Positions 1 through 64,000 of a DNA stretch of 64,000 nt are shown here, piece after piece. A program made the translations under genes and the position numbers. This DNA comes from Devosia neptuniae (GTDB taxonomy: Bacteria > Pseudomonadota > Alphaproteobacteria > Rhizobiales > Devosiaceae): contig NZ_CP104964.1 of the NCBI RefSeq assembly GCF_025452235.1, positions 62,001 to 126,000 of the forward strand, in the 5' to 3' direction. Within the stretch, counting starts at the first letter, position 1. Each line of letters starts with the position of its first letter. The notes under the pieces were generated by a model. It did not search any database. It saw only the letters and a list, made by a program, of their open reading frames with translations, and was not told the origin of the DNA.

Positions 1-333
1 AAGTGCGAACGTTCGTCAAACAGCCGAAATGGGGCGCGTTTCTGCCTGGCAGGTGTCGACTCCCCTACGGATATTCCGACGCCGCTAATGCCAACCCAAG
101 CGCACAACCGGCCAAGCAGCCAAGCAGTAGAGCACCAGACCAGGCGGCGGCTCCGGCAGCTCAGTAAGCTTGAACATCAAACGCTAGTGGCGACCTAAGG
201 GCCGCCTCCGACGTTAGCTGGCGAAGGCCAGGCCTGCCGAGCTGCTACACTGCCCGGCACCGATCTATCCAGTTCGAGTATCGTCGAAGTCAAGGATACT
301 TCGGGCCGGCCACGCCGCCCTCCAAACCCCTCG
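1..333. other. No gene recognised at the left edge
   Basis: No reading frame here has a convincing start, ribosome binding site or recognisable protein. It is the downstream flank of the small leftward gene at 334-570. Confidence 0.5.
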
Positions 334-570
334 TCATGTCCATTGATCGAATGGGCTAGCTGCCCACCAATAGTGGGTGAGCTGTGGCACCTGGGCCGTA
401 CGGGCCCAGTACCGCTCCTTGTGAGGCAGATCCACTCCGGACGCGGCAAAGCCGGCGCGAGCATCGTCGAGCCATGCCTCGAACTGTCGTTCGTTATTAG
501 CCGCGACAGTGAGTTCTTCGCGGCTCAGTTCGTTGCCGGCGTGGTCCTCTACCATATGGACGACTATCAT
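334..570 (-). CDS. Small hypothetical protein (78 aa)
   Basis: The ATG at 570 is preceded by a good Shine-Dalgarno sequence (CGGAGG, about 8 bases upstream), which is the main reason to call it real. The protein is acidic and rich in Trp and Tyr towards its C-terminus (ERYWARTAQ, HYWWAASPF), with no signal peptide or membrane segment. No family is recognised. It lies downstream of another small leftward gene (641-943) and could be co-transcribed with it. Function unknown. Confidence 0.5.
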   Translation of the reverse strand: MIVVHMVEDHAGNELSREELTVAANNERQFEAWLDDARAGFAASGVDLPHKERYWARTAQVPQLTHYWWAASPFDQWT

Positions 571-640
571 GGCGCTGTGCCTCCGCTGACGACAAGATCA
601 GCAACCATTGCGCCGCTGGTACAAGACAACAAGGGTCGGA

Positions 641-943
641 CTAGTGCCTTTGTTCCATCAACCTCTTGAATAGAGCCTTGTCAGCAACGCCCCTGGATGC
701 ATGTCCCCGCGTCTGGCTAATGTTCAAGACCACCAAGGTGTCGCCCTTCTGAAGGTCGGCCCCTCCGGCTATTGCCTCTCTGAGCCCTGGTGAATTCAAT
801 GTTGAGGTTAACAGGTAGAACGACGTGGTTTCGCACCACACCTCACCGACTGCCGCGGTCTCGATCGCTACTACCAGTGCGGCGTGGCGGGCGGCATAGT
901 CGGCACCGTCTTCAAGCACGAAGCTCACCGCAAAAAGTGACAT
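641..943 (-). CDS. Small hypothetical protein, possibly SinR/Cas2-like fold (100 aa)
   Basis: It begins MSLFAVSFVLEDGADYAARH and has a beta-alpha-beta pattern with a hydrophobic first strand, a helix of about 15 residues and a second strand ending in YLLTS. This resembles small ferredoxin-like proteins annotated as SinR family, distantly like Cas2. No CRISPR array or cas gene is nearby, so a CRISPR role is not implied. An AAGGA Shine-Dalgarno element precedes the ATG at 943. The fold assignment is inference from pattern only. Confidence 0.5.
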   Translation of the reverse strand: MSLFAVSFVLEDGADYAARHAALVVAIETAAVGEVWCETTSFYLLTSTLNSPGLREAIAGGADLQKGDTLVVLNISQTRGHASRGVADKALFKRLMEQRH

Positions 944-1164
944 CCGGTACTTAGTCCTTCTGAAAAGGGAAGGATATCAAACCGCAGGTGTCGGCACTAC
1001 CCCGGCGTCGGGCGGTTACAAGAGAGCGCCTCCCTTGGGCGCCGCTGATCTGAACGTCGTTGGTCCAGGCCTTGGCCTGTTGGCAATGACCAATCCCGGG
1101 CATCGTTGAGTCCCTGAAGTGCATTTGTGGCCTGCCCCGTGTTTAGTGTCTGCACTGCGCGGCT

Positions 1165-1189
1165 GGAACGTATCGTGGAGCGGGGCGTT
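1165..1189 (+). promoter_or_regulatory. Sigma-EcfG (general stress) promoter
   Basis: GGAAC at 1165-1169, a 16-base spacer and CGTT at 1186-1189 match exactly the alphaproteobacterial EcfG consensus GGAAC-N16/17-CGTT. The predicted transcription start is about 1196, giving a leader of about 14 bases to the TTG start of the permease gene at 1210. The match is seen directly; stress control is inferred from the established consensus. Confidence 0.75.
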
Positions 1190-1209
1190 GCCACGATGGA
1201 GTATCAACA

Positions 1210-3405
1210 TTGTCAGATCAACAGCACGACGCGGGCACCGCCAGTGCGAAGATATCGGTCTTCCAAGGGGTTGCCACCTTTGCCCTGATCGCGTCGCTGC
1301 TCTACTTAGGCGCTGGGATACTTGTGCCTTTGGTGCTTGCCACACTGCTGGCTTTTGCCCTGACACCCCTCGTCACTTCGCTTAATCGCCGGCTGCACCT
1401 GCCCGATCCACTTGCGGTCATTGTCGCTGTGGCGCTCGCGCTCGCGGCACTGGGGTTCTTCGCCTATGTCGCCGGTACCCAGATCGTCAATCTCACGCAG
1501 GAACTGCCCGGTTACCAGCAGATCATCTTGACCAAGGTCGCAGGTCTCCAGGCCCAGTTTGGTGAAAACACCCTTTTCGAGCAGATCAATAGCGTCATTT
1601 CCAGCGTCGCCGAGCAGACCTCAGGCAATGACGCCGACGCGCCACGTCGGCCCGGCGAGCCTATTCCGGTGACCATTTCCAACCAGATCGGCCCGGTCGG
1701 AATCATCGGCTCCGTACTTGGTTCGATCGTCGGGCCGGTGGCGACCGTCGCCATTGTTGTAGTATTCCTGATCTTCCTGCTCTTGGGCCGGGGCGACCTG
1801 CAGGAACGCTTTATCCGCTTGGTCAGCGCCGGCCGGTATTCCAAGACGAATATTGCCATTGCTGATGCCAGCCATCGGGTCGGGCGCTACCTGCTGATCC
1901 AACTTGGCGTCAACATTACTTACGGCATCATATTCGGCGTTGGTCTGTGGCTGATAGGGGTTCCCAGCGCGGTGCTCTGGGGACTTCTGATCATCCTTTT
2001 TCGCTACATTCCCTTTGTCGGCGCATTGATCATTGCAGTGGTGCCGTTCCTTCTGGCCTTTGCCGTTGATCCTGGCTGGAATATGCTGCTGCTATCCGTC
2101 GGCCTTTTTCTGCTGCTTGATTTGACTACGGCCAATGTCATCGAACCGCGCCTCTATGGATCAAGCACCGGCGTATCACCCATCGCCATCCTGCTCTCAG
2201 CTATGTTCTGGGCTACGCTATGGGGGCCGGTCGGACTGATCCTCGCTACCCCGATGACGGTGTGCCTCGTGGTCATTGGGCGTCACCTACCGCAATTTCA
2301 GTTCTTTGAAACCCTCTTGGGCAGCGAGCCTGTCCTCACCTCCGCCGAGCGCCTCTACCAGCGAATGATGAAGGGTGATGCGGAGGGTGCCATCGACATT
2401 GCTGAGGACTATGTAGAGGACCATGGTGCCGGCCGTTTCCTGAACGAGGTAATGATGCCGTCGCTTTCGTTGGCCCACAGCGAATTGTCGGACCGGGCCG
2501 AAGCCTTGCCCCAGCGCCGCCAGTTGGTGCAGTCCTTCGAGGCCGTGATCAATGAGGTCGCCCCCATCAAATGGCCCGAACAGAGCAAGCTGCTGCTGAT
2601 CGGCGGTCGCACCGAAATCGATGAGTGCGCCGCAATGCTGGTGGCGCACCGGCTGGCCGAGGAGGAACTGCAATGTCGTGTCCTTCCGCCTCTTGCCATT
2701 CGTCAGGAAGCCATCGGCCGCCTCGACACAGATGGGGTAGAGGTTATAGTGCTGGTCTTCATGGGCACCGACATCCGCGCTCAGGCACGATACGTGTCAC
2801 GTCGCCTGGGCCGCATGGCGCCCGATGTCCGCATTCTGGTCTGCGCGCTCAATGAAGCAAGCGGCGGCGAGACGCACGAGACGCTGCATGTCGATGCCAT
2901 TTTCCGTACTGTGGAGGACGTGGTAGAGGGCGCGCTGCTTCGTGACATGCGCGAGCAGCAGGTCGATCGCGCCCGGGTGCACAAGAGGATGCCGTTCCTA
3001 GGCGCGGGTCGCGGCAACGATGAGCTGGGTCGAGCCATCCAGCAGATCGCCGACGATTTCGACATCCCAGTCGCGGCCATAAACCTGTTGACCGACGAGC
3101 GGCACCTCGAAGACGTTGACGCCTATGGCCTCACCAGTATCGTGGCGGAGACCCGCCAGCCGCTGGTTGTGTTGTCCGGTGCACCTCATCCGCTGGTTGG
3201 CGAGAATGCCTATCTTCAGACCAACGGCATCGACCTCTATGCAGGCGCCCCACTGATCCTGCCGGATGGAGAATGCGTCGGGGCCCTGGTACTGCTCGAT
3301 TACGATCCGCGCACCTTCACCGATAAGGACGTGGCGCGTCTGGTTGCCGCAGCCGACGACCTGGTGCTTCGTTTCGGGGGCCAGGAGGCGGCCACAATTC
3401 CGTAA
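1210..3405 (+). CDS. AI-2E family transporter with C-terminal GAF-like region
   Basis: An inner-membrane permease of the AI-2E/PerM (UPF0118) family. Residues about 18-85 hold paired membrane helices, about 160-195 a further helix, and 210-345 the conserved helical block with RYIPFVGALI and the NVIEPRLYGSSTGVSP motif typical of the family. Usual family length is about 350 aa; this protein has 731. The extra half is soluble: about 440-560 looks like an alpha/beta domain, and about 600-725 looks GAF-like (IPVAAINLLTDE, GAPLILPDGECVGALVLLD). The start is a TTG at 1210, chosen because it is the first in-frame start after the EcfG promoter. Substrate unknown; a sensory tail on a stress-induced permease is the notable feature. 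Confidence 0.85.
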   Translation: MSDQQHDAGTASAKISVFQGVATFALIASLLYLGAGILVPLVLATLLAFALTPLVTSLNRRLHLPDPLAVIVAVALALAALGFFAYVAGTQIVNLTQELPGYQQIILTKVAGLQAQFGENTLFEQINSVISSVAEQTSGNDADAPRRPGEPIPVTISNQIGPVGIIGSVLGSIVGPVATVAIVVVFLIFLLLGRGDLQERFIRLVSAGRYSKTNIAIADASHRVGRYLLIQLGVNITYGIIFGVGLWLIGVPSAVLWGLLIILFRYIPFVGALIIAVVPFLLAFAVDPGWNMLLLSVGLFLLLDLTTANVIEPRLYGSSTGVSPIAILLSAMFWATLWGPVGLILATPMTVCLVVIGRHLPQFQFFETLLGSEPVLTSAERLYQRMMKGDAEGAIDIAEDYVEDHGAGRFLNEVMMPSLSLAHSELSDRAEALPQRRQLVQSFEAVINEVAPIKWPEQSKLLLIGGRTEIDECAAMLVAHRLAEEELQCRVLPPLAIRQEAIGRLDTDGVEVIVLVFMGTDIRAQARYVSRRLGRMAPDVRILVCALNEASGGETHETLHVDAIFRTVEDVVEGALLRDMREQQVDRARVHKRMPFLGAGRGNDELGRAIQQIADDFDIPVAAINLLTDERHLEDVDAYGLTSIVAETRQPLVVLSGAPHPLVGENAYLQTNGIDLYAGAPLILPDGECVGALVLLDYDPRTFTDKDVARLVAAADDLVLRFGGQEAATIP

Positions 3406-3407
3406 GG

Positions 3408-3603
3408 TCGCTGAATGACCGCCTCGGTCGCATCACCAAGATGGGTGATCGGTATTGAGGAAGCTCTTGGTGATCGGCGCGACCTCTCTGGTCCGCCGGG
3501 CCAGGTACAAGCCCGAGGCGGCCGATCCCTACCGTCTGGCATTGCTTGCCCGAAAGCCGGCGCGTGTTGCGAGCGTGGCCATGGCCAACAAAATGGCCCG
3601 CGT
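3408..3603 (+). pseudogene. IS110 family transposase, C-terminal remnant
   Basis: The translation reads through two frames. From 3408 one frame gives NDRLGRITKMGDRY, then after a one-base deletion near 3456 the next frame gives LRKLLVIGATSLVRRARY and LALLARKPARVASVAMANKMARV. This is the C-terminal block of IS110 transposases (GDRYLRxLLVxGA...LLxRKPxxVAAVALANKxAR). The N-terminal DEDD catalytic domain is absent. The similarity stops exactly where the dispersed GCATAATATGCGG motif begins at 3604, so that motif marks a junction inside the former element. Confidence 0.75.
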
Positions 3604-3622
3604 GCATAATATGCGGTTTGGA
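3604..3622 (+). repeat. Dispersed border motif, copy 1
   Basis: GCATAATATGCGGTTTGGA, one of five copies of a short motif (consensus TTCGCATAATATGCGGTCGG) in this window. The core GCATAATATGC is palindromic. It interrupts the IS110 remnant. Confidence 0.6.
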
Positions 3623-3727
3623 ACGGCGGCAGTTTCCAACTTCATTGCCGTTCTTCAAGCACTCATGTGCGTGCGAAATTCCAAAAGCTGCCCTGTCGCT
3701 CACTCGCCGCTCTGGTAGGCTCCGGGT

Positions 3728-3946
3728 CTAGTCCACGTCCAATCCGACATCGTACCTGGTGGGATGGTTTTGTTTGGCTCGGCAGGTCATAGAGATTGAG
3801 CATACATTATGAGGTGGTTGGGCAACTGGCTCGTCGGCAATAGAGACGTCATCAAGCCCAGGCTCCGTTCGCTCCTCGCTCTGAGTGGGTCGGAACAGAG
3901 TTGGCGCCAGAGCGACGACGGCCGCGAAAGCAACGCAGTTACCCAT
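3728..3946 (-). CDS. Possible small secreted protein (72 aa), end of kinase operon
   Basis: The ATG at 3946 overlaps the last codons of the response regulator gene, a layout typical of translational coupling. The N-terminus (MGNCVAFAAVVALAPTLF) could be a signal peptide, followed by an acidic region with two Cys. No family is recognised. It could equally be a chance frame. Confidence is low. Confidence 0.3.
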   Translation of the reverse strand: MGNCVAFAAVVALAPTLFRPTQSEERTEPGLDDVSIADEPVAQPPHNVCSISMTCRAKQNHPTRYDVGLDVD

Positions 3947-4394
3947 CCATCAGGTAGCTTCTGATCATCCTCACTAAGACGTTGGCGGGATAGGGCTTCT
4001 GCAACCACCCAATAGGATAAGCTGGGGCGGCTCGATTCCGAGTTTCGGTATCGTTGGCATGGGCAGACGAAAAGATTGAACGCAGGCGGAGGGTGGTGAA
4101 AAGCTCTATGGCTGTATCAACACCATCCTTTCGACCCGCGAGCCTGATATCTGTAATGGCGAGATCTGGGAGTTCGGATGCTGCTAACGATAGTGCCTCC
4201 TCGGCGGTAGCAGCGATGCCGACGACCTCAAATCCTGCATCGAGGAGACGATTTTCCAGCTCAAGAGCGATCAGGAATTCATCCTCCACAATGAGTATCC
4301 GGAGCGTTCCTGTAGGGCTTGGAACTGGCCTGTTTATGGCGGCAGGTTCTCGATTAATGCGGGCAGGTTTGTCGCCAATTGCAAGCCAGGTCAT
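3939..4394 (-). CDS. Single-domain response regulator
   Basis: A 151-aa receiver (REC) protein. The acidic pair is in LIVEDEFLIALELENRLL, the phospho-acceptor Asp in LAITDIRLAG, the conserved Ser in FSSAHAN and the Lys in LQKPYP. About 35 poorly ordered residues precede the domain and there is no output domain, so it probably acts as a phosphate relay or through protein contacts. A longer in-frame start would overlap the kinase gene; the ATG at 4394 lies 13 bases after the kinase stop and is preferred. It is the likely partner of the kinase at 4408-5808. Confidence 0.85.
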   Translation of the reverse strand: MTWLAIGDKPARINREPAAINRPVPSPTGTLRILIVEDEFLIALELENRLLDAGFEVVGIAATAEEALSLAASELPDLAITDIRLAGRKDGVDTAIELFTTLRLRSIFSSAHANDTETRNRAAPAYPIGWLQKPYPANVLVRMIRSYLMDG

Positions 4395-4407
4395 CAAGTC
4401 GCTACTT

Positions 4408-5808
4408 TCAGTCTGACTGCCGGTCCGCGAATCTAACCGTGCATTCCGCTCCGGCCCCCGGAGCGACCGAAAACGATCCTCGTAGCTGGCGCACAAGCCC
4501 AGACACCAGCCCCGTGCCTGACGAACGCCGTCCGGTGTCCGCAAAGTTAAAGCCCGGACCGTCATCCCGCACGCGGAGAACAAAGTCCCCGTCGGTCCGG
4601 GCAAGCGAAACCCAAATCTGACAGCTTCCGGCATGGTCGCAGCCGTGCTTTGCCGCGTTGGTCAGGAGTTCATTGATGATTAGGGCCAACGGCATGGTTG
4701 CGTCATTCGGCAAGAACTTGGCGGCAACGTCGATGTTAAGTGTGACCTTGTCGGAAAACGCTTGGCTAGCGCTCTTGCATACGGCATCGACGAAATCGCG
4801 AGCGTCCACTCCAGACCGGCTATGCTCGGTGTAGAGGGTCTGCTGGGCAGCGGCCATCGCCCCTACGCGCTGAGCAGCATTCCCCAGAACGGCGCGAGCC
4901 TCGGTACTCTTGCTTTCCCGTTCAGCCGAACGGATCAACGAATAGAGCATGGCCATGTTGTTTTTGACGCGGTGATTGAGTTCATCGAGCAAAAGCTTCT
5001 GGTTCGTTTCCGCCAGCTTCCGGTCGCTGATATCCACCAACATATTCACCGCGCCCACAAGTTCACCACGCTCGTTCCGCATCGGTGTGGGAAAGGGCAG
5101 GAACGGGAACATGGTACCGTCGGGTCGCTGCGCCATGGCTTCCACGCCGCGGATCGGCCGATTCTCCTTCAAAGCGATCGCCATCGGGCATTCATCATGG
5201 GGAAGGGGCTGCCCGTCGCCCGTAAACAGGCGGAAAGTGACGCACCACTCATCCACACCAATGACGGGCTCTCGACCGGCAAGCTCGGCAGCAGCCTTGT
5301 TGTAGTAGGTGATCTTGCCCTGTGCGTCGGTGGTGTAGACAGCTGCCGGAAGCGCCTCGAGGATCTGATGCATTTCCTCGTCTTTGCGGGCCAATTGCCG
5401 TCTGACCTCCACGATCTCTGTGACGTCACTCGTAAAGCAACGCGTGTTGAGGAACTGCCCATCGCGAAACTGCGCGCTGGAGGTGATCTCGACATGCTTG
5501 ATAGAGCCGTCCTTGGCCCGCAGACGCGCCGGAAAGCGGACCAGCTTTTCCCCCGCGGCGAGCCGGTCCAGTATTTCGGCTATCGTCTCGGAATCTGCAT
5601 GGAACTCGGAAATCTGCCGACCAATGTACTCCTCGGCCGTGTAACCGAGCAGATCTAGCTCTGCTCGATTGGCGCGCAGGATGGACCCATCGCTCCCCAC
5701 CAAATGCAGGGGAAGAGCACCATTCTCAAAAAAGTCCTCGTAATCTTCTGAAGATATTTCCCGCCTAGGGACTTCGAAACTGTCCCTCATTAGCCCAACA
5801 TTGCTCAT
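4408..5808 (-). CDS. PAS-PAS sensor histidine kinase, HisKA_2 type
   Basis: A 466-aa soluble kinase. PAS domain 1 spans about residues 25-140 (LHLVGSDGSILRANRAELD) and PAS 2 about 145-270 (DEEMHQILEALPAAVYTTDA). The dimerisation/phosphoacceptor region follows with the His in LDELNHRVKNNMAMLYSLI, and the ATPase domain carries the N-box NELLTNAAKHG and the G-box DDGPGF. This is the HisKA_2/HWE-like group common in Alphaproteobacteria. No membrane segments, so it senses a cytoplasmic signal. It is followed after 13 bases by its probable response regulator. Confidence 0.9.
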   Translation of the reverse strand: MSNVGLMRDSFEVPRREISSEDYEDFFENGALPLHLVGSDGSILRANRAELDLLGYTAEEYIGRQISEFHADSETIAEILDRLAAGEKLVRFPARLRAKDGSIKHVEITSSAQFRDGQFLNTRCFTSDVTEIVEVRRQLARKDEEMHQILEALPAAVYTTDAQGKITYYNKAAAELAGREPVIGVDEWCVTFRLFTGDGQPLPHDECPMAIALKENRPIRGVEAMAQRPDGTMFPFLPFPTPMRNERGELVGAVNMLVDISDRKLAETNQKLLLDELNHRVKNNMAMLYSLIRSAERESKSTEARAVLGNAAQRVGAMAAAQQTLYTEHSRSGVDARDFVDAVCKSASQAFSDKVTLNIDVAAKFLPNDATMPLALIINELLTNAAKHGCDHAGSCQIWVSLARTDGDFVLRVRDDGPGFNFADTGRRSSGTGLVSGLVRQLRGSFSVAPGAGAECTVRFADRQSD

Positions 5809-6249
5809 CCGCCGCCCCTGCGTGACATCAACCTACGGTTCGTCAACCAAGCTCAACCCACCTGCCGTTCAATGGTTCCCGGACGCTTGCCTTGGGGACT
5901 GCGCCTGTCCGGGTGGCTTAGATGGTTCCTCGCCGGCTGGTGGGCGTTTGGGAGGAGGCCTCACCCGGTAACGAGGTGGATCCTTTGGCGAGCATACTCA
6001 CGTCCTGAATTGCGTAGATGGCCTATTCGTCGCCGAATAGTGTTCGGCACGGGTGGAACTTCCTTTACTTGTCCCCAAATAAATGAAATAAGTGCCTCAC
6101 GTTTTCAGCCATCGTTGGCTGCCTGTTCTGCCGGTTTTCGGCCCCTGGCTACCTCCTTATTTTGCGAACGTTTAGAATCCATTGGCGTCTTGCCTTTGGA
6201 CAATCTGCCCGCTCGCTTCAGCTCCGGGCTACATTACAGGACTATTCAA
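5809..6249. other. Intergenic region, probable cold-shock gene leader
   Basis: About 440 bases between the divergent kinase and cold-shock genes. A reading frame runs in phase with the cold-shock protein from 5872 but has no family resemblance, so it is taken as untranslated leader. Long structured leaders are usual for cold-inducible csp genes. No specific promoter could be assigned. Confidence 0.4.
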
Positions 6250-6456
6250 ATGATCAACGGCACCGTCAAGTTCTTCAACACGACCAAGGGTTTTGGTTTC
6301 ATCTCCCCTGAAGGCGGCGACAAGGACGCTTTCGTCCATATCTCCGCGGTTGAGCGTTCGGGCCTGAACGGCCTCTACGAGAACGACAAGGTCACTTATG
6401 AACTTGAGACCGGCCGCGATGGCAAGGTTTCGGCAACCAACCTGACTCTAGTCTAG
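6250..6456 (+). CDS. Cold-shock protein (CspA family)
   Basis: A 68-aa single cold-shock domain protein that binds single-stranded RNA and DNA and melts secondary structure. Both RNA-binding motifs are visible: RNP1 as KGFGFI and RNP2 as DAFVHIS. The length matches the family. An in-frame extension to 5872 is rejected because the fold starts at MINGTVKFF and an AGGA element sits about 8 bases before the ATG at 6250. A rho-independent terminator follows within 10 bases, so it is monocistronic. Confidence 0.95.
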   Translation: MINGTVKFFNTTKGFGFISPEGGDKDAFVHISAVERSGLNGLYENDKVTYELETGRDGKVSATNLTLV

Positions 6457-6464
6457 CATCTTTA

Positions 6465-6485
6465 CCGGGCCTCTTGGCCCGGTTT
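6465..6485 (+). terminator. Rho-independent terminator of cold-shock gene
   Basis: A perfect 7-bp stem CCGGGCC / GGCCCGG with loop TCTT, followed by TTT, begins 8 bases after the stop codon. Confidence 0.8.
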
Positions 6486-6552
6486 GCCTCCCACTGGTCG
6501 AGGCACCGATCGCGCCCGCGCGGCGAATTCTTCAACTTCCAGTCCGTCATCG

Positions 6553-6585
6553 GCCGCGCGCCCTATCTCGGGCGCGTGGCTTTTT
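6553..6585 (+). terminator. Strong terminator-like hairpin before the 80-aa gene
   Basis: An 11-bp stem (one G-T wobble) with a 6-base loop (6564-6569), followed directly by TTTTT at 6581-6585. It lies 22 bases before the ATG at 6608, so it could end read-through from the cold-shock gene or act as an attenuator in the leader of the next gene. Confidence 0.7.
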
Positions 6586-6607
6586 GGCCACCCAAGGATC
6601 GAATATC

Positions 6608-6850
6608 ATGGAAAACTTCAATTTCGGCGCCCGAGCGGAACTCTTTGCTAGCCGTCGCTATGCCAAGACCAACCAGACCCAGTATCGGCGCTTCAGAACG
6701 GCCGCCGAGGCCGTACAGTTCGTCATCGAAGAGCTGCCAGTTGCAGCTCGAGCGGGATCCTACCTTGAGGTTAACGAGCAGCGCTTTGAAGGCGGCACCA
6801 TCCAGGCGCTCTACGATCACGCCGCATATCCCCTAGAGCGTGAACACTGA
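6608..6850 (+). CDS. Conserved-looking small hypothetical protein (80 aa)
   Basis: Begins MENFNFGARAELFASRRYAK, with AAGGA about 10 bases upstream of the ATG. It has a compact alpha/beta look with a central AAEAVQFVIEELPVAARAG helix and ends in YPLEREH. No membrane segment or signal. The family is not recognised. It sits just behind a terminator-like hairpin, so its expression may depend on read-through. Confidence 0.6.
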   Translation: MENFNFGARAELFASRRYAKTNQTQYRRFRTAAEAVQFVIEELPVAARAGSYLEVNEQRFEGGTIQALYDHAAYPLEREH

Positions 6851-6861
6851 CCACAATCTGA

Positions 6862-7308
6862 CCACCGGGCGGGCCACTGCCTGGTCAAACGACGGTGGCG
6901 GCGGCTTTGCTGGGTGACCTGCTCTCGGTCCTCCTGGCGTCCTATGACGACTTGGGCGCCTTCAGCGGGCGCATTCGGGTTTCAGTGCCGCGCATGGTGG
7001 TGGGCGAAATGGCAACGACGACACTGGCATTGATCGTCCACGAGCTTGCCACAAACTCGTTGAAATACGGAGCTCTATCCCTGCCGACGGGTTTGGTCGA
7101 TGTGTCCTGTTCCGCCAGGGACGATGCTGTCACGGTCGTTTGGACCGGCGGCCCACCGGTCGTGCAGTCCACCGCGCCCGCCGGTTATGGCACCCGGCTT
7201 GTCGAGCGCAGTATCACCAGCGCCCTGCGCGGTTCAATCCAGTACGATTGGGCTGAGGATGGCCTCGTCGTCACGCTCAAGATTAATCCGGAACGCCTCG
7301 CGGTCTGA
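6862..7308 (+). pseudogene. HWE-family histidine kinase, 5'-truncated
   Basis: Only the C-terminal half remains: the LPGQ linker, LLGDLLSVLLASYDD, the ATPase N-box HELATNSLKYGALS and the end of the ATPase domain. It aligns throughout with the intact HWE kinase at 56603-57604. The phospho-accepting His region and PAS domain are missing, and an in-frame stop lies at 6859. The family motif WTERGGP has lost two residues (a 6-bp deletion gives WTGGPP); the second repeat copy at 51861 retains them. A GTG at 6895 could start a 137-aa remnant, but a functional kinase is excluded. Confidence 0.8.
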
Positions 7309-7319
7309 GGCAGATGCGC

Positions 7320-7646
7320 CTAGTCGAACAGATGAAGTTCGCCTGCAGCACGGTTCGCCTCATCCATTGACGCGTCGAGCGTGGCCTTGAGGATGCGCAG
7401 TTCGGCCTTGAGCCGAGGGCTCAGGTCCAGCACCTGCCATTCGGCGAGCTTCTGCTGCCATTCTGCAACCTCGACGATCAGCTGGCGAGAGCGATCGAGC
7501 GTTTCGGGATTGGAGTGAACGGCAGCCCGTTCAGCATTCTCTGCCAGCTCGACCAATTCGACAGTGCTGACAACCCAGGTGGGAAGCGCTGTGCGCACGG
7601 TTTCGATTTGCGAGACGATGTCTGCGTCGGCCGGATAGTCATGCAT
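7320..7646 (-). CDS. Hypothetical helical protein, copy A (108 aa)
   Basis: Predicted almost wholly alpha-helical and acidic (VVSTVELVELAENAERAAVH, AEWQQKLAEWQVLDL, LKATLDASMDEANRAAGELH). The start is placed at the ATG at 7646 rather than an upstream in-frame start at 7694, because the shorter product begins cleanly as MHDYPADAD. It is divergent from the response regulator at 7766. An identical-length copy is at 52108-52434 and a decayed relative lies at 8228-8392. Family not recognised. Confidence 0.6.
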   Translation of the reverse strand: MHDYPADADIVSQIETVRTALPTWVVSTVELVELAENAERAAVHSNPETLDRSRQLIVEVAEWQQKLAEWQVLDLSPRLKAELRILKATLDASMDEANRAAGELHLFD

Positions 7647-7731
7647 AATGGGTCTTTCCGCGCGGCGTTGCGAAGTGCATACGACGCCGCTCACTCAACT
7701 CCGGCATCCAACGAATGGTTGCCAGGGACAA

Positions 7732-7754
7732 CTCAGGTGCCAAACGCACCTGAG
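7732..7754 (+). promoter_or_regulatory. Hairpin in the response regulator leader
   Basis: A perfect 9-bp stem CTCAGGTGC / GCACCTGAG with loop CAAAC ends 11 bases before the ATG at 7766, close enough to affect ribosome access. In copy B one base of the left arm is changed, breaking one pair. Could instead be a dimeric operator between the divergent genes. Confidence 0.5.
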
Positions 7755-7765
7755 AGATTTCCCAA

Positions 7766-8146
7766 ATGACTGGCCCGATTGTCGTTCTCGTTGTCGAGGA
7801 CGACGCGATCACCCGCATAAACATCGTGGATGCCCTGCACGACGAGGGCTTCAAGGTTCACGAAGCGCCAACCTCTGAAGAGGCTCTGCAAACCTTGGAC
7901 GCTGAACTAGGGGTGGATTGTCTCCTCACCGATGTAGACTTGGGAGCCGGCCTGGACGGCCTGCGCCTAGCGTCGCAGGCTCGCGGAAATTTCCCATTGG
8001 TCGAGATCGTCGTCGTGTCGGGCCAGCTGCGACAGATGCCGACTGACGTGCCCGATGCACGGTTCTTCATCAAGCCCTACGATCCGGCAACCATTGCGGA
8101 CGCGGTGCGTGCCATGGTCCTTGAAGGCCGTAATCGCAACCGCTGA
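7766..8146 (+). CDS. Single-domain response regulator
   Basis: A 126-aa receiver domain with no output domain. Acidic residues in VLVVEDDAITRIN, phospho-acceptor Asp in CLLTDVDLGAGLDG, Ser in IVVVSGQ and the conserved Lys in FFIKPYD are all present. Such regulators are often paired with HWE kinases; here the adjacent kinase (6862-7308) is truncated, so any partner must be elsewhere. In repeat copy B this gene is reduced to its first seven codons by the internal deletion. Confidence 0.85.
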   Translation: MTGPIVVLVVEDDAITRINIVDALHDEGFKVHEAPTSEEALQTLDAELGVDCLLTDVDLGAGLDGLRLASQARGNFPLVEIVVVSGQLRQMPTDVPDARFFIKPYDPATIADAVRAMVLEGRNRNR

Positions 8147-8227
8147 AGCGGTCCTCGGCGGGGCCATTGTGTTCCAGACTCAGGGATGCCTCGGACGTCT
8201 ACCAGCCAGATGTCATCAGGGGCAGAT

Positions 8228-8392
8228 ACTCCAAGCCGTTGAAGCCCGTGTTGTCGCCGAGCGGCAGTAGAAACTGAGCGACCGGCCGGGCCCGACCTAT
8301 CGCCGAGGCTCAAGGCCGAACTGTGTATCCTTAAGGGGACCCCGGATACCTCGATGGGATGAAGCCAATGCTGCGGCCGAGCGCCTCTGGTG
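8228..8392 (+). pseudogene. Decayed relative of the 108-aa protein
   Basis: Read on the plus strand, it gives VVAERQ-stop-KLSD, then after a frameshift LKAELCILKGTPDTSM, and after another DEANAAAERL. This tracks the 108-aa protein segment VEVAEWQQKLAE...LKAELRILKATLDASMDEANRAAGEL. It has an in-frame TAG and at least two frameshifts. It lies in opposite orientation to the intact gene at 7320-7646, only about 0.6 kb away. Confidence 0.65.
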
Positions 8393-8477
8393 GTCCGGTG
8401 CGGACCACTTGTTTTCGTCTGGCGTGCAACCACTAGGCTCATCCCACGTTGGGCCTACACGTTTAACAATCCAGCAA

Positions 8478-8508
8478 CCCGGTCAGCGCTCCGTTGGCCG
8501 GGCTTTTT
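8478..8508 (+). terminator. Rho-independent terminator or attenuator
   Basis: An 11-bp stem (two G-T wobbles) CCCGGTCAGCG / CGTTGGCCGGG with loop CTC, followed by CTTTTT. It lies 22 bases before the ATG of the next gene, the same spacing as the hairpin before 6608. Confidence 0.7.
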
Positions 8509-8530
8509 GTTGTCTACCTACAGGTGACCA

Positions 8531-8926
8531 ATGCGTGCCATTCTCGCTTTCTCCGCCTTCGCCCTTCTTTCCTCTGGTGCCGTAGCCCAAGAGGCTGTGC
8601 CAGACGGCACTTGGCGCGACTCCTTTGGAACGACACTGCAGTTCTCGCTCTGTGGAGAGGGCACGCAGTTGTGTGCGACACTGCTCGAAGTTCAGGGTGA
8701 ATCTCGGACCGAAGGCAACCTGGCCTTTGTGAACAAGCAGATCATGCAGGCGGACCAGACAGCCGCCAACGAATGGAAGGGCACTGTCATGTTCGACGGC
8801 AGCGAGGCGGAGAGCACCATTACTCAGGTGGCCGCGGATACGATCGAGATCGAGGGTTGCAGAGTGGTGGTGCTATGCCAGACCCTCTCGTTCAGCCGCA
8901 TAACTGACGATGCTCCCGCCTCCTGA
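8531..8926 (+). CDS. Secreted DUF2147-like protein (131 aa)
   Basis: A clear signal peptide (MRAILAFSAFALLSSGAVAQ) precedes a small beta-rich domain beginning DGTWRDSFGTTLQFSLCG, typical of DUF2147-type periplasmic proteins. Four Cys in the mature region (LCGEGTQLC, GCRVVVLC) may form disulfides. Function unknown. A terminator lies upstream and another downstream, so it is probably a single-gene unit. In repeat copy B only its 3' part survives. Confidence 0.75.
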   Translation: MRAILAFSAFALLSSGAVAQEAVPDGTWRDSFGTTLQFSLCGEGTQLCATLLEVQGESRTEGNLAFVNKQIMQADQTAANEWKGTVMFDGSEAESTITQVAADTIEIEGCRVVVLCQTLSFSRITDDAPAS

Positions 8927-8964
8927 CGACGGCGCTATCGCACGTCAACGGACTACCTTCCACA

Positions 8965-8992
8965 AACTTCCCCGACCCGTCGGGGAAGTTTT
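8965..8992 (+). terminator. Rho-independent terminator
   Basis: Perfect 11-bp stem AACTTCCCCGA / TCGGGGAAGTT with loop CCCG, the T run overlapping the stem end. It separates the DUF2147-like gene from the L,D-transpeptidase gene. Confidence 0.8.
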
Positions 8993-9037
8993 CATGCGTT
9001 CTGCCATACAATCACCTTTCCATGGCTTGGAGCCAGA

Positions 9038-10075
9038 ATGACCCAGCATCTAAAAATCGCGTTTACCCTGCTGGCTTTGCTTCAGCCAGTGACGGTTATG
9101 GCGCAGAGCATGCCTGCAGCTGGGGAGCTCACTGCTGACGTCATCAATGGAGCGCAGCTGGGCTTGGACGTGGGGCTACAAAGGCGCCTTTTTATCGAGA
9201 CAACACCAGAAATCGCGGATGGGACCGAAGCCGCGCCCATCCTGCCTAGTGCTTCAGTCGCCCGTTTGCAGATATTGCTGGATCAGCATGGTATCTCACC
9301 CGGCGTCATTGATGGCTTCGACGGCGACAATGTCCGCAAGGCCATCATGGCATTTCAGTTCATGTACGGCCTTGCGATCGACGGCAATCTCAATCCAGAA
9401 GTGCTGGCGGTGCTTGAGACAGGCGCACAGGTCATCGGGGCCTATCAAGTAACAGCGGACGATGAGGCTGCGGTGGTGCCTGCCATACCTTCGGACTATG
9501 CCGAAATGGCAACGCTGACATTTCTCGGCTATGAGAGCGTTCGGGAGATGGTCGCCGAACGTTTCCACATGGATGTGGATTTTCTGGCTGCGCTAAACCC
9601 CTCCGCTACGTTTCACGCAGGGGAGACGGTTTTCATCGCGATGACCGGTACCAACCAGGTCGGGCAGGCAGCTCAGATCGTGGCGGACAAGACTTTGCGC
9701 CAGGTGCGGGCCTATGACGAGGCTGGACGATTGCTCGCGGCCTATCCGGCAACAATCGGCAGCGAAGACAACCCGTCCCCCACCGGGGTGTACACTGTTG
9801 GGCAGGCAACGCCGATGCCTAACTACACCTACAATCCGGCAATCAACTTCCAGCAGGGCGAAAACGCCGAGGTCCTGACGATCCCGCCCGGACCTAATGG
9901 ACCTGTCGGCTCAATGTGGATTGCGCTTTCCAAGCCTACCTACGGCATTCATGGAACCCCAGAGCCGGCCCTGATTGACAAGACCGGCTCTCATGGCTGT
10001 ATTCGTCTGACCAATTGGGACGCGGAAGAATTGGCCGCCATGGTGGGACCTGGGGTGACGGTCACATTCCTCTAG
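9038..10075 (+). CDS. L,D-transpeptidase, peptidoglycan-binding (copy A)
   Basis: A 345-aa periplasmic enzyme that forms 3-3 cross-links in peptidoglycan or attaches proteins to it. Signal peptide at 1-22 (cut after VMAQ), a peptidoglycan-binding domain at about 65-130 (LLDQHGISPGVIDGFDG, FQFMYGLAIDGNL), a LysM-like stretch at about 165-200, and the YkuD catalytic domain at about 215-345 with HGTPEPALI and the SHGCIRL active site carrying the Cys. A second intact copy at 52819-53856 differs at five residues. Confidence 0.93.
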   Translation: MTQHLKIAFTLLALLQPVTVMAQSMPAAGELTADVINGAQLGLDVGLQRRLFIETTPEIADGTEAAPILPSASVARLQILLDQHGISPGVIDGFDGDNVRKAIMAFQFMYGLAIDGNLNPEVLAVLETGAQVIGAYQVTADDEAAVVPAIPSDYAEMATLTFLGYESVREMVAERFHMDVDFLAALNPSATFHAGETVFIAMTGTNQVGQAAQIVADKTLRQVRAYDEAGRLLAAYPATIGSEDNPSPTGVYTVGQATPMPNYTYNPAINFQQGENAEVLTIPPGPNGPVGSMWIALSKPTYGIHGTPEPALIDKTGSHGCIRLTNWDAEELAAMVGPGVTVTFL

Positions 10076-10087
10076 CGTCAGAAGATG

Positions 10088-10258
10088 TCAGGCCGCCTCG
10101 ATAGCGGCTTCGACGTCGCCGATGGAGTGGCCGGTCAGATCCTTGGCGATCTCACCAAGAAGCTTGGCGGTCAGGGCCTTGTGGTAGTGCTTGCGCATTT
10201 CGCCGAGGGCTCGTGGCCATCCAGGTCCCTCTTGTTCAGCATCGCGATGATGCCAGCA
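10088..10258 (-). pseudogene. Host-attachment-type (baeRF) protein, C-terminal fragment A
   Basis: Reads ALGEMRKHYHKALTAKLLG then EIAKDLTGHSIGDVEAAI, the C-terminal signature of proteins annotated as required for attachment to host cells. The N-terminal two thirds are missing. The right boundary of the direct repeat (10208) falls inside it, and just beyond it fuses in frame to a fragment of an unrelated hydrolase. A similar fragment with different upstream sequence is at 53869. Confidence 0.65.
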
Positions 10259-10261
10259 GAT

Positions 10262-10399
10262 GTCCGCCTTGGCGAGCACTGGCGTGATCAACGGCCGACC
10301 AAGGAAGGAGAGGCCAAAGAGTGCCACCGCCACCCACAGCATCCAGTTCATCCGAAAGCGCACGATGTCGCCATCGGCCTGTCGGATGAGATCGCCGTC
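10262..10399 (-). pseudogene. Alpha/beta hydrolase, N-terminal membrane fragment
   Basis: The 46-residue segment DGDLIRQADGDIVRFRMNWM ... SFLGRPLITPVLAKAD matches residues about 30-75 of the intact membrane-anchored hydrolase at 60856-61992 (DGDLIRQADGDIVRVRTGWF ... SFFGRPIITPFLAKPD). Nothing of the catalytic domain follows. A partial duplicate or a relic of a second paralogue. Confidence 0.75.
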
Positions 10400-10598
10400 A
10401 CACAAGGTCCAGATGAGATGCGCCGCGCCGAGTGTGCAGACGGAGAGCCTCTCCAATGGCTGCTTTCCGTCATGTTGCGATCAAAAGCAGACTGACCGCT
10501 ACCCACCCCACAGTTGCCTGTCAGAAGCCGACTTACGTGGCGGTTGCCATCGAAGTAGTTGTTCACGCCAAGTATGGACCGCGCCATCGACTAGGCGT

Positions 10599-10978
10599 TC
10601 ATTCCTCCCGCACGTTCCCCTCCGCATCGATGATCACGCCGGCCTCTTCGTAGAGGCTGGGGAGTACGTCCTGTGCTCGGCTGAATGCCATCGCGACGTC
10701 TGTCGCGTGCTGCAGCGCCTCCCTTCGGCAACTGACCACGTGAAGTCCCTCCGCTCCATCATCCTGCGGTGCTCGGATTCGGTCTCCCACTGCTTGAAAA
10801 TGCGTTCCGCCCCATTCTCAGCGACATGGTTGAACCCATCGAGAATGGCAGGCGGCGGCAGGGGACCCGCCCATTGAGTTTCCACGTGGGTAATCTTACC
10901 GCTGGGGTGAACGACTTCTTGCTGGTCAGGGGGAGGCCGCTTGGGCGGGGTTGGGCGCCTAGCGGTTGGTTTTCTCAT
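10599..10978 (-). pseudogene. DUF2335-like protein, truncated and frameshifted
   Basis: The first 79 residues contain WAGPLPPPAILDGFNHVAEN and AERIFKQWETESEHRRMMER, the soluble signature of DUF2335 membrane proteins. The C-terminal membrane helices expected for the family do not follow; the reading frame switches near 10741 to a stretch ending SLYEEAGVIIDAEGNVREE before a stop at 10599. Start ATG at 10978 overlaps the end of the small gene upstream by 20 bases. It could be a divergent soluble relative rather than a broken gene. Confidence 0.5.
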
Positions 10979-11180
10979 TCTGACGCTCTCTTTCGACCAC
11001 TATGTACATGTCCCTTCCGATGCGCGCAAAGTCGCCACGCAGGGCGGACTGAGCACTTGGCGCGGGGTGATAGTGGCTGGCTTGAGGCGTCGAAACAGAC
11101 AGAAGCGAGCCAAGGCCGGCGACGAAAGCTTTCGCTACCCGCTTGCCCCTAACTGCCTGTCGTTTCATTCGCTGGTTCAT
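10959..11180 (-). CDS. Small basic hypothetical protein (73 aa)
   Basis: Begins MNQRMKRQAVRGKRVAKAFV, rich in Arg and Lys, and ends DFARIGRDMYIVVERERQ, a short tail often seen in small proteins encoded beside DUF2335 genes. Its end overlaps the following gene by 20 bases, suggesting coupling. No catalytic motif. Family not recognised. Confidence 0.5.
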   Translation of the reverse strand: MNQRMKRQAVRGKRVAKAFVAGLGSLLSVSTPQASHYHPAPSAQSALRGDFARIGRDMYIVVERERQNEKTNR

Positions 11181-11729
11181 CGGTACTTTCCGATCATTAC
11201 GGGCTTCATATAGCCCAACAATGTGACCATACAACACACTATCACGAAAATTCGTTTCCCCGAGTTTTCGGATTTCCGAGGCAAGCAGTCGTTGAAGCGA
11301 TTAGGCGTCAACCCAAGCCCCCTGTGAATCGCGAGCATAAGCGCGCCGGTGGCAATGCCGCAATCCATGTTCAAAGTGGTCCCGGGAATCCGCTTGCCTC
11401 AAGGGCCTCGGTGAAGCGCACGGGCGCGTAATCGAGACCTTGCACCGCTTGCTGGCCGGCACAATGGCACGGCCCCGATCCAACGCCTTCCAAATCTCAC
11501 CGACTTGGCCCACGAAGCCATTACGTTTTGATAGTGGTTCAACGCGAGGTGGCCTCAGGTTGATATTTTATGCCCTATATTGGGTAGCTTCCGATTTCGC
11601 TATACGCATTTTTTCTTCAAAAGCGTCTCGTTCCAACAGTTCGATCGAGAGGTGGCCGATCGCTTGTGGCAGCCAGATTCTGGCCACTCTGCCCACTGGC
11701 GCGACATCCTCTCGCCTGATCGGTTCGCC
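11181..11729. other. No intact gene; degraded sequence
   Basis: About 550 bases without a credible gene. A leftward stretch near 11400-11500 (EIWKALDRGRAIVPASKR, then in another frame GLDYAPVRFTEALEASGF) looks like broken protein-coding sequence, but no family could be named. Confidence 0.4.
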
Positions 11730-12032
11730 TCATTCATTCTCCGGTTGAACTCCATTGGCGACGAGCTGATCGTAGACCCTCAAGACATCTGGCACCGTGT
11801 AACAGATCCGATAGATCGTGCCGCTGCCCCTCTTCGATAAAACGTCTTTAAGCGAGCCCTCAATTGGTTGAACTAAGAAAACGCGTTCATCGCCATTGAC
11901 ATCGTGCAAAATTCGACATGGAAGCCCTGGCGGTTCCAAACCACTTTAGAAGGAAAGAGCTTCGTATTGGGCGACTGCTGCGGCCAGATCAGCCACTACG
12001 ATATCGACGTGGCTAAATTGCAAATCGTACAA
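11730..12032 (-). pseudogene. VOC (glyoxalase) family protein with in-frame stop
   Basis: One frame gives FSHVDIVVADLAAAVAQYEA, then a TAA stop, then LEPPGLPCRILHDVNG and TIYRICYTVPDVLRVYDQLV. Both halves fit the two strand-helix modules of a vicinal-oxygen-chelate domain, with the metal-binding His of the first strand (SHVDIVV) present. The stop near 11950 and the absence of an ATG argue for a pseudogene. Confidence 0.6.
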
Positions 12033-12090
12033 AGTACAGTTCCTCTTGCCCTATGGAGCCACGGCTAAGTCAGCGTCTGGGATCACGCGA

Positions 12091-13005
12091 CTAGTGCTCG
12101 GCTATCGCAACCTGTTCTAAGCTTTCCAGACGTTCTTCACACACCGTCCGGACAAGCGCGTGCAGGTGCTCGGTGCACTCCATGAGCCATTTCAGCGCTT
12201 CTTCGCTGATCTCATAGTGCTTGGAATAGCGGGCTTTGACGTAGGCTTCATTGAGAACATTGAACCAGGCGTTGTGACGGTGCTGGTCACGCGGCCAGGC
12301 CTCAATGAGGCGACGGTCACGATCCTCGGCGAGCATGCGCAGGAATTTGAGGTTATGTGATGGGGGACTGTAATTAGTCAGCACCAACAGCACGGTGGCA
12401 TAAGCTTGCTCTATTGATTGGTGGAGTTGGAACGCTGATCGTTTTACAAAATTTCGCTCAAGCGCAACCAAAGCCAATTCTAAGAACTCCACAGCCGCTT
12501 CAAAACGTTCATCGAAATGTGCCTTTGCGACGTCCGCTTCCTGCTGTGGGGTGAGCACTCCGGGTTCGGCGAGCTCGCGGTCATCCATCTCATAGAGAAC
12601 AACCCCTTCTTTGCGAATGTCCGTGAAAAAGTACTGCGCATTGCGCAGGGCATTGTTCACTTCGCGACCCGAGTGCACGATCAGGCCCACCGGCGCACCG
12701 ATCGTCGGCTCCCGGTTTAGCCGGTCCGTCGCCCTATCCCAATACTCAAACCCCGCGAAACGGCTCTCGTTGACGATCACCAGAATATCGAAGTCAGAGC
12801 GATAACCCTTCATCGTGTGGGGCTCATCGACCCAGGTGCCCTTGGCGTATGATCCAAACAGGATGATCTTCAGAATGCGGCCACGGCGTTTGGCCTCTGA
12901 CTTGGCTTCCTTGAGCGCGTCATCGAACTCCTCGTGGATGATCTCGACGATGCGCGCCACATTGCGCTGCTTGCTTTCGGGAAGGTGATCGAGGCTGATC
13001 TTCAT
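12091..13005 (-). CDS. Nucleotidyltransferase-HEPN fusion protein
   Basis: 304 aa. Residues about 10-150 form a minimal nucleotidyltransferase (MNT) domain with the signature GSYAKGTW followed by SDFDILVIV, whose Asp residues bind metal. Residues about 160-290 are a helical HEPN domain (QLHQSIEQAYATVLLVL). In two-gene MNT/HEPN systems the first acts as antitoxin (an AMP transferase) and the second as an RNase toxin; here both are in one chain, as in a known group of standalone MNT-HEPN proteins. The typical R-x4-6-H site is not cleanly seen. Activity is inferred. Confidence 0.85.
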   Translation of the reverse strand: MKISLDHLPESKQRNVARIVEIIHEEFDDALKEAKSEAKRRGRILKIILFGSYAKGTWVDEPHTMKGYRSDFDILVIVNESRFAGFEYWDRATDRLNREPTIGAPVGLIVHSGREVNNALRNAQYFFTDIRKEGVVLYEMDDRELAEPGVLTPQQEADVAKAHFDERFEAAVEFLELALVALERNFVKRSAFQLHQSIEQAYATVLLVLTNYSPPSHNLKFLRMLAEDRDRRLIEAWPRDQHRHNAWFNVLNEAYVKARYSKHYEISEEALKWLMECTEHLHALVRTVCEERLESLEQVAIAEH

Positions 13006-13273
13006 TAGATGACGCCCCTTTCAGGCTCGCGAACAGTTCGGCTTGTGAACTATGCCCAACCAGGAGTCGACGCACAACTCCACTGGTTGGGTGAGGAGAA
13101 CGGCGTGAGAGTTGCCTTGCGATGTTCGACTTCGGTGACATAGCGATTTTGCGGATATCGTGGCGTCAATGAACTGACCAGAATTCAGACCCCGCAGCGA
13201 TTGATGGACAATGGTGGAACTCAGCGCTGTTCCTGCCGAGCAAAACGCACGCCGATCGGCTTTCGATGCCCTA
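13006..13273. other. No gene recognised
   Basis: A 268-base gap between the MNT-HEPN gene and the toxin gene. No credible coding frame, terminator or repeat was identified. Confidence 0.4.
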
Positions 13274-13651
13274 TTACGCGCGGTCGATCTTCCGGTTCGG
13301 CGCACAGGCACGTATGGCTTGCGCGATCTGCTGCATGAACGCGGGGCTGAATGTCCCCATCGCCTCGGCGCTGGCGAAATCGAACGCAGCGTCAAGCGGG
13401 ACGCGATTGAACTCCGTCGGGATGAGCCAGCATGGCAGGTCGAGGCCTGCACGGCGGCGCTCCAAGTCTGGGATGAGCACGGCGGGCTGATCCGCTGCCG
13501 GCGGCACGATCGTTATCGGAAACAAGAGATAGGCAGCGGTAGACTTCACGACGACGCAGACCGGACGTGCATACCTGCCGGATTCCTCCCCATCATCGGC
13601 TTGGCGCGCCCAAAGATAGTTGAACTGCACAACGTCACAGGCATTGAACAC
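13274..13651 (-). CDS. PemK/MazF-like toxin of a type II TA pair
   Basis: About 125 aa; contains FNACDVVQFNYLWARQADDG, a conserved RPVCVVV strand and LFPITIVPP, matching proteins annotated as PemK/MazF-like toxins encoded after Phd-type antitoxins. Such toxins are mRNA endoribonucleases. The GTG at 13651 lies 4 bases past the antitoxin stop and begins directly at the fold; a TTG at 13678 that overlaps the antitoxin is the alternative start. Toxin activity is inferred from family and arrangement. Confidence 0.7.
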   Translation of the reverse strand: MFNACDVVQFNYLWARQADDGEESGRYARPVCVVVKSTAAYLLFPITIVPPAADQPAVLIPDLERRRAGLDLPCWLIPTEFNRVPLDAAFDFASAEAMGTFSPAFMQQIAQAIRACAPNRKIDRA

Positions 13652-13655
13652 CGGC

Positions 13656-13892
13656 CTAGCTCTGCGGTAGCTGGGCAAGACCGGTCATTAGCTCGTCCAT
13701 AACGGCCGGAGGGGCATCCTGCAGGGTAAATGCTTGAATCCCACTGCGTTCGGTCAATTTGCGGTAGTGGTCGGCGTTCATCACCACCAGCCGGCCCTTG
13801 CCGTGCTTGGTGAGAGTGACAGGCTCGACAAGGGCGGTGTCGAGAATTTCGCCAGAGGCGCGATTGAGATCTGTCAGGGTGTAGAATTTCAT
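13656..13892 (-). CDS. Phd/YefM-type antitoxin
   Basis: 78 aa. The N-terminal DNA-binding fold is typical: FYTLTDLNRASGEILDTA followed by PVTLTKHGKGRLVVMNADHY. The C-terminal tail (LQDAPPAVMDELMTGLAQL) would wrap the toxin. It is the first gene of the pair, as usual, and probably represses its own promoter through the palindrome at 13932-13945. Confidence 0.9.
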   Translation of the reverse strand: MKFYTLTDLNRASGEILDTALVEPVTLTKHGKGRLVVMNADHYRKLTERSGIQAFTLQDAPPAVMDELMTGLAQLPQS

Positions 13893-13922
13893 CGGGTCCA
13901 GCCTTTCTTCCGTATTTGGCGT

Positions 13923-13950
13923 AAAATAGCTAAATTACGTAATTTGGCAA
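13923..13950 (-). promoter_or_regulatory. Promoter and operator of the Phd/toxin operon
   Basis: On the minus strand TTGCCA (13950-13945), a 16-base spacer and TATTTT (13928-13923) form a sigma-70-like promoter. A perfect 14-bp palindrome AAATTACGTAATTT (13932-13945) fills the spacer, the position expected for autorepression by the antitoxin. Confidence 0.65.
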
Positions 13951-14097
13951 GCGTGATAATCTTAAGCCCTAGGGCACGGATATATGGTGCCTAGATCATG
14001 GATGAACAGAATTGCGTGGATTCGGTCGTTGCCGACCCACCAGCGTAAGAAGTGGAACCGTATGCTACGGAGAGGGAACGTGCCGCGTGTCCTTGGC

Positions 14098-14122
14098 CCG
14101 CATAATACGCGCTCGGGAATGG
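14098..14122 (+). repeat. Dispersed border motif, copy 2
   Basis: CCGCATAATACGCGCTCGGG, a divergent copy of the motif at 25018 and 35006, in the otherwise empty stretch between the TA pair and the UbiA operon. Confidence 0.5.
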
Positions 14123-14376
14123 CTCGTTCAGTGCAAAAAACGGTTTACAGCGTCTCGGTCGGGTCCGGGTTGGTGGTGGTCGAAAGGCTTGTGGCAATGA
14201 ATTCCCTCACCTTACCGAAATCGCTTGGAAATTCTGATGACACGGTCGTGCAATGTGATCACTGTGAAAGCCGCGACAAAGTAAAATTTTAGGTATTCAT
14301 AATATTTTAACTCATTAATTGCGCCTTGGCGCGTGGCTGGTAGCTATGGCGGCAACGCGTAACTTGGGTGCTGGGC

Positions 14377-15846
14377 ATGACCGCTGCCAATCTATCCGCC
14401 ACTGGACTGCAGACAGCTGGTGTTGCTCTTCCTCTTGTGCTCGATGTTGACGACACACTGATCCTCACCGATTTGCTGCACGAGACGGCGGTGGCTTATT
14501 TCCGCGCCAATCCGCTGCGTGTGTTCAATCTTGTCCTGTGGACCTTGCAGGGGAAAGCCACGCTCAAGCGCAAGCTGAGCGAGCAGGTGCCCGTCGATGT
14601 GGACAGCTTGCCGGTCAATGAGGAACTTGTAGCCTTCGCCCGTGCCGAACATGACAAGGGGCGTTCGGTTGGGCTGGCCACCGCCGCCGACGAATTGCTG
14701 GCGCTGCGCCTTGCCCGCCGCTTCGATTTCGTCGATTTCACCATAGGCAGCAACGGCGAGCGCAACCTCAAGGGCGCTACTAAGGCCGCTGCGCTGGTGG
14801 AACGCTTCCCGGATGGTTTCGCCTATGCCGGGGACGGGCGCGCCGACCTTGAAGTGTGGGACAAGGCACGATCAATTGTGCTCTCTGGCGCATCGGACGA
14901 TACCGCCACCAAGGCGCGTGCGCTGGGCAAGCCGGTCGAAGCCGAATTCTTCCGCCCCAGACTGGGCCTGCGCGGCTGGCTCAAAGCGCTGCGCGTGCAT
15001 CAATGGGCCAAGAATGGCTTGGTCTTCGTGCCCTTGATCTTGTCAGGCATGGCTACCGACCCTGTCGCCGTGGTGTCCGCTTTTTGCGCTTTCGTCTCCA
15101 TCTCGCTGATGGCCTCGGGCACTTACCTGCTCAACGATCTGTTTGACCTCACCGATGATCGCCTGCACTGGACCAAGCGTAATCGGCCGCTGGCCTCCGG
15201 CGCCCTGCGCATCAAGCACGGCGTTCCCGCTTCGGCCGGTCTCATCGCTGGCGGCCTCGCACTGGCAGCACTAATCGGTCCGGGCACACTGGGTCTGCTC
15301 GTCGCCTATATGGCCATCACGCTACTCTATTCATTCTACATCAAGCGCCAGCCTATCGTTGACGCCTTTACCCTGGCAGCCCTGTTCACCATGCGCCTGG
15401 GGATCGGCATTGCCGCCGTGGGCGCGGTGCCCTCGCCCTGGCTGCTGGTGTTTTCAATGTTCCTCTTCACCTCGCTTTCCTTTGCCAAGCGACAGACCGA
15501 AATCCAGAAAAGTGTTGCCAAAGGACGGCTCGCGGTCAATGGCCGCGGCTATCTCGGCACGGATGCCAGCATGGTAGTGGCGATGGGCGTGGCGACGGCC
15601 TTGGCGGCCATCACCATCATGGTGCTCTACATCATGAACGACGTTTACGGCGCCGGCTTCTACAATAGCCCGGTCTATCTCTGGGTCTTCCCCGCGGCGC
15701 TGTTCATGTGGGTGTCGCGCATCTGGCTGCTCTGTCATCGCGAAGAGCTCAACGACGATCCGGTGGCCTTCGCCATCCGCGACAAGATCAGCGTCGCGCT
15801 GGGCGGGTTAATGGGCGCGGCCTTCCTCGCCGGATGGCTGTTATGA
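14377..15846 (+). CDS. HAD phosphatase-UbiA prenyltransferase fusion
   Basis: About 489 aa. The N-terminal 190 residues are a HAD hydrolase: LVLDVDDTLILTD carries the nucleophile Asp, and FAYAGDGRADLEVW the C-terminal Asp motif. From about 205 an eight- to nine-helix UbiA domain follows with NDLFDLTDDRLHWTKRNRPL, the Asp-rich prenyl-diphosphate site. This layout matches polyprenyl-phosphate phosphoribosyltransferases joined to the matching phosphatase, the first two steps towards decaprenyl-phospho-arabinose (as in Azorhizobium NoeC-type proteins). ATG 14377 is preferred over GTG 14368. It overlaps the GtrA gene by ATGA. Confidence 0.85.
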   Translation: MTAANLSATGLQTAGVALPLVLDVDDTLILTDLLHETAVAYFRANPLRVFNLVLWTLQGKATLKRKLSEQVPVDVDSLPVNEELVAFARAEHDKGRSVGLATAADELLALRLARRFDFVDFTIGSNGERNLKGATKAAALVERFPDGFAYAGDGRADLEVWDKARSIVLSGASDDTATKARALGKPVEAEFFRPRLGLRGWLKALRVHQWAKNGLVFVPLILSGMATDPVAVVSAFCAFVSISLMASGTYLLNDLFDLTDDRLHWTKRNRPLASGALRIKHGVPASAGLIAGGLALAALIGPGTLGLLVAYMAITLLYSFYIKRQPIVDAFTLAALFTMRLGIGIAAVGAVPSPWLLVFSMFLFTSLSFAKRQTEIQKSVAKGRLAVNGRGYLGTDASMVVAMGVATALAAITIMVLYIMNDVYGAGFYNSPVYLWVFPAALFMWVSRIWLLCHREELNDDPVAFAIRDKISVALGGLMGAAFLAGWLL

Positions 15847-16277
15847 TGCCCGCGCTACTGCAACGCCTCGCCAGCAATCAGGTCTTCCGTTTTCTGCTGC
15901 TTGGCGGCACGGCGGCCGCGATCAACTGGATTGTGCGTTTCCCGCTGTCGGCGGCCATGCCGATGGGAGCAGCCGTTATTCTGGCCTATATGATCGGCAT
16001 GGGCGCGGGCTTTACGCTCTATCGCAAATATGTCTTCCCGGGCTCCACCCGCCCGCTGATGGAGCAGACCATGACATTCATCGGAGTCAACCTTGTCGGC
16101 GCGGTGGTTGTGCTCGGCCTGACCACGCTTTTCCTGCAGATGCCGGCCGCTGCACCCTGGCCAAATGTTGTGCGGGAAGGGCTTGCCCATGGCGCCGCCA
16201 TCGCCGTTGGCGCGGTGATCAATTTCATCGGCCACAAGCAACTGACTTTCCGCCTGGCGTCCCGCCCAGCGGGATAG
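15843..16277 (+). CDS. GtrA family membrane protein
   Basis: 144 aa with four membrane helices. FRFLLLGGTAAAINWIVRF is the GtrA N-terminal signature and FIGHKQLTFR the C-terminal one. GtrA proteins are thought to help move polyprenyl-linked sugars across the membrane. It begins on the ATGATG overlapping the stop of the UbiA-fusion gene, so the two are translationally coupled. Confidence 0.9.
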   Translation: MMPALLQRLASNQVFRFLLLGGTAAAINWIVRFPLSAAMPMGAAVILAYMIGMGAGFTLYRKYVFPGSTRPLMEQTMTFIGVNLVGAVVVLGLTTLFLQMPAAAPWPNVVREGLAHGAAIAVGAVINFIGHKQLTFRLASRPAG

Positions 16278-16332
16278 ACCGGTTCGCCCGTCATTTGACA
16301 AGCATGCCATCCCGCCGCAGGAATTTTAAGCC

Positions 16333-17559
16333 GTGACCGTAAAGCGCATTGCCATAACAACCATTCTGGGCGGCCTGGTGCTGGCCTTTCTCGCAGTACT
16401 CGCCCTGGCCATTCTGCGTGAAGTGCCCGGCACCAATTCTTACGCCGTGCTGGCCGAGGGCTGGCTCAATGGCCGGTTCGATGCGGACCATTGCTTTGAT
16501 ACCGATTGCGCCCTTTTCAATGGACTGACTTACATCATCTTCCCACCGCTGCCCGGTGTCATAGCCTTGCCCTTCGTTGCCTTGTTTGGCAGCGAGTTCC
16601 GCTTCTTCGTCGTATTAAGCGCACTTACCTTGGCCGGCAGTGGCTGGCTATGGTGGCAGATATTCCGCCGCGAAGCCGCTGGGCCCGATCAGGCCACGCT
16701 GCTCGTTTTGCTGACCCTTTTTGCCACGCCGCTCGCCTTTGTGGTGCTGCGCGGCGACGGCGTCTGGTTCTTTGCGCAGAGCTGGGGCTTCCTGTTTTCC
16801 AGCGCTGCCCTCTATAGCGCGCTGGTGCGCCGCAATGCCCTTTTGGCCGGTCTTTTCATCGGCATGGCCTTCCTTTGCCGGCAGATGACCATCCTCTACC
16901 TGCCGCTGCTCTATGTGTTGCTGCTGGAGGCAAACACGGCCTGGTACAGCATCGATCGTGCGGCCATCAAGCGCGCCCTCTCGCTCGCGGCCTTCCCGAT
17001 AATCGCGATCCTCATCTACTTCGCGTACAATTATGCCCGCTTCGGCTCGCCGCTCGAAACCGGCTATTCCTACATCTTTCCGGTCGAATGGGATGTCGCC
17101 GATAGCGGCGGCTTCTTCCTGCGTCTGCGGGTGCGCGAGCTTGGGATATTCTCGCCGGATTACTTCCTGTTCAATGCCATCTATATGTTCGTTGCCGGTC
17201 CGCACGTGGACTTTGCCGGCCGCTACATGACCGAAATGGCGGGCTTTGACGCCAATGGTGCCTCGCTTTTTCTGGTGACGCCGGTCATCCTGTTGGCCTT
17301 CCTGGGCAAATGGGATCGCGCCTTTTGGTTCGGCCTGGGCACCTGCGGGCTCGTCATGGGTTTGACGCTGCTGTATCACTCCAATGGTTTTTCGCAGTAC
17401 AGCGCCCAGCGTTATGCGCTGGACTGGTTGCCCATCCTGCTGATCTTCCTCGGCCGCGCCCTCAAGGCGGAATGGACACCGCCATTCGCGCTGCTGCTGG
17501 CCTATTCAATGGGGGTGACCCTCGCCATGCTGGCCATCGGCGGCATCATAGCTGGCTAA
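16333..17559 (+). CDS. Multi-pass membrane glycosyltransferase (GT-C like)
   Basis: 408 aa with about ten membrane helices and a large loop after the first helix (REVPGTNSYAVLAEGWLNGR, DADHCFDTDCALF). An acidic loop after helix one and a long hydrophobic body are the layout of GT-C glycosyltransferases that take sugars from polyprenyl phosphate. GTG start at 16333. Third gene of the operon with the UbiA fusion and GtrA, so it likely adds the lipid-linked sugar to an envelope glycan. The exact family is not certain. Confidence 0.7.
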   Translation: MTVKRIAITTILGGLVLAFLAVLALAILREVPGTNSYAVLAEGWLNGRFDADHCFDTDCALFNGLTYIIFPPLPGVIALPFVALFGSEFRFFVVLSALTLAGSGWLWWQIFRREAAGPDQATLLVLLTLFATPLAFVVLRGDGVWFFAQSWGFLFSSAALYSALVRRNALLAGLFIGMAFLCRQMTILYLPLLYVLLLEANTAWYSIDRAAIKRALSLAAFPIIAILIYFAYNYARFGSPLETGYSYIFPVEWDVADSGGFFLRLRVRELGIFSPDYFLFNAIYMFVAGPHVDFAGRYMTEMAGFDANGASLFLVTPVILLAFLGKWDRAFWFGLGTCGLVMGLTLLYHSNGFSQYSAQRYALDWLPILLIFLGRALKAEWTPPFALLLAYSMGVTLAMLAIGGIIAG

Positions 17560-17654
17560 CTTGACGTCGCGTGCATGCGGCCGCTCTCAGCGGCCAAGGG
17601 CGTCGCCAGAAACCGCATAGGCAATCTGTTGATTTGCTGCCTAGATCTGACCCG

Positions 17655-17939
17655 TTAAAGGCAGAAGTGTTCACTGAAAGAGGCCCTGCGGCGCATTGCC
17701 CAATAATACCGAATACGGTCCGGGTAGCTGTAGTGCCGTTGCAGTCGCTGTTCCACGGTGTCACCAGGATAGTAGTGCTGCCAATGTTCGGGTTGCATGA
17801 GCGCTTCCATGCCGGCTTTGAGGCCACTTTTCCCGGTCATCTCCCCCGAGATGAGATCGAGCCCGTAGAGCGCCTCGCGCAGCACGAAGGTGAGCCATGG
17901 CCCGACCTTTAGGATCGCCCGGACATCTGCCGGCTGCAT
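17655..17939 (-). pseudogene. GatZ/KbaZ-type aldolase subunit, C-terminal fragment
   Basis: The 94-residue frame holds ILKVGPWLTFVLREALYGLD, then WQHYYPGD and LQRHYSYPDRIRYYW, the C-terminal block of the class II tagatose-bisphosphate aldolase non-catalytic subunit (GatZ/KbaZ, about 430 aa). Everything upstream is missing and replaced by the divergent aldo/keto reductase promoter region. Confidence 0.8.
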
Positions 17940-17993
17940 GTCGCAGCCATTTGTTTCGATGTTCGTTGACGTTCAAACGCCAAGGAGACGACA

Positions 17994-18830
17994 GTGACAC
18001 TTTCACCCCACATAACCCTCAATGACGGTAACACCATCCCCCGGCTTGGGCTGGGCGTATGGCGTCTAGCAGATGCCGAAGCACCGAAACTGATCGCTGA
18101 GGCCATCGATGCCGGTTACCGTCATATCGATACCGCTCAGGCCTACCAGAACGAAGGGGGCGTGGGGCAGGGCTTGAAGAATACCAAGGTGCGTCGCCGC
18201 GACATCTGGGTGACTTCAAAATTGCAGACCAGCCTGCAGGGATACGACAGCACTTTACGGGCGTTCGACCAGACGATGAGCAAGCTGGGATTGGACCAGT
18301 TGGACCTGTTCCTGGTTCATTGGCCGGCCCCGGCGCGCGACCAGTACGTAGCGACATGGAAAGCCTTCATCGAGTTGCAGCAGCAAGGTCGCATACGCTC
18401 AATTGGCGTGTCGAACTTCCTGCCGGAACATCTTGAGCGAATCATTGGCGAAACCGGCGTCACCCCCGCCGTTAATCAGATTGAGCTCCATCCCAGTTTC
18501 CAGCAGGGTGCCAGCCGCGATTGGCACAACCAGCATGGCATCGTGACCGAAAGCTATAGCCCTCTCGGTGGAAAAGGCACGGCATTGTTGGAAAACCCGG
18601 TCATCGCCGGCATTGCCAGGCGGCTGGGAAAATCTCCAGCGCAGGTGATTATTCGCTGGCACCTCCAGCTCGATCTTGTGGTCTTGCCAAAATCGAGCAA
18701 GCTCGAACGCGCTGTTGAGAACTTCAACGTCTGGGACTTCGATCTGACAGAAAACGATATGTCCGCGATTGCTGGACTTGATCGCCCGGATGGCAAAACC
18801 TTGCCTCATCCGAATGAATTGAACGACTGA
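17994..18830 (+). CDS. Aldo/keto reductase
   Basis: 278 aa, an NADPH-dependent reductase of the 2,5-diketo-D-gluconate reductase type. The catalytic Asp and Tyr are in HIDTAQAYQNE, the Lys in VTSKLQT and the His in LVHWPAP. IGVSNF and the cofactor-binding LPKSSK stretch are present. GTG start at 17994 follows a good AAGGAGA element. Single-gene unit ending at a hairpin at 18844. Substrate unknown. Confidence 0.93.
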   Translation: MTLSPHITLNDGNTIPRLGLGVWRLADAEAPKLIAEAIDAGYRHIDTAQAYQNEGGVGQGLKNTKVRRRDIWVTSKLQTSLQGYDSTLRAFDQTMSKLGLDQLDLFLVHWPAPARDQYVATWKAFIELQQQGRIRSIGVSNFLPEHLERIIGETGVTPAVNQIELHPSFQQGASRDWHNQHGIVTESYSPLGGKGTALLENPVIAGIARRLGKSPAQVIIRWHLQLDLVVLPKSSKLERAVENFNVWDFDLTENDMSAIAGLDRPDGKTLPHPNELND

Positions 18831-18843
18831 GCGCCTGCCACGC

Positions 18844-18867
18844 CATGGGCGGCCGAAGCCGCCCATG
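18844..18867. terminator. Terminator-like hairpin after the aldo/keto reductase
   Basis: Perfect 10-bp stem CATGGGCGGC / GCCGCCCATG with loop CGAA, 13 bases past the stop. There is no T run, so rho-independent termination is uncertain. Confidence 0.5.
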
Positions 18868-19034
18868 AAAGGCTCCATCGGCAGTGTGGCCATTTGACCA
18901 GCTCGTCAGGCTAGGCTGCAGCGACTGCAGCATCGCCTGCAGGATTTAACGGCAGACGGGGAACGCGGGCAGTAGCGGGGCAGGGCGGCGGATCATCATC
19001 ATCGTCATTTCGTCGCCATCGCCTGGTAATCCGT

Positions 19035-19550
19035 CGCATCGCACTGTGGCTTTGGTATCAGCACCTCTTCCAAACGGAGCGCGGGCGCGCGGCCCTTGTC
19101 CGTGATCGAGGCGAGATCTGCCGCATGCTCTGGGAGCAATGGTCGCCTGGCTGGAAATTCGATGAAGCGACCTTCCGTCGGACAGCTGCCTCTTTCGACA
19201 CTCCCGATTTCGTTAATGTGGTGGTCCACCACTACCGCTGGGCATTCGGTCTGACACAGGGAGATCCCTCGTTGGTCGATCTTGAGCTACGCCTAGCCGC
19301 CCGCCCGCCTATCACAGTTCCGGCGGTGACCTTGGACGGAATGCGGAATCCGCTGAAGCCCGGCGGTACGGCGGACCATGCGAAAATGTTCTCCGCATTG
19401 CATGAACACCGACAGGTTGCCGCCGGCCACAATCTCCCTCAGGAGTCGCCTTCTGCCTTTTCCGAGGCCGTGCTGAAGGTCCACGAGTGGAGGCGTCCCC
19501 ACGGGACGCCCAGTGGCAACGTGACGGGCCCTGTGAGTGGGCTACACTGA
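19035..19550 (+). pseudogene. Alpha/beta hydrolase, C-terminal fragment
   Basis: The open frame reads LWYQHLFQTERGRAALVRDR, then MLWEQWSPGWKFDEATFRRT, ITVPAVTLDG and GHNLPQESPSAF, the cap and C-terminal half of epoxide hydrolase/dehalogenase-like alpha/beta hydrolases; the catalytic His is in GHNLPQ. The N-terminal half with the nucleophile is absent. An ATG at 19125 would give a 141-aa product, but this lacks a catalytic triad. Confidence 0.75.
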
Positions 19551-19929
19551 TGGCTGCAAGGTTTTCGACGATGCCATTGCCAGCCGCTCGATAGAGCCTT
19601 GCCACAGCCTTCCGTATGGCAGCCGAAATGACACCGAACTCGTAGTAAGCGGCGACCGGTATCTATGGAACCTCGACTGGGGCAGCTTGGACGGATGACC
19701 GCAACGCAGGCTCGGGATGATCAGCATCGGTGGACATTGGGAACGAGTCTGCCGTCCACGTTGCGCGGACTGCCTGTAAGTGAAAAGGTCTTGCTTGCGG
19801 CGGGCCTGAGGGTTTCTTCCCTTTAAGGGTCGCCGGCGTGTGTTGCCGGCCCCTCGGTAACCATGCCGAAACGGGTAAGTCGGCAGAGTCTTCGGGCTCT
19901 GCCGGTCCGTCAATGTCGGCGCTCTGAGC
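19551..19929. other. No gene recognised
   Basis: About 380 bases without a credible gene. A GCCGGC-containing hairpin near 19830-19850 is the only structure seen and has no T run. Confidence 0.4.
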
Positions 19930-20148
19930 CTAGAACGCGATTAGTCCGGCAATTCCGATGACTGCGATCAGGGCGGCTACAATAGCAAGCTCATCGACAG
20001 GCCAATCCGACAAGGGGTAGGCCTCTCCAAAGAGCGATAATTTGCGAACAGGATTGATCCACGAGGCGGCATTGAAGAGCGCGACCTTGCGCCGACGATC
20101 GCGGCTGTGCTCAGCCTGTGTTGCTATGTTGGTTTCGAAGTCCAGCAT
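19930..20148 (-). CDS. Small protein with C-terminal membrane anchor (72 aa)
   Basis: A soluble N-terminal half (MLDFETNIATQAEHSRDRRR) followed by a hydrophobic C-terminal helix (LAIVAALIAVIGIAGLIAF), the layout of a tail-anchored protein. No strong ribosome binding site is visible, and the family is not recognised. Confidence 0.4.
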   Translation of the reverse strand: MLDFETNIATQAEHSRDRRRKVALFNAASWINPVRKLSLFGEAYPLSDWPVDELAIVAALIAVIGIAGLIAF

Positions 20149-20350
20149 ATTGATGATGCTCAGGTTGATACGCGCCCCATGAGGACCGCTATGCCTGGAT
20201 TCCTACCGGATGATTAAAGTCTTACCGATGTGATCGGAGTACCCACATGCCGGGCACTATCGCGCTGCCAGTGATGCAGAAACGTATCACTCTGCCCGGT
20301 CCTCATGAGCAGACCAGTGGACTTTACCAGTTCCGCGAGGCCGGTGCCAG

Positions 20351-20827
20351 TCATTGGTTCTGGGAGCAGCCTGCCTTCCAAGGAGGTTGTTCAGTTTTTG
20401 GATTGAGGTGATGCCACCGATCGGCGTGGGGTCTTTTGAGATTGTAGGTATCGGCCCATGGCTTGATTGCCTGGGCGCGTTCCACCGATGATGTGTATGG
20501 TCTGGCATAAGCCCATTCCCGCAGCGATGTCTGGATGAAGCGTTCCGCCTTACCGTTGGTGCGCGGTGTATAGGGCCGGGTTCGGATGTGACGGGCATTG
20601 GCTTGCTGCAGCGCCTGGGCGAACAGCTTGGAGCGATGGGCTGAGCCATTGTCGGTCATCACCCGCTCGACTTTGGCGCCCAGTCGCGCGTACCAGGCCA
20701 GCGCCCGGTTCAGGAAGCCCGTGGCATCCTCCTGCCCCAGGCTGGGGAGCAGTTCCACATAGGCCAGGCGAGAGGCATCGTCGATGGCCACATGCAGGTA
20801 TTTGTAACCGAAAACACTGTGCCGTGA
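20351..20827 (-). pseudogene. IS481-type transposase, C-terminal remnant
   Basis: The rve (DDE) integrase core is visible: first Asp in LHVAIDDASRLAYVE, second in MTDNGSAHRS, Glu in TPRTNGKAERFIQT. The N-terminal helix-turn-helix half is missing; the frame breaks near 20827. No terminal inverted repeats could be paired. A relic, not a mobile element. Confidence 0.85.
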
Positions 20828-20857
20828 ACTTTAGATTCAGGTGATTAGACTAGGATG

Positions 20858-23842
20858 CTAATTCATCGGCACGAAGACCCTCCCAGAAATGCTGATGATG
20901 CCTCTGTTAGCATTGCCGATGCCGCCAAGGCCGATGGTTAGCCCAATGTCAGCGCCGCTGGGCATGCCGGCATCAATACTGGCTTCGAGGCGAGCCTGAC
21001 CATTTTCAAACAGCAGGTTCGAGCCGAATTCGGCGACCCCTTCGAGCCCAAGTCCCAGGTCGACCACAATTTCGCCCGGCGCCACGAAGCGATAGGAGAC
21101 GGCAGGACCGATGGCAATTTGACCGACGCCCGTCGCAATCGAGGGAATGGCAATGCCCAATGCGTCACGATAGGCGTCACTCGTTTCACTAAAATACCCC
21201 AGGCTGGCCCGCGGCGAAAACGTCCAGGGCCCCGATGTCCATTGCCCCTCAATGGCGGCACTTAACAACCAGCGCGTCGCTCCAAAGCTGTCTTCGTAGG
21301 TTCCGAGGGGATTGATGCGATTGTTGGAGCGCCCGAAACCGGCCAGCAGGTCGAGATAAAGATGTTCGTGCAAGCGCATAGTCGCATAAGGTCCGGCAAT
21401 CCAGCCTGACCCCATAGCGGCACCAGCCAGTCCGGCTTCACCTTGCATCATGTGATCGAGTTGGACAAAGCCGCCAATGAGCAGGTCGGGTGTGACGAGA
21501 TAATCCGCTCCGACGCTGCCCAGCATGAGCCGGCCATCCCTGGCGGCATCTATGCGCATGAATGTCCCTTCCATCCATATGTCGAGCGGATTGGAACTCT
21601 GATTGCCGGTTGCACCCTCAATCGCGTTGAGGCTGATGGAAGACCGGAGCGCACTTCCGCCGGCAATCGCTGGCAGGTAATTCATGAGTGTCGAACCGAT
21701 GTCTCCCCCTGGGACAATACCATTCAGCCGGTCGATGCGACGCTGCGTACGGGGCTGGTTGGCCAGGATCATCGACGCCCGCGTTTCGAGGAAGTCTTTG
21801 ATGAGCGCGGTCGTTTCTTCACGTGAGCTGACGAAGGTGAAGACGCAGGTCAAGCTCTCGCTTGCGTCGATGACGATGTCCGCGGTGCGCGTGGCAATAT
21901 CCCCACCGCTGTCATCGTCGTCGCAATCGATGCCTGTCAGCGTTGTGCCGGCACCGCTGAGGTCGTCGGCGGTAATCCGAAAGGCACCGGCGGGCAATTC
22001 GATCGACGCGCTGCCACCGATGCCCCCCGTGGTTCCGACGGTAAGCGCATTCAACAGAGGCTCTGACGACGTGAAGCCGAACGTGCCATCCACATTGGAG
22101 CGCACGGCGACGATGAGCCTGCCGACGGCACCCACGGTCACGCTAAAGGCCTGGGTTGCAGAAAACGGACCGACGCCAACCGAGCTATCCGTCGCCGTGA
22201 CCGAAAAATCGAAGACCCCGGACGCGGTCGGCATTCCGGACAATGTTCCGGACGAGGACAGGCTCAATCCTGGTGGAAGACTACCGGAGGAGATAGCGAA
22301 GGCGTAGGGCGCTGCGCCGCCGCTGGCAGTCAAAGTCTGGGAGTAAAATGAGCCGGAATTGGCCGATGGGAGGCTGGCGGGGGCGAGTATTATGGTGGGT
22401 GTGACGACCGTCAGGGGGAAATACCCTGCTACTCCGTACGGCGCTCCTGGGCCGGTCGTCGAATCTTGGGCAAGGATGGTTACGAAGAACGACCCGGACG
22501 CCGTCGGGGTGCCAGAAATTGTTCCGGCGGAAAAGGTCAGGCCGGACGGCAATGCGCCTGCCATGATCGAATAGGCATAGGGCGATGTGCCGCCACCAGC
22601 GACTACTGTTTGTGAATAGGGCTGGCCCGCGGTGGCAGGGGGCAGACTGGAGGGTTGCAGGGTGAAACTAGGGCTATAGATGTCGAGGCTAAGGGTCTGC
22701 GTGCCCATATGGGGGCCCGTTCCGCCACTCGCATCCGTGGCCGTGACACCAAAGGAAAATGAGCCGGTCTCGGTTGGCGTGCCTGAAAGGAGGCCAGAGG
22801 ACGACAGCGTCATGCCCGCCGGGAGCGAGCCCGTGACGGCATAGGTATAGGGTGCGGTTCCGCCGCCAGCGACAATCGTCGCGGAGTAAGGTCCTCCGGC
22901 CCGCCCATTCGGAAGGCTTGCCGGTGAAAGCGTGATCGTGGGCGGGGCGACGGAGAGGCTATAGGCCTGGGAGCCGGTGATTGGAGCGCCACCGGTGGAA
23001 TCCTGGGCCGAGATGGTGAAGTTGAACGTGCCGTCCTCTTGGGCCGTTCCCGAAATCGATCCGTCGGTCCCCAGCGAGAGCCCGGCAGGAAGCGCGCCCG
23101 AAGCAAGGCTGAATGTATAGGGGGCAGCGCCGCCGGTTGCCGAGATCGTTTCTGCATAGGCTTGCCCGACCGTTGCACTCGGCAGGGTTGGCGAGAGGGT
23201 CAAGCTGGGTGGTGCGATCACCAGCGTATAGGGAATTGACGCCGAATAGGGACCGCCGCCCGTCGTGGAATCCGTGACAATTACCGAAAATGTGTGGGAT
23301 CCTGCCGAAAGAGGCATTCCCGACAGGAGCCCGGCCGGCGTCATGGAGATACCGGACGGCAAGGTGCCAGAGACCGAGAAATTATAGGGCGCGGTACCCC
23401 CGAACGCCGAAAGACTCTGCGAGTAGCCTGAGCCGACCGCGCCCGCCGGCAGACTCCCAGGGGAAACGGAAATAGCGGGCGGGCCGATGTTGAGCGTGTA
23501 GCTGTGCGAATCCGTGGTACCGGCGAAGTCGGAAGCAAATACGCTGAAGGTGAACATGCCGCTTTCCGTCGGCGTCCCGGATAGCGTCTCGCTGGAAAAT
23601 GACATGCCGGCGGGCAAGGGACCGGCAAGCGAGATCTGGTAGGGTGGGGTTCCCCCGATCGCATTGAATAACTGAAAGTACGGGGCGCCCACGATGGGAT
23701 CAGGAATGCTGGCCGGAATCAGGGCCACCTGTGCCAAGCATGGGGCGACCAGGAGGAACACTGTGCAAAGAAGGGCAATGAGGCGGGCCAGAACCGACTG
23801 GACCGCGCTTTTCAACAGTGCCAGGCTTAGCAAGGTCTCCAC
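20858..23842 (-). CDS. Autotransporter with six putative-Ig (He_PIG) repeats
   Basis: About 994 aa from the GTG at 23842. A signal peptide ends in LLVAPCLAQ, followed by six repeats of about 90 residues, each with a YxxxxxAxGGxxPYxFS opening and a LPxGLSxSxxGxLSGTPTxxGxFxF centre (He_PIG family). A 150-residue linker holds the acidic stretch DCDDDDSGGD, then a C-terminal barrel of about 280 residues with alternating strands (IAGPYATMRLHEHLYLDLLA). It is likely exported to the cell surface as an adhesin. The frame is open to 24055, but the first 71 residues lack signal character and overlap the divergent gene. The ending VFVPMN is not the usual barrel terminus. Confidence 0.85.
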   Translation of the reverse strand: METLLSLALLKSAVQSVLARLIALLCTVFLLVAPCLAQVALIPASIPDPIVGAPYFQLFNAIGGTPPYQISLAGPLPAGMSFSSETLSGTPTESGMFTFSVFASDFAGTTDSHSYTLNIGPPAISVSPGSLPAGAVGSGYSQSLSAFGGTAPYNFSVSGTLPSGISMTPAGLLSGMPLSAGSHTFSVIVTDSTTGGGPYSASIPYTLVIAPPSLTLSPTLPSATVGQAYAETISATGGAAPYTFSLASGALPAGLSLGTDGSISGTAQEDGTFNFTISAQDSTGGAPITGSQAYSLSVAPPTITLSPASLPNGRAGGPYSATIVAGGGTAPYTYAVTGSLPAGMTLSSSGLLSGTPTETGSFSFGVTATDASGGTGPHMGTQTLSLDIYSPSFTLQPSSLPPATAGQPYSQTVVAGGGTSPYAYSIMAGALPSGLTFSAGTISGTPTASGSFFVTILAQDSTTGPGAPYGVAGYFPLTVVTPTIILAPASLPSANSGSFYSQTLTASGGAAPYAFAISSGSLPPGLSLSSSGTLSGMPTASGVFDFSVTATDSSVGVGPFSATQAFSVTVGAVGRLIVAVRSNVDGTFGFTSSEPLLNALTVGTTGGIGGSASIELPAGAFRITADDLSGAGTTLTGIDCDDDDSGGDIATRTADIVIDASESLTCVFTFVSSREETTALIKDFLETRASMILANQPRTQRRIDRLNGIVPGGDIGSTLMNYLPAIAGGSALRSSISLNAIEGATGNQSSNPLDIWMEGTFMRIDAARDGRLMLGSVGADYLVTPDLLIGGFVQLDHMMQGEAGLAGAAMGSGWIAGPYATMRLHEHLYLDLLAGFGRSNNRINPLGTYEDSFGATRWLLSAAIEGQWTSGPWTFSPRASLGYFSETSDAYRDALGIAIPSIATGVGQIAIGPAVSYRFVAPGEIVVDLGLGLEGVAEFGSNLLFENGQARLEASIDAGMPSGADIGLTIGLGGIGNANRGIISISGRVFVPMN

Positions 23843-24017
23843 CCGCCGGCCCCGCTCAAAGGGCTTACAGTGTTCGTGGGTTCCCCTGGCCTGCGCAATG
23901 GTGCGATCGTCAAATCGTTCTGCCCAACTTCGTCGGTGACGACATTTTCGCGCCACGGTTGATAGTTCTGACCGGACGGCTAAAGTGCGGCCACCCCAAA
24001 CTTTGCCTGTTTCATCG

Positions 24018-24914
24018 ATGAGGATATTGCCTCCACGCGACGCAACGGCTGGCATGGGAGCGGCGGCGCTCAGGGCCGATGCTCACTTCCACCAAACGGT
24101 AGTCGCTTATTGCGAGAAGATGGTCGAACCTGCACCGCCAGGTTGGCCCGTGCGAAAGCTGCTCAACCAGCTGGAGCGGTACTACTCGGCCTATATGCTG
24201 ATCGGGCAATATTCCGGCTGGCGCAACCACGGCGCTTCCGTGCCGAACCTCTCGCGGCTGCAGGCCATATCCGGGCAGAGCCCGCGCCAGACCGCCAGCT
24301 TTTGCGCAATGCTGGAGGCCCGCAATCTTGTCTTCATCGACACTCTGGCGACGGACAGGCGACAGAAAATCCTCAGGCCCGCGGACAGCCTGATCCGGGA
24401 GGTCGCGCGGTCATGCGTCGCATTCGTTGAGGCCTACGACGCCATTGCAGGAAGCGCTTTGGCGCCGCCGATTGAGCGAGATGCGAGCCTATTGGGCGAG
24501 ATGATCCACCTCTCGGCGACGCGCGTGCGCGGAGCTGGAACCGTGATCGCCTTGTATCCGAGGGTACTGGCGCTGTCCGCCTACGACTGCGGCTATCCTA
24601 TGCTGGTAGCCCTGATCCTGGCGCACTACCGACGCAGATCAGGTAAAGAGATGTTCTCGCTGACCCACAAAGCCCTGGCGGAACGCTACCAAGTTTCAGA
24701 GTCGCATGTCGGCAATGTGCTCGGCCGCTTGCGACAGGCCGGTGCCTTGGTGCCAGCGCACGGGTCCGAGGATGCCATTGTCGTAGAAGAGCTGGTTGAC
24801 GAGTTTGAGCGCTGGTGTGCCGCGGAGATGGCGCACTATGCCGATCTAGCCCGCGCTTGTTTGCTCCGACCAACGCGACCTTGGAAGAAACGGCATCGCA
24901 TGGGTCAGGGGTGA
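24018..24914 (+). CDS. Winged-helix DNA-binding regulator
   Basis: About 298 aa with two apparent winged-helix segments: residues about 70-115 (LSRLQAISGQSPRQTASFCA) and about 215-250 (LTHKALAERYQVSESHVGNV followed by LGRLRQAG). No sensor domain is recognised. It is divergent from the autotransporter gene with a shared upstream region, so it probably controls it. The ATG at 24018 is chosen; GTG 23985 and ATG 24054 are alternatives. Confidence 0.7.
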   Translation: MRILPPRDATAGMGAAALRADAHFHQTVVAYCEKMVEPAPPGWPVRKLLNQLERYYSAYMLIGQYSGWRNHGASVPNLSRLQAISGQSPRQTASFCAMLEARNLVFIDTLATDRRQKILRPADSLIREVARSCVAFVEAYDAIAGSALAPPIERDASLLGEMIHLSATRVRGAGTVIALYPRVLALSAYDCGYPMLVALILAHYRRRSGKEMFSLTHKALAERYQVSESHVGNVLGRLRQAGALVPAHGSEDAIVVEELVDEFERWCAAEMAHYADLARACLLRPTRPWKKRHRMGQG

Positions 24915-25017
24915 TGCTTTGATCTAGGATCGCTGCAGAAAACCGGAGCGCAGCTGAGCTATTGTGATTTTTCTCAAGGCCCGAATGAGCGGGATGGCGC
25001 TACGCGTGCATCAATGG

Positions 25018-25040
25018 TTCGCATAATATGCGGTCTGCAA
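25018..25040 (+). repeat. Dispersed border motif, copy 3
   Basis: TTCGCATAATATGCGGTCTG, the best-conserved copy, lying just upstream of the hipBA operator array. Confidence 0.6.
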
Positions 25041-25086
25041 CCGCGTCAGGTCGGCCCTGGCGATTTGCGTGAGTTGGAAGGAGTTA

Positions 25087-25210
25087 ATATAGGTTCATAT
25101 ATGATTGCTAGTAATATAGGAACCTATATGCAGAGGCAAGATATAAGAACGTATATTGACATTCGCAATATACGAACCTATATCAGGCTAGGCCATGCAA
25201 AATCGTATAT
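25087..25210 (+). promoter_or_regulatory. HipB operator array, five sites at exact 27-bp period
   Basis: Four near-palindromic 16-mers of the form ATATAGG-N2-CCTATAT start at 25087, 25114, 25141 and 25168, exactly 27 bp apart. The site at 25114 has perfect 7-bp arms; the others have one mismatch. A fifth degenerate site at 25195-25210 keeps the period and the right arm CGTATAT. Position directly before hipB and the two-arm form fit HipB-type autorepressor operators. Confidence 0.85.
25156..25184 (+). promoter_or_regulatory. hipBA promoter
   Basis: TTGACA at 25156-25161, a 17-base spacer and TATATC at 25179-25184. The -35 overlaps the end of operator 3 and the -10 overlaps operator 4, so bound repressor would block RNA polymerase. 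Confidence 0.75.
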
Positions 25211-25213
25211 GCC

Positions 25214-25519
25214 ATGAAAATCAGAACAGCTCGCGACATCGGTATTATGATCAAAGAGGCCCGTACCCGGCGCGGCCTGTCACAGGCCGCCTTGGCCAGG
25301 AAGATCAACACTACGCAGACGTGGGTGTCCTGGATCGAGAACGGCAAGTCTAGCGCCGAGATCGGCAACGTACTGCTGGCGCTGACCACGCTCGGTGTAG
25401 AAATGGACTTCCAAATTCCGACCGCGCCGAGGTCGGCTGATCATGATGATGGTCACCATCATGACGCCGATGATCGGCATGCCGACGATCAAGACGATGA
25501 TATTCCCTACAAGCTCTAG
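25214..25519 (+). CDS. hipB: HipB-type antitoxin/repressor with Asp-His-rich tail
   Basis: 101 aa. Residues about 8-70 are an Xre/Cro helix-turn-helix: ARTRRGLSQAALARKINTTQ then TWVSWIENGKSSAEIGNVLL. It binds the operator array upstream and neutralises HipA. The last 25 residues are unusual: a tail of almost only Asp and His (DHDDGHHHDADDRHADDQDDD region), not typical of HipB. Six bases separate it from hipA. Confidence 0.9.
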   Translation: MKIRTARDIGIMIKEARTRRGLSQAALARKINTTQTWVSWIENGKSSAEIGNVLLALTTLGVEMDFQIPTAPRSADHDDGHHHDADDRHADDQDDDIPYKL

Positions 25520-25525
25520 GCGACA

Positions 25526-26884
25526 ATGACCATGATGGTGAAGCCGATCGACACTCTCGACGTCTACATCGCCGGTCGGCTGGTCGGGGAACTCCACCAC
25601 CTGCGGGGTGGCAAGCTTTCGTTCTCCTATCACGAGGCATGGATGGATGGGCGGGTAGCCATCCCGCTCTCGCTGTCAATGCCGACGATCACCAGGACCT
25701 ACGAGGGCAAGATAATCGAGGCATTTCTCTGGGGTCTGCTGCCGGACAACGAGCAAACACTCGCTAGATGGGCGCAGAGATTCCAGGTTTCCGCCCGAAA
25801 TCCGTTTGCCCTCCTCAAGCATGTCGGCCGCGACTGCGCTGGCGCCGTCCAGTTCCTTCCGCGTGGCGACCAGGTTTCCCGCGGCGAAAACGTGGAGTTG
25901 CTCACCGATACACAAATCGGCGACCGCCTGCGTGATCTGCGGAAGGATGGGGCCGCGACCCGGCGCATTGGCGATCCTGGACAGTTTAGCCTTGCCGGGG
26001 CGCAGGCCAAGACGGCGTTCCATTTCGACAAGAGCAGCGGCCAGTGGGGGATCCCCTTAGGCGACACGCCGACAACCCACATCTTAAAGCCGCCTATGCC
26101 ACACTTGCACGGGCATACCGAGAACGAGCATTTCTGTCTGCAGCTTGCACGCAAGCTCGGCATGGACGCCGCACATAGCCAGGTTATCGACTTTGCAGGC
26201 GAAAAGGCGATCGTTCTCGAGCGCTACGACCGCCGCAACATCGACGGCAAGACCATCCGCATCCATCAGGAGGACATGTGCCAAGCCCTGTCGGTGATGC
26301 CGACGCTCAAATACGAGAACCAGGGTGGGCCGGGTATTACCACGATCTCCAACAAGGTGCTGCCGGCCTCCCTGGACCCAGTTCGGGACCGTCAGACATT
26401 CATGGCCGCGAACGTCTTCAACTGGATCATCGCCGGCGTGGACGCGCATGCAAAGAACTACTCGATGCTGCTCGGTGCGCAGGGCGAGGCCCGCCTTGCT
26501 CCGCTCTATGACGTCTCCTCCATTCTGCCGCACCTCGGCGAGGGAGAGATCCAAGCTGAAATGCGCGACCTCAAGCTGGCGATGAAGATCGACAGGGTGT
26601 ACCCGATCGACGAGGTTATGCCGCGCCACTGGGAGCGCTGTGCAACTTCGGCCAAGGTCGGTGGCGAGTACACGATGCGGACGATTCGCCATCAGCTAGC
26701 GGTGATGCCCGATGTAGCCTCGGAGTGTGCTCAGGAGCTCCGTCACGAGGGGATCACTCATGAGATCGTTGGTCGCCTCGTCGACGCGATCGCGATGCGT
26801 ATCAAGGGCTTGTCCCGGATCTATGGAGAGCAAGCCGCCGCGAAACCTGTAGTGATTCCGGAGAGGAAAGTCGGGCGCGAATAG
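25526..26884 (+). CDS. hipA: HipA-family serine/threonine kinase toxin
   Basis: 452 aa. Residues about 1-110 form the N-terminal subdomain. FSLAGAQAKTAF (around 155-165) contains the regulatory phosphoserine loop and the start of the kinase core. The catalytic loop is VDAHAKNYS and the metal-binding site PLYDVSS. HipA kinases phosphorylate glutamyl-tRNA synthetase or other synthetases to induce dormancy. All key residues are present, so it is probably active. Second gene of the hipBA operon. Confidence 0.93.
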   Translation: MTMMVKPIDTLDVYIAGRLVGELHHLRGGKLSFSYHEAWMDGRVAIPLSLSMPTITRTYEGKIIEAFLWGLLPDNEQTLARWAQRFQVSARNPFALLKHVGRDCAGAVQFLPRGDQVSRGENVELLTDTQIGDRLRDLRKDGAATRRIGDPGQFSLAGAQAKTAFHFDKSSGQWGIPLGDTPTTHILKPPMPHLHGHTENEHFCLQLARKLGMDAAHSQVIDFAGEKAIVLERYDRRNIDGKTIRIHQEDMCQALSVMPTLKYENQGGPGITTISNKVLPASLDPVRDRQTFMAANVFNWIIAGVDAHAKNYSMLLGAQGEARLAPLYDVSSILPHLGEGEIQAEMRDLKLAMKIDRVYPIDEVMPRHWERCATSAKVGGEYTMRTIRHQLAVMPDVASECAQELRHEGITHEIVGRLVDAIAMRIKGLSRIYGEQAAAKPVVIPERKVGRE

Positions 26885-27016
26885 CGGATCCACAGACCAA
26901 TGTCGGCGAAAACGCATTCCTCCGCCCAGCATTTGAGGAGACCCGCACACGGCCTATGGGATTTTCGCTCAATTAGCGCGCGAGCCCCGCGCCGGGCAGA
27001 TAGCCAGGGTACTTAG

Positions 27017-27298
27017 TTAGTTCGCAGCCACGCGCCGTTCGGCAATGGCTGCATCGATCATGTCTTCGATTTGCTCGAAGACGACCACGATCAGCAAGTC
27101 GCGCTCACCGTCGGTGTCACCGGCTAGGGCAGGTACCTTGAGGGTGAATTGGCGGAGCTGGTGGTCGGTGCGCAGAGTAAAGCCACACCGGAACTCGATC
27201 TGGCCAGCGTCGCTCCAAAGATCGACCAGAAAGGTCTCAAGGTAGTGGACGTAGCGGCTTGTCAGCTCGTTGCTTAGGCGGTCAACTGTAGCTTTCAT
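27017..27298 (-). CDS. Small hypothetical protein (93 aa)
   Basis: Begins MKATVDRLSNELTSRYVHYL with a strong AAGGAG element just upstream. It shows alternating beta strands (IEFRCGFTLRTDHQLRQFTL) and an acidic C-terminal helix (VFEQIEDMIDAAIAERR). The frame is open upstream to 27604, but that part runs through the divergent gene. Family not recognised. Shares an 83-bp divergent promoter region with the gene at 27382. Confidence 0.65.
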   Translation of the reverse strand: MKATVDRLSNELTSRYVHYLETFLVDLWSDAGQIEFRCGFTLRTDHQLRQFTLKVPALAGDTDGERDLLIVVVFEQIEDMIDAAIAERRVAAN

Positions 27299-27381
27299 GG
27301 GCGCTCCTTCTGTGGATTTATCCCCGAAATCCCCCGCAACGCCAACGACCTTATTCTTGTTGGACAGCAGAAGGAGCCGCC

Positions 27382-27559
27382 ATGAGCCGCGAAGTGAAAC
27401 GCACAGCTGCCCAGTTTTTGAATGGGATGGCTCTTGCCGTACTCGTGGGGGCGGCCATTGGTCCACTGGCGGCGGCGAGCGCAGTCTTCCCAACTGTTGC
27501 GGCAGCGATCGCCATATCACTTGGCTTGCACGGTGGCCCTGTTGGTTGCCGCCAAATGA
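27382..27559 (+). pseudogene. Small two-helix membrane protein, frameshifted
   Basis: Reads MSREVKRTAAQFLNGMALAV with two hydrophobic segments, then SLGLHG. A one-base insertion near 27530 diverts the frame; the neighbouring frame ends VALLVAAK and a stop at 27559, the natural-looking end of the second helix. Strong AAGGAG ribosome site before the ATG. As it stands, the frame runs on to 27699 with an unrelated tail. Confidence 0.6.
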
Positions 27560-27628
27560 CGCTCGGGTCTCAAGGCTCAACTCCGCCTTCTGGCTCGCAC
27601 TCACATCTCGCTATATCTAGACGGATAT

Positions 27629-28183
27629 CTAGCAAAGTGTTTCGCAGGCACGATTATCGTTGTCGCGGTCTAATCGGCCGCCCCAGGAACAGTTCTTGAG
27701 ATACCATTGCGCCGCACGGCAGCTCCCAATCTGACTACATGTTCGACGCGGGCTGCATGAGAGGCCCGAGGCGCTTTGGGTTGGTTGAGAAGTGGGAGCA
27801 GGCGCAACATAGAGTGGCTGTGGTTTGGTCGCGGCTGTGTATTGCTCGGAAACCCACCCATGAATGGCCGGGCTAAGGCTTACCAGCAGCCATCCGTTAC
27901 GACGGTCAATAACGTTCACACTGGTACCTCGAGGAAGAGCCGAGATTATCGCGGCCGAGGTGCTGGGCTCGCGGCGCATATTCAATGAAGTGGCCGATAC
28001 ATATCGGATTTCGACCGTTCGCGGTGCGGGCGATGACGGGTTCGGTGGGATAGACGCCGCGGGTTGAGGCTGTGGGGTCCTTGCGGGTACAGAATTCTCT
28101 GGTGTTTTCACAATTTGTGAAATGCCTAGGATGAGAAGCCCAATCACGAGCCACCCTCCGAAAGATGATTTCCGTTTAGCCAT
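27629..28183 (-). CDS. SH3 and excalibur domain protein, membrane anchored
   Basis: 184 aa. An N-terminal helix (WLVIGLLILGISQIV) anchors it, then a Pro-rich linker, a bacterial SH3 domain at about 58-118 (VSATSLNMRREPSTSAAIIS, HGWVSEQY) and a C-terminal excalibur-like module with six Cys (CSQIGSCRAAQWYLKNC, DRDNDNRACETLC) whose Asp/Asn loop would bind calcium. Likely in the periplasm or on the cell wall. Opposite strand to the preceding small gene. Confidence 0.85.
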   Translation of the reverse strand: MAKRKSSFGGWLVIGLLILGISQIVKTPENSVPARTPQPQPAASIPPNPSSPAPRTVEIRYVSATSLNMRREPSTSAAIISALPRGTSVNVIDRRNGWLLVSLSPAIHGWVSEQYTAATKPQPLYVAPAPTSQPTQSASGLSCSPRRTCSQIGSCRAAQWYLKNCSWGGRLDRDNDNRACETLC

Positions 28184-28358
28184 CTAGCCCCCCAGCCAAA
28201 CATTGATTGTGTTTGGATAGTTGGCAATGCTTAAGCGTCTCGCTCCGAGCAAACACATGGAAATCCTCACAATGTGCTGGGAGTCAAAGCTCGCCGGGCC
28301 TTTCTCTATGCTGTCGTTGGGAACATTTGCCTACGTTGTCGACGCGGATGTCAGCGGA

Positions 28359-28380
28359 TTCGCATAATATCCCGCCTGGA
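28359..28380 (+). repeat. Dispersed border motif, copy 4
   Basis: TTCGCATAATATCCCGCCTG: the left half is conserved, the right half of the palindrome is changed. It lies between the SH3/excalibur gene and the MFS pseudogene. Confidence 0.5.
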
Positions 28381-28512
28381 GCTAAGACGGTCTGGCAGGC
28401 CGACCAGCGCGGTCGGCCGCGAGGACTGGTTCTGATCAAGAGGGGTCGACACGTTAAGCTTGGTCGCGGCGGACATCTCCACGGTCTACTCGCCGTATGT
28501 GTGGCGGTGAAA

Positions 28513-29696
28513 TCAGTTGGCCGCCAGCCGGCGCCTGTGACGAAGGACGAGCAGGGCCAGCGCTGCCAGGGCTGCAAGCGACAATGCCGTTGCGATCCAG
28601 AGCGCCACGTCGCTCCCCGGTCCGGCAAGGAGTGCGGCAAAGAGTGGTGGCGCGCAGGCAAAGGACAAGTTCAGCGGTAGCGCGAGCATTGATGATGCGC
28701 GCGCGTAAGCCGCGGCAGGAAATAGATCGAGTGGTATTGTCGACCGCGCCACCGCCAATATGCCGCTCGTGAGGCCATAGAGAGCGACGAACGCCGCGGC
28801 GGCCAGTTCGCCATTGCCGAACATGAGGATCGCAAAGCTGACCGGCAGGCCTGCCGCCGCCGTGAGGCCTGTCGCCAGACTGTTCCAGTGGTGACTGGCG
28901 ACAAGATCGATCAAGCGCGCGGAGAGTGCCGCAACGCCGACGAAAGAGGCGATCAGGATTGCCCTTCCGGGTTCCAGGCCGCGACTTTCAAAGAGTGTAA
29001 TAACGGTGAGCGAAAAACCCCAGGTGACAATGCCATTGGCAGCCGTACTGAAGGCGAGCAGACCGAAGGCGGTCCAGTCGAGTGGACTGTCCGCTCCGTT
29101 TCTGGAGGCCTTGGGCGTGCTTTCGGATCGCTTTGCAAGCAACAGCCAGTAGATTGGCGCTGCCACCACCAGCAATGCCGCAGCACCCAACAGGGTCGCC
29201 ACCCGCCAGCCGAACGCTGCTTGAAGCGCTCCGAGCAGGGGCCAGCATAATGTGGTGCCAAGACCACCGAAAACCATCAGGGCTCCAATCGCTCTGCGGG
29301 CGTGCGGGCCGGCGAGTTCGGCAACGGCGACTGGACCGCGGTGGTCAACATGCCCGCTCCAGCGGCACCAACAGCAGCCCAGCCGACGAAATATGCTTCG
29401 GGCCATGGTGCCAGGGCGATTATCACCAAACCAATCGCCGCCAGGCCCGCGCTCGCGGTCATGGCCAACTGCATGCCTATGCGTTCGAACACCTGCAGCG
29501 CAGGCACCGCGACCAAAGCCATCACGACCAGCATTACGGTCGGTCCCATCATCACAGCGAAGTATGGCAGATCCAAAGCCTCAGCCATGGCGCCGCCCGT
29601 GATGGCAGGAAGGTTGAAGGTCATACCCCAGCACACCGCCTGTGCCAGTGCTAAGGCGGCAACAATCAAGGACAGGCGAAATCGAGACTGGCGCAT
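28513..29696 (-). pseudogene. MFS transporter, frameshifted
   Basis: Two overlapping frames together give a full 12-helix major facilitator of about 394 aa. The first (from 29696) runs MRQSRFRLSLIVAALALAQA through helix 4 and breaks near 29350 after GAGMLTTA; the second continues PVAVAELAGPHARRAIGALM to the stop at 28513. One base change restores the frame. Substrate unknown. Either a genuine pseudogene or a sequence error. Confidence 0.8.
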
Positions 29697-29843
29697 GCTG
29701 CGGAACTCCAGACAGGCTGGCTACTGATCACCACCAGATTTCATAATTGTGACAGCACTCAGCGGAAGAGGCGGAAGCCGCCGGCTGGCGTCAGGCCCGG
29801 GTCTAGGTCCTACGCACCATCCGCACAGCTGCCCAATGCAACG

Positions 29844-30125
29844 TCAGGCTAACCGGACCGGCGGCGGGCAACAGTCGAGTCGATCAGTTGTGAGCTGACG
29901 ATGGCAATCGGAATAGGCCACGCTTGCGAAGCTGCCACCCTCATCAAGCGCCCGCTCGACATCGTAGGTAGCATCGCGGTAGGCGATCCACGCCCGCTGC
30001 GATGCTCGAAGCATGTCTTTGAAGTCGGCATCTTGCTTTGGATGTCCCGCTTGCCAAAGCGCGTTGAGTTCTCCGTCTACCCTCTGATTTTCCTGGGCGA
30101 TGCAGTCAAGAATGCTTGCCGTCAC
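29844..30125 (-). CDS. LprI-like domain protein without signal peptide
   Basis: The region from GTG 30125 encodes SILDCIAQENQRVDGELNAL, then RASQRAWIAYRDATYDVERA and SDCHRQLTTDRLDCC, the LprI N-terminal (DUF1311) domain with its WxxYRD core and paired Cys. Family members normally carry a signal peptide; none is seen in frame. It begins 18 bases after the preceding gene. It may have lost its 5' end or be a shortened form. Confidence 0.65.
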   Translation of the reverse strand: MTASILDCIAQENQRVDGELNALWQAGHPKQDADFKDMLRASQRAWIAYRDATYDVERALDEGGSFASVAYSDCHRQLTTDRLDCCPPPVRLA

Positions 30126-30142
30126 GCCGCCGGACCGCAAGA

Positions 30143-30733
30143 CTAGGGCGCCTCGAAGAGGCTCTCTAACAGTTTTGGGTCGAGCCGGACGAGACTGAGG
30201 ATCACCCCCGAAGGGGCCTGCGGCGTCCACGTTTTGATATCGGATGCCGCAAAGATGGCGGGACCGGTCACCTCACTGTCGACCAGCCAGTATCGGTAAG
30301 GCGGCAGGATAGAGAACTCTCCAGGCTCCTTAACGGGAATGAATTGGCCATTGCTGAATTTGTCCAGTGCCTGCTCGATAATGATCGGATCGCCAAACCC
30401 AAGGACAAGGCAGCCCTCCGATGGCGCGCCCAGCGTAGTGCCGCTATTGGCTGCGAACAGCAAGTCCGTCTGTGACTTGGCAAGCGGATCCCCCGACATC
30501 CAACGCCGCACCTTCACTGTCTCGATCATCGGTGCTGCCTGGCCAACAATATCGGGATTGGACTCCTCTACCGCATCGACCTCCGCCGCAGCAGCGGCAA
30601 TGGCCGACTCATCATGTTGAGGCGTCAGACAGGCCTTGTCGAAGGCATCAAGAAGTGCCGACCTTTCCGCTGCATAAGCGGGGCCGATAGGCATGATAGC
30701 GATAAGTGCGAGACCGGCAGATTTGAACAGCAT
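30143..30733 (-). CDS. Secreted hypothetical protein (196 aa)
   Basis: A signal peptide (MLFKSAGLALIAIMPIGPAYA) starts at the ATG at 30733; an upstream in-frame start at 30808 would bury it. The mature part is mixed alpha/beta with two Cys (KACLTPQ, EGCLVLGF). Family not recognised. It is followed after 18 bases by the LprI-like gene, which suggests an envelope-related operon. Confidence 0.65.
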   Translation of the reverse strand: MLFKSAGLALIAIMPIGPAYAAERSALLDAFDKACLTPQHDESAIAAAAAEVDAVEESNPDIVGQAAPMIETVKVRRWMSGDPLAKSQTDLLFAANSGTTLGAPSEGCLVLGFGDPIIIEQALDKFSNGQFIPVKEPGEFSILPPYRYWLVDSEVTGPAIFAASDIKTWTPQAPSGVILSLVRLDPKLLESLFEAP

Positions 30734-31029
30734 GACACCTCCAGCTCTTCGCAAAGTCACCGCGTCCCATGGCGCAATTATGAAAGCAGGCCGGCGTTCA
30801 TGGGACACTGGCGGGCCTCCTTACGGCGGGTAGGCGGATCAGTATGTCCCCACGGGCATGGTCCAATTCCACATGGGCGACGAATGTTTGACGTCTCTAC
30901 CGCTCAGACCGCCAAACTTGTCTCTAGTTTGGCCTCGACTGGTCGACACCATTGAACGCGAGGACATGCTTGACCCATATCAGCCTCGGGTCATCGATCG
31001 GCGAGCACTGGCAAAATCGTCGCGTCGAC

Positions 31030-31470
31030 CTACCAGCCAATCATCGGCAGGACGAAATCCGAAATCGCGCTGTCGAATTCGAAGTTCAAGGCGTAGAACA
31101 TCCCCTCCTGGGTGAAGTCGATCTTGCCCGTTCTGGCCACTTCATCCAGCACACCCTGCAACTCGTCTTCATAGAATTTGACGGCCAAAACTTCTCGTAA
31201 CCGCGCTTCTACCTGCGGTTGCAGCGCGAGCGCCTCCGCGCGCACCTCGGCTGGATTGGCATCGTTTCGCCAGACCGCCGGTTTGCTGTAGAGTTGTTCG
31301 ATTAGTGCATCGACGCGCGCTTCATAGCCCTCACTGAATTCGAGCTCTTCGATGATCCGTGAGATCGTTTCGGGTGTCTGAGCATGTCCCCGCCCGGCGA
31401 AAGCGGACAAGGCGGCGATAACCAGCAGTGTCCGGACTACAGGCAACAAGCGAATGATCTGCAATGCCAT
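31030..31470 (-). CDS. Secreted hypothetical protein, DUF2059-like (146 aa)
   Basis: Start at ATG 31470 gives a signal peptide (LLVIAALSAFAGRGHAQ). The mature region is helical with Tyr and Glu repeats (IIEELEFSEGYEARVDALIE, FYEDELQGVLDEVA), similar in type to small periplasmic DUF2059-like proteins, though the assignment is weak. The 296 bases between it and 30733 hold no gene. Confidence 0.6.
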   Translation of the reverse strand: MALQIIRLLPVVRTLLVIAALSAFAGRGHAQTPETISRIIEELEFSEGYEARVDALIEQLYSKPAVWRNDANPAEVRAEALALQPQVEARLREVLAVKFYEDELQGVLDEVARTGKIDFTQEGMFYALNFEFDSAISDFVLPMIGW

Positions 31471-31818
31471 GTCCTCAAGAGGTGGAAATTGCGGCAACCT
31501 GCAGAAGAACCGTGACGGTACTATGATCGCAACTGTTGAAGACAGCACCTGCGCGGCATCTTACTAAGGCGTAGAATTTTCCTATCCAAACCGCCGGCCG
31601 GCTCGCGATGATTGACTGCGGCGCATCGACCGGCTGATCCAGATCGACGTGCAAAAACGTAGTCTGCGGTAATGACCGCGCGACCCCGCCCGCGCTTCTC
31701 GATGGTGAAGATTTGCCACTCCTATGTCCCCGCGCCCTTTGAGGTAGCGTTGTGATCGACGTGTTAAGAGCGCGCTAACCATAACGGGGCAGGAGTGTGC
31801 ATCAGCGAGGAGCACACC

Positions 31819-31968
31819 ATGAGCAAGCACACTTCCCAGAACGACAAAGAACCCAAAATAGACCCCATGTGGTCAGCCGATGAGCATGAGCGGCGCCTTG
31901 CCATCATCCGCAGGGCCGCCGCCGGTGCGCGAAAAGCATTGCGCGATCAGGCCTCCCTGGCGGCCTAG
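31819..31968 (+). CDS. Small hypothetical protein (49 aa)
   Basis: MSKHTSQNDKEPKIDPMWSA followed by a basic helix EHERRLAIIRRAAAGARKAL. A GAGGAG ribosome site lies about 9 bases before the ATG. Highly charged, no membrane segment, family unknown. The start signal and helical pattern support it. Confidence 0.5.
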   Translation: MSKHTSQNDKEPKIDPMWSADEHERRLAIIRRAAAGARKALRDQASLAA

Positions 31969-32051
31969 CCCAATGAGAGGCTGACGGGCGCGGAGCTCCG
32001 TGGGGCGCTTAAATGCTCGTTTACCCTGCGGTGCCATAACAGTTTGGCGCG

Positions 32052-32116
32052 CTGTGTTTGAGTACGCGCTAATAAAACACAGACGCTCGCTTCGTGCGGC
32101 GCGAAGCGAGCGTCTG
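32052..32116 (-). terminator. Long hairpin with competing upstream arm; minus-strand terminator
   Basis: A perfect 15-bp stem (32080-32094 with 32102-32116, 7-base loop). On the minus strand it is followed by TGTTTTATT, so it would end leftward transcripts such as the one from 32304-32711. CTGTGTTT at 32052-32059 is complementary to AAACACAG at 32075-32082, which overlaps the stem, so two exclusive structures are possible. Confidence 0.65.
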
Positions 32117-32303
32117 CGATGCTCGTAAGCACGTTTAGCCTGGGCTCAACCCAGTTCCTTCGACTACGAACTTCGCGTCTCGCACTGCCTAGAGCTTCCC
32201 TATGCCGTGACAGTCTGCGCGTATACTCGGCCTCTGCGGCGTCACGATCGGTGCCAAATGGGCCGACGACTGCCGTGAATACACCGCTTTTCCCGGCCAG
32301 CGC

Positions 32304-32711
32304 CTAACTTTCCGGGTAGCGGTGTTGAAGTTGCTGCTGGCGCGTCCCAAGGCCGACCGTTTCGTAAGCCTGTTTGAGCCACTTGACCAAGTCCGCGTCG
32401 ATGTCTTCGTCCGGCTCGATCGTAAAGCGGTGTGTAAGGATTTTTTTGGTGGTGTGGAAGGCCGATTTGAGGTGCTCGTGTCCAACTTGCTCCAGTAGGT
32501 CAATTGAGCATTCGAGATACCTTCCTTTAATGTAGGCCGTTGCGAAATTGCGTTTGGCCCTCCATGCCACCATGCTCGCAGACACCTTCTCCTCCACTAC
32601 CTCGCCGCCACCAGCACGCAGTGCAGCTTCCCGAAAGCGGAGGAATAGCGGAATTGTCGCCTCGTTCTTCCCTTGCAGATATTTCGCCAGCTCGTCGGAT
32701 TGTTGGGTCAT
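32304..32711 (-). CDS. DUF5655-like protein
   Basis: 135 aa. VSASMVAWRAKRNFATAYIK and ILTHRFTIEPDEDIDADLVK followed by WLKQAYETVG fit the C-terminal DUF5655 domain found alone or attached to DNA-interacting proteins. Function unknown. Leftward, probably ended by the hairpin at 32052-32116. The gene upstream (32790-33050) is on the same strand. Confidence 0.7.
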   Translation of the reverse strand: MTQQSDELAKYLQGKNEATIPLFLRFREAALRAGGGEVVEEKVSASMVAWRAKRNFATAYIKGRYLECSIDLLEQVGHEHLKSAFHTTKKILTHRFTIEPDEDIDADLVKWLKQAYETVGLGTRQQQLQHRYPES

Positions 32712-32789
32712 TTGTAATCCTGCATTGGTTCACAAGAGAAGCGACGAAACAGTAGTGAAACTGCGCGTAAGTTGAACGCCGTAAACTCG

Positions 32790-33050
32790 TCAGGACGGCT
32801 CAGCTTTCCGCTCCTTACCGCGTCGCCAGGGCCAGTGGCCTTCAATCTCCACCTCGAGAGAGACACTAAGGAACGTGCGGATAACAATGATCCCGGCGAG
32901 TAGGGCCACCGACTCAAGTGAGGGTTCGATCGCGACGGTATCGATGATGTCCGCCGCGGCCAGCACGACGCCAACCAGGATAACCAGCATCCCGGCGGCC
33001 TCAATGCCTGGCGTCTTGAGGTGCAGCAAATCCGAAAAGAACTCTTCCAT
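32790..33050 (-). CDS. DUF1622 membrane protein
   Basis: 86 aa from the ATG at 33050. Two hydrophobic segments (AAGMLVILVGVVLAAADII, VALLAGIIVIRTFLSVSLEV) and the family ending SLEVEIEGHWPW are clear. The frame is open to 33221, but that extension runs through the AlkB gene. DUF1622 proteins are small inner-membrane proteins of unknown role. Starts 27 bases after the AlkB stop. Confidence 0.85.
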   Translation of the reverse strand: MEEFFSDLLHLKTPGIEAAGMLVILVGVVLAAADIIDTVAIEPSLESVALLAGIIVIRTFLSVSLEVEIEGHWPWRRGKERKAEPS

Positions 33051-33076
33051 GACCAATGTCCAAGGTTGCGGTGAGG

Positions 33077-33646
33077 CTATCGCCTCTCCGCCAGTGAGCG
33101 AAAGGTCAGCGAGTAGCGGGGCTCGCTTACAGGAGGAATGCTGTGTTCCCACTCGGAGCGCACCACGCCCGTCAACAGATATGCTGATCGCGGCTCTAGC
33201 GTCACGGAAACGCGCGCCCATTTTGCGCCCGCCTTTTTGCGAAGGCGCAGAGTGCAGGAATTACCCAAGGAAACGCCGATAATATCGGCGAAGGTCGCTT
33301 TGTCCTTGTGCCATCCGATGCCTGCGCCGGGGCCGTATTCGGTAACCAGGAGCTGCTCGAAAGGAGCCGGGTCGCCACCAAGTGCTACGGCGGCGCGATC
33401 TCGCACGTGCTGAAGGAATTGGGGCATTGGATCTACCCGATGCATCGTTTCAGTGCTGAAATCATACTTCCAGCCAAAAGACACCACGCGCCGCTTTCCC
33501 TGGAAGCCATGAAACTCAAATTTTTTGAACGGCAGGCCGGCCAGGCGATCGAGCAGCTCGGATTCTTCGGCCAGACCGATGATATCGGTCTGGTATGTGA
33601 AGCCGCTTGGCAGGATCGGCTCGCCAAAAAGATCCAGCGTCATCAT
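33077..33646 (-). CDS. alkB: AlkB-type 2-oxoglutarate dioxygenase
   Basis: 189 aa, an Fe(II)/2-oxoglutarate enzyme that removes alkyl groups from DNA or RNA bases. Iron ligands are His and Asp in GWHKDKA and His in WEHSIPP; the 2-oxoglutarate Arg is in RYSLTFR. FGWKYDF near residue 58 is part of the substrate lid. Length fits the short AlkB group. Probably co-transcribed with the DUF1622 gene. Confidence 0.9.
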   Translation of the reverse strand: MMTLDLFGEPILPSGFTYQTDIIGLAEESELLDRLAGLPFKKFEFHGFQGKRRVVSFGWKYDFSTETMHRVDPMPQFLQHVRDRAAVALGGDPAPFEQLLVTEYGPGAGIGWHKDKATFADIIGVSLGNSCTLRLRKKAGAKWARVSVTLEPRSAYLLTGVVRSEWEHSIPPVSEPRYSLTFRSLAERR

Positions 33647-33777
33647 GCGCCTCCTGGGGGAATGCGTCCTTCAACGCATTGATTGTCCAATCGGTGCCGA
33701 GAATGGCAATTCAGTCCTTGCATCAAAATCCAGGACTAGCGCCATAGTAATCACCCTGCCGGCCTTCCACGGATTGA

Positions 33778-34641
33778 TTAGGCGTCGACCAAAAATTGGA
33801 GCAATGCCGCGGCTAGTTCTTCGGGCGCCTCTTCGGCCATGTGGTGGCCGCTGTCGATCGAGTGCCCAGTCACCGACGGTGCCCAGGGTCTCCAAATCGC
33901 TAACGGGTCTCCGTAAAGTAGTTCCATGTCGTCCCGCTTTGACCACAGGCACAATGTTGGACATTGCACTGTCTTGCCGGCAGCACGGTCTTCCTCGTCG
34001 TGGCGCCGGTCAATCCCCAAGCCGGCCCGGTAGTCCTCGACCATGGCGTGCACGGTTGCCGGATCCTGGGTGGCCCGGCGGAAGTCGGCATAGGCCTCGT
34101 CTCCCATGAACTCGGGTGACGCGACATACCATGCTGCCGGATCGGCGAGGATTGCTCGCTCAGGCTTTTCTGGCTGGGCGAAGAAAAACCAATGCCACCA
34201 CAGTTGAGCAAACCGCGCATCACAGCGCTCCAATGCCTCCACGATTGGGACGCCATCGAGTACAGCCAGCTTTTCGATCCGCTCGGGGTGGTCCATCGCG
34301 GCTCTAAACGCCACATAACTTCCGCGGTCATGCCCAACGATCGAGAATCGGTCGTGCCCCAGATGTGCCATGAGTTCCACGCAGTCCTGAGCTTTCGCGC
34401 GTTTCGACGAACCGGAATGATCGGGCGTATCGCCTGGCTTACTGGATTGGCCAAAGCCCCGAAGATCGGGGCATACCACCGTAAATGATCGAGCCAGGAT
34501 CTCCGCCACCCTGCCCCAAGTCGTGTGGGTTCGGGGATGGCCATGCAGCAGTAGGACCGCAGGTCCATGTCCGCCGTATCGGACCCGCAGCGTAGCCGCC
34601 GACACTTTCAAAGTTTCAAGCTGAAAGCCTTCAAAGATCAT
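33778..34641 (-). CDS. Alpha/beta hydrolase, haloacetate dehalogenase-like
   Basis: 287 aa. Oxyanion region LLHGHPRTH, nucleophile Asp in VGHDRGSYVAFRAAMDHPER, and catalytic His in DSGHHMAEEAP. The nucleophile elbow GHDRGS and the WWHWFFF motif correspond to the Arg, His and Trp residues that hold halide in fluoroacetate dehalogenases (GHDRGG, YWHWYF). Dehalogenation of small haloacids is plausible; epoxide hydrolysis is the alternative. Shares its first base pair region with the end of the KTSC gene. Confidence 0.85.
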   Translation of the reverse strand: MIFEGFQLETLKVSAATLRVRYGGHGPAVLLLHGHPRTHTTWGRVAEILARSFTVVCPDLRGFGQSSKPGDTPDHSGSSKRAKAQDCVELMAHLGHDRFSIVGHDRGSYVAFRAAMDHPERIEKLAVLDGVPIVEALERCDARFAQLWWHWFFFAQPEKPERAILADPAAWYVASPEFMGDEAYADFRRATQDPATVHAMVEDYRAGLGIDRRHDEEDRAAGKTVQCPTLCLWSKRDDMELLYGDPLAIWRPWAPSVTGHSIDSGHHMAEEAPEELAAALLQFLVDA

Positions 34642-34877
34642 CAGTCCCCCGCACTTGGTGCATTGGGCAAGGCGCTATCCTTGTTCTGTCGAAAAGCGAA
34701 GTGCCTGCGGATATTGCTGTTGAAGAAGTAACCCTTTGAAAAGGCACTGCGAAAAGCACCATATGTTTCGGGCGGGACATCTTGATAGTCGTAGCGCTTC
34801 CCGTTGGTGACGAGCCAGATAGACAAGGTGCGGGTTGTGGCGTCACAGCTACTGTGTCGTATCGAGGTGGACGGCAT
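34641..34877 (-). CDS. KTSC domain protein
   Basis: 78 aa. RTLSIWLVTNGKRYDYQDVP then AFRSAFSKGYFFNSNIRRHF is the KTSC domain (a small beta-rich domain found with lysyl-tRNA synthetases and alone), with KGYFF replacing the usual KGxFFN. Function unknown. Its stop overlaps the hydrolase start codon, so the two form an operon. Confidence 0.8.
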   Translation of the reverse strand: MPSTSIRHSSCDATTRTLSIWLVTNGKRYDYQDVPPETYGAFRSAFSKGYFFNSNIRRHFAFRQNKDSALPNAPSAGD

Positions 34878-35005
34878 TGGACGGGCTCCTCCGTCCCAAC
34901 GCGATAGCGTTCGAAGAGATGCGATACGCTGCTATGTTCCTGGCCTATTGCACCAATCCTTCCCCTAGGGCGTGACTAGCCGCGCGTCGGGGCGCGGCCG
35001 CAGCA

Positions 35006-35031
35006 TTCGCATAGTATGCGGTCGGGGATGG
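35006..35031 (+). repeat. Dispersed border motif, copy 5
   Basis: TTCGCATAGTATGCGGTCGG, one change from copy 3 in the palindromic core. It is 15 bases from the 20-bp inverted repeat at 35046. Confidence 0.6.
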
Positions 35032-35045
35032 CAACTACCGACCCC

Positions 35046-35095
35046 AGGCTGTGTGAGAACTCGGCGCGTTACGGGGCCGAGTTCTCACACAGCCT
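35046..35095. repeat. Perfect 20-bp inverted repeat, IS-end-like
   Basis: Arms AGGCTGTGTGAGAACTCGGC (35046-35065) and its exact complement (35076-35095) flank a 10-base loop. The ends look like terminal inverted repeats of an insertion sequence facing each other with no gene between, as in a MITE or excision scar. It could also serve as a bidirectional terminator, but there is no T run. Confidence 0.6.
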
Positions 35096-35186
35096 CCACC
35101 CCGACGCCGAAGCTCGCAACGCGGACTGGTAGCTCTTAGGAGCTCGCGGCGCACCCTTGAACGGCAGGAATGGGACGTGATGCGGT

Positions 35187-36101
35187 CTAGTTCGTCGGCA
35201 GGTGGTCGGCGTTCAGGCGACCCAAATTGGAGCGGTTTTTGGTACGCCACTCGGATGGAGCCAATCCCGTTGACTTGCGGAATTGCGCGGAGAAATGAAA
35301 CGGGGAACTGTAACCTAGGTAGCCTGCAATGGCCTTGATTGAGCGGTCGGAGTTTCTGAGAAGTTCACAAGCCCGGCGAATGCGCACATCGGTCTGATAT
35401 TGCTTGAGCGAAACGCCGGTATGCTCGCGAAACAGCCGGCGCAATGTCGAATAGCTCACGCCAAGATTGCGAGCGATCGTGTCAAGAACAGCGGTTTCTC
35501 CGCTTTTTTCCATCAAGGCTCGCCTTGCTTGCTCCACGAGGCGGACATGCCCTTGGCCGGCCACGTCCCTCAACTGGCACAACCGGGCCAGCAATTGCAG
35601 TCCCAGAGTAGACAGAGTTGGTTGGTGCGCTAACGCGTCCTCTCGCGCCAATCGGTGGATAAGGGTAAAGACCTGGGCATCTTGGTCGTCCGCATGCCAG
35701 ATGGGTGTTTCGAGCGACAGCACGCCGATGTCGAGCACCTTGTCAAAGGCCGGGCCGCGGCACTCAATCCAACTCTCGACCCAGCCCGTGTCAGGATCGG
35801 GGGCGAAACGATGCCAGACGCCGGGAAACATCAGGATGATGTCGCCCGCCTTCACTTCATGCACAAGGCCGGGATCTGGCGCCGATTGCAGCTTGCCGCG
35901 CCCCTCGCTGATCAACGCAAACTGGTAGGCCTGCAGTGTCCGGCCCTTCTCCCATTTAAAGTGATGGTCGTCGGGGTGCCGAGCTGGCGGATAGGCCGAA
36001 CCGGGCGGAATCCGCGTGTATCCGGTTGACAGGGCGGTGCATCCCAAGGCTTCACACAGCGCATTATCCGCCAAATAGGTAAAGTAGTCTGTCTCATTCA
36101 T
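35187..36101 (-). CDS. AraC family regulator of the sugar operon
   Basis: 304 aa. An N-terminal cupin-like sugar-sensing domain (about 1-150; GDIILMFPGVWHRF) and two C-terminal helix-turn-helix motifs (LDTIARNLGVSYSTLRRLFR and SIKAIAGYLGYSSPFHFSAQ). It is divergent from the isomerase/ABC transporter operon at 36259 with a 157-bp shared region, so it is the likely regulator of that operon. Confidence 0.9.
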   Translation of the reverse strand: MNETDYFTYLADNALCEALGCTALSTGYTRIPPGSAYPPARHPDDHHFKWEKGRTLQAYQFALISEGRGKLQSAPDPGLVHEVKAGDIILMFPGVWHRFAPDPDTGWVESWIECRGPAFDKVLDIGVLSLETPIWHADDQDAQVFTLIHRLAREDALAHQPTLSTLGLQLLARLCQLRDVAGQGHVRLVEQARRALMEKSGETAVLDTIARNLGVSYSTLRRLFREHTGVSLKQYQTDVRIRRACELLRNSDRSIKAIAGYLGYSSPFHFSAQFRKSTGLAPSEWRTKNRSNLGRLNADHLPTN

Positions 36102-36258
36102 GTGATCAATTTTCGTATGGAACAGATCATTTCATGAAAATCGTAGCGAGTTCTCGATGCCCCGGCGAGTGCTAAAGTCCAATCCAAGATCAATTTTTGA
36201 ATGAGAGCGCCAAAGGCGCCATTGCGGCTTCATCTGTCGCAGTATCGGGGAGAGGACT

Positions 36259-37710
36259 ATGCAATCTGGAGCGGAGCTTCGGCATGCCCATAGGCCGCTC
36301 AAGGTGGGCCTGTTTGGCATAGGCCTCGATGCCTATTGGCCGCAGTTTGAAGGCCTCAAAAGCCGCCTCGAATCCTATGTCGAAAAGGTCGCGACCAAGC
36401 TGGCGCGGCCTGGCGTCGAGATCGTCAATCTGGGTCTGATCGACGCCGCCCCGCAGGCGGTCGAAGCGGGTCATCGGTTCCGCGAGGCCGATGTGGACGT
36501 CATCTTCCTTTATGTCACGACCTATGCGCTGTCATCGACAGTTCTCCCGGTCGTCCGCCGCGCCGGCGTGCCTGTCGTGGTGCTCAATCTGCAGCCCCAG
36601 CGGTCCATCGATTATGGCGCCTTCAACGCCATGAAGAACCGGACCCGCATGACCGGTGAGTGGCTGGCCTATTGCGCGGCCTGCCCGGTGCCCGAAATCA
36701 TCAATGTGTTCAACCGGTCCGGGATTGCCGCCCACCAGGTGACGGGCGTGCTGGAGGGCGATGCTCATGTCGACGGCGAAGTCGAGGACTGGATCGAGGC
36801 TGCCCGCGTCGTCCATGTCATGGCGCATAATCGCCTCGGCCTGATGGGCCATTATTATAATGGCATGCTCGACATTTATTCGGACCTGACCGTCCAGTCG
36901 GCGGCCTTCGGCACGGTGGTCGATTTTCTCGAAATGGACGAGCTGGCCCAGATCCGGCGCGAACTCCAGGCGGCCGAAATCGACGCCATGCTGGCTCGCA
37001 TCCACGCCGAATTCTACATAGAGCCCGATTGCGATGCGGCCGAACTGCGCCGCGCGGCGGCCACGGCAGCGGCGCTCCAGAAACTGGTCGTGGCGCATGA
37101 CCTGGGCTCGATGGCCTATTTCTATGTCTCGGTTCCCGGCCATGAACACGAAGACCTCGTTTCGTCGGTGATCCTAGGCTGTTCGCTGCTGACGGCGAGC
37201 GGCGTTCCGGTTGCCGGCGAATATGAAATCAAGAATGCCCAGGCCATGAAAATCATGGATGCCTTCGGCGTTGGGGGATCCTTCACCGAATACTACGCCA
37301 TCGACTTCGACGACGATGTGGTCCTGATGGGCCACGACGGCCCCGGCCACCCCAGAATAGCCCAGGGTAAGACCAAGGTCCGCCCGCTGGAAGTCTATCA
37401 TGGCAAAGTGGGCAAGGGCGTGTCGGTGGAAATGTCAGTGCGCCACGGGCCGGTAACGCTGCTGTCGGTCATTGAGCGCGACGGGCGGGTCGAATTGCTG
37501 GTCGCCGAGGGCGAGTCGGTGCCCGGCCCGATCCTGGAAATCGGCAATACCAATAGCCGCTATCGCTTCGCCAATGGCGCCCGCGCTTTCACCGAGGCCT
37601 GGAATGCCGCCGGTCCTGCGCATCACTGCGCAGTCGGCGTGGGCCACATTGCGGGCCGGATCGAGAAACTGGCGAAACTGCTGAATCTGAAATTCACGCG
37701 GGTCGTCTGA
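36259..37710 (+). CDS. L-fucose/L-arabinose isomerase family protein
   Basis: 483 aa, length as in the family. It has the N-terminal Rossmann-like segment (KVGLFGIGLDAYWPQFEGLK), the substrate-binding middle with NAMKNRTRMTGEWLAYC, and a metal-site region (HNRLGLMGHYYNGMLDIYSD). These enzymes interconvert aldoses and ketoses using a divalent metal. First gene of an operon with a CUT2-type sugar importer, so it probably handles the imported sugar. The exact sugar cannot be told from sequence. Confidence 0.85.
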   Translation: MQSGAELRHAHRPLKVGLFGIGLDAYWPQFEGLKSRLESYVEKVATKLARPGVEIVNLGLIDAAPQAVEAGHRFREADVDVIFLYVTTYALSSTVLPVVRRAGVPVVVLNLQPQRSIDYGAFNAMKNRTRMTGEWLAYCAACPVPEIINVFNRSGIAAHQVTGVLEGDAHVDGEVEDWIEAARVVHVMAHNRLGLMGHYYNGMLDIYSDLTVQSAAFGTVVDFLEMDELAQIRRELQAAEIDAMLARIHAEFYIEPDCDAAELRRAAATAAALQKLVVAHDLGSMAYFYVSVPGHEHEDLVSSVILGCSLLTASGVPVAGEYEIKNAQAMKIMDAFGVGGSFTEYYAIDFDDDVVLMGHDGPGHPRIAQGKTKVRPLEVYHGKVGKGVSVEMSVRHGPVTLLSVIERDGRVELLVAEGESVPGPILEIGNTNSRYRFANGARAFTEAWNAAGPAHHCAVGVGHIAGRIEKLAKLLNLKFTRVV

Positions 37711-37741
37711 CCCGTGGCAGAATAAACAGGAGGAGAACGAC

Positions 37742-38758
37742 ATGACTATTCTGAGGAGACTACGGCCGCTGGCCGCTGCGGTTGCCATGGTGGGCATCAT
37801 GCCCGCCATGGCCCAGGACGCAGGCATCACCCCGCCGCCCGAAGTGGCGCAATTCGCGCCTGTCGAAGCGGGCAGCGGCGACGGTCTCACTATCGGCTTC
37901 ACCCAGCTCGGCCTGGGTGTGCCCTTCACCGAGGCCCTGCAAAAAGGCATGGTCGCGGCCGCCGAAACATCGGGCATCAATCTCGTCACCTGCGATTCCA
38001 AATTCGACGCCGCCGCGGCGCTCGACTGTGCCCGCCAGTTCAGGACGCAGAATGTCGACGGCCTTGTAACCTTCCAGGCCGACGCAGCGGCCGCTGCGAA
38101 TATCTGTGCCGAGGGGCCGCAGGTTCCCGTCATCGCCATCGATATCGAGCAGCAACCCTGCCAGACGGCCTTTGTCGGCGCCGCCAACGTCTATGCCGGT
38201 GAAATCGTCGGCTATGCGCTCGGTCAGTATTTCAAGGAGAACTTTGACTGCCAGTATGACGCCTGGTTGTCACTGGAATCCCTGGCCGTTGGCGTGGTCA
38301 ACGACATGCGCATGGGCGGCATGCGTGACGGCTTCGCCAAGGTCTGTGGCGACGTGCAGAATGCCCGCATCATCGATACCGGTGCCGGCGGTCAGGCCGA
38401 CACGGCCCAGCGTCAGGTCACCGATACGCTGACTGCGCTGCCCGGCGCCCAGCGCGTCATCGTGGTCGGCATCAACGAAGACGTGATCACCGGGGCTCTG
38501 GCCGCCGCACGCTCGCAGAACCGCACCGAAAACCTCTATCTAGGCGTGCAGAACTTCGATCCCGGCAATTGCCAGATATGGACGGCGCCACATTTCATCG
38601 CGTCGGCCGCATACTTTCCGGAAAAGTATGCCGAACTGATCATCCCCAACATCATAAAGGCCGTGAAGGGCGAGAGCATTGCCGACCAAATTCTCGTGCC
38701 GCACGAGGTGATCACCCCCGAGAACATGAAGCAGTTCTACCCTGAGCTGAGCTGCTGA
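37742..38758 (+). CDS. Sugar ABC transporter substrate-binding protein
   Basis: 338 aa. Signal peptide MTILRRLRPLAAAVAMVGIM ending AMAQ, then a periplasmic-binding-protein type I fold (LTIGFTQLGLGVPFTEALQK, VIAIDIEQQPCQTAFVGA, VGINEDVITGALAAAR). An AGGAGGA ribosome site is upstream. It would capture a sugar in the periplasm for the ABC importer encoded next, one base after its stop codon. Confidence 0.93.
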   Translation: MTILRRLRPLAAAVAMVGIMPAMAQDAGITPPPEVAQFAPVEAGSGDGLTIGFTQLGLGVPFTEALQKGMVAAAETSGINLVTCDSKFDAAAALDCARQFRTQNVDGLVTFQADAAAAANICAEGPQVPVIAIDIEQQPCQTAFVGAANVYAGEIVGYALGQYFKENFDCQYDAWLSLESLAVGVVNDMRMGGMRDGFAKVCGDVQNARIIDTGAGGQADTAQRQVTDTLTALPGAQRVIVVGINEDVITGALAAARSQNRTENLYLGVQNFDPGNCQIWTAPHFIASAAYFPEKYAELIIPNIIKAVKGESIADQILVPHEVITPENMKQFYPELSC

Positions 38759-38759
38759 T

Positions 38760-40262
38760 ATGACACAGACGAGCTTTCTCTCCGTCCGCGGAATTAGAAA
38801 GTCGTTCGGTCCGGTCAAGGTCCTCCATGGGGTGGACCTTGACCTGCCCGCCGGCACTGTGACCGCCCTTCTGGGCGAGAATGGTGCCGGCAAATCGACC
38901 TTCGTGCGCATCCTGGCCGGGGACCATCAGGCCGATGAAGGCACGATCGAGGTCGAGGGCCGGCCCGTAAGTTTTCGTACTGTGGCGCAGTCCCGCAATG
39001 CCGGTATCCGTCTGATTGCCCAGGAAATCGCCGACGCGCCGACGCTAACCGTCGCCGAGAATATTTCGCTTGGGGCTCCGCCCAATCGCTTCGGCTTCGT
39101 CGATTTCAAGGCGACGCGCTGTCGTGCTCGCAAGGCGCTGGACGCGCTGGGCTCGGACCTGCCGCTCGATGCCAAGGTCGCAGACCTGCGACTGGGCGAA
39201 CGTCAGATCGTGGAAATTGCGCGGGCCACGGCGGGCGCCTCGCGCTGCCTCATTTTCGATGAGCCCACAGCCGCCCTTTCCGATGCCGAAACCCGCCGGC
39301 TCTTTAAGCTGATTGAGCGCATGCGCGGCCAGGGTGTCGCCATCCTCTATATCACTCACCGGCTCGATGAGGTCTTTGCCCTTGCCGATCGCGTGTTGGT
39401 GCTGCGCGACGGCCGCGTTTCCATGGACGCCAAAGTCTCCGAAACCGACCAGGCCTCAGTCGTCACGGCGATGGTGGGACGCGCCATCACCACCCATTAC
39501 GACCGCTACGCCTACCAGGCTTCAGGCCAGGCTGAGCTTGTCAGCGTGCGCGGCCTTAGCGCCGAGGCTTTTGCCGATATCGACCTTGATGTCGCTCCTG
39601 GCGAAATCGTCGGCCTCTATGGAAAGGTGGGCTCCGGCGTTCCCGAACTCGCCGGCGCCATCTTCGGCGCCCAGCCGCATTCAGCGGGTGAAATTCGAAT
39701 TGAAGGACAGCCCGTTCGGTTCCGCCATCCCCGCCAAGCTATTGCACGCGGTATTGGCTACCTGCCGGCCGACCGCGCCAGCGAAGGTCTGCTGCGCTCC
39801 CGTACGGTGGCCGAAAACCTCGCCGCGCCAAGTTGGCGACGCCTTGCCCGAGGTGGCTTCATCGGCCGCACAATAGAATCCAGCGTGTTCGGTCGCTGGC
39901 ACAAAACCTTGAAGGTCCGCTCGCGCCCCGATGGGCTGGAAAAGATACTGACCCTATCGGGCGGCAACCAGCAAAAGGTCCTCCTGGGACGCTGGCTCGA
40001 GGCCGGCTCGAGGCTCCTGCTGCTGGTCGAGCCGACGCGCGGCGTCGATGTCGGCTCGAGGCAGGAAATCTACCAGGTGCTACGCGACCTGGCCCGGGAG
40101 GGTCATGGCATCCTGATTGCCAGTTCCGACTACGAAGACATCACCGAAGCGGCGACCCGCGCCCTGGTTATGGTACGGGGACGGATCGTGGCGCATATCG
40201 ACCAGAACGACATTTCAACGGCGCGGCTCACCGAAGCTGCGGGAGGGGGCGCACATGCCTGA
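38760..40262 (+). CDS. Sugar ABC transporter ATP-binding protein (two domains)
   Basis: 500 aa, CUT2 (RbsA-like) tandem ATPase. Domain 1: Walker A LLGENGAGKST, a variant signature (LRLGERQIVEIARA) and Walker B LIFDEPTAAL. Domain 2: the usual degenerate P-loop (GLYGKVGSGVPELAGAIFG), a good LSGGNQQKV signature, but Walker B reads LLLLVEPTRGVD, with Val in place of the usual Asp. It overlaps the permease gene by 8 bases. Confidence 0.92.
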   Translation: MTQTSFLSVRGIRKSFGPVKVLHGVDLDLPAGTVTALLGENGAGKSTFVRILAGDHQADEGTIEVEGRPVSFRTVAQSRNAGIRLIAQEIADAPTLTVAENISLGAPPNRFGFVDFKATRCRARKALDALGSDLPLDAKVADLRLGERQIVEIARATAGASRCLIFDEPTAALSDAETRRLFKLIERMRGQGVAILYITHRLDEVFALADRVLVLRDGRVSMDAKVSETDQASVVTAMVGRAITTHYDRYAYQASGQAELVSVRGLSAEAFADIDLDVAPGEIVGLYGKVGSGVPELAGAIFGAQPHSAGEIRIEGQPVRFRHPRQAIARGIGYLPADRASEGLLRSRTVAENLAAPSWRRLARGGFIGRTIESSVFGRWHKTLKVRSRPDGLEKILTLSGGNQQKVLLGRWLEAGSRLLLLVEPTRGVDVGSRQEIYQVLRDLAREGHGILIASSDYEDITEAATRALVMVRGRIVAHIDQNDISTARLTEAAGGGAHA

Positions 40263-41241
40263 ACAGGTTCAATCCAGCACTGCCGGCCAGATCGCCGAGG
40301 CGCCGCGCTCGCGTATCCGCATGAAAGGTCCCGAGTGGGGCGCGCTGCTCATCTTCCTGCTGGCCGAGATCGTGTTCTTCACAATCAACTCCCCCTATTT
40401 TCTGTCCTGGCCAAATATCGTCAACATCATCACCGCGTTGTCTATAACCGGCATCTTGGCCGCGGGTGGCACCATTCTGCTGATCGCCGGCCAGTTCGAC
40501 CTGTCGGTCGGTAGCGGTACTGCCTTCGTGGCGCTGATGTTCGCCTTGGCGGCCCAAACACTTGGCATTCCGGCTGCGCTGATCGTTGCAATGCTGATCG
40601 GTGCCGGCATTGGCGTGCTCAATGGTTTCCTCGTCACGGTGGTCGGCGTCAATGCGCTGATCACCACGCTTGGCACGCTGGCCATTTTCCGTGGCCTGAC
40701 CCTCTCCATCGGCGGCGCCAGCTCGGTGCGCATCAATGGCTTCGACTGGGCCATTGCCCGTCCGTTCTTCGATATCCCCGTTTCAGCGCTGGTCTTCGTC
40801 GTCATTGCCGTTGTCGTCGGCATCGTCCTGGCGCGGACCGTATTCGGCCGCACCATCTATGCCATCGGCGCTAATGAGAATGCCGCCCGCCTGGTAGGCG
40901 TTCGCACCAAGGGCACGCTGTTCGCGGGCTTTGTCATCTCAGGCCTCTGCATGGCCGTGACGGGGCTGGTCAGTGCCTCCCAGCTTGGATCGACTTCGGG
41001 CACCACCGGCACTGGCCTCGAGCTGGCAGTCGTCACCGCCATCATTCTGGGGGGCACGTCGCTCAAGGGCGGCACGGGCAGCATGTTCGGCACAGTGCTC
41101 GGCCTGTTGATCGTTGGTGTGCTCAACAACGGCATGACGCTAATGAATATCAATTCCACCTGGCAACAGGTCGCAGCCGGCACCCTACTGATCCTTGCCG
41201 TATCCTTTGATCAGATTCGGCAGCGCTTCATTCGCGCCTGA
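40255..41241 (+). CDS. Sugar ABC transporter permease
   Basis: 328 aa from the ATG at 40255. About nine membrane helices and the CUT2 permease motif region (GRTIYAIGANENAARLVGVR, ILGGTSLKGGTGSMFGTVLG). An upstream in-frame extension to 40117 lies inside the ATPase gene and is rejected. It forms the membrane channel with the ATPase at 38760 and the binding protein at 37742. Confidence 0.93.
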   Translation: MPEQVQSSTAGQIAEAPRSRIRMKGPEWGALLIFLLAEIVFFTINSPYFLSWPNIVNIITALSITGILAAGGTILLIAGQFDLSVGSGTAFVALMFALAAQTLGIPAALIVAMLIGAGIGVLNGFLVTVVGVNALITTLGTLAIFRGLTLSIGGASSVRINGFDWAIARPFFDIPVSALVFVVIAVVVGIVLARTVFGRTIYAIGANENAARLVGVRTKGTLFAGFVISGLCMAVTGLVSASQLGSTSGTTGTGLELAVVTAIILGGTSLKGGTGSMFGTVLGLLIVGVLNNGMTLMNINSTWQQVAAGTLLILAVSFDQIRQRFIRA

Positions 41242-41249
41242 GACCCCTC

Positions 41250-42965
41250 ATGCCTACAAATCGGACCCATCGCATCCTCGATTCCGTCGACACGCCCATG
41301 CGAGACGGCTGTCTGCTGCGTGCCGACATCTGGCTCCCGGCCGGGGAGGGACCCTGGCCCGTCCTGCTGCAGCGCACGCCCTATCGCAAGGAAGACGCCT
41401 TCGGCACGCAGCATATTTCGGCCATGGACTTCATGGTGGCGCTACGGCGCGGCTATGCCATTGTGCTGCAGGACACCCGCGGCCGCTATGGGTCGGAGGG
41501 CGACTTCGAGCCCTTCGTTCATGAGCTGGATGACGGCATCGACACCATTGCCTGGCTGGCTGTGCAGGATTTTTGCAATGGCGAGGTCGTCATGTTTGGC
41601 GCCTCCTACGTCGGGGCAACCCAAGTTCTCGCGGCCGCCGGCAATCCCGAGGCGCTGGTGGCCATCTCGCCGCATTTGACCACGGCCCGTCATGGCGAGA
41701 CCTGGAGTTATCGGGGTGGCGCCGTCGAGCTCGGCTTCCTGCTCCTCTGGATCATCGAGAGCCTAGGTTGCACCGATCTCGAGCGCCGGTTCGCCGATAT
41801 GCCAGCAGCCGAAGCCCAACGTGCGCGCCAGCTGCTTGCGGCCTTCCAGCAGGACCCGCAGTCTGCCTTTGCACGCCTGCCCGTATTCGACGACGATCTC
41901 GCTGCGCTCGCGCCCTATGCGCGGGAATGGTTCGACTCGGCGCGGGCCACAGCGGCGCCGAACGCTCGCGAACATCTCGACACCCTGGCCCAGACCCGCC
42001 AGCCGGCCCTGGTCAGCTGCGGCTGGAATGACCTGTTTGTTGAGGGCTCGCTCGAATTGTTCCAGACGTTGCGCTCCCGCTGGACCGATGCCGCAGAGGT
42101 GCCCGACCGGCTGATCATCGGACCATGGTCGCACGGCAATCCCACCGACTGGCAGGGCGATTTCTGGCACGGCTATGCTGCCTCGACCGCCGGTTTGGCA
42201 GAGAAGCAGCTCGATTTCTTTGACGCCGTACGGAATAGGAAACTGCCGAAACTGCCAGTCGTCACATACTTCCGTTCGGGCTCCAACACCTGGCATGACG
42301 CGCCGGACTGGCCGTTGCCAAATGGCGAAGTCCGCCCGTATTTCCTAACCGCGGACGGGCTGGACACTGTGGTGTCACAGAACGAATGGCATCGGATATT
42401 CGTGTCCGATCCCCTCGATCCAGTACCAACTGTCGGCGGTGCCAATTTCCTGCCCGGACTGCTGTCAGGTCGCAATTCGGCGTCAAAAGATCAGACTGAA
42501 GTGGAGAGCCGAAGCGATGTGATCACCTTCACATCGGCACCAATCAGAGACGACCTAGAGGTGACCGGACTTGTGGAGACCGTGATTTGGGTGTCCTCAA
42601 CCGGAGCAAGTGCCGATTGGACCGCCCGACTGTGTGTGGTCGCTCCAACAGGCAAGAGCTTTGGACTCGTAGATGGAATTTTCCGGCAGGCGAGAGCTAG
42701 CGAGAGCCCTGCGGAAATCCGGGTGCGGCTCGGCCACGTCAGTCATCTCTTTCCAGCCGGTTCCCGCCTGAGACTCCAGATTGCCTCGTCGAACTTCCCG
42801 CGCTTTGATCGCAATCCGCAATCGGGTCGCCCGGCTCATCTTGCAACCTCATCTGAATTTCTCGCCAGTGACCACCGTATCCACGGGGGCCCGTCAATGC
42901 AGACGCGGTTGCTGCTGCCAACGGTCATTACGCCCGCTTCTGGTGTAAATGAAGCCTCGCACTGA
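41250..42965 (+). CDS. CocE/NonD family serine hydrolase
   Basis: 571 aa, an X-Pro dipeptidyl-peptidase (S15)-like hydrolase. The catalytic Ser is in VVMFGASYVGATQ and the N-terminal fold has DTRGRYGSEGDFEPF; the C-terminal jelly-roll starts about residue 330 (LVETVIWVSSTGASADWTAR). Such enzymes cleave acyl esters or amides. Last gene of the sugar operon, 8 bases after the permease, so it may release the sugar from an ester or amide conjugate; this is inferred from context. Confidence 0.88.
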   Translation: MPTNRTHRILDSVDTPMRDGCLLRADIWLPAGEGPWPVLLQRTPYRKEDAFGTQHISAMDFMVALRRGYAIVLQDTRGRYGSEGDFEPFVHELDDGIDTIAWLAVQDFCNGEVVMFGASYVGATQVLAAAGNPEALVAISPHLTTARHGETWSYRGGAVELGFLLLWIIESLGCTDLERRFADMPAAEAQRARQLLAAFQQDPQSAFARLPVFDDDLAALAPYAREWFDSARATAAPNAREHLDTLAQTRQPALVSCGWNDLFVEGSLELFQTLRSRWTDAAEVPDRLIIGPWSHGNPTDWQGDFWHGYAASTAGLAEKQLDFFDAVRNRKLPKLPVVTYFRSGSNTWHDAPDWPLPNGEVRPYFLTADGLDTVVSQNEWHRIFVSDPLDPVPTVGGANFLPGLLSGRNSASKDQTEVESRSDVITFTSAPIRDDLEVTGLVETVIWVSSTGASADWTARLCVVAPTGKSFGLVDGIFRQARASESPAEIRVRLGHVSHLFPAGSRLRLQIASSNFPRFDRNPQSGRPAHLATSSEFLASDHRIHGGPSMQTRLLLPTVITPASGVNEASH

Positions 42966-43479
42966 TGTCTGAAATGGGCCGATTGCAGACCGGCAGTTAA
43001 TAGGAATAGGAAGAACATAGCTGCCGTTCTGGTAGCCGAATAGCAAGGGCGGGTACCGACTCCCATTCAGACGTTCGCTGTCCTGACGCGTCGCCGCATA
43101 AGCTGCCGTAGCGTCATTCGAGATCGGTCCGCAGATGCGCGCGGTTAGCATGATCGCTGGAATGCCGCCGCGTTTCATGCCGGCAACGCTTCCCAGAGCC
43201 GCGGCTGCCACCATCTTCGTCGCAAATGAAACTATGCCGGTTGAATCAGCAAGGAGCCTTTTTCAGGCAACAGCAAGCGGACTAGGCAAATTAAATTTCA
43301 GCTTCTAGCGTAAGGCCAGTTGCTGCGATCCAAGAGACACTTTCATGACCACCTCTGTCCCGCCGGACATCGCTCGCTCGCCTCGCCCCCCAAAAAAGCG
43401 GCAGTTTCAGCTCCATCGAAAAGTTGACACCTGTCGGTGCGGTCATCGGATTTTGGCCCAATCTTGGGGACTGACGACT
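42966..43479. other. No gene recognised
   Basis: About 510 bases between the sugar operon and the TonB receptor. A leftward frame of 106 residues ending at 42894 overlaps the hydrolase gene and resembles no family. No clear terminator is seen. Confidence 0.4.
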
Positions 43480-45713
43480 CTAGAAGCTGACGGAAGCGGA
43501 AACCTTGAATGTACGGGGTGCACCCGCGGCGAGAAAACCACGGGCCGACGAGGCCCAGTAGTTCTGGTCGAAAACATTCTCTATAGCCGCTTTCAGTTCC
43601 ACCGGTTTGCCGTGCGGTCCTTCGACCTCATAACGCATGCCGACGTCGAAGCGCGTCCAATCTGATACTTCTTGGGTGTTTGCCTGGTCATAGAACGCGC
43701 TACCGCTATAGATCACTCTTCCGGTTAGAGTCAGACCAGGGGTGATCCAGGGCACGTCATACTCGCCATAAAGACTGAGGGCTACCTGAGGCACACCCGT
43801 CACTTGGTTGCCATCGTAAAGTCCTGCCTGGGTCCGTGCCAATTGGGCGTCCATGAATGTTACGCCGCCGAGCAGGCGAAGCCCCTCGAAGGGTTCGCCA
43901 TAGGCCGACAATTCAATGCCGCGATTAACCTGCAAGCCATCAAGGCCAAAGGCTCCGCCCGGAGCCGTGAAGCCGTTCGGTTGCTCGATCTCGAATAGCG
44001 AAGCAGTCAGCAGAACCGATCCGGTATCGTACTTGACGCCGATCTCCCGTTGCGTGTTGACGACAGGGGGGAACATTTCACCGCTATTGGTCGCAGCGGC
44101 CGGCGCGATCAGGCCCTCGGTCAAACCCTCGACATAGTTTCCATAAACGGAGAAATTGTCGGTGATGGCCACCGAGGCCGCGATGGCGGGGCTGAAACGA
44201 CCGCCTTCGTAAAGATAGGTGCTTGTTCCAATCGGACCACGATCCGGGCGCGTATTGAAGCTCTCTGAACGCATTTCCTGGTAGCGTCCCCCAAGCGTGA
44301 GCTGGAACCGATCGTCAGCAAAAGAAAGAGTGTCGCTGACTGCGACACTGGTGGCCATCAGGTTCGCGAATAGTGGCAAACTGTCCGAACGCGGAAAGCC
44401 ACTCGTGTCCACCGAACCGTCGGGAAGGTAGACCGGCGCATAAATATTGGTGGGGTATGTTCCGGGAAGGATGATGGAGGCCGGAGCAAAGCCGCCACGA
44501 TAGTTTTCGTTGAGCGCCCGCGCGAGACGTTGACCTGGTGGCCGACAGGACCGGTGTCGAATTCCGAGCGCAAGCCGATCTCACCTGAAAAACCTTGGAT
44601 CTGCTGCGGCTGAATGGCAAGTGTGGCCTGTGCGGCGCCACTGGCGTCGATGATGCGGTGGGAAGAGGAGAGGAAGTCTTCCCGGTAACGGCTGACCCCT
44701 CCGGCGGCATAGATAGTGGTATTTGGAAGCACGTCGAATTCGACCCGACCGGCCACCATGTTGTAGGTGCTGTCGTGGTATTCGAACGGGCTGGACAGAT
44801 TGATGCGGCCGCTCGGCGCGCTGGGTATAACAATTCCCGGCGCTGCCGAATTGAATAGCGACGTCGGCGCGTCGATGTTCTGCGTGGAATGATTGAGATC
44901 GAGCGATGCGCGAAAGCGTTCGCCGCGATAGTCGAGACCCAATGAGGCAACGCCAACTTCGACCAGATTGTTGTCGTAAGGCGTATTGCCATTGCGGTAC
45001 GATCCATTCACGCGGACGCCCCACTCGCCTTCGGGACCAAAGCGGCGGCCAAAGTCGAGATGTGACCATAGCTGGGCGTCACTGGTAAATGTCGTGGTGA
45101 TGCGCGTCAGCGGCTGGGTCGTCGCTCGTTTGGGAATGAGGTTGATCGTTCCACCCACCCGGCCAATACCACCATTTACCAATGCCGTGGGGCCCTTGAG
45201 GATTTCAACCTGCTCGATTCCCTCAAGGAAGCTCCGTCGAGGGTTGGCGATATAAAATAGCCCGTCAAAGGCGGTATCGAGATTGGTGACGGAAAAACCG
45301 CGGATGAAGAAAGCGTCGCGCTCGCTGAAGGGTGAAGCGTCGTTGCGCACCGATGGGTCGTTTAGCGCCACCTCGCCAATCGATCGCGCCTGCTGATCGC
45401 GGATCAACTCGTTGGTATAGCCGGTGACGCTGAAAGGGGTGTTGAGAACGGGACGGTTGCCCAGCACGCCTAGCGTTGTACCCGAGGCGACCTGGCCTCC
45501 TGCATAAGGAGCCATCGGCTCGCCAATCGTGCCTGTTGCCGATGTCGGCTCGCTCGCCACGTCAATTACCAACCTCTCAAGCATTGTTATCCCTGACGGC
45601 GCAGGGACGCTTGCTTGCGCGGTTTCCTGCGCTACCGCCGAAATTGAGGTCGAAGTGAGCAGTGACAGAGCGGCCAAAGCCAAAAGGCTTCCGCCGCGGA
45701 ACAAAAACAACAT
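43480..45713 (-). pseudogene. TonB-dependent siderophore receptor, frameshifted
   Basis: A signal peptide begins at ATG 45713 (LLALAALSLLTSTSISAVAQ). The plug domain follows (RDAFFIRGFSVTNLDTAFDG, VEILKGPTALVNGG) and then the 22-strand barrel. Near 44530 the frame breaks at NVSR: two extra bases (a CG in a CGCGCG run) divert it, and the neighbouring frame continues ALNENYRGGFAPASI to the normal C-terminus GAPRTFKVSASVSF at 43480. Restored, it would be a ferric-siderophore receptor of about 740 aa. The dinucleotide run also makes slippage or sequencing error possible. Confidence 0.85.
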
Positions 45714-45754
45714 TTGCGATCCCCCAGACCCGTCCATATTCAGAGCAATCACAA

Positions 45755-45775
45755 ACTTGACAATTTGAGTCAAGT
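45755..45775 (-). promoter_or_regulatory. Iron-responsive (RirA-type) operator of the TonB receptor
   Basis: A perfect palindrome ACTTGAC-N7-GTCAAGT. Inside it TGA (45758-45760), nine bases and TCA (45770-45772) match the rhizobial iron-responsive operator TGA-N9-TCA bound by RirA. It lies 42 bases before the chosen receptor start. Confidence 0.7.
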
Positions 45776-45845
45776 CTAGTTTTAAGGCGCTGTTTGACGC
45801 AGGCGGCTGGTTGCCCAGCTTAAAAAACGTGATTGGAACTAGCAG

Positions 45846-46507
45846 ATGCGCGTTGGAGCAAGCGCCCGCCTAACTGCCGTTTGGGTAGCAATTCTGTTGG
45901 TACCTGTGCGACTGGCGGTCGGCCAAGAAGACCCGGACAATCTCAGCCACCTACTCAAAGTCACGAGGTCGTCGCTCAGGCTGCGCAGGGGAGCGACAAG
46001 CTAGGCGAAGCGCTACAGGTCGCTCAAGCGGGCGAGAGTGCTTCTACAGCTACTTTGCCGAATGGTGCATCTTCGATCACAGAGACATTCGGTGATTGGA
46101 CCGTAAACTGCGCGATACAGAACAACCAGAAAGTCTGCGCGACAAGCCAAGCACAGGGCGACAGTCAGACGGGCCAGCAGGTCTTCGCAATTGAGCTCTA
46201 TGCGTCGCAGCGGGGTGCCCGCAGCGGCGTCCTGGTCCTACCCTTTGGCTTGGATATCCAGTCGCCGGTCACGCTTAAAATTGATGAGCAAGCGCTGGGA
46301 TCGGGAGCGAAATTTACAACCTGTGTCCCGGGCGGCTGCATTGTCCCGGTGATTTTTCCGCCTGACGAACTCGAGGCTCTCAAGAGAGGAACTACGTTGA
46401 CCGTAGCTGCGAGAAGTGCGTCCGCCGCCGCCGAGCCCGCTGAGTTCTCAGTTTCTCTCTCTGGCTTTACCGCGGTCCTTGGCCGCGTAGACCAACTTAC
46501 TCCTTAA
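45846..46507 (+). pseudogene. IalB-like secreted protein, frameshifted near the signal peptide
   Basis: From ATG 45846 one frame gives a good signal peptide (TAVWVAILLVPVRLAVGQ) and EDPDNLSH. Near 45945 the coding continues in the next frame (QSHEVVAQAAQGSDKLGEAL) into an IalB (invasion-associated locus B) domain: TETFGDWTVNCAIQNNQKVC, VLVLPFGLDI, CVPGGCIVPV. One base restores a protein of about 220 aa. Without the correction, the domain has no signal peptide. Confidence 0.75.
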
Positions 46508-46547
46508 TCGCTTGGGCCGGCCTCACATGACGGCATCTCGCTCAAGG

Positions 46548-46719
46548 AAAAAAAGGCCCCATCGGAAGATGGGGCCTTTGAAGTGGTGGCCCGGCGCAAG
46601 GGAGGAGGATATGCGCAGGACCGGGCGGATCCAAGCCGAGGGAGGAGGATTCGACCTAAATCCGATGTCACAAGAAGCGGGTCCGAGGGAGGAGGATACG
46701 GAACGGCTTCACCAGCAAC
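46548..46719 (-). ncRNA. Anti-Shine-Dalgarno small RNA with three UCCUCCUCCC loops
   Basis: Read on the minus strand, TCCTCCTCCC occurs three times (plus-strand GGGAGGAGGA near 46601, 46640 and 46687). Each sits in a hairpin loop: TCCG/CGGA stem (plus outer AAGC/GCTT), a 7-bp AGGTCGA/TCGGCTT stem, and a GCGCA/TGCGC stem with outer GCCCG/CGGGC. A 12-bp terminator stem (46552-46579) with seven T closes it. Exposed CUCCUCC can pair with mRNA ribosome binding sites, as in the rhizobial alpha-r14 and cuckoo-type sRNAs. About 170 nt. Confidence 0.8.
46552..46579 (-). terminator. Rho-independent terminator of the small RNA (bidirectional)
   Basis: A 12-bp stem AAAGGCCCCATC / GATGGGGCCTTT around loop GGAA. 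Leftward it is followed by seven T (46548-46554 read on the minus strand). It may also end rightward transcription from the IalB-like gene, though the T run there is only three. Confidence 0.85.
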
Positions 46720-46725
46720 AGTTGT

Positions 46726-46754
46726 AATTTAGGTGTGGACTGGATGGTCAGCAA
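46726..46754 (-). promoter_or_regulatory. Promoter of the anti-SD small RNA
   Basis: On the minus strand TTGCTG (46754-46749), a 17-base spacer and TAAATT (46731-46726), placing the start near 46719, just before the first hairpin. Confidence 0.55.
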
Positions 46755-46940
46755 TCCTGACCCGGACATGCGAACCATGCACTTGGCACAGCGCTATTCT
46801 GACGCACCGGTGCAAGTGCCTTACGCGTATGTCAATGCCGCAGGGCGGCAACTCGTGCTGACAAGCAGGCCTGGGAGCGCGCGCTGCGGCCGAAGCGATG
46901 TCGCCTGGCATGGCAAGACCATGGGCAGGCCGAGAAAGGC

Positions 46941-47575
46941 CAGGGCCGTAGGCGCTTTGCCCACCGCGTCAGCCCGTATCTTGCCCAGGGCACTACAGAT
47001 TTTCACCCAGTCCGGCGTTTCCGCGACGGTGCGCGTCATTACCGGTCCCAATGCCTATCTGCTGTCGCTGTTGCGCTCAGGCGATGTCGATCTGGTTATC
47101 GGTCGCATGGCCGAGCCGGGCGAGATCGCCGGCCTCTCCTTCGAGCATCTTTACTCCGAAAAGATCGCCTTCGTCGTCGGCCCGGCTCATCCGCTTCTCT
47201 CGGTGCCCGATTTCACTTTATCCATGATCGGCCAATATCCGGTACTGATGCCGCCACCCGGCGCGGTCATCCTGCCCACGGTCGAACGGCTGCTGGCAAC
47301 ACATGGCGATTTCGCCATGTCTCATCTGATCGAAACGGTATCCGACAGTTTTGCGCGCAGCTTCCTGCGGCTGACCAAGGCGGTGTGGATCATCTCCGAA
47401 GGCGTGGTCGTCGACGACATCGACGAGGGGCATTTTCGTCTGTTGCCAGTCGATACCGGACAACCCTGGGTTCGGTGGGACGGACCTCTACGACCAATAC
47501 ACCCCTCTCATCGCCAGCGCGCTATCTCCTCGATTGCATTCGCGCAGCGGTGAGCGAGGTTTCCGGCACGAACCG
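46941..47575 (+). pseudogene. LysR-type regulator, effector domain only, frameshifted
   Basis: The substrate-binding domain of a GbpR/PcaQ-type LysR protein is clear: VGALPTASARILPRALQIF, then DVDLVIGRMAEPGEIAGLSF and LTKAVWIISEGVVVDDIDEG. The N-terminal helix-turn-helix is absent. Near 47465 the frame shifts; the alternative frame supplies the expected end (GSVGRTSTTNTPLSSPARYL). It cannot bind DNA. Confidence 0.75.
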
Positions 47576-47715
47576 CCACGCCTCGTGGCCCTGACCGGCA
47601 AGGCCTCTACTCAACGAGCGCCGCCAGCGCACTCCGCTCCTGCGTCAGCTGGGGTGACATTTACTTTAGATTGTGACCGACATATATTATCAACGTTCAG
47701 AACGAGGATTTGGCA

Positions 47716-48300
47716 GTGAGAGTAAGTCGTGCCCAGGCAAAGGCGAACCGCGAGAACGTCGTAAATGTCGCGAGCAAGCTCTTTCGAGAGCATGGCTTCA
47801 ATGGTATTGGCTTGAGCGATTTGATGAAGGGCGCCGGGCTGACGCAGGGTGGCTTCTACAAGCAGTTCAGCTCCAAGGACGATCTGATCGTAGAAGCTTC
47901 GGCCAGCGCGCTCGAAAACAGCAAAAGCAGATGGGTCGACCTTGCCGCCGGCTCTAGCGATCCGCGGCGGGCACTTTTAAGTTTTTATCTTTCGGCCACT
48001 CATCTTCAAGAAAGGGCAGAGGGCTGCGTGATTGCTTCCCTCGCGCCTGACGCTGCCAGGCACAGCCCCGAATTACGCCAGACTTTTCAGGCCGGGATCG
48101 AACGCCATCTCGAGCTGCTCGACCAACTCGTCAGCGTAGCGCCTGGCGAAGATATGAGAGAGCGCTCGATGATCACCCTGTCGACCATGGTCGGCGCGCT
48201 CGTGATTGCGCGGGCGGTTGACGACGAGCAAGTGTCAAACCATTTTCTGAGCGCCGCGCTCGGTGAATTGCTGAAGTCGACTCCGGATGCGGCGGCGTAG
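47716..48300 (+). CDS. TetR family regulator
   Basis: About 194 aa. The N-terminal helix-turn-helix is FREHGFNGIGLSDLMKGAGL then TQGGFYKQFSSKDDL; the C-terminal ligand domain is helical. GTG 47716 is preferred over TTG 47710 because of its distance from the ACGAGG element. The truncated SDR at 48328 faces it in tail-to-tail orientation; such regulators often control a neighbouring reductase, but that gene is broken here. Confidence 0.88.
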   Translation: MRVSRAQAKANRENVVNVASKLFREHGFNGIGLSDLMKGAGLTQGGFYKQFSSKDDLIVEASASALENSKSRWVDLAAGSSDPRRALLSFYLSATHLQERAEGCVIASLAPDAARHSPELRQTFQAGIERHLELLDQLVSVAPGEDMRERSMITLSTMVGALVIARAVDDEQVSNHFLSAALGELLKSTPDAAA

Positions 48301-48327
48301 CCTTCGCAAGCGGCGCGCGCTGATGGT

Positions 48328-49014
48328 TCAGGCGGGCAGTCCGAGTTGCTTGCGCAGGCTGCTGTCAAAAATGCGGGCCGGCACAAACCTGCGGAGGAGT
48401 CGTACCCTTCTGGTGTTTTTGCTGGTGGCATAGCGCAGTTGCGGAGCAGGGGAGATTGCTGCGGCGAGCACCGTCTCCGCGACAAGCTCCGGAGCGTCGC
48501 CCGCGGCGATGTAGGCCTTCCGGTTGTCGCTTGCCCTTTCGCGCGACGCAGCATAGGCCCGCAACGACCGGTCGGGGCCAATGGCGTTCAGGTCTGACGG
48601 GGTGTGTGTGAAATAGGGTTCTACCAAGACAACGCGGATGCCAAACGAACGCATCTCATGATCAAGCGATTCCGAATGTCCTTCAACGGCGTGTTTGGTT
48701 GCCGAATAAGTGGCGGCGAACGGGCTCGGGATGAAGCCAAGCACCGAGCTGATATTGATGATGCGGCCGCTCTGTTGGGCGCGCATGTAGGGCAACACCG
48801 CGTTGGTCGCACGCATGACGCCAAAAACGTTGACGTTAAAGAGAGCTTGCGCCTGCTCGATCGAGGATTCTTCGGCGCCGCCGATCAATGCGGACCCGGC
48901 ATTGTTGACCAGCAAATCAATCTGCCCTGTCTGTCTCACAACATTCTGGACCATCTGGTCCACAGAGGCCGCGTCGGTGACATCGCAGCCGCAGCGGATT
49001 TGAGGGCAGGGCGG
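48328..49014 (-). pseudogene. Short-chain dehydrogenase/reductase, N-terminally truncated
   Basis: The SDR core is present from CDVTDAASVDQMVQNVV and VNNAGSAL through the catalytic Ser (NISSVLG) and YSATKHA, to the C-terminus. The first beta-alpha-beta unit with the GxxxGxG cofactor motif is missing. Sequence similarity stops about 15 bases from the stop codon of the TacT-like toxin gene, suggesting that the TA module or a deletion there removed the 5' end. Confidence 0.8.
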
Positions 49015-49029
49015 TAAAGCGGTGTCCAG

Positions 49030-49545
49030 TCAGCCCCCATCGCCGATGGCGGCGATCGACGCCGCGATATCGGCGATAGACCGAAACAGCACCAGTGCAT
49101 CGTCACGCGAGGGCATGAAACCCCTTCGGGTCCAAAAAGCAGCGGCCTCCGGATCGACGGCATTGACCACGAGGGCACGACCCCCGATCAGACCAGCGGC
49201 CTCGACGCAACGCGTCAGGGCGTGCTTGACGAGGCCGGTACCGATCCCACGTCCAGCCCACGCAGTGTCCGTCGCTAATTGCCCTAACAGTAGACACGGC
49301 ACAGGGTCTGGCGGCTGCCCAGTTCGAATGGAGCGCGGCATGGTTGCCGCAACGATGGCGGTCGGTGCGAGACCGTAGAACCCGACGACACGCCCAGCCT
49401 CATGCACCACCATCACGGCGGTAAAGCCCTTGGTCTGATTGGAGAGTGCCCGGTTTTGTAGCCAATGGTCGAGGGCCGGCTTGCCGCAGGAGAACTCGGA
49501 AACATCATGATGTGACGCAAGCGGCTCAGGCGAAGATAGGGTCAC
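49030..49545 (-). CDS. GNAT acetyltransferase toxin (TacT type)
   Basis: 171 aa. The acetyl-CoA site is LGQLATDTAWAGRGIGTGLV (RxxGxG/A type), with the N-terminal PLASHHDVSEFSCGKPALDH and the C-terminal AAAFWTRRGF typical of TacT toxins, which acetylate aminoacyl-tRNA and stop translation. It begins 3 bases after its DUF1778 antitoxin. Confidence 0.9.
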   Translation of the reverse strand: MTLSSPEPLASHHDVSEFSCGKPALDHWLQNRALSNQTKGFTAVMVVHEAGRVVGFYGLAPTAIVAATMPRSIRTGQPPDPVPCLLLGQLATDTAWAGRGIGTGLVKHALTRCVEAAGLIGGRALVVNAVDPEAAAFWTRRGFMPSRDDALVLFRSIADIAASIAAIGDGG

Positions 49546-49548
49546 GGA

Positions 49549-49845
49549 TCAGTCCCCGTCGCTCTCGGTCTCCCATGGTGCCGGACGCCGCATGGCCTCG
49601 ACCATTTCTGGCACAGGCCGGCCCGGCTGGGCCAAGGCGTCCATGAAGGTCCTGAACCCCTCCGCGCTCATACGAATGGGCATAGCTTCCATGATGACAT
49701 TCTCCGCTTCCCGCACCGCCGCATCGCGTACGAAATCGGTCCTCGAACGACCCCGCAGGCTGGCGGCACGGTCGATCATGGCAATGTCTGCTGACGGCAG
49801 CCGCATTGAGAGGGGATGATCCTTGCGTTCGATGATATTGGGCAT
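49549..49845 (-). CDS. DUF1778 antitoxin (TacA type)
   Basis: 98 aa. A ribbon-helix-helix DNA-binding N-terminus (PLSMRLPSADIAMIDRAASL then RGRSRTDFVRDAAV) and a C-terminal toxin-binding tail. GGAGGT lies 7 bases before the ATG at 49845, so this start is preferred to the ATG at 49866. Autorepression probably acts through the palindrome at 49886-49904. Confidence 0.9.
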   Translation of the reverse strand: MPNIIERKDHPLSMRLPSADIAMIDRAASLRGRSRTDFVRDAAVREAENVIMEAMPIRMSAEGFRTFMDALAQPGRPVPEMVEAMRRPAPWETESDGD

Positions 49846-49885
49846 GGCAATACCTCCATTGTTCATGACGACAATATAGCCGGCC

Positions 49886-49904
49886 GTATTGCAAAATGCA
49901 ATAC
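49886..49904 (-). promoter_or_regulatory. Operator of the TacA/TacT operon
   Basis: GTATTGCA-AAA-TGCAATAC, perfect 8-bp arms, 41 bases before the antitoxin start. The position fits autorepression by the ribbon-helix-helix antitoxin. Confidence 0.65.
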
Positions 49905-49929
49905 GCTAATGCCTGTGTGGTCTCATGCC

Positions 49930-50390
49930 ATGACCCATCATTCATGATGGGGTCAGCTTTTGCCCCCGGTTCAGCGGGGGCGCTGCCGGCATCCACGGCG
50001 GACGGTTGGTCGATTGAGTGTAGGGATGCTTGGGCGATTGGCCACGAACAACCCTATGGCGCCTAACCGACTTAACCACCCAAAAGCGACAGACCGCTGC
50101 CGGCCCCAAAGTGGACAGGGAGCGTGCGGTCCGCTGACGGCAGAAAATGGGCCAACAGCTGTCTGTACGCTTTCAGGATCGGAAGGCGAGAAAGCCGCCG
50201 TTCACTAGCGAATACGCCGAGGCGGCTCCCGACCCCATTTCCGTCACTTAGGCTTGCAACGCAAAATCCTAAAGCTGCCGTCGTTCAATCCATTTTGTCA
50301 GGCAAGGATTGGGCCTTGGTGGCGTGGTGCCGTTTCTAGAGCGCCAGCCCGATGCCCGGAATACGGGCGGGAGCTGGCACGGTTTTCCTC
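49930..50390. other. No gene recognised
   Basis: About 460 bases between the TacA operon and the DUF1428 gene with no credible gene or structure. Confidence 0.4.
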
Positions 50391-51101
50391 CTAGAGGTCG
50401 ACGACCGGCTCGAAGCCACCCATGATCGAGCGGGAGGCGTCCCAGATTTTTGGATCGGGGGCGATGCGGGGGTCCTTCATCAGAATATTCCAAGCGTCGT
50501 CGCGCACCTTCCGCGATGGCCATTCAATGAAGGAAAAGCCGATGGTTTCGTCGGCCTTGGTGGCGACGGCTCGCTGGAAGTCGGTGGTTTCGCCGGGAGG
50601 CACGTCATCGCCCCAGGTATCAACGACGCGCAGGGCACCCTGTTCGATAAGCAGCGGTGCCCGTGCCTGGGCAGCGGCGCGATAAGCCTCTTTTTTGGCG
50701 ACGGGAACCGGGGAAATCATGCCATCGACATAGCCCGGCTTGGCCTTGGTGCCGGTGTCGCTCAGCACTTCGAAGCCACCATAAATCATGCGCGACGCGT
50801 CGAACGGCATTTCGGACATCGCCTGTACGTCGGGATCGTTCATCATGTCCTCACCAGCCTTCTTGCGGGTGGCACGGTCGGGATACTCCACCCATGAAAA
50901 GAGCGGCACTTCGCCCTCTTCCAGTTTGGTGGCACGATAGAAATCTGTCTGCTTGCCGTGCGGCACATCTTCGGCCCAGGTTTCGACCAGGCGAGTGGCG
51001 CCAAGTTTCTTAAACAGATTGGCCCCTGTGCTGGCATGCGCAATATATTTGTCTTTGTTGGCGGCCGGAACGGCCAATACGAAGCCATCAATATAGGACA
51101 T
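50391..51101 (-). CDS. Tandem-duplicated DUF1428 protein
   Basis: 236 aa, twice the usual 117. Half 1 (about 1-118) reads YIDGFVLAVPAANKDKYIAH ... ETWAEDVPHGKQTDF ... FDASRMIYGGFEVL; half 2 (about 121-236) reads GYVDGMISPVPVAKKEAYRA ... VDTWGDDVPPGETTDF ... WDASRSIMGGFEPV. Single-domain members pair as dimers of a ferredoxin-like barrel, so this is probably a built-in dimer. Function unknown. Confidence 0.9.
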   Translation of the reverse strand: MSYIDGFVLAVPAANKDKYIAHASTGANLFKKLGATRLVETWAEDVPHGKQTDFYRATKLEEGEVPLFSWVEYPDRATRKKAGEDMMNDPDVQAMSEMPFDASRMIYGGFEVLSDTGTKAKPGYVDGMISPVPVAKKEAYRAAAQARAPLLIEQGALRVVDTWGDDVPPGETTDFQRAVATKADETIGFSFIEWPSRKVRDDAWNILMKDPRIAPDPKIWDASRSIMGGFEPVVDL

Positions 51102-51353
51102 AAAAGGTCTCCTATCGGGTTGCGTCTAGCTCAACGACGAATGGGGAGGCGCAGTTTCGACCGGGGGCGGACGATTTCCCACTCCGGAAGGCATCAGTCA
51201 GCAGTCGACCCCATTTCGGTTAAGGGTAGCCCGTTCTGCTCTTCCCGGAAGCAGACCCCACTGGTACCGTGCGTAGAAGCTCTGGCCTAAGTCGATGCTC
51301 GGCCAGACTGAAGCTGGTCATTTGTGTGCCACCAAGAACGAGAGTGTCCGAAG

Positions 51354-51746
51354 TTGCAGAGCACACTTTTTTCCACTGCTATGCTCGCTAGCCTGTTATT
51401 AGCCACTTCGGCCTTCGCAGCACCTGAGAAATATAACTGTGAAGTCCGGGTCAATAGTGGAAACTTGTCGTCTGCGATGGAAATCGTCGATAGCCTAATT
51501 ATCGATGAAATCGGAAAATCAATCCGCTTTTTGCAAGATGGAAGTGACGTTGGTATAACCGGCTTTAACGAGGTTATTTCTACATTTCGTTTCACAGGCC
51601 TCGCAGTATCTTCTGTGAGTATGGAGGTTCAGCCAATTCAGGTCTTTACCCTTGATAAGGAAAAAGGGATCGCCACCCACAGCTATGTTCTACCGGAGGG
51701 CATTGCTGCCACGACGTGGAATTGTCAAATACCTAGTACCCAATAG
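51354..51746 (+). CDS. Secreted hypothetical protein (130 aa)
   Basis: A signal peptide (TAMLASLLLATSAFA) precedes a mature part with a Cys near each end (YNCEVRV, WNCQIP). TTG 51354, preceded by GAGAG, is chosen; GTG 51324 and ATG 51381 are alternatives. Base composition is clearly lower in GC than in neighbouring genes, which suggests separate acquisition. Family not recognised. Confidence 0.55.
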   Translation: MQSTLFSTAMLASLLLATSAFAAPEKYNCEVRVNSGNLSSAMEIVDSLIIDEIGKSIRFLQDGSDVGITGFNEVISTFRFTGLAVSSVSMEVQPIQVFTLDKEKGIATHSYVLPEGIAATTWNCQIPSTQ

Positions 51747-51860
51747 AGTGAATGGACGTCGCTGCTCTGCGCTTGGTCACTACTATGCCCAAAAGTTGTC
51801 GCGTCTGCTTTTCAGCCTTTGTGGCTCAAAAGCCGCCCGTCTCCTTCCCACCCATTGCTG

Positions 51861-52096
51861 CCCTGCCGACGGGTTTGGTCGATGTGTCCTGTTCCGCCAG
51901 GGACGATGCTGTCACGGTCGTTTGGACCGAGCGCGGCGGCCCACCGGTCGTGCAGTCCACCGCGCCCGCCGGTTATGGCACCCGGCTTGTCGAGCGCAGT
52001 ATCACCAGCGCCCTGCGCGGTTCAATCCAGTGCGATTGGGCTGAGGATGGCCTCGTCGTCACGCTCAAGATTGATCCGGAACGCCTCGCGGTCTGA
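51861..52096 (+). pseudogene. HWE kinase C-terminal fragment (copy B)
   Basis: Only the last 77 residues of the ATPase domain remain, including an intact WTERGGPP motif that copy A has lost. The frame is open from 51752, but that part is unrelated sequence. Confidence 0.8.
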
Positions 52097-52107
52097 GGCA
52101 GATGCGC

Positions 52108-52434
52108 CTAGTCGAACAGATGAAGTTCGCCTGCAGCACGGTTCGCCTCATCCATTGACGCGTCGAGCGTGGCCTTGAGGATGCGCAGTTCGGCCTTGAG
52201 CCGAGGGCTCAGGTCCAGCACCTGCCATTCGGCGAGCTTCTGCTGCCATTCTGCAACCTCGACGATCAGCTGGCGAGAGCGATCGAGCGTTTCGGGATTG
52301 GAGTGAACGGCAGCCCGTTCAGCATTCTCTGCCAGCTCGACCAATTCGACAGTGCTGACAACCCAGGTGGGAAGCGCTGTGCGCACGGTTTCGATTTGCG
52401 AGACGATGTCTGCGTCGGCCGGATAGTCATGCAT
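52108..52434 (-). CDS. Hypothetical helical protein, copy B (108 aa)
   Basis: Protein sequence identical to the copy at 7320-7646, including the start at MHDYPADAD. Its preservation in both copies is consistent with a recent duplication and says little about function. Confidence 0.6.
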   Translation of the reverse strand: MHDYPADADIVSQIETVRTALPTWVVSTVELVELAENAERAAVHSNPETLDRSRQLIVEVAEWQQKLAEWQVLDLSPRLKAELRILKATLDASMDEANRAAGELHLFD

Positions 52435-52553
52435 AATGGGTCTTTCCGCGCGGCGTTGCGAAGTGCATACGACGCCGCTCACTCAACTCCGGCATCCAAC
52501 GAATGGTTGCCAGGGACAATTCAGGTGCCAAACGCACCTGAGAGATTTCCCAA

Positions 52554-52707
52554 ATGACTGGCCCGATTGTCGTTCGACGGCAGCGAGGCGGAGAGCACCA
52601 TTACTCAGGTGGCCGCGGATACGATCGAGATCGAGGGTTGCAGAGTGGTGGTGCTATGCCAGACCCTCTCGTTCAGCCGCATAACTGACGATGCTCCCGC
52701 CTCCTGA
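52554..52707 (+). pseudogene. Chimeric remnant of response regulator and DUF2147-like gene
   Basis: The first seven codons of the response regulator (MTGPIVV) join at GTTC (52572-52575) to the last 130 bases of the DUF2147-like gene, out of frame, giving a 44-residue nonsense product ending at 52688. It marks the internal deletion of copy B. Confidence 0.9.
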
Positions 52708-52745
52708 CGACGGCGCTATCGCACGTCAACGGACTACCTTCCACA

Positions 52746-52773
52746 AACTTCCCCGACCCGTCGGGGAAGTTTT
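52746..52773 (+). terminator. Rho-independent terminator (copy B)
   Basis: Same 11-bp hairpin as at 8965-8992. Confidence 0.8.
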
Positions 52774-52818
52774 CATGCGTTCTGCCATACAATCACCTTT
52801 CCATGGCTTGGAGCCAGA

Positions 52819-53856
52819 ATGACCCAGCATCTAAAAATCGCGTTTACCCTGCTGGCTTTGCTTCAGCCAGTGACGGTTATGGCGCAGAGCATGCCTGCAC
52901 CTGGGGAGCTCACTGCTGACGTCATCAATGGAGCGCAGCTGGGCTTGGACGTGGGGCTACAAAGGCGCCTTTTTATCGAGACAACACCAGAAATCGCGGA
53001 TGGCACCGAAGCCGCGCCCATCCTGCCTAGTGCTTCAGTCGCCCGTTTGCAGATATTGCTGGATCAGCATGGTATCTCACCCGGCGTCATTGATGGCTTC
53101 GACGGCGACAATGTCCGCAAGGCCATCATGGCATTTCAGTTCATGTACGGCCTTGCGATCGACGGCAATCTCAATCCAGAAGTGCTGGCGGTGCTTGAGA
53201 CAGGCGCACAGGTCATCGGGACCTATCAAGTAACAGCGGACGATGAGGCTGCGGTGGTGCCTGCCATACCTTCGGACTATGCCGAAATGGCAACGCTGAC
53301 ATTTCTCGGCTATGAGAGCGTTCGGGAGATGGTCGCCGAACGTTTCCACATGGATGTGGATTTTCTGGCTGCGCTAAACCCCTCCGCTACGTTTCACGCA
53401 GGGGAGACGGTTTTCATCGCGATGACCGGTACCAACCAGGTCGGGCAGGCAGCTCAGATCGTGGCGGACAAGACTTTGCGCCAGGTGCGGGCCTATGACG
53501 AGCCTGGACGATTGCTCGCGGCCTATCCGGCAACAATCGGCAGCGAAGAGAACCCGTCCCCCACCGGGGTGTACACTGTTGGGCAGGCAACGCCGATGCC
53601 TAACTACACCTACAATCCGGCAATCAACTTCCAGCAGGGCGAAAACACCGAGGTCCTGACGATCCCGCCCGGACCGAATGGACCTGTCGGCTCAATGTGG
53701 ATTGCGCTTTCCAAGCCTACCTACGGCATTCATGGAACCCCAGAGCCGGCCCTGATTGACAAGACCGGCTCTCATGGCTGTATTCGTCTGACCAATTGGG
53801 ACGCGGAAGAATTGGCCGCCATGGTGGGACCTGGGGTGACGGTCACATTCCTCTAG
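52819..53856 (+). CDS. L,D-transpeptidase (copy B)
   Basis: 345 aa, intact, with signal peptide, peptidoglycan-binding domain, LysM-like stretch and YkuD domain with the SHGCIRL active site. It differs from copy A at five residues (Ala/Pro near 27, Ala/Thr near 135, Ala/Pro near 230, Asp/Glu near 245, Ala/Thr near 278), none in the active-site motif. Two active genes would raise dosage. Confidence 0.93.
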   Translation: MTQHLKIAFTLLALLQPVTVMAQSMPAPGELTADVINGAQLGLDVGLQRRLFIETTPEIADGTEAAPILPSASVARLQILLDQHGISPGVIDGFDGDNVRKAIMAFQFMYGLAIDGNLNPEVLAVLETGAQVIGTYQVTADDEAAVVPAIPSDYAEMATLTFLGYESVREMVAERFHMDVDFLAALNPSATFHAGETVFIAMTGTNQVGQAAQIVADKTLRQVRAYDEPGRLLAAYPATIGSEENPSPTGVYTVGQATPMPNYTYNPAINFQQGENTEVLTIPPGPNGPVGSMWIALSKPTYGIHGTPEPALIDKTGSHGCIRLTNWDAEELAAMVGPGVTVTFL

Positions 53857-53868
53857 CGTCAGAAGATG

Positions 53869-53989
53869 TCAGGCCGCCTCGATAGCGGCTTCGACGTCGC
53901 CGATGGAGTGGCCGGTCAGATCCTTGGCGATCTCACCAAGAAGCTTGGCGGTCAGGGTCTTGTGGTAGTGCTTGTGCATTTCGCCGAGG
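53869..53989 (-). pseudogene. Host-attachment-type protein, C-terminal fragment B
   Basis: Reads LGEMHKHYHKTLTAKLLG then EIAKDLTGHSIGDVEAAI, the same C-terminal block as at 10088. The homology to copy A ends at 53989; beyond it the frame stays open (GKPSVHRALS) for a short distance without a recognisable N-terminal domain. Confidence 0.65.
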
Positions 53990-54094
53990 CTTAAGGCACG
54001 ATGGACGCTTGGCTTCCCGACAAAACCAGTCTGCTACTCCATCGGAAAGCAGACCAGTCTTGCCGAGGACGGTTGAATGGCGGTAAATCGACGA

Positions 54095-55186
54095 TCAAAG
54101 TGCGCTGTCGACGTGCTCGCTGATCCATCTGATGATGAGGTCGGCCACCTCAAGGTTGTTCTTGTCCTGCATGAACATGTGGCTGTTGCCGCTCAGGCCC
54201 GCGTCGGGGAGCGAGACAAAGGTCATGTCGCCGCCGGCTGCCTTGATCTGCTCCATTTCCGTGAGGCAACTCGCGTCGGGCTGCTGGCCAAAATGATCGC
54301 CGACCATGACCAGGATTGGCACCTCGGCCAACATCTTGACGTGTTCATCGGTCAAATTGCCAAAGCAACCCGTCTCGAGCTGGATTATGCCCTTGATGCC
54401 GCCCTTGCCCTTTAGGACAGCCTGCGTCGGGAAGCCAGCGGACTGTGAATGGCCGACCAGAATGGCGCCACCAAGTTCGTCGGCCAGCTGAGCGAAATTG
54501 TCGACAGTCGGATTTTTGGTCTCCGGCGACAGCAACTCCGCGAGCAGGCTGGGCACCTGGGTTTCAAACATGTCCGGGATCACCTGCTTGTAAAACTCGT
54601 CGACGTGATCCAGCGGGAACTGCTGGTCGGGCCAGGCTTCCCCCATGATCAGGCCGAAGCGGAACTGCTTCCATGCCATGTTGGACGTACCCAGATAGAC
54701 GCGCGGCTGCTCGGAGGGCGCAAGTTCGCCGCTGCGAACCTGGTTGAAGGCGGTGGCGTTAAAGCCTGAGCGGGCGCGGCCCGACTGCTCGGCCAGATAG
54801 GTCGGGAAACCCTCTCGGGTGAAATATTCGTACCAGCCCATACGCCCATCCGGCGTGGTCTCCCACTGCTTGGCGGAGAGCAAGCCGCCATGCATGAAAA
54901 CGATCGGCGTATGGCTTGGCTGGGGCGGCGCCTGGAACTGGACATACATCTGGTCGACCAGCACCTGACCGGCTTCGAACGATTCCCCGAAGATTTCCTT
55001 CATGTTGTCCCAGCCAGCGTTTTCGGTATCGACCGAACGGCCGCCTACGAAAAAGCTGCCCTGGTTTTGCAGCACCAGCGGTTCAGCCGCGGGCTTGATG
55101 TCGGCCAACGACTGCGCCGAAGCGTTGGCCGAGGCGAAGAAGAGTGTGGCGAAGGCGGCGCTCCGCAGCAAAGCTTGAGTGTTCAT
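54095..55186 (-). CDS. Secreted alpha/beta hydrolase (esterase-like)
   Basis: 363 aa from ATG 55186, giving a signal peptide (SAAFATLFFASANASAQ). HGGLLSAKQWETTPDGRMG is the oxyanion region; the nucleophile Ser is in VGHSQSAGF, the acid probably in VMVGDHFGQ and the His in GNSHMFMQD. The frame is open to 55252, but the shorter start preserves the signal peptide. Likely a periplasmic esterase. It lies downstream of a LysR gene on the same strand. Confidence 0.82.
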   Translation of the reverse strand: MNTQALLRSAAFATLFFASANASAQSLADIKPAAEPLVLQNQGSFFVGGRSVDTENAGWDNMKEIFGESFEAGQVLVDQMYVQFQAPPQPSHTPIVFMHGGLLSAKQWETTPDGRMGWYEYFTREGFPTYLAEQSGRARSGFNATAFNQVRSGELAPSEQPRVYLGTSNMAWKQFRFGLIMGEAWPDQQFPLDHVDEFYKQVIPDMFETQVPSLLAELLSPETKNPTVDNFAQLADELGGAILVGHSQSAGFPTQAVLKGKGGIKGIIQLETGCFGNLTDEHVKMLAEVPILVMVGDHFGQQPDASCLTEMEQIKAAGGDMTFVSLPDAGLSGNSHMFMQDKNNLEVADLIIRWISEHVDSAL

Positions 55187-55297
55187 GAGTGGTCCTGGTG
55201 GGATCGGCAGGTCAGACAACACATGGCTCATGCCGAATTTCGACGGTAGCACATCAAAAGTGATAGGATTTATTCCACAGCAGAATGGCGATAGAGG

Positions 55298-56203
55298 TCA
55301 TTGCGGACGCAGCGCCGGCTCGGCGGCGCAGACTTCGGCGACAAAATCGATAAACGCCGAAGTACGCCCCGGCAGGGCGCGGTCGCCGGCCCAGACCGCA
55401 CTGATCGGGACCGCGTTGCACCGGTAGTCGGTGAGCAACTGGCGCACGGTACCGGATGCCAGTTCGTCCTTGAACAGCCAGCTCGCCGCATAGGCGATGC
55501 CCAATCCCACTTTTGTCGCGGCCTTGGCCAGTTCGACATCGTCTGAGCGGATCGATCCCCTGGGTTCGATCGACACTCGCTCTTGTCCGCGCACGAACAG
55601 CCATGGGCGCGGCTTGCCGAGATACATTGAGGCGATGCAGGCATGCCGTTCGAGGTCGGCTGGGGTAGTCGGCTCGCCATGCTGTTCAAGATAGTCCGCA
55701 GACGCCACGACAATGGCCGTGGCCGTTCCGACCTGCCGGAAGCGCAAGTCGGAATCCTCGAGGTTGCCCATGCGGATGGCGACGTCGACGCGTTCTTCCA
55801 CCAGATTGGCCAAGTTCTGCGACACGGTAAAGTCAATCGCCAGTTTGGGATACCGGGTCGTGAACGACATCAGTTTGGGCAGCAGATAGGAAGCGGCGAA
55901 GCCGGGTGGAGAGGTGACCCGCACCATCCCGGCCGGCGAGCGCTCTTGCTCGCTGACCGCCTCGTCCAGCGACTCCAGTTCGTCGATCAGCCGGATTGCG
56001 CCATCGTAGTAATGCTGCCCTGCAGCGGTGATCGCCAGTCCCCGCGTCGTCCGTCGCAGCAACTGCACGCCCAGTCGCTGTTCCAGTTCGGCAATCTGCT
56101 TACTCGCCGTCGATTGCGCCATCGCCAGTTGCCGTGCAGCCTTGGAGAAACTTCCCGCTTCGGCAACGCGGAGGAAGAGCTTTATCTTGTCCAACCTGTC
56201 CAT
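55298..56203 (-). CDS. LysR family regulator
   Basis: 301 aa, standard length. The N-terminal winged helix is KLFLRVAEAGSFSKAARQLA then MAQSTASKQIAELEQRLGVQ and the C-terminal effector domain spans about 90-300. It belongs to the large CrgA/DmlR-like group (ERHACIASMYL, PLG-like DDVELAKAA). It is followed after 111 bases by the secreted hydrolase gene, a possible target. Confidence 0.92.
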   Translation of the reverse strand: MDRLDKIKLFLRVAEAGSFSKAARQLAMAQSTASKQIAELEQRLGVQLLRRTTRGLAITAAGQHYYDGAIRLIDELESLDEAVSEQERSPAGMVRVTSPPGFAASYLLPKLMSFTTRYPKLAIDFTVSQNLANLVEERVDVAIRMGNLEDSDLRFRQVGTATAIVVASADYLEQHGEPTTPADLERHACIASMYLGKPRPWLFVRGQERVSIEPRGSIRSDDVELAKAATKVGLGIAYAASWLFKDELASGTVRQLLTDYRCNAVPISAVWAGDRALPGRTSAFIDFVAEVCAAEPALRPQ

Positions 56204-56602
56204 GCATAACCGCTAGAAGATCGATCCGGGCGAAGCAATACAGATCACATTTCTGGGTGGTGGGGTGTGGTGCGTCCGCTTTAATGTCGTGTCTGCGAAA
56301 AGCCGCCAGTCCGCTACCCACCCCAGCCCGGCCACAAACGCTGTTGCGACTGTGGGGCGTCTTTTGGGGAGCAGGGCGAACAATCCGAAGTGACCAGAAC
56401 GGGCGCGAGACGGTCGCCGGCATAAGATCGGATACCGAACGGCCGCTGCGGGGGCCGGAAGCGGTCTGATAAGCTTCTGGCGTTCTCAGCTCGAATAGCG
56501 GACATACAAACCGGTGGAGGTCGATCGCTGGTTGCCGAAGGCAGGCCCTCCGACAATTCGGCTATGGAAGTCGACTCGGCGTGTAGCGGCCTTTTGCGTG
56601 TT
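56204..56602. other. No gene recognised
   Basis: About 400 bases between the LysR promoter side and the end of the HWE kinase gene, with no credible gene or terminator. Confidence 0.4.
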
Positions 56603-57604
56603 CTAGCCGGAGAGTCTTTCAACGCTCATTGTGAGCGCCACTACGACACCGTCACCAGACCAATCGGTTGAAATCGTTCCGCCCAACTGGCCGGTCACGC
56701 TGCGAGACAGTAGCTTGCTCCCGTATCCGCTTTCTCCTTTGGGGGGTTCTACGGACGGCCCCCCTCGCTCCGTCCAAACGACGTGAACTTCGCTCCCCTC
56801 CGAGAATCCCGAAATATCCAGCGTTCCCTCTTGGACCGACAAAGCGCCGTACTTGAGGGAATTTGTCGCCAGTTCATGGACAACCAGCGCCAAGGTCGTG
56901 GCCGCTTGTTCGCCGACTCCCATTCGCGGAACCGCAACGCGGATCCGGCCACTGAAGGCGCCGGAATCGTCATAGGGAGCCAGCAGCACGGAGATCAAAT
57001 CCCCCAACAAAGCAGCTCTGCCCTGGTGCCCTGGCAAGGGACGCACGATGTCGTGTGCCCTTCCGAGCGCCGCTAATCTGGCGGTCAGCTCCTCCGCCAT
57101 TTCCTGGGCGGTGGTCGTCGATCGAGAGGTGATATTGGTAAGACCGGTCGCAATTGCCAGAAGATTTTTCACGCGATGGCTCATTTCGCCGGCCAGGAGT
57201 TCATGGCCCTCTTCGGCCTGCTTGCGTCCGGTCACGTCGAGAAACACGCCCCGCATTAGGCCCTTGTGCAAGCCTTCATCACTGCCGAGGCCGCGAGCCG
57301 AGACCCACCGGACCTCCTCCCCTAGCAGAATCCGGAAATCTATTTCGTAGGCGCCCAGTATGGCTCGGGTGGCCCCAAACGCCGCGCGAACGCGATCTCG
57401 ATCGGCGGGGTGTATCCGAGAAGATAGGTCCTCGAAGACGACTTTGGTCGCCTGCGGAAGGCCCCACAATGTGAAGCCCTGCTCGTCCATAGAAAACGCG
57501 TCCGTGGCGACATTCCATGACCACAGTGCCACGCCAGCGGCGTGAAGCGCCCGTTTCAGGCTTTTGACCTCCCATAGGGGATCCGTGTTGTCACTGGATG
57601 GCAT
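56603..57604 (-). CDS. PAS-HWE sensor histidine kinase
   Basis: 333 aa, soluble. A PAS domain at about 20-130 (ALWSWNVATDAFSMDEQGFT), the HWE phosphoacceptor His in LAGEMSHRVKNLLAIATGLT, the N-box HELATNSLKYGALS and the diagnostic WTERGGP motif. It is the intact relative of the two truncated copies at 6862 and 51861. HWE kinases often feed the PhyR/EcfG stress response, but no PhyR or NepR gene is in this window. Confidence 0.92.
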   Translation of the reverse strand: MPSSDNTDPLWEVKSLKRALHAAGVALWSWNVATDAFSMDEQGFTLWGLPQATKVVFEDLSSRIHPADRDRVRAAFGATRAILGAYEIDFRILLGEEVRWVSARGLGSDEGLHKGLMRGVFLDVTGRKQAEEGHELLAGEMSHRVKNLLAIATGLTNITSRSTTTAQEMAEELTARLAALGRAHDIVRPLPGHQGRAALLGDLISVLLAPYDDSGAFSGRIRVAVPRMGVGEQAATTLALVVHELATNSLKYGALSVQEGTLDISGFSEGSEVHVVWTERGGPSVEPPKGESGYGSKLLSRSVTGQLGGTISTDWSGDGVVVALTMSVERLSG

Positions 57605-57753
57605 ATTGGTCTCCTGTTCATCCGTTTGAACAGATTGTGGAAGCCTGCGCCAGATTGTCGATCCTAGCGCTTGGTGCGAAATGCCTTGTTGGACAGAACC
57701 GGGCTACCGACGGCGGCACATGGCTACCGTCCAGTTTTTGGAGAATAAGCAGG

Positions 57754-59691
57754 CTAAGAGGCCGCAGCGTCCGCGCCCGCCACTCTTTCAATCGCAGCCT
57801 TAAGATCTGCGGACCAGAATGGCTTGCCGAGGCGCTCAAAGCGTCCTTTATATTCCTCGGGCATCTCGGCGTAGCCCGTGGCGACGATAATCTTTATGTG
57901 TGGCCACTCCGCAGTAATCGAGGTCGCCAACGCGCCGCCGGTCATCTGCGGCATCGCGTAGTCGGTGATCACTATATCGATCTGCTGGGACCGGAGAATT
58001 TTGAGCGCATCCCGCCCGGACATGGCCTCGAAAACCTGATGACCAAGTTCCTCCGTCATCGCAACGGTATTGAGCAGGACAAGCGCATCGTCGTCGACAA
58101 CGAGGACCCGCTTTGCGGTCATCCCGCTTTCCGCCGTAACGGGCGACGGCATTTCCGTCGCCGTTTCCGCCTCGGCCAGCGGGAGCCATAGCTCCGCCGT
58201 CGTTCCCCTGCCCACTTCGCTCGACAACACAAATCTGCCGCCCGATTGCTCGGCAAGCCCATGCACCATTGAAAGCCCCAGGCCGGTGCCTTTGCCGACG
58301 CCCTTGGTGGTAAAGAATGGCTCAGTTGCCCGGCTCACCGTTTCTTCGTCCATGCCTTCACCCTGATCGATGAGCGAGAGGACCACGTAGCTTCCGGGTT
58401 TGACGGCGTTGTTCGCTGCCCTCCCGATCTTCCTATGGGCCGCGCTGATAACGATTTGTCCGCCAGTCGGCATCGCGTCCCGCGCATTGACGGCGAGATT
58501 GAGCAGCGCGGATTCAAGCTGAGCTTTGTCGGTTAGAGCGTGCGGCAATGATAGGGGAAAGCGGGTAGTGATGAACACAGACGGGCCAAGGACCCGCTCC
58601 AACAGCTCACGCATGCCTCTGACGGTTTCCAGGACGTCCACCGGCCCCATCTCGAGCTCCTGCCGCCGGGCGAATGCGAGCATGCGCTGGGTTAGGGCCG
58701 CTCCCCGTTGCGCGCCCTGGACGGCATTCTCGATAAAGGGAGAGATCTTGGCATCGTATGGGAGGCGCTTGCTGACGATTTCCAGGCTGCCGAGAATGGC
58801 CATCAGCAGGTTGTTGAAGTCGTGTGCGATCCCGCCCGTGAGCTGACCGACCGCTTCCATTTTCTGCGCCTGAAACAGCGTTTCCCTGGCAGCGTCGAGC
58901 GCCAATTGTGCTTCCCGCCGTTCGGTAATGTCTCGGGTCACCTTGGCAAATCCAATCAGTTCGCCGCCGTCGTAGATGGCGTCAATAACGACATGCGCCC
59001 AGAACTGGGTCCCGTCCTTGCGCACCCGCCATCCCTCGCGTTCGACACTGCCCTTCTCCCTGGCGACCTCGAGGTTTCGGTCGGCTTCACCAGCCAAGCG
59101 CTCTTCCTCAGTGTAAAAGCGGGAAAAATGCTGTCCGATGATCTCGGATTCCTCGTAGCCCTTGATCCTTTGGGCGCCAGCGTTCCAAACCGCGACACGA
59201 CCCGTGGGATCCAGCATGTAGATGGCGTAGTCGGTCACGCCCTTTACTAGAAGGCGGAACTGCCGCTCGCTTGCCCGCAGCGCTTCTTCCTGCTTGGCGC
59301 GTTCGGTGAGGTCGCGAGTAATCTTGGCGAAGCCCACCAATTGACCGCCGCCGTCCAAAATCCGGTCAATGACCACGTTGGCCCAGAAACGGGAGCCGTC
59401 CTTGCGAATCCGCCAGCCTTCGTCCTCGAAGCGCCCTTCGCGCGCCGCAATCGCTAGATTGCGTTGCGGTATCCCGTCACGCTGGTCGTCTTCGGTATAA
59501 AATTTGGAGAAGTTCTGCCCGACGATCTCGTCGGCTGCGTACCCCTTGAAACGTTGAGCGCCGGCATTCCAATTGGCCACCGTTCCCTGCGGGTCCAACA
59601 TATAGATCGCGTAGTCGTTGATGGATTCGACCAGAAGCCGATAGCGGCCGTCAGGACTAACAGAGGCCTCAAATGGGTCGGATCGTTGCAT
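57754..59691 (-). CDS. PAS-PAS hybrid histidine kinase with receiver domain
   Basis: 645 aa from ATG 59691, preceded by AAGGGGG. Two near-identical PAS domains (DYAIYMLDPQGTVANWNAGA and DYAIYMLDPTGRVAVWNAGA), HisKA with the His in LTGGIAHDFNNLLMAI, ATPase domain (NLAVNARDAMP, GTGLGLSMV) and a C-terminal receiver with Asp in VITDYAMPQMTGG. The ATG at 59724 would leave almost no leader after the EcfG promoter. The twin PAS domains look like an internal duplication. Light or redox sensing is possible, but no Cys flavin site was recognised. Confidence 0.92.
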   Translation of the reverse strand: MQRSDPFEASVSPDGRYRLLVESINDYAIYMLDPQGTVANWNAGAQRFKGYAADEIVGQNFSKFYTEDDQRDGIPQRNLAIAAREGRFEDEGWRIRKDGSRFWANVVIDRILDGGGQLVGFAKITRDLTERAKQEEALRASERQFRLLVKGVTDYAIYMLDPTGRVAVWNAGAQRIKGYEESEIIGQHFSRFYTEEERLAGEADRNLEVAREKGSVEREGWRVRKDGTQFWAHVVIDAIYDGGELIGFAKVTRDITERREAQLALDAARETLFQAQKMEAVGQLTGGIAHDFNNLLMAILGSLEIVSKRLPYDAKISPFIENAVQGAQRGAALTQRMLAFARRQELEMGPVDVLETVRGMRELLERVLGPSVFITTRFPLSLPHALTDKAQLESALLNLAVNARDAMPTGGQIVISAAHRKIGRAANNAVKPGSYVVLSLIDQGEGMDEETVSRATEPFFTTKGVGKGTGLGLSMVHGLAEQSGGRFVLSSEVGRGTTAELWLPLAEAETATEMPSPVTAESGMTAKRVLVVDDDALVLLNTVAMTEELGHQVFEAMSGRDALKILRSQQIDIVITDYAMPQMTGGALATSITAEWPHIKIIVATGYAEMPEEYKGRFERLGKPFWSADLKAAIERVAGADAAAS

Positions 59692-59732
59692 TCTGCCCCC
59701 TTGGCCATCCATGAAACACGGCAATTCCGCCG

Positions 59733-59757
59733 AACGGCTACGGGGCCGTTTGGTTCC
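59733..59757 (-). promoter_or_regulatory. Sigma-EcfG promoter of the hybrid kinase
   Basis: On the minus strand GGAAC (59757-59753), a 16-base spacer and CGTT (59736-59733), an exact consensus match 42 bases before the chosen start. Confidence 0.75.
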
Positions 59758-59803
59758 GGATGCAGGGCCCTCGCCTCAACTTGATCAACTTGTGTGAAGT
59801 CGT

Positions 59804-59828
59804 GGAACGGCCACCGAACGACATCGTT
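59804..59828 (+). promoter_or_regulatory. Sigma-EcfG promoter of the manganese catalase
   Basis: GGAAC (59804-59808), a 16-base spacer and CGTT (59825-59828), an exact consensus match 29 bases before the catalase start. It is back to back with the kinase promoter at 59733-59757. Confidence 0.8.
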
Positions 59829-59857
59829 GGTGCTTCTTCAGATAGAGGAGCTCCCAG

Positions 59858-60784
59858 ATGTTCATGCGAGTAGACAGGCTGATCACCGATTTGCCGCCGC
59901 CCAAGAAACAAGATCCGAACGCTGCTGCGGCCCTGCAGGAACTGCTCGGCGGCAAGTATGGCGAGATGTCCACGCTCGGGAACTACATGTTCCAGAGTTT
60001 TAACTTTCGTTCAAAGGACAAGTTGAGGCCGTTTTACAGCCTGGTGGCTTCCATCACGGCCGAAGAGCTTGCGCACGTCGAACTTGTTTGCAACGGCGTG
60101 GCAATGCTCAACAATGGGCCTGACAAGCCGAAGGGCGATATGGGGACCGGCGGCGACATCTCCAAGACGCCATTCGAGGCGATGACCGACATCCGCCTCG
60201 CTTCAGCGTTCCTGTCTAATGGTGGTGGCGCGACGCCGGTGAATGCCAATGGCGTTTCGTGGAACAATGACTTCGTCACTACGACCGGCAATGTCATCTT
60301 CGACCTGCTGCACAATTTTCATCTCGAATGCGGTGCTCGCCTGCACAAGCTGCGGGTCTATGAAACACTGAGCGATCCGACAGGTCGCGAGGTCTGCGGC
60401 TACCTGCTGGTTCGCGGGTCGGTGCATGCGCATTCCTATGCGCTCGCCATCCAGAAGCTGACCGGGGTTGATATCAAGCAGATGCTGCCCACGCCGAATA
60501 TCGAGCTGGCCAAGATTCCGGAATGCCAAAAGTACCTCGACGAGGGGTCGCATCGCCGGCTCTACACCTGGAGCCCGGAGGACTATCAGGATATCTCTGG
60601 TATCTGGTCCAATGACGAAGTTGCCCTGCCGGGGGACCCGCCAGGCCCGCTCGAAGTGGTCGAGGGCATGCCCGACGGCGGCAAGATGCAGCAGTTGCAG
60701 GGCGTCCCTTCCGCCTTCACGCCGGACTATGCGCCCGAGGAATTCTACGAAATCGCCGCCAAGCTCTATAAGGCGTCCCGCTAA
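59858..60784 (+). CDS. Manganese catalase
   Basis: 308 aa, non-haem dimanganese catalase that splits hydrogen peroxide. Metal-ligand segments are visible: LGNYMFQSFNFRSKDKLRPF, ITAEELAHVELV with Glu and His, and LHNFHLECGARLHKLRVYE. GAGGAG precedes the ATG at 59858. An exact EcfG promoter upstream places it in the general stress response. The hydrolase gene 71 bases downstream may be co-transcribed. Confidence 0.93.
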   Translation: MFMRVDRLITDLPPPKKQDPNAAAALQELLGGKYGEMSTLGNYMFQSFNFRSKDKLRPFYSLVASITAEELAHVELVCNGVAMLNNGPDKPKGDMGTGGDISKTPFEAMTDIRLASAFLSNGGGATPVNANGVSWNNDFVTTTGNVIFDLLHNFHLECGARLHKLRVYETLSDPTGREVCGYLLVRGSVHAHSYALAIQKLTGVDIKQMLPTPNIELAKIPECQKYLDEGSHRRLYTWSPEDYQDISGIWSNDEVALPGDPPGPLEVVEGMPDGGKMQQLQGVPSAFTPDYAPEEFYEIAAKLYKASR

Positions 60785-60855
60785 GGTAGACAGGGCGGCA
60801 CGGCCGCCCTGTCTTCGCGCCCGCCTCTCATCTCCGCACCACTTAAGGCGCCCGC

Positions 60856-61992
60856 ATGCCCCTACTCGTCCTATTCCGTTTCGTGTTCATGCTTGTTTCC
60901 CTCTGCGTGTTCGGCGTTGCCGCCTACCTGTTGTGGAACTGGTATGACGGCGACCTCATCCGACAAGCGGATGGCGATATCGTCCGTGTCCGGACCGGCT
61001 GGTTCCTCTGGGCTGGGGTTGGCTTGTTGGGTCTGTCGTTCTTCGGCCGACCCATAATCACGCCGTTTCTTGCCAAGCCGGACACCGATCCCACCGCTGC
61101 GGTGCGTGATGAGGGTCAGTTCGTTGCTGGCGCCAGTGGATCAAAGCTCTATGTCGAACAACTCGGGTCGCCCGCCGCGCCGCCGATTATCCTGGTGCAC
61201 GGCTGGGCTATGGACAGCACGATTTGGTTTTACGCCAAGCGCGATCTGGCGCGGAGCTTTCGCGTTATCTGCTGGGACCTTCCGGGCATGGGCCAGTCAA
61301 CGCCCGCTTCTCCCTCCGCCATTGGCCTGACCGAGTTCGCCCAGGACCTTCGAACCGTCATCGGCCTCGCCGGAGAGCGCAAGATTGTCCTTGTTGGTCA
61401 TAGCATTGGTGGGATGACCATCCAGACGCTGGCGCGAGACGATCCGGCCTTCTTCGACGCGTATGTCGCCGGCACCGTGCTGGTCAACACGACCTATACG
61501 AACCCGCTCAAGACCATGATTTTGAGCGGGCTGGCGCAAGCCATTCGCTGGCCGCTGCTGGAGCCGCTGATGCGTCTCGCGATAGCCTTGCAGCCGCTGG
61601 TGTGGCTGAGTGCCTGGCAAAGCTATCTCAGCGGCACCGCCCACATGGCTAACCGGCTGGGGTTCGGCAAGTATGTGACGCGGAGTCAGTTAGAACATAC
61701 AACATTGCTGTCCACGCGAAACTCGCCGGGAAATATCGACCGGGGCAACCTCGCCATGTTTCGATGGGACGCCACTCACGCCATGGCGCGCGTCACCCCA
61801 CCGCTTTTGGTTCTGTCCGGCGAGATTGACATCGTGACAAAGCCGCAGGCCGGGCGGCAGATTGCGGCGGACCGGGGAGATACCATCCACCTCGCAATCG
61901 AAGGCGCCAACCACATGGGGTTTCTGGAGCGATCCGCGGACTACAATCGCGCCATAGCGGACTTCGCCCAGTCTTTACAGCCAACACCCTAG
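60856..61992 (+). CDS. Membrane-anchored alpha/beta hydrolase
   Basis: 378 aa. Two N-terminal membrane helices (FVFMLVSLCVFGVAAYLLW and FLWAGVGLLGLSFFGRPIIT) anchor a catalytic domain from about residue 95. LVHGWAMDSTIW is the oxyanion loop, VLVGHSIGGMTIQ holds the nucleophile Ser, VLSGEIDIVTKP the Asp and EGANHMGFLE the His. A diverged N-terminal fragment of the same type lies at 10262-10399. Likely an esterase or lipase acting at the membrane. Confidence 0.88.
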   Translation: MPLLVLFRFVFMLVSLCVFGVAAYLLWNWYDGDLIRQADGDIVRVRTGWFLWAGVGLLGLSFFGRPIITPFLAKPDTDPTAAVRDEGQFVAGASGSKLYVEQLGSPAAPPIILVHGWAMDSTIWFYAKRDLARSFRVICWDLPGMGQSTPASPSAIGLTEFAQDLRTVIGLAGERKIVLVGHSIGGMTIQTLARDDPAFFDAYVAGTVLVNTTYTNPLKTMILSGLAQAIRWPLLEPLMRLAIALQPLVWLSAWQSYLSGTAHMANRLGFGKYVTRSQLEHTTLLSTRNSPGNIDRGNLAMFRWDATHAMARVTPPLLVLSGEIDIVTKPQAGRQIAADRGDTIHLAIEGANHMGFLERSADYNRAIADFAQSLQPTP

Positions 61993-62105
61993 CAAGCCCA
62001 CGTCCGACACCGTTACCCCCTCCGCTCGGTCTATGAATCTGGCGATACAGGCCTTGAGCGCTTGTGGGCGAGTCAGTCGGTTTCGAATGTCGGGGCAAGG
62101 GATAG

Positions 62106-62130
62106 TGAACCATCGATTCAGTTGAGCGTT
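62106..62130 (+). promoter_or_regulatory. Probable sigma-EcfG promoter of the tiny-gene operon
   Basis: TGAAC (62106-62110), a 16-base spacer and CGTT (62127-62130): one mismatch to GGAAC-N16-CGTT, 32 bases before the DUF3606 start. Confidence 0.55.
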
Positions 62131-62162
62131 AAAACAGCCACATAACCTTGGAGAGGCTCATC

Positions 62163-62327
62163 ATGCCCAACACAAAACAGCACCGCGCCCGTGTTGCCGG
62201 TGGTCAGGACCATGAAGTGAAATACGAAGCCGACAAAACCGGCGCATCGACACCCGAGGTCAAAGATGCCGTGAAATCCGCGGGCAATGGCCGCAAGGCC
62301 GTCGAGAAGAAGCTGAGTGCAAAATGA
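62163..62327 (+). CDS. DUF3606 protein (54 aa)
   Basis: Basic small protein with YEADKTGASTPEVKDAVKSA, the DUF3606 core in which a short helix pair follows a Lys-Thr-Gly turn. GGAGAGG precedes the ATG. First of three tiny genes each overlapping the next by ATGA, so they are translated together. Function unknown; such proteins are frequent in stress-induced Rhizobiales operons. Confidence 0.75.
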   Translation: MPNTKQHRARVAGGQDHEVKYEADKTGASTPEVKDAVKSAGNGRKAVEKKLSAK

Positions 62328-62533
62328 GCCGCGAGGGGCTCCCCACCGGTGAGGGCACTGCCGGAAAGAACGATGTCGCCGACCCCCATCCGTCGACCGA
62401 AGAGGACTACGACAAGATCCCGCGTCCCGGTGGCACCAACCTCCCGAAGGGATCAGATATTGGGCGCAACTCCTACGCCCATGACGGCAAGGCGCCACCG
62501 CGTCCGAAGAACGAGGGTCCCAAGTCCAAATGA
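62324..62533 (+). CDS. Small disordered hypothetical protein (69 aa)
   Basis: Hydrophilic and rich in Gly, Pro, Asp and Lys (TAGKNDVADPHPSTEEDYDK, RPGGTNLPKGSD), with no predicted fold. Starts on the ATGA overlapping the DUF3606 stop and ends in an ATGA overlapping the next gene. Family not recognised; it could be a hydrophilin-like protectant, which is inference from composition only. Confidence 0.65.
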   Translation: MSREGLPTGEGTAGKNDVADPHPSTEEDYDKIPRPGGTNLPKGSDIGRNSYAHDGKAPPRPKNEGPKSK

Positions 62534-62736
62534 CTTCCGTGGAGCTGGACGAAGACCTGCTCGACGGAGTGGAGCGGTTCATAGCCGATCGGAACGAGCC
62601 GCCGCGGGGGAAGATGACTTACGAGGACGCCGTCAACGTCATCGTCAGGGACTGGCTCATGGGCCAAGGCTATGTGCCGTTGCCGGATGATGACGACTCA
62701 ATCACCTCGGCCCTGGACGCCGCTAAGGTTCCCTAG
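62530..62736 (+). CDS. Small ribbon-helix-helix-like protein (68 aa)
   Basis: TSVELDEDLLDGVERFIADR then MTYEDAVNVIVRDWLMGQG has the strand-helix-helix pattern of ribbon-helix-helix DNA-binding proteins and ends in an acidic tail (PDDDDSITSALDAA). Third member of the coupled operon. It could regulate the operon, but no operator was identified. Confidence 0.6.
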   Translation: MTSVELDEDLLDGVERFIADRNEPPRGKMTYEDAVNVIVRDWLMGQGYVPLPDDDDSITSALDAAKVP

Positions 62737-62959
62737 GATAGCGCCGATCATTATGGGGGCCGTTCCGCAACAGCGCACCTAGACCGTCTGACTGATATCG
62801 GAGGCCACAGGCACGCCGTCATCCGGTAGGCCGTCCCGGCAACGCCTGTGGCAAGACCGAGAGGAGCTACGAGGCGCTGCTGGAGCGGTCGACCTGGATT
62901 TAGTCACGCTCAAATTCAGCACTGGATCCTTTCCCGGCGTTTGAGCATCACACTCGATT

Positions 62960-63190
62960 GAGCCTAGTCGCGATCCGCGACCGGGCAGCATCGGCAGGTT
63001 CGTCCGCATTCGCTGACTTACTCACCCACAGACCACGCGCGAATGGTGTTCCGACATACGTGCTAACGTGCTCGCCCGCGTGAACGATAAAGGGGATGTT
63101 GGACGCGATCAGGCGCTCGACGACACTCACGCAGGGCGGTCCTTATCCACTATGGCGACATCGGGCCGGCGCATGTTGAGCCAATTGTCC
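62960..63190 (-). pseudogene. Response regulator receiver fragment, frameshifted
   Basis: One frame gives LNMRRPDVAIVDKDRP, with the phospho-acceptor Asp, and the next gives VSVVERLIASNIPFIVHAGE and FARGLWVSKSANADE, the second half of a receiver domain. The frame changes near 63130. The N-terminal third is absent. The 220 bases to its left hold no gene. Confidence 0.55.
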
Positions 63191-63342
63191 GCGCCCCGAC
63201 AGCTCATCACCGTGGTCCGCGCCGCCATCGAGCTGATCACTCTGGCTTCCCAGACGCTTGGCCAAGCCCTTTTTCCTCATAAATTGAAGCAACAAACTGC
63301 ATCGACAGACAATTGCACCTGCTAAACCGTGTGGAGGTCGAG

Positions 63343-63564
63343 ATGCGACAAGCTGAATACCTGGTGGTGCAACGTTCGGAGCAATGGTGGGTAATGCTCG
63401 ACGGTACCCGCTTCGGGCCATACCTGGGCCGCCAGATTGCCATCGACCGAGCGGTGTCTCTTGCAAAGGTTGACTCTAAGGCCGGCACAACAGCGCGAGT
63501 CTCCGTCGATGACGGGGAAGGCATAGAGGTAGTCCATCAATCTACCCCCGAGGATCAACTCTAA
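63343..63564 (+). CDS. DUF2188-like small protein (73 aa)
   Basis: Begins MRQAEYLVVQRSEQWWVMLD and contains FGPYLGRQIAIDRAVSLAKV, a small beta-beta-alpha module of the type annotated DUF2188 (signal for stress-associated small proteins). GGAGG lies about 8 bases before the ATG at 63343; an upstream in-frame start at 63313 lacks this. Function unknown. Confidence 0.65.
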   Translation: MRQAEYLVVQRSEQWWVMLDGTRFGPYLGRQIAIDRAVSLAKVDSKAGTTARVSVDDGEGIEVVHQSTPEDQL

Positions 63565-63617
63565 GGGCGTTCAAGGAATCGTCCTATCCTCTGCCGACAC
63601 ATTGCATGATCCTCCGA

Positions 63618-63845
63618 CTATCCCTGTCGGCCTGCCGCCTTGGAATAGAGCCGGACCATCGACACGGGTTGACCGGGATGCTGGAAGTAAACCCGGGCGC
63701 GGAGGTCGCGCTTTGATCCGCTCCGCACGACTTCAACCCCGAGGGCTTCCAATACGGCGCGTTCGGGGCTGCTGGCTTGCACGACGAGTTCCCGCGGGTC
63801 GATCGCAGAAGTCGCAAGGTCGATTATTCGATACTGAATGGGCAT
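63618..63845 (-). CDS. Small hypothetical protein (75 aa)
   Basis: Begins MPIQYRIIDLATSAIDPREL with an alternating strand, a helix (SSPERAVLEALGVEVVRSGS) and a basic strand (KRDLRARVYF). No membrane segment; family not recognised. An exact EcfG promoter match lies about 100 bases upstream on the same strand. Confidence 0.6.
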   Translation of the reverse strand: MPIQYRIIDLATSAIDPRELVVQASSPERAVLEALGVEVVRSGSKRDLRARVYFQHPGQPVSMVRLYSKAAGRQG

Positions 63846-63946
63846 AGTGACGGGAACCGATGCGTAAAAGGTCGGGCCCAGCGCCGCGGGGGCCCGATTG
63901 AACGGTCAAGATCACCATGCATGAGACAGGGATCGTGACTTAACCC

Positions 63947-63971
63947 AACGCAGGCCGCTTGGTTTCGTTCC
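63947..63971 (-). promoter_or_regulatory. Sigma-EcfG promoter
   Basis: On the minus strand GGAAC (63971-63967), a 16-base spacer and CGTT (63950-63947), an exact match to the consensus, reading towards the 75-aa gene at 63618-63845. Confidence 0.65.
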
Positions 63972-64000
63972 CTTGCCGTTTTCCCCTTCAGACCCTGATC

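Follow-up and report, generated by a model that had tools for sequence, protein, structure and literature searches.

The window, a 64,000-nucleotide stretch of DNA, comes from the soil bacterium Devosia neptuniae, whose genome of 4,715,470 bases has two contigs, C2 (4,182,684 bases) and a second replicon, C1 (about 533 kb), on which the window lies. A small RNA gene was located on the minus strand of the window, flanked on one side by a TonB-receptor/IalB pair and on the other by a transposase remnant and a truncated LysR gene (Table 1). Its start at 46719 was placed from the position of the -10-like element. The three loop motifs given in Table 1 are copies of the anti-Shine-Dalgarno sequence UCCUCCUCCC, all on the minus strand. 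The 64 kb window contains no others, and its dinucleotide shuffles averaged 0.15, with none of 100 reaching three. The whole genome has 13 copies of this 10-mer, nine of them within the window RNA and its two chromosomal relatives. In the predicted minimum-energy fold (-76.1 kcal/mol, z = -6.08, with none of 200 shuffles equally stable), each motif occupies the loop of its own hairpin, and the terminator hairpin follows at 46579-46552, with a T-run on the minus strand. These results uphold two statements of the earlier note, namely that three anti-Shine-Dalgarno motifs each sit in their own hairpin loop and that a strong terminator comes after the hairpins.

Table 1. Features of the small RNA gene and its surroundings (positions in the window)
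Feature	Position	Strand	Remarks
Small RNA gene	46548..46719	-	about 172 nt, inferred ends; supported by 125 homologous copies at 65 loci of the genus, R1 model and terminator
Hairpin 1	46667..46719	-	motif 46687-46696 in loop; outer helix 46719-46715/46671-46667; inner helix 46702-46699/46685-46682
Hairpin 2	46627..46663	-	motif 46640-46649 in loop
Hairpin 3	46588..46622	-	motif 46600-46609 in loop
Intrinsic terminator	46548..46579	-	12 pairs; T-run after; loop without motif
-10-like CTAAAT	46727..46732	-	from sequence; consensus of aligned copies here tctATAT
-35-like TTGCTG	46749..46754	-	from sequence; ATTG in at least 80% of aligned copies
TGCA-N6-GCAT, candidate LsrB/VtlR site	46768..46781	-	matches the box of the NfeR1 promoter as given in PMC10746234
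IalB-like gene	45833..46507	+	PF06776, Pfam E 7.8e-25; convergent with the small RNA
65-bp transposase-gene stretch	46848..46912		92-95% identity to genomes G005 (two places) and G058
LysR-type frame without DNA-binding part	46948..47553	+	Pfam LysR_substrate only; homology to genome G035 starts at 46948

Both neighbours named beforehand, an IalB-like gene and a broken LysR gene, do adjoin the small RNA, and the LysR-type frame gave no HTH match in Pfam. Kinship of this fragment with LsrB was considered, and none was detected on comparison. The frame that holds the 65-bp transposase stretch in G005 has HTH_38 and rve domains, and we take the stretch to be IS30-like. Homology to the Devosia sp. 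A8/3-2 plasmid CP104975.1 covers 44000-46510 at 89% and ends just past the IalB stop; beyond this end, the next annotated genes on that plasmid are ABC-transporter genes, one of them for iron chelate uptake. The plasmid copy of the small RNA may have arrived by rearrangement near a transposable element. The 65-bp stretch recurs, at 88% identity, in two Mesorhizobium plasmid records. The TonB-dependent receptor at 43480-45773 (-) is apparently split, into frames 44358-45773 (Plug domain) and 43480-44412, and the matching stretch of the A8/3-2 plasmid has no gene among the PLSDB genes listed, in a table that is incomplete. A GNAT acetyltransferase adjoins a TacA1-like antitoxin at 49030-49866 (-), a TacAT-type toxin-antitoxin pair by domains. 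With the small RNA as query, a plasmid search gave no match, and a phage search gave only 41-base matches at the terminator, in three Brevundimonas phages.

The window copy is the third in the genome. A tandem pair of RNAs built in the same way lies at C2:2536154-2536611, one of them 76% identical to the window copy, and both fold similarly (z -6.3 and -4.5). Their neighbours are a HAD-type hydrolase, a complete LysR gene of the LsrB/VtlR type (with HTH_1 and the substrate domain), and a gene that is presumably trxB, named from its sequence. A covariance model (R1) was built from the three copies, and it scores the window copy, itself one of the building sequences, at 149.5 bits (46588-46719). 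Searched at E 0.001, R1 matched 68 of the 75 genus genomes, with exactly two copies in 65, three close together in G045 and G046, and three in the window's genome; it was absent from seven, several of which are incomplete. At this threshold, a copy outside the tandem locus occurred in only one of the 75, the window's genome, and the same-species genome G067 has only two copies. Within the family, matches came from 108 of 136 genomes, representing 10 of 16 genera. Searches of more than 40 genomes (the genus, family and order sets) used stricter filters and scored part of the candidates, and the analyses of loci covered 65 of the 68 matching genomes (all but G059, G070 and G073).

Other elements were seen around the chromosomal pair. 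Upstream of it lies a shorter RNA-like gene (L009:4690-4830 (-); G000:C2 near 2536690-2536830) with one CCTCCTCCC, strong hairpins (z -6.8), an ar14 score of 24.7 bits and its own GCATGGCTG box. In 43 of the 65 genus loci, a CCTCCTCCC precedes the first exact triple by 150-300 nt, and it may sometimes be a member of an imperfect triple. Just downstream of the distal chromosomal RNA, a GC-rich inverted repeat (L009:3960-4060), possibly a repeat element, gave spurious matches to miRNA models.

The promoter that the earlier note had thought plausible has candidate elements. A generic sigma-70 scan of 46000-47500 found none, and it was the alignment with the 125 other copies that brought out a -35-like element, a -10-like element separated from it by a 16-nt spacer, and a LysR-type box. 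Upstream of the RNAs, GCAT[AG]G was present in 124 of 126 copies and GCAT-N3-TG-N3-T in 93 of 126, the window copy not among the latter; these patterns were searched anywhere within 150 nt, with no fixed place required. The candidate LsrB box of the window copy lies at about -62 to -49 from the inferred start, whereas in the NfeR1 promoter TGCA-N6-GCAT is described at -72 to -60, as an LsrB site bound in gel shifts (PMC10746234). The abcR1 box GCAT-N3-TG-N3-T is placed at -61 to -49 in PMC8844928.

We investigated the surroundings of the chromosomal pair across the genus. In 61 of the 65 loci, a LysR gene (lsrB) 86-100% identical to that of the window's genome precedes the RNAs on the same strand, at a distance of 0.3-3.1 kb to the first motif; of the four other loci, three are short stretches and one starts past the expected place of lsrB. 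trxB was present in 54 of 65 loci, the remaining stretches being short or cut. A relative of lsrB was found in six of seven loci of other Devosiaceae genera (81-87% identity) and near five of six ar15 loci checked in other families of this order (54-58%). The gene order in A. tumefaciens is given as trxB-vtlR-abcR1-abcR2 (PMC7486931), and in S. meliloti abcR1/2 are located between SMc01226 and lsrB (PMC8844928). For ar15 (RF02345), nothing in the window's own genome exceeded the gathering score of 40; the best match, 18.8 bits, lies elsewhere in the genome. At E 0.001, ar15 matched 45 of 297 genomes of the order, and none of the 45 belongs to the Devosiaceae, represented in the sample by at least 13 genomes. 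Given the position beside lsrB and trxB, together with no ar15 over the cut-off in the own genome and no genome of the family among the 45 matches, the chromosomal copies occupy the AbcR position. This position belongs to the chromosomal relatives only, not to the window copy.

Trees were then compared for the origin and state of the window copy. In the core-only tree it clusters with the distal copies (support 97/96); its place there, apart from the distal copy of its own genome, has weak support. When the promoter was included, in a tree of 63 of 66 rows (L212_2, L221_1 and L196_2 left out), it grouped with its own lineage at 94/84, which is not decisive. Its end branch is long, 0.23 (core) and 0.37 (with promoter) against medians of 0.031 and 0.051. 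A recent duplication from the own distal copy was neither rejected nor established when the two were held together (p-AU 0.151), the window row being long-branched. A short hairpin before the terminator, GATTTGG..TCGG, was found by a simple pattern in 105 of the 125 other copies and is missing from the window copy. Owing to the long end branch and the missing short hairpin, the window copy may be decaying. It could then be a disused relic of rearrangement near a transposable element, with the chromosomal pair doing the work, and the changed -10 (CTAAAT), the absence of such a copy from the same-species genome, and the adjoining transposase remnant and truncated LysR gene point the same way. 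Yet, despite the divergence, 31 of 32 pairs are standard, and the 16 positions at which it departs from a consensus built on the 60 best-scoring rows (both copy types, window copy included) all lie outside the three 10-mers. Several stem changes are C to U, with G-U pairing kept, and the box, the -35-like element and the terminator are still present. We consider disuse unlikely and favor a copy that still functions as a regulator.

The earlier note had suggested that such an RNA blocks ribosome-binding sites, and the candidate targets fit this prediction. GGGAGGA-N4-11-ATG, complementary to the loops, has 109 sites in the genome against four for the reversed pattern; the 109 include at least three sites that are antisense to the small RNAs. 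The first 30 sites by position were annotated and frames below 100 aa dropped (10 of 30), leaving 20 open frames of at least 100 aa, 12 of which encode periplasmic binding proteins (SBP_bac_5 in four, SBP_bac_1 in three, TctC in two, and SBP_bac_11, Peripla_BP_4 and DctP in one each). The control AAGGAGA has 89 sites against 15 reversed; its first 30 (10 and one duplicate dropped) gave 19 distinct frames with two binding proteins over the cut-off, or three with one weak match. The enrichment, 12 of 20 against 2 of 19 (Fisher p = 0.002; 0.008 counting the weak control match), is correlative and covers 30 of the 109 sites, and strong ribosome sites may be a feature of binding-protein genes for unrelated reasons. 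This class of candidate targets agrees with the reports for NfeR1 and AbcR, and their regulation here is a prediction. The motif is also a generic anti-Shine-Dalgarno sequence in three copies, so that the loops could mimic the 16S rRNA tail and act as a sponge, titrating other RNAs or general translation instead of silencing chosen mRNAs. The enrichment of the candidate sites in one functional class is at odds with this, as is the relative NfeR1, which silences mRNAs by three redundant motifs in the account of PMC10746234; titration thus appears improbable compared with the silencing of selected mRNAs.

The stems of the RNA are conserved by covariation. Among 126 distinct rows, 94.0% of cells were paired, compared with 78.8% when shuffled and 14-48% when slid by one to three columns, and both-side changes occurred at 28 of 32 base pairs, compared with 17.9 in shuffles, in an alignment that was fitted to the model and is biased toward pairing. 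The unfitted three-row alignment had both-side changes at 6 of 41 pairs. By element, such changes were found at 9 of 9 pairs in helices 1 and 2 (hairpin 1), 11 of 12 in hairpin 2 and 8 of 11 in hairpin 3. Read on the minus strand, the alignment has 300 G-U cells and 39 A-C cells; the excess of G-U indicates that the minus strand is the RNA strand. Conservation of the plus strand as a ribosome-site-rich leader, which the earlier note had set against its own proposal, was not what these counts revealed. A plus-strand reading, in which the GGGAGGAGG boxes serve as genuine ribosome sites for small frames or a leader (ORF 46512-46727, +), is extremely improbable, since the presence of GGGAGGAGGATATG on the plus strand in each of the genome's three copies and the existence of a 71-aa frame have to be set against the G-U excess, the covarying stems and a terminator T-run on the minus strand.

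Taken together, we read the window gene, at a probability of about three in four, as an apparently functional third copy, located on a plasmid, of an alpha-r14/cuckoo-type small RNA found in Devosia, activated by LsrB and masking the Shine-Dalgarno sites of genes for solute-binding proteins. LsrB/VtlR, encoded beside the two chromosomal copies, would bind the TGCA-N6-GCAT box and, once bound, would activate transcription from the sigma-70 promoter of the small RNA. The three single-stranded UCCUCCUCCC loops, redundant with one another, would then base-pair with extended Shine-Dalgarno sites (GGGAGGA and longer), mostly in mRNAs of periplasmic solute-binding proteins. Such pairing would block ribosome entry, repress these targets and lower nutrient uptake.

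The RNA is most likely of the known alpha-r14/cuckoo kind; it is distinguished by occupying, on the chromosome, the place that AbcR1/2 take in S. meliloti and A. tumefaciens, and by a copy on a plasmid. The locus position and the promoter box link two small RNA families that are usually considered separately, alpha-r14 and AbcR/alpha-r15. A more tentative proposal, which we hold to be possible rather than probable, is that in Devosiaceae the AbcR position and the LsrB circuit were taken over by triple anti-Shine-Dalgarno RNAs of the alpha-r14 kind, or that AbcR descended from these, from one ancestral lsrB-linked locus for NfeR1-like and AbcR-like RNAs. By the same proposal, rearrangement near a transposable element gave the plasmid a trimmed copy, an LsrB-controlled handle on the nutrient uptake of the host. 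Anti-Shine-Dalgarno small RNAs form a conserved tandem locus in 68 of the 75 Devosia genomes examined, and in one genome a plasmid has such a regulator as well. No mention of Devosia was found in the sampled part of the open-licence literature on AbcR and small RNAs. Since Rfam cut-offs miss every one of the genome's three copies, uptake control of this sort would stay unannotated here.

The comparison with known families begins with Rfam, where nothing in the window passed the gathering threshold. The best match is ar14 (RF02344), with 52.5 bits against a gathering score of 58.8 (E 8.3e-9 over 501 nt; 46548-46668, -), and the second by E-value is CcsR1 (RF02791), with 24.5 bits against 65.3. 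The chromosomal copies score 35.3 and 28.6 bits with ar14. At E 10, control genomes also gave matches, 9 of 14 for ar14 and 12 of 14 for ar15, all under the cut-off, so weak scores at that level are uninformative. The alpha-r14/cuckoo layout put forward in the earlier note stands as to the nearest family, albeit under the Rfam cut-off, and as to the conserved three-hairpin structure, but not as to the third motif, which is outside the terminator loop. In the ar14 model consensus, this motif is in the terminator hairpin, whereas in the window RNA it has a separate hairpin, and the model's terminator hairpin aligns to a window hairpin without the motif.

This layout was surveyed in 98 triple-motif genes from 78 named loci, by spacing and T-run rules; two of 80 loci gave no triple. 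By the T-run rule, the third motif is outside the terminator in 11 of 12 Devosia genes, 19 of 26 from Paracoccaceae, 9 of 9 from Roseobacteraceae and 64 of 98 overall, some of these outside-terminator genes having further motifs downstream, and inside it in 13 of 17 from Rhizobiaceae. A layout unique to Devosia was ruled out by these counts. Triple TCCTCCTCCC was also seen, among the matches listed, in Acidimicrobiaceae, Lachnospiraceae, Hungatella, Acidobacteria, Clostridiales and Planctomycetota records (L055, L058, L059, L086, L098 and L111), perhaps as coding sequence, repeats or misbinning.

The window RNA shares with ar14/NfeR1 three hairpin loops with CCUCCUCCC (predicted unpaired in the window RNA), variable stems, several copies per genome, the TGCA-N6-GCAT box and candidate targets of the solute-binding type, and differs in length (ar14 123 nt, window RNA about 172 nt as inferred). 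For NfeR1, the founding member, PMC10746234 describes Hfq independence, names ntrB as a target and suggests that its further-upstream NtrC site is restricted to plant symbionts. The tandem AbcR1/AbcR2 RNAs resemble the chromosomal copies in their place beside lsrB/vtlR and trxB, the LysR-type box and candidate targets among transporter mRNAs, but they differ by the ar15 score of the own genome given above. CcsR1-type RNAs of Rhodobacter likewise have CCUCCUCCC loops in tandem hairpins, two in the model compared with three in the window RNA. The Rhizobiales cuckoo-type families RFMSmelA075/RFMSmelA099 also vary in the number of anti-Shine-Dalgarno hairpins and have copies on different replicons (PMC3927594); the three motif hairpins and motif-free terminator of the window RNA set it apart from their descriptions. 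The same source proposes a single family for RNAs that vary in how many such hairpins they have; the window RNA would be a member of it. We predict from sequence that the Devosia RNAs work like alpha-r14, yet they are not ar14 by the Rfam cut-off or by layout.
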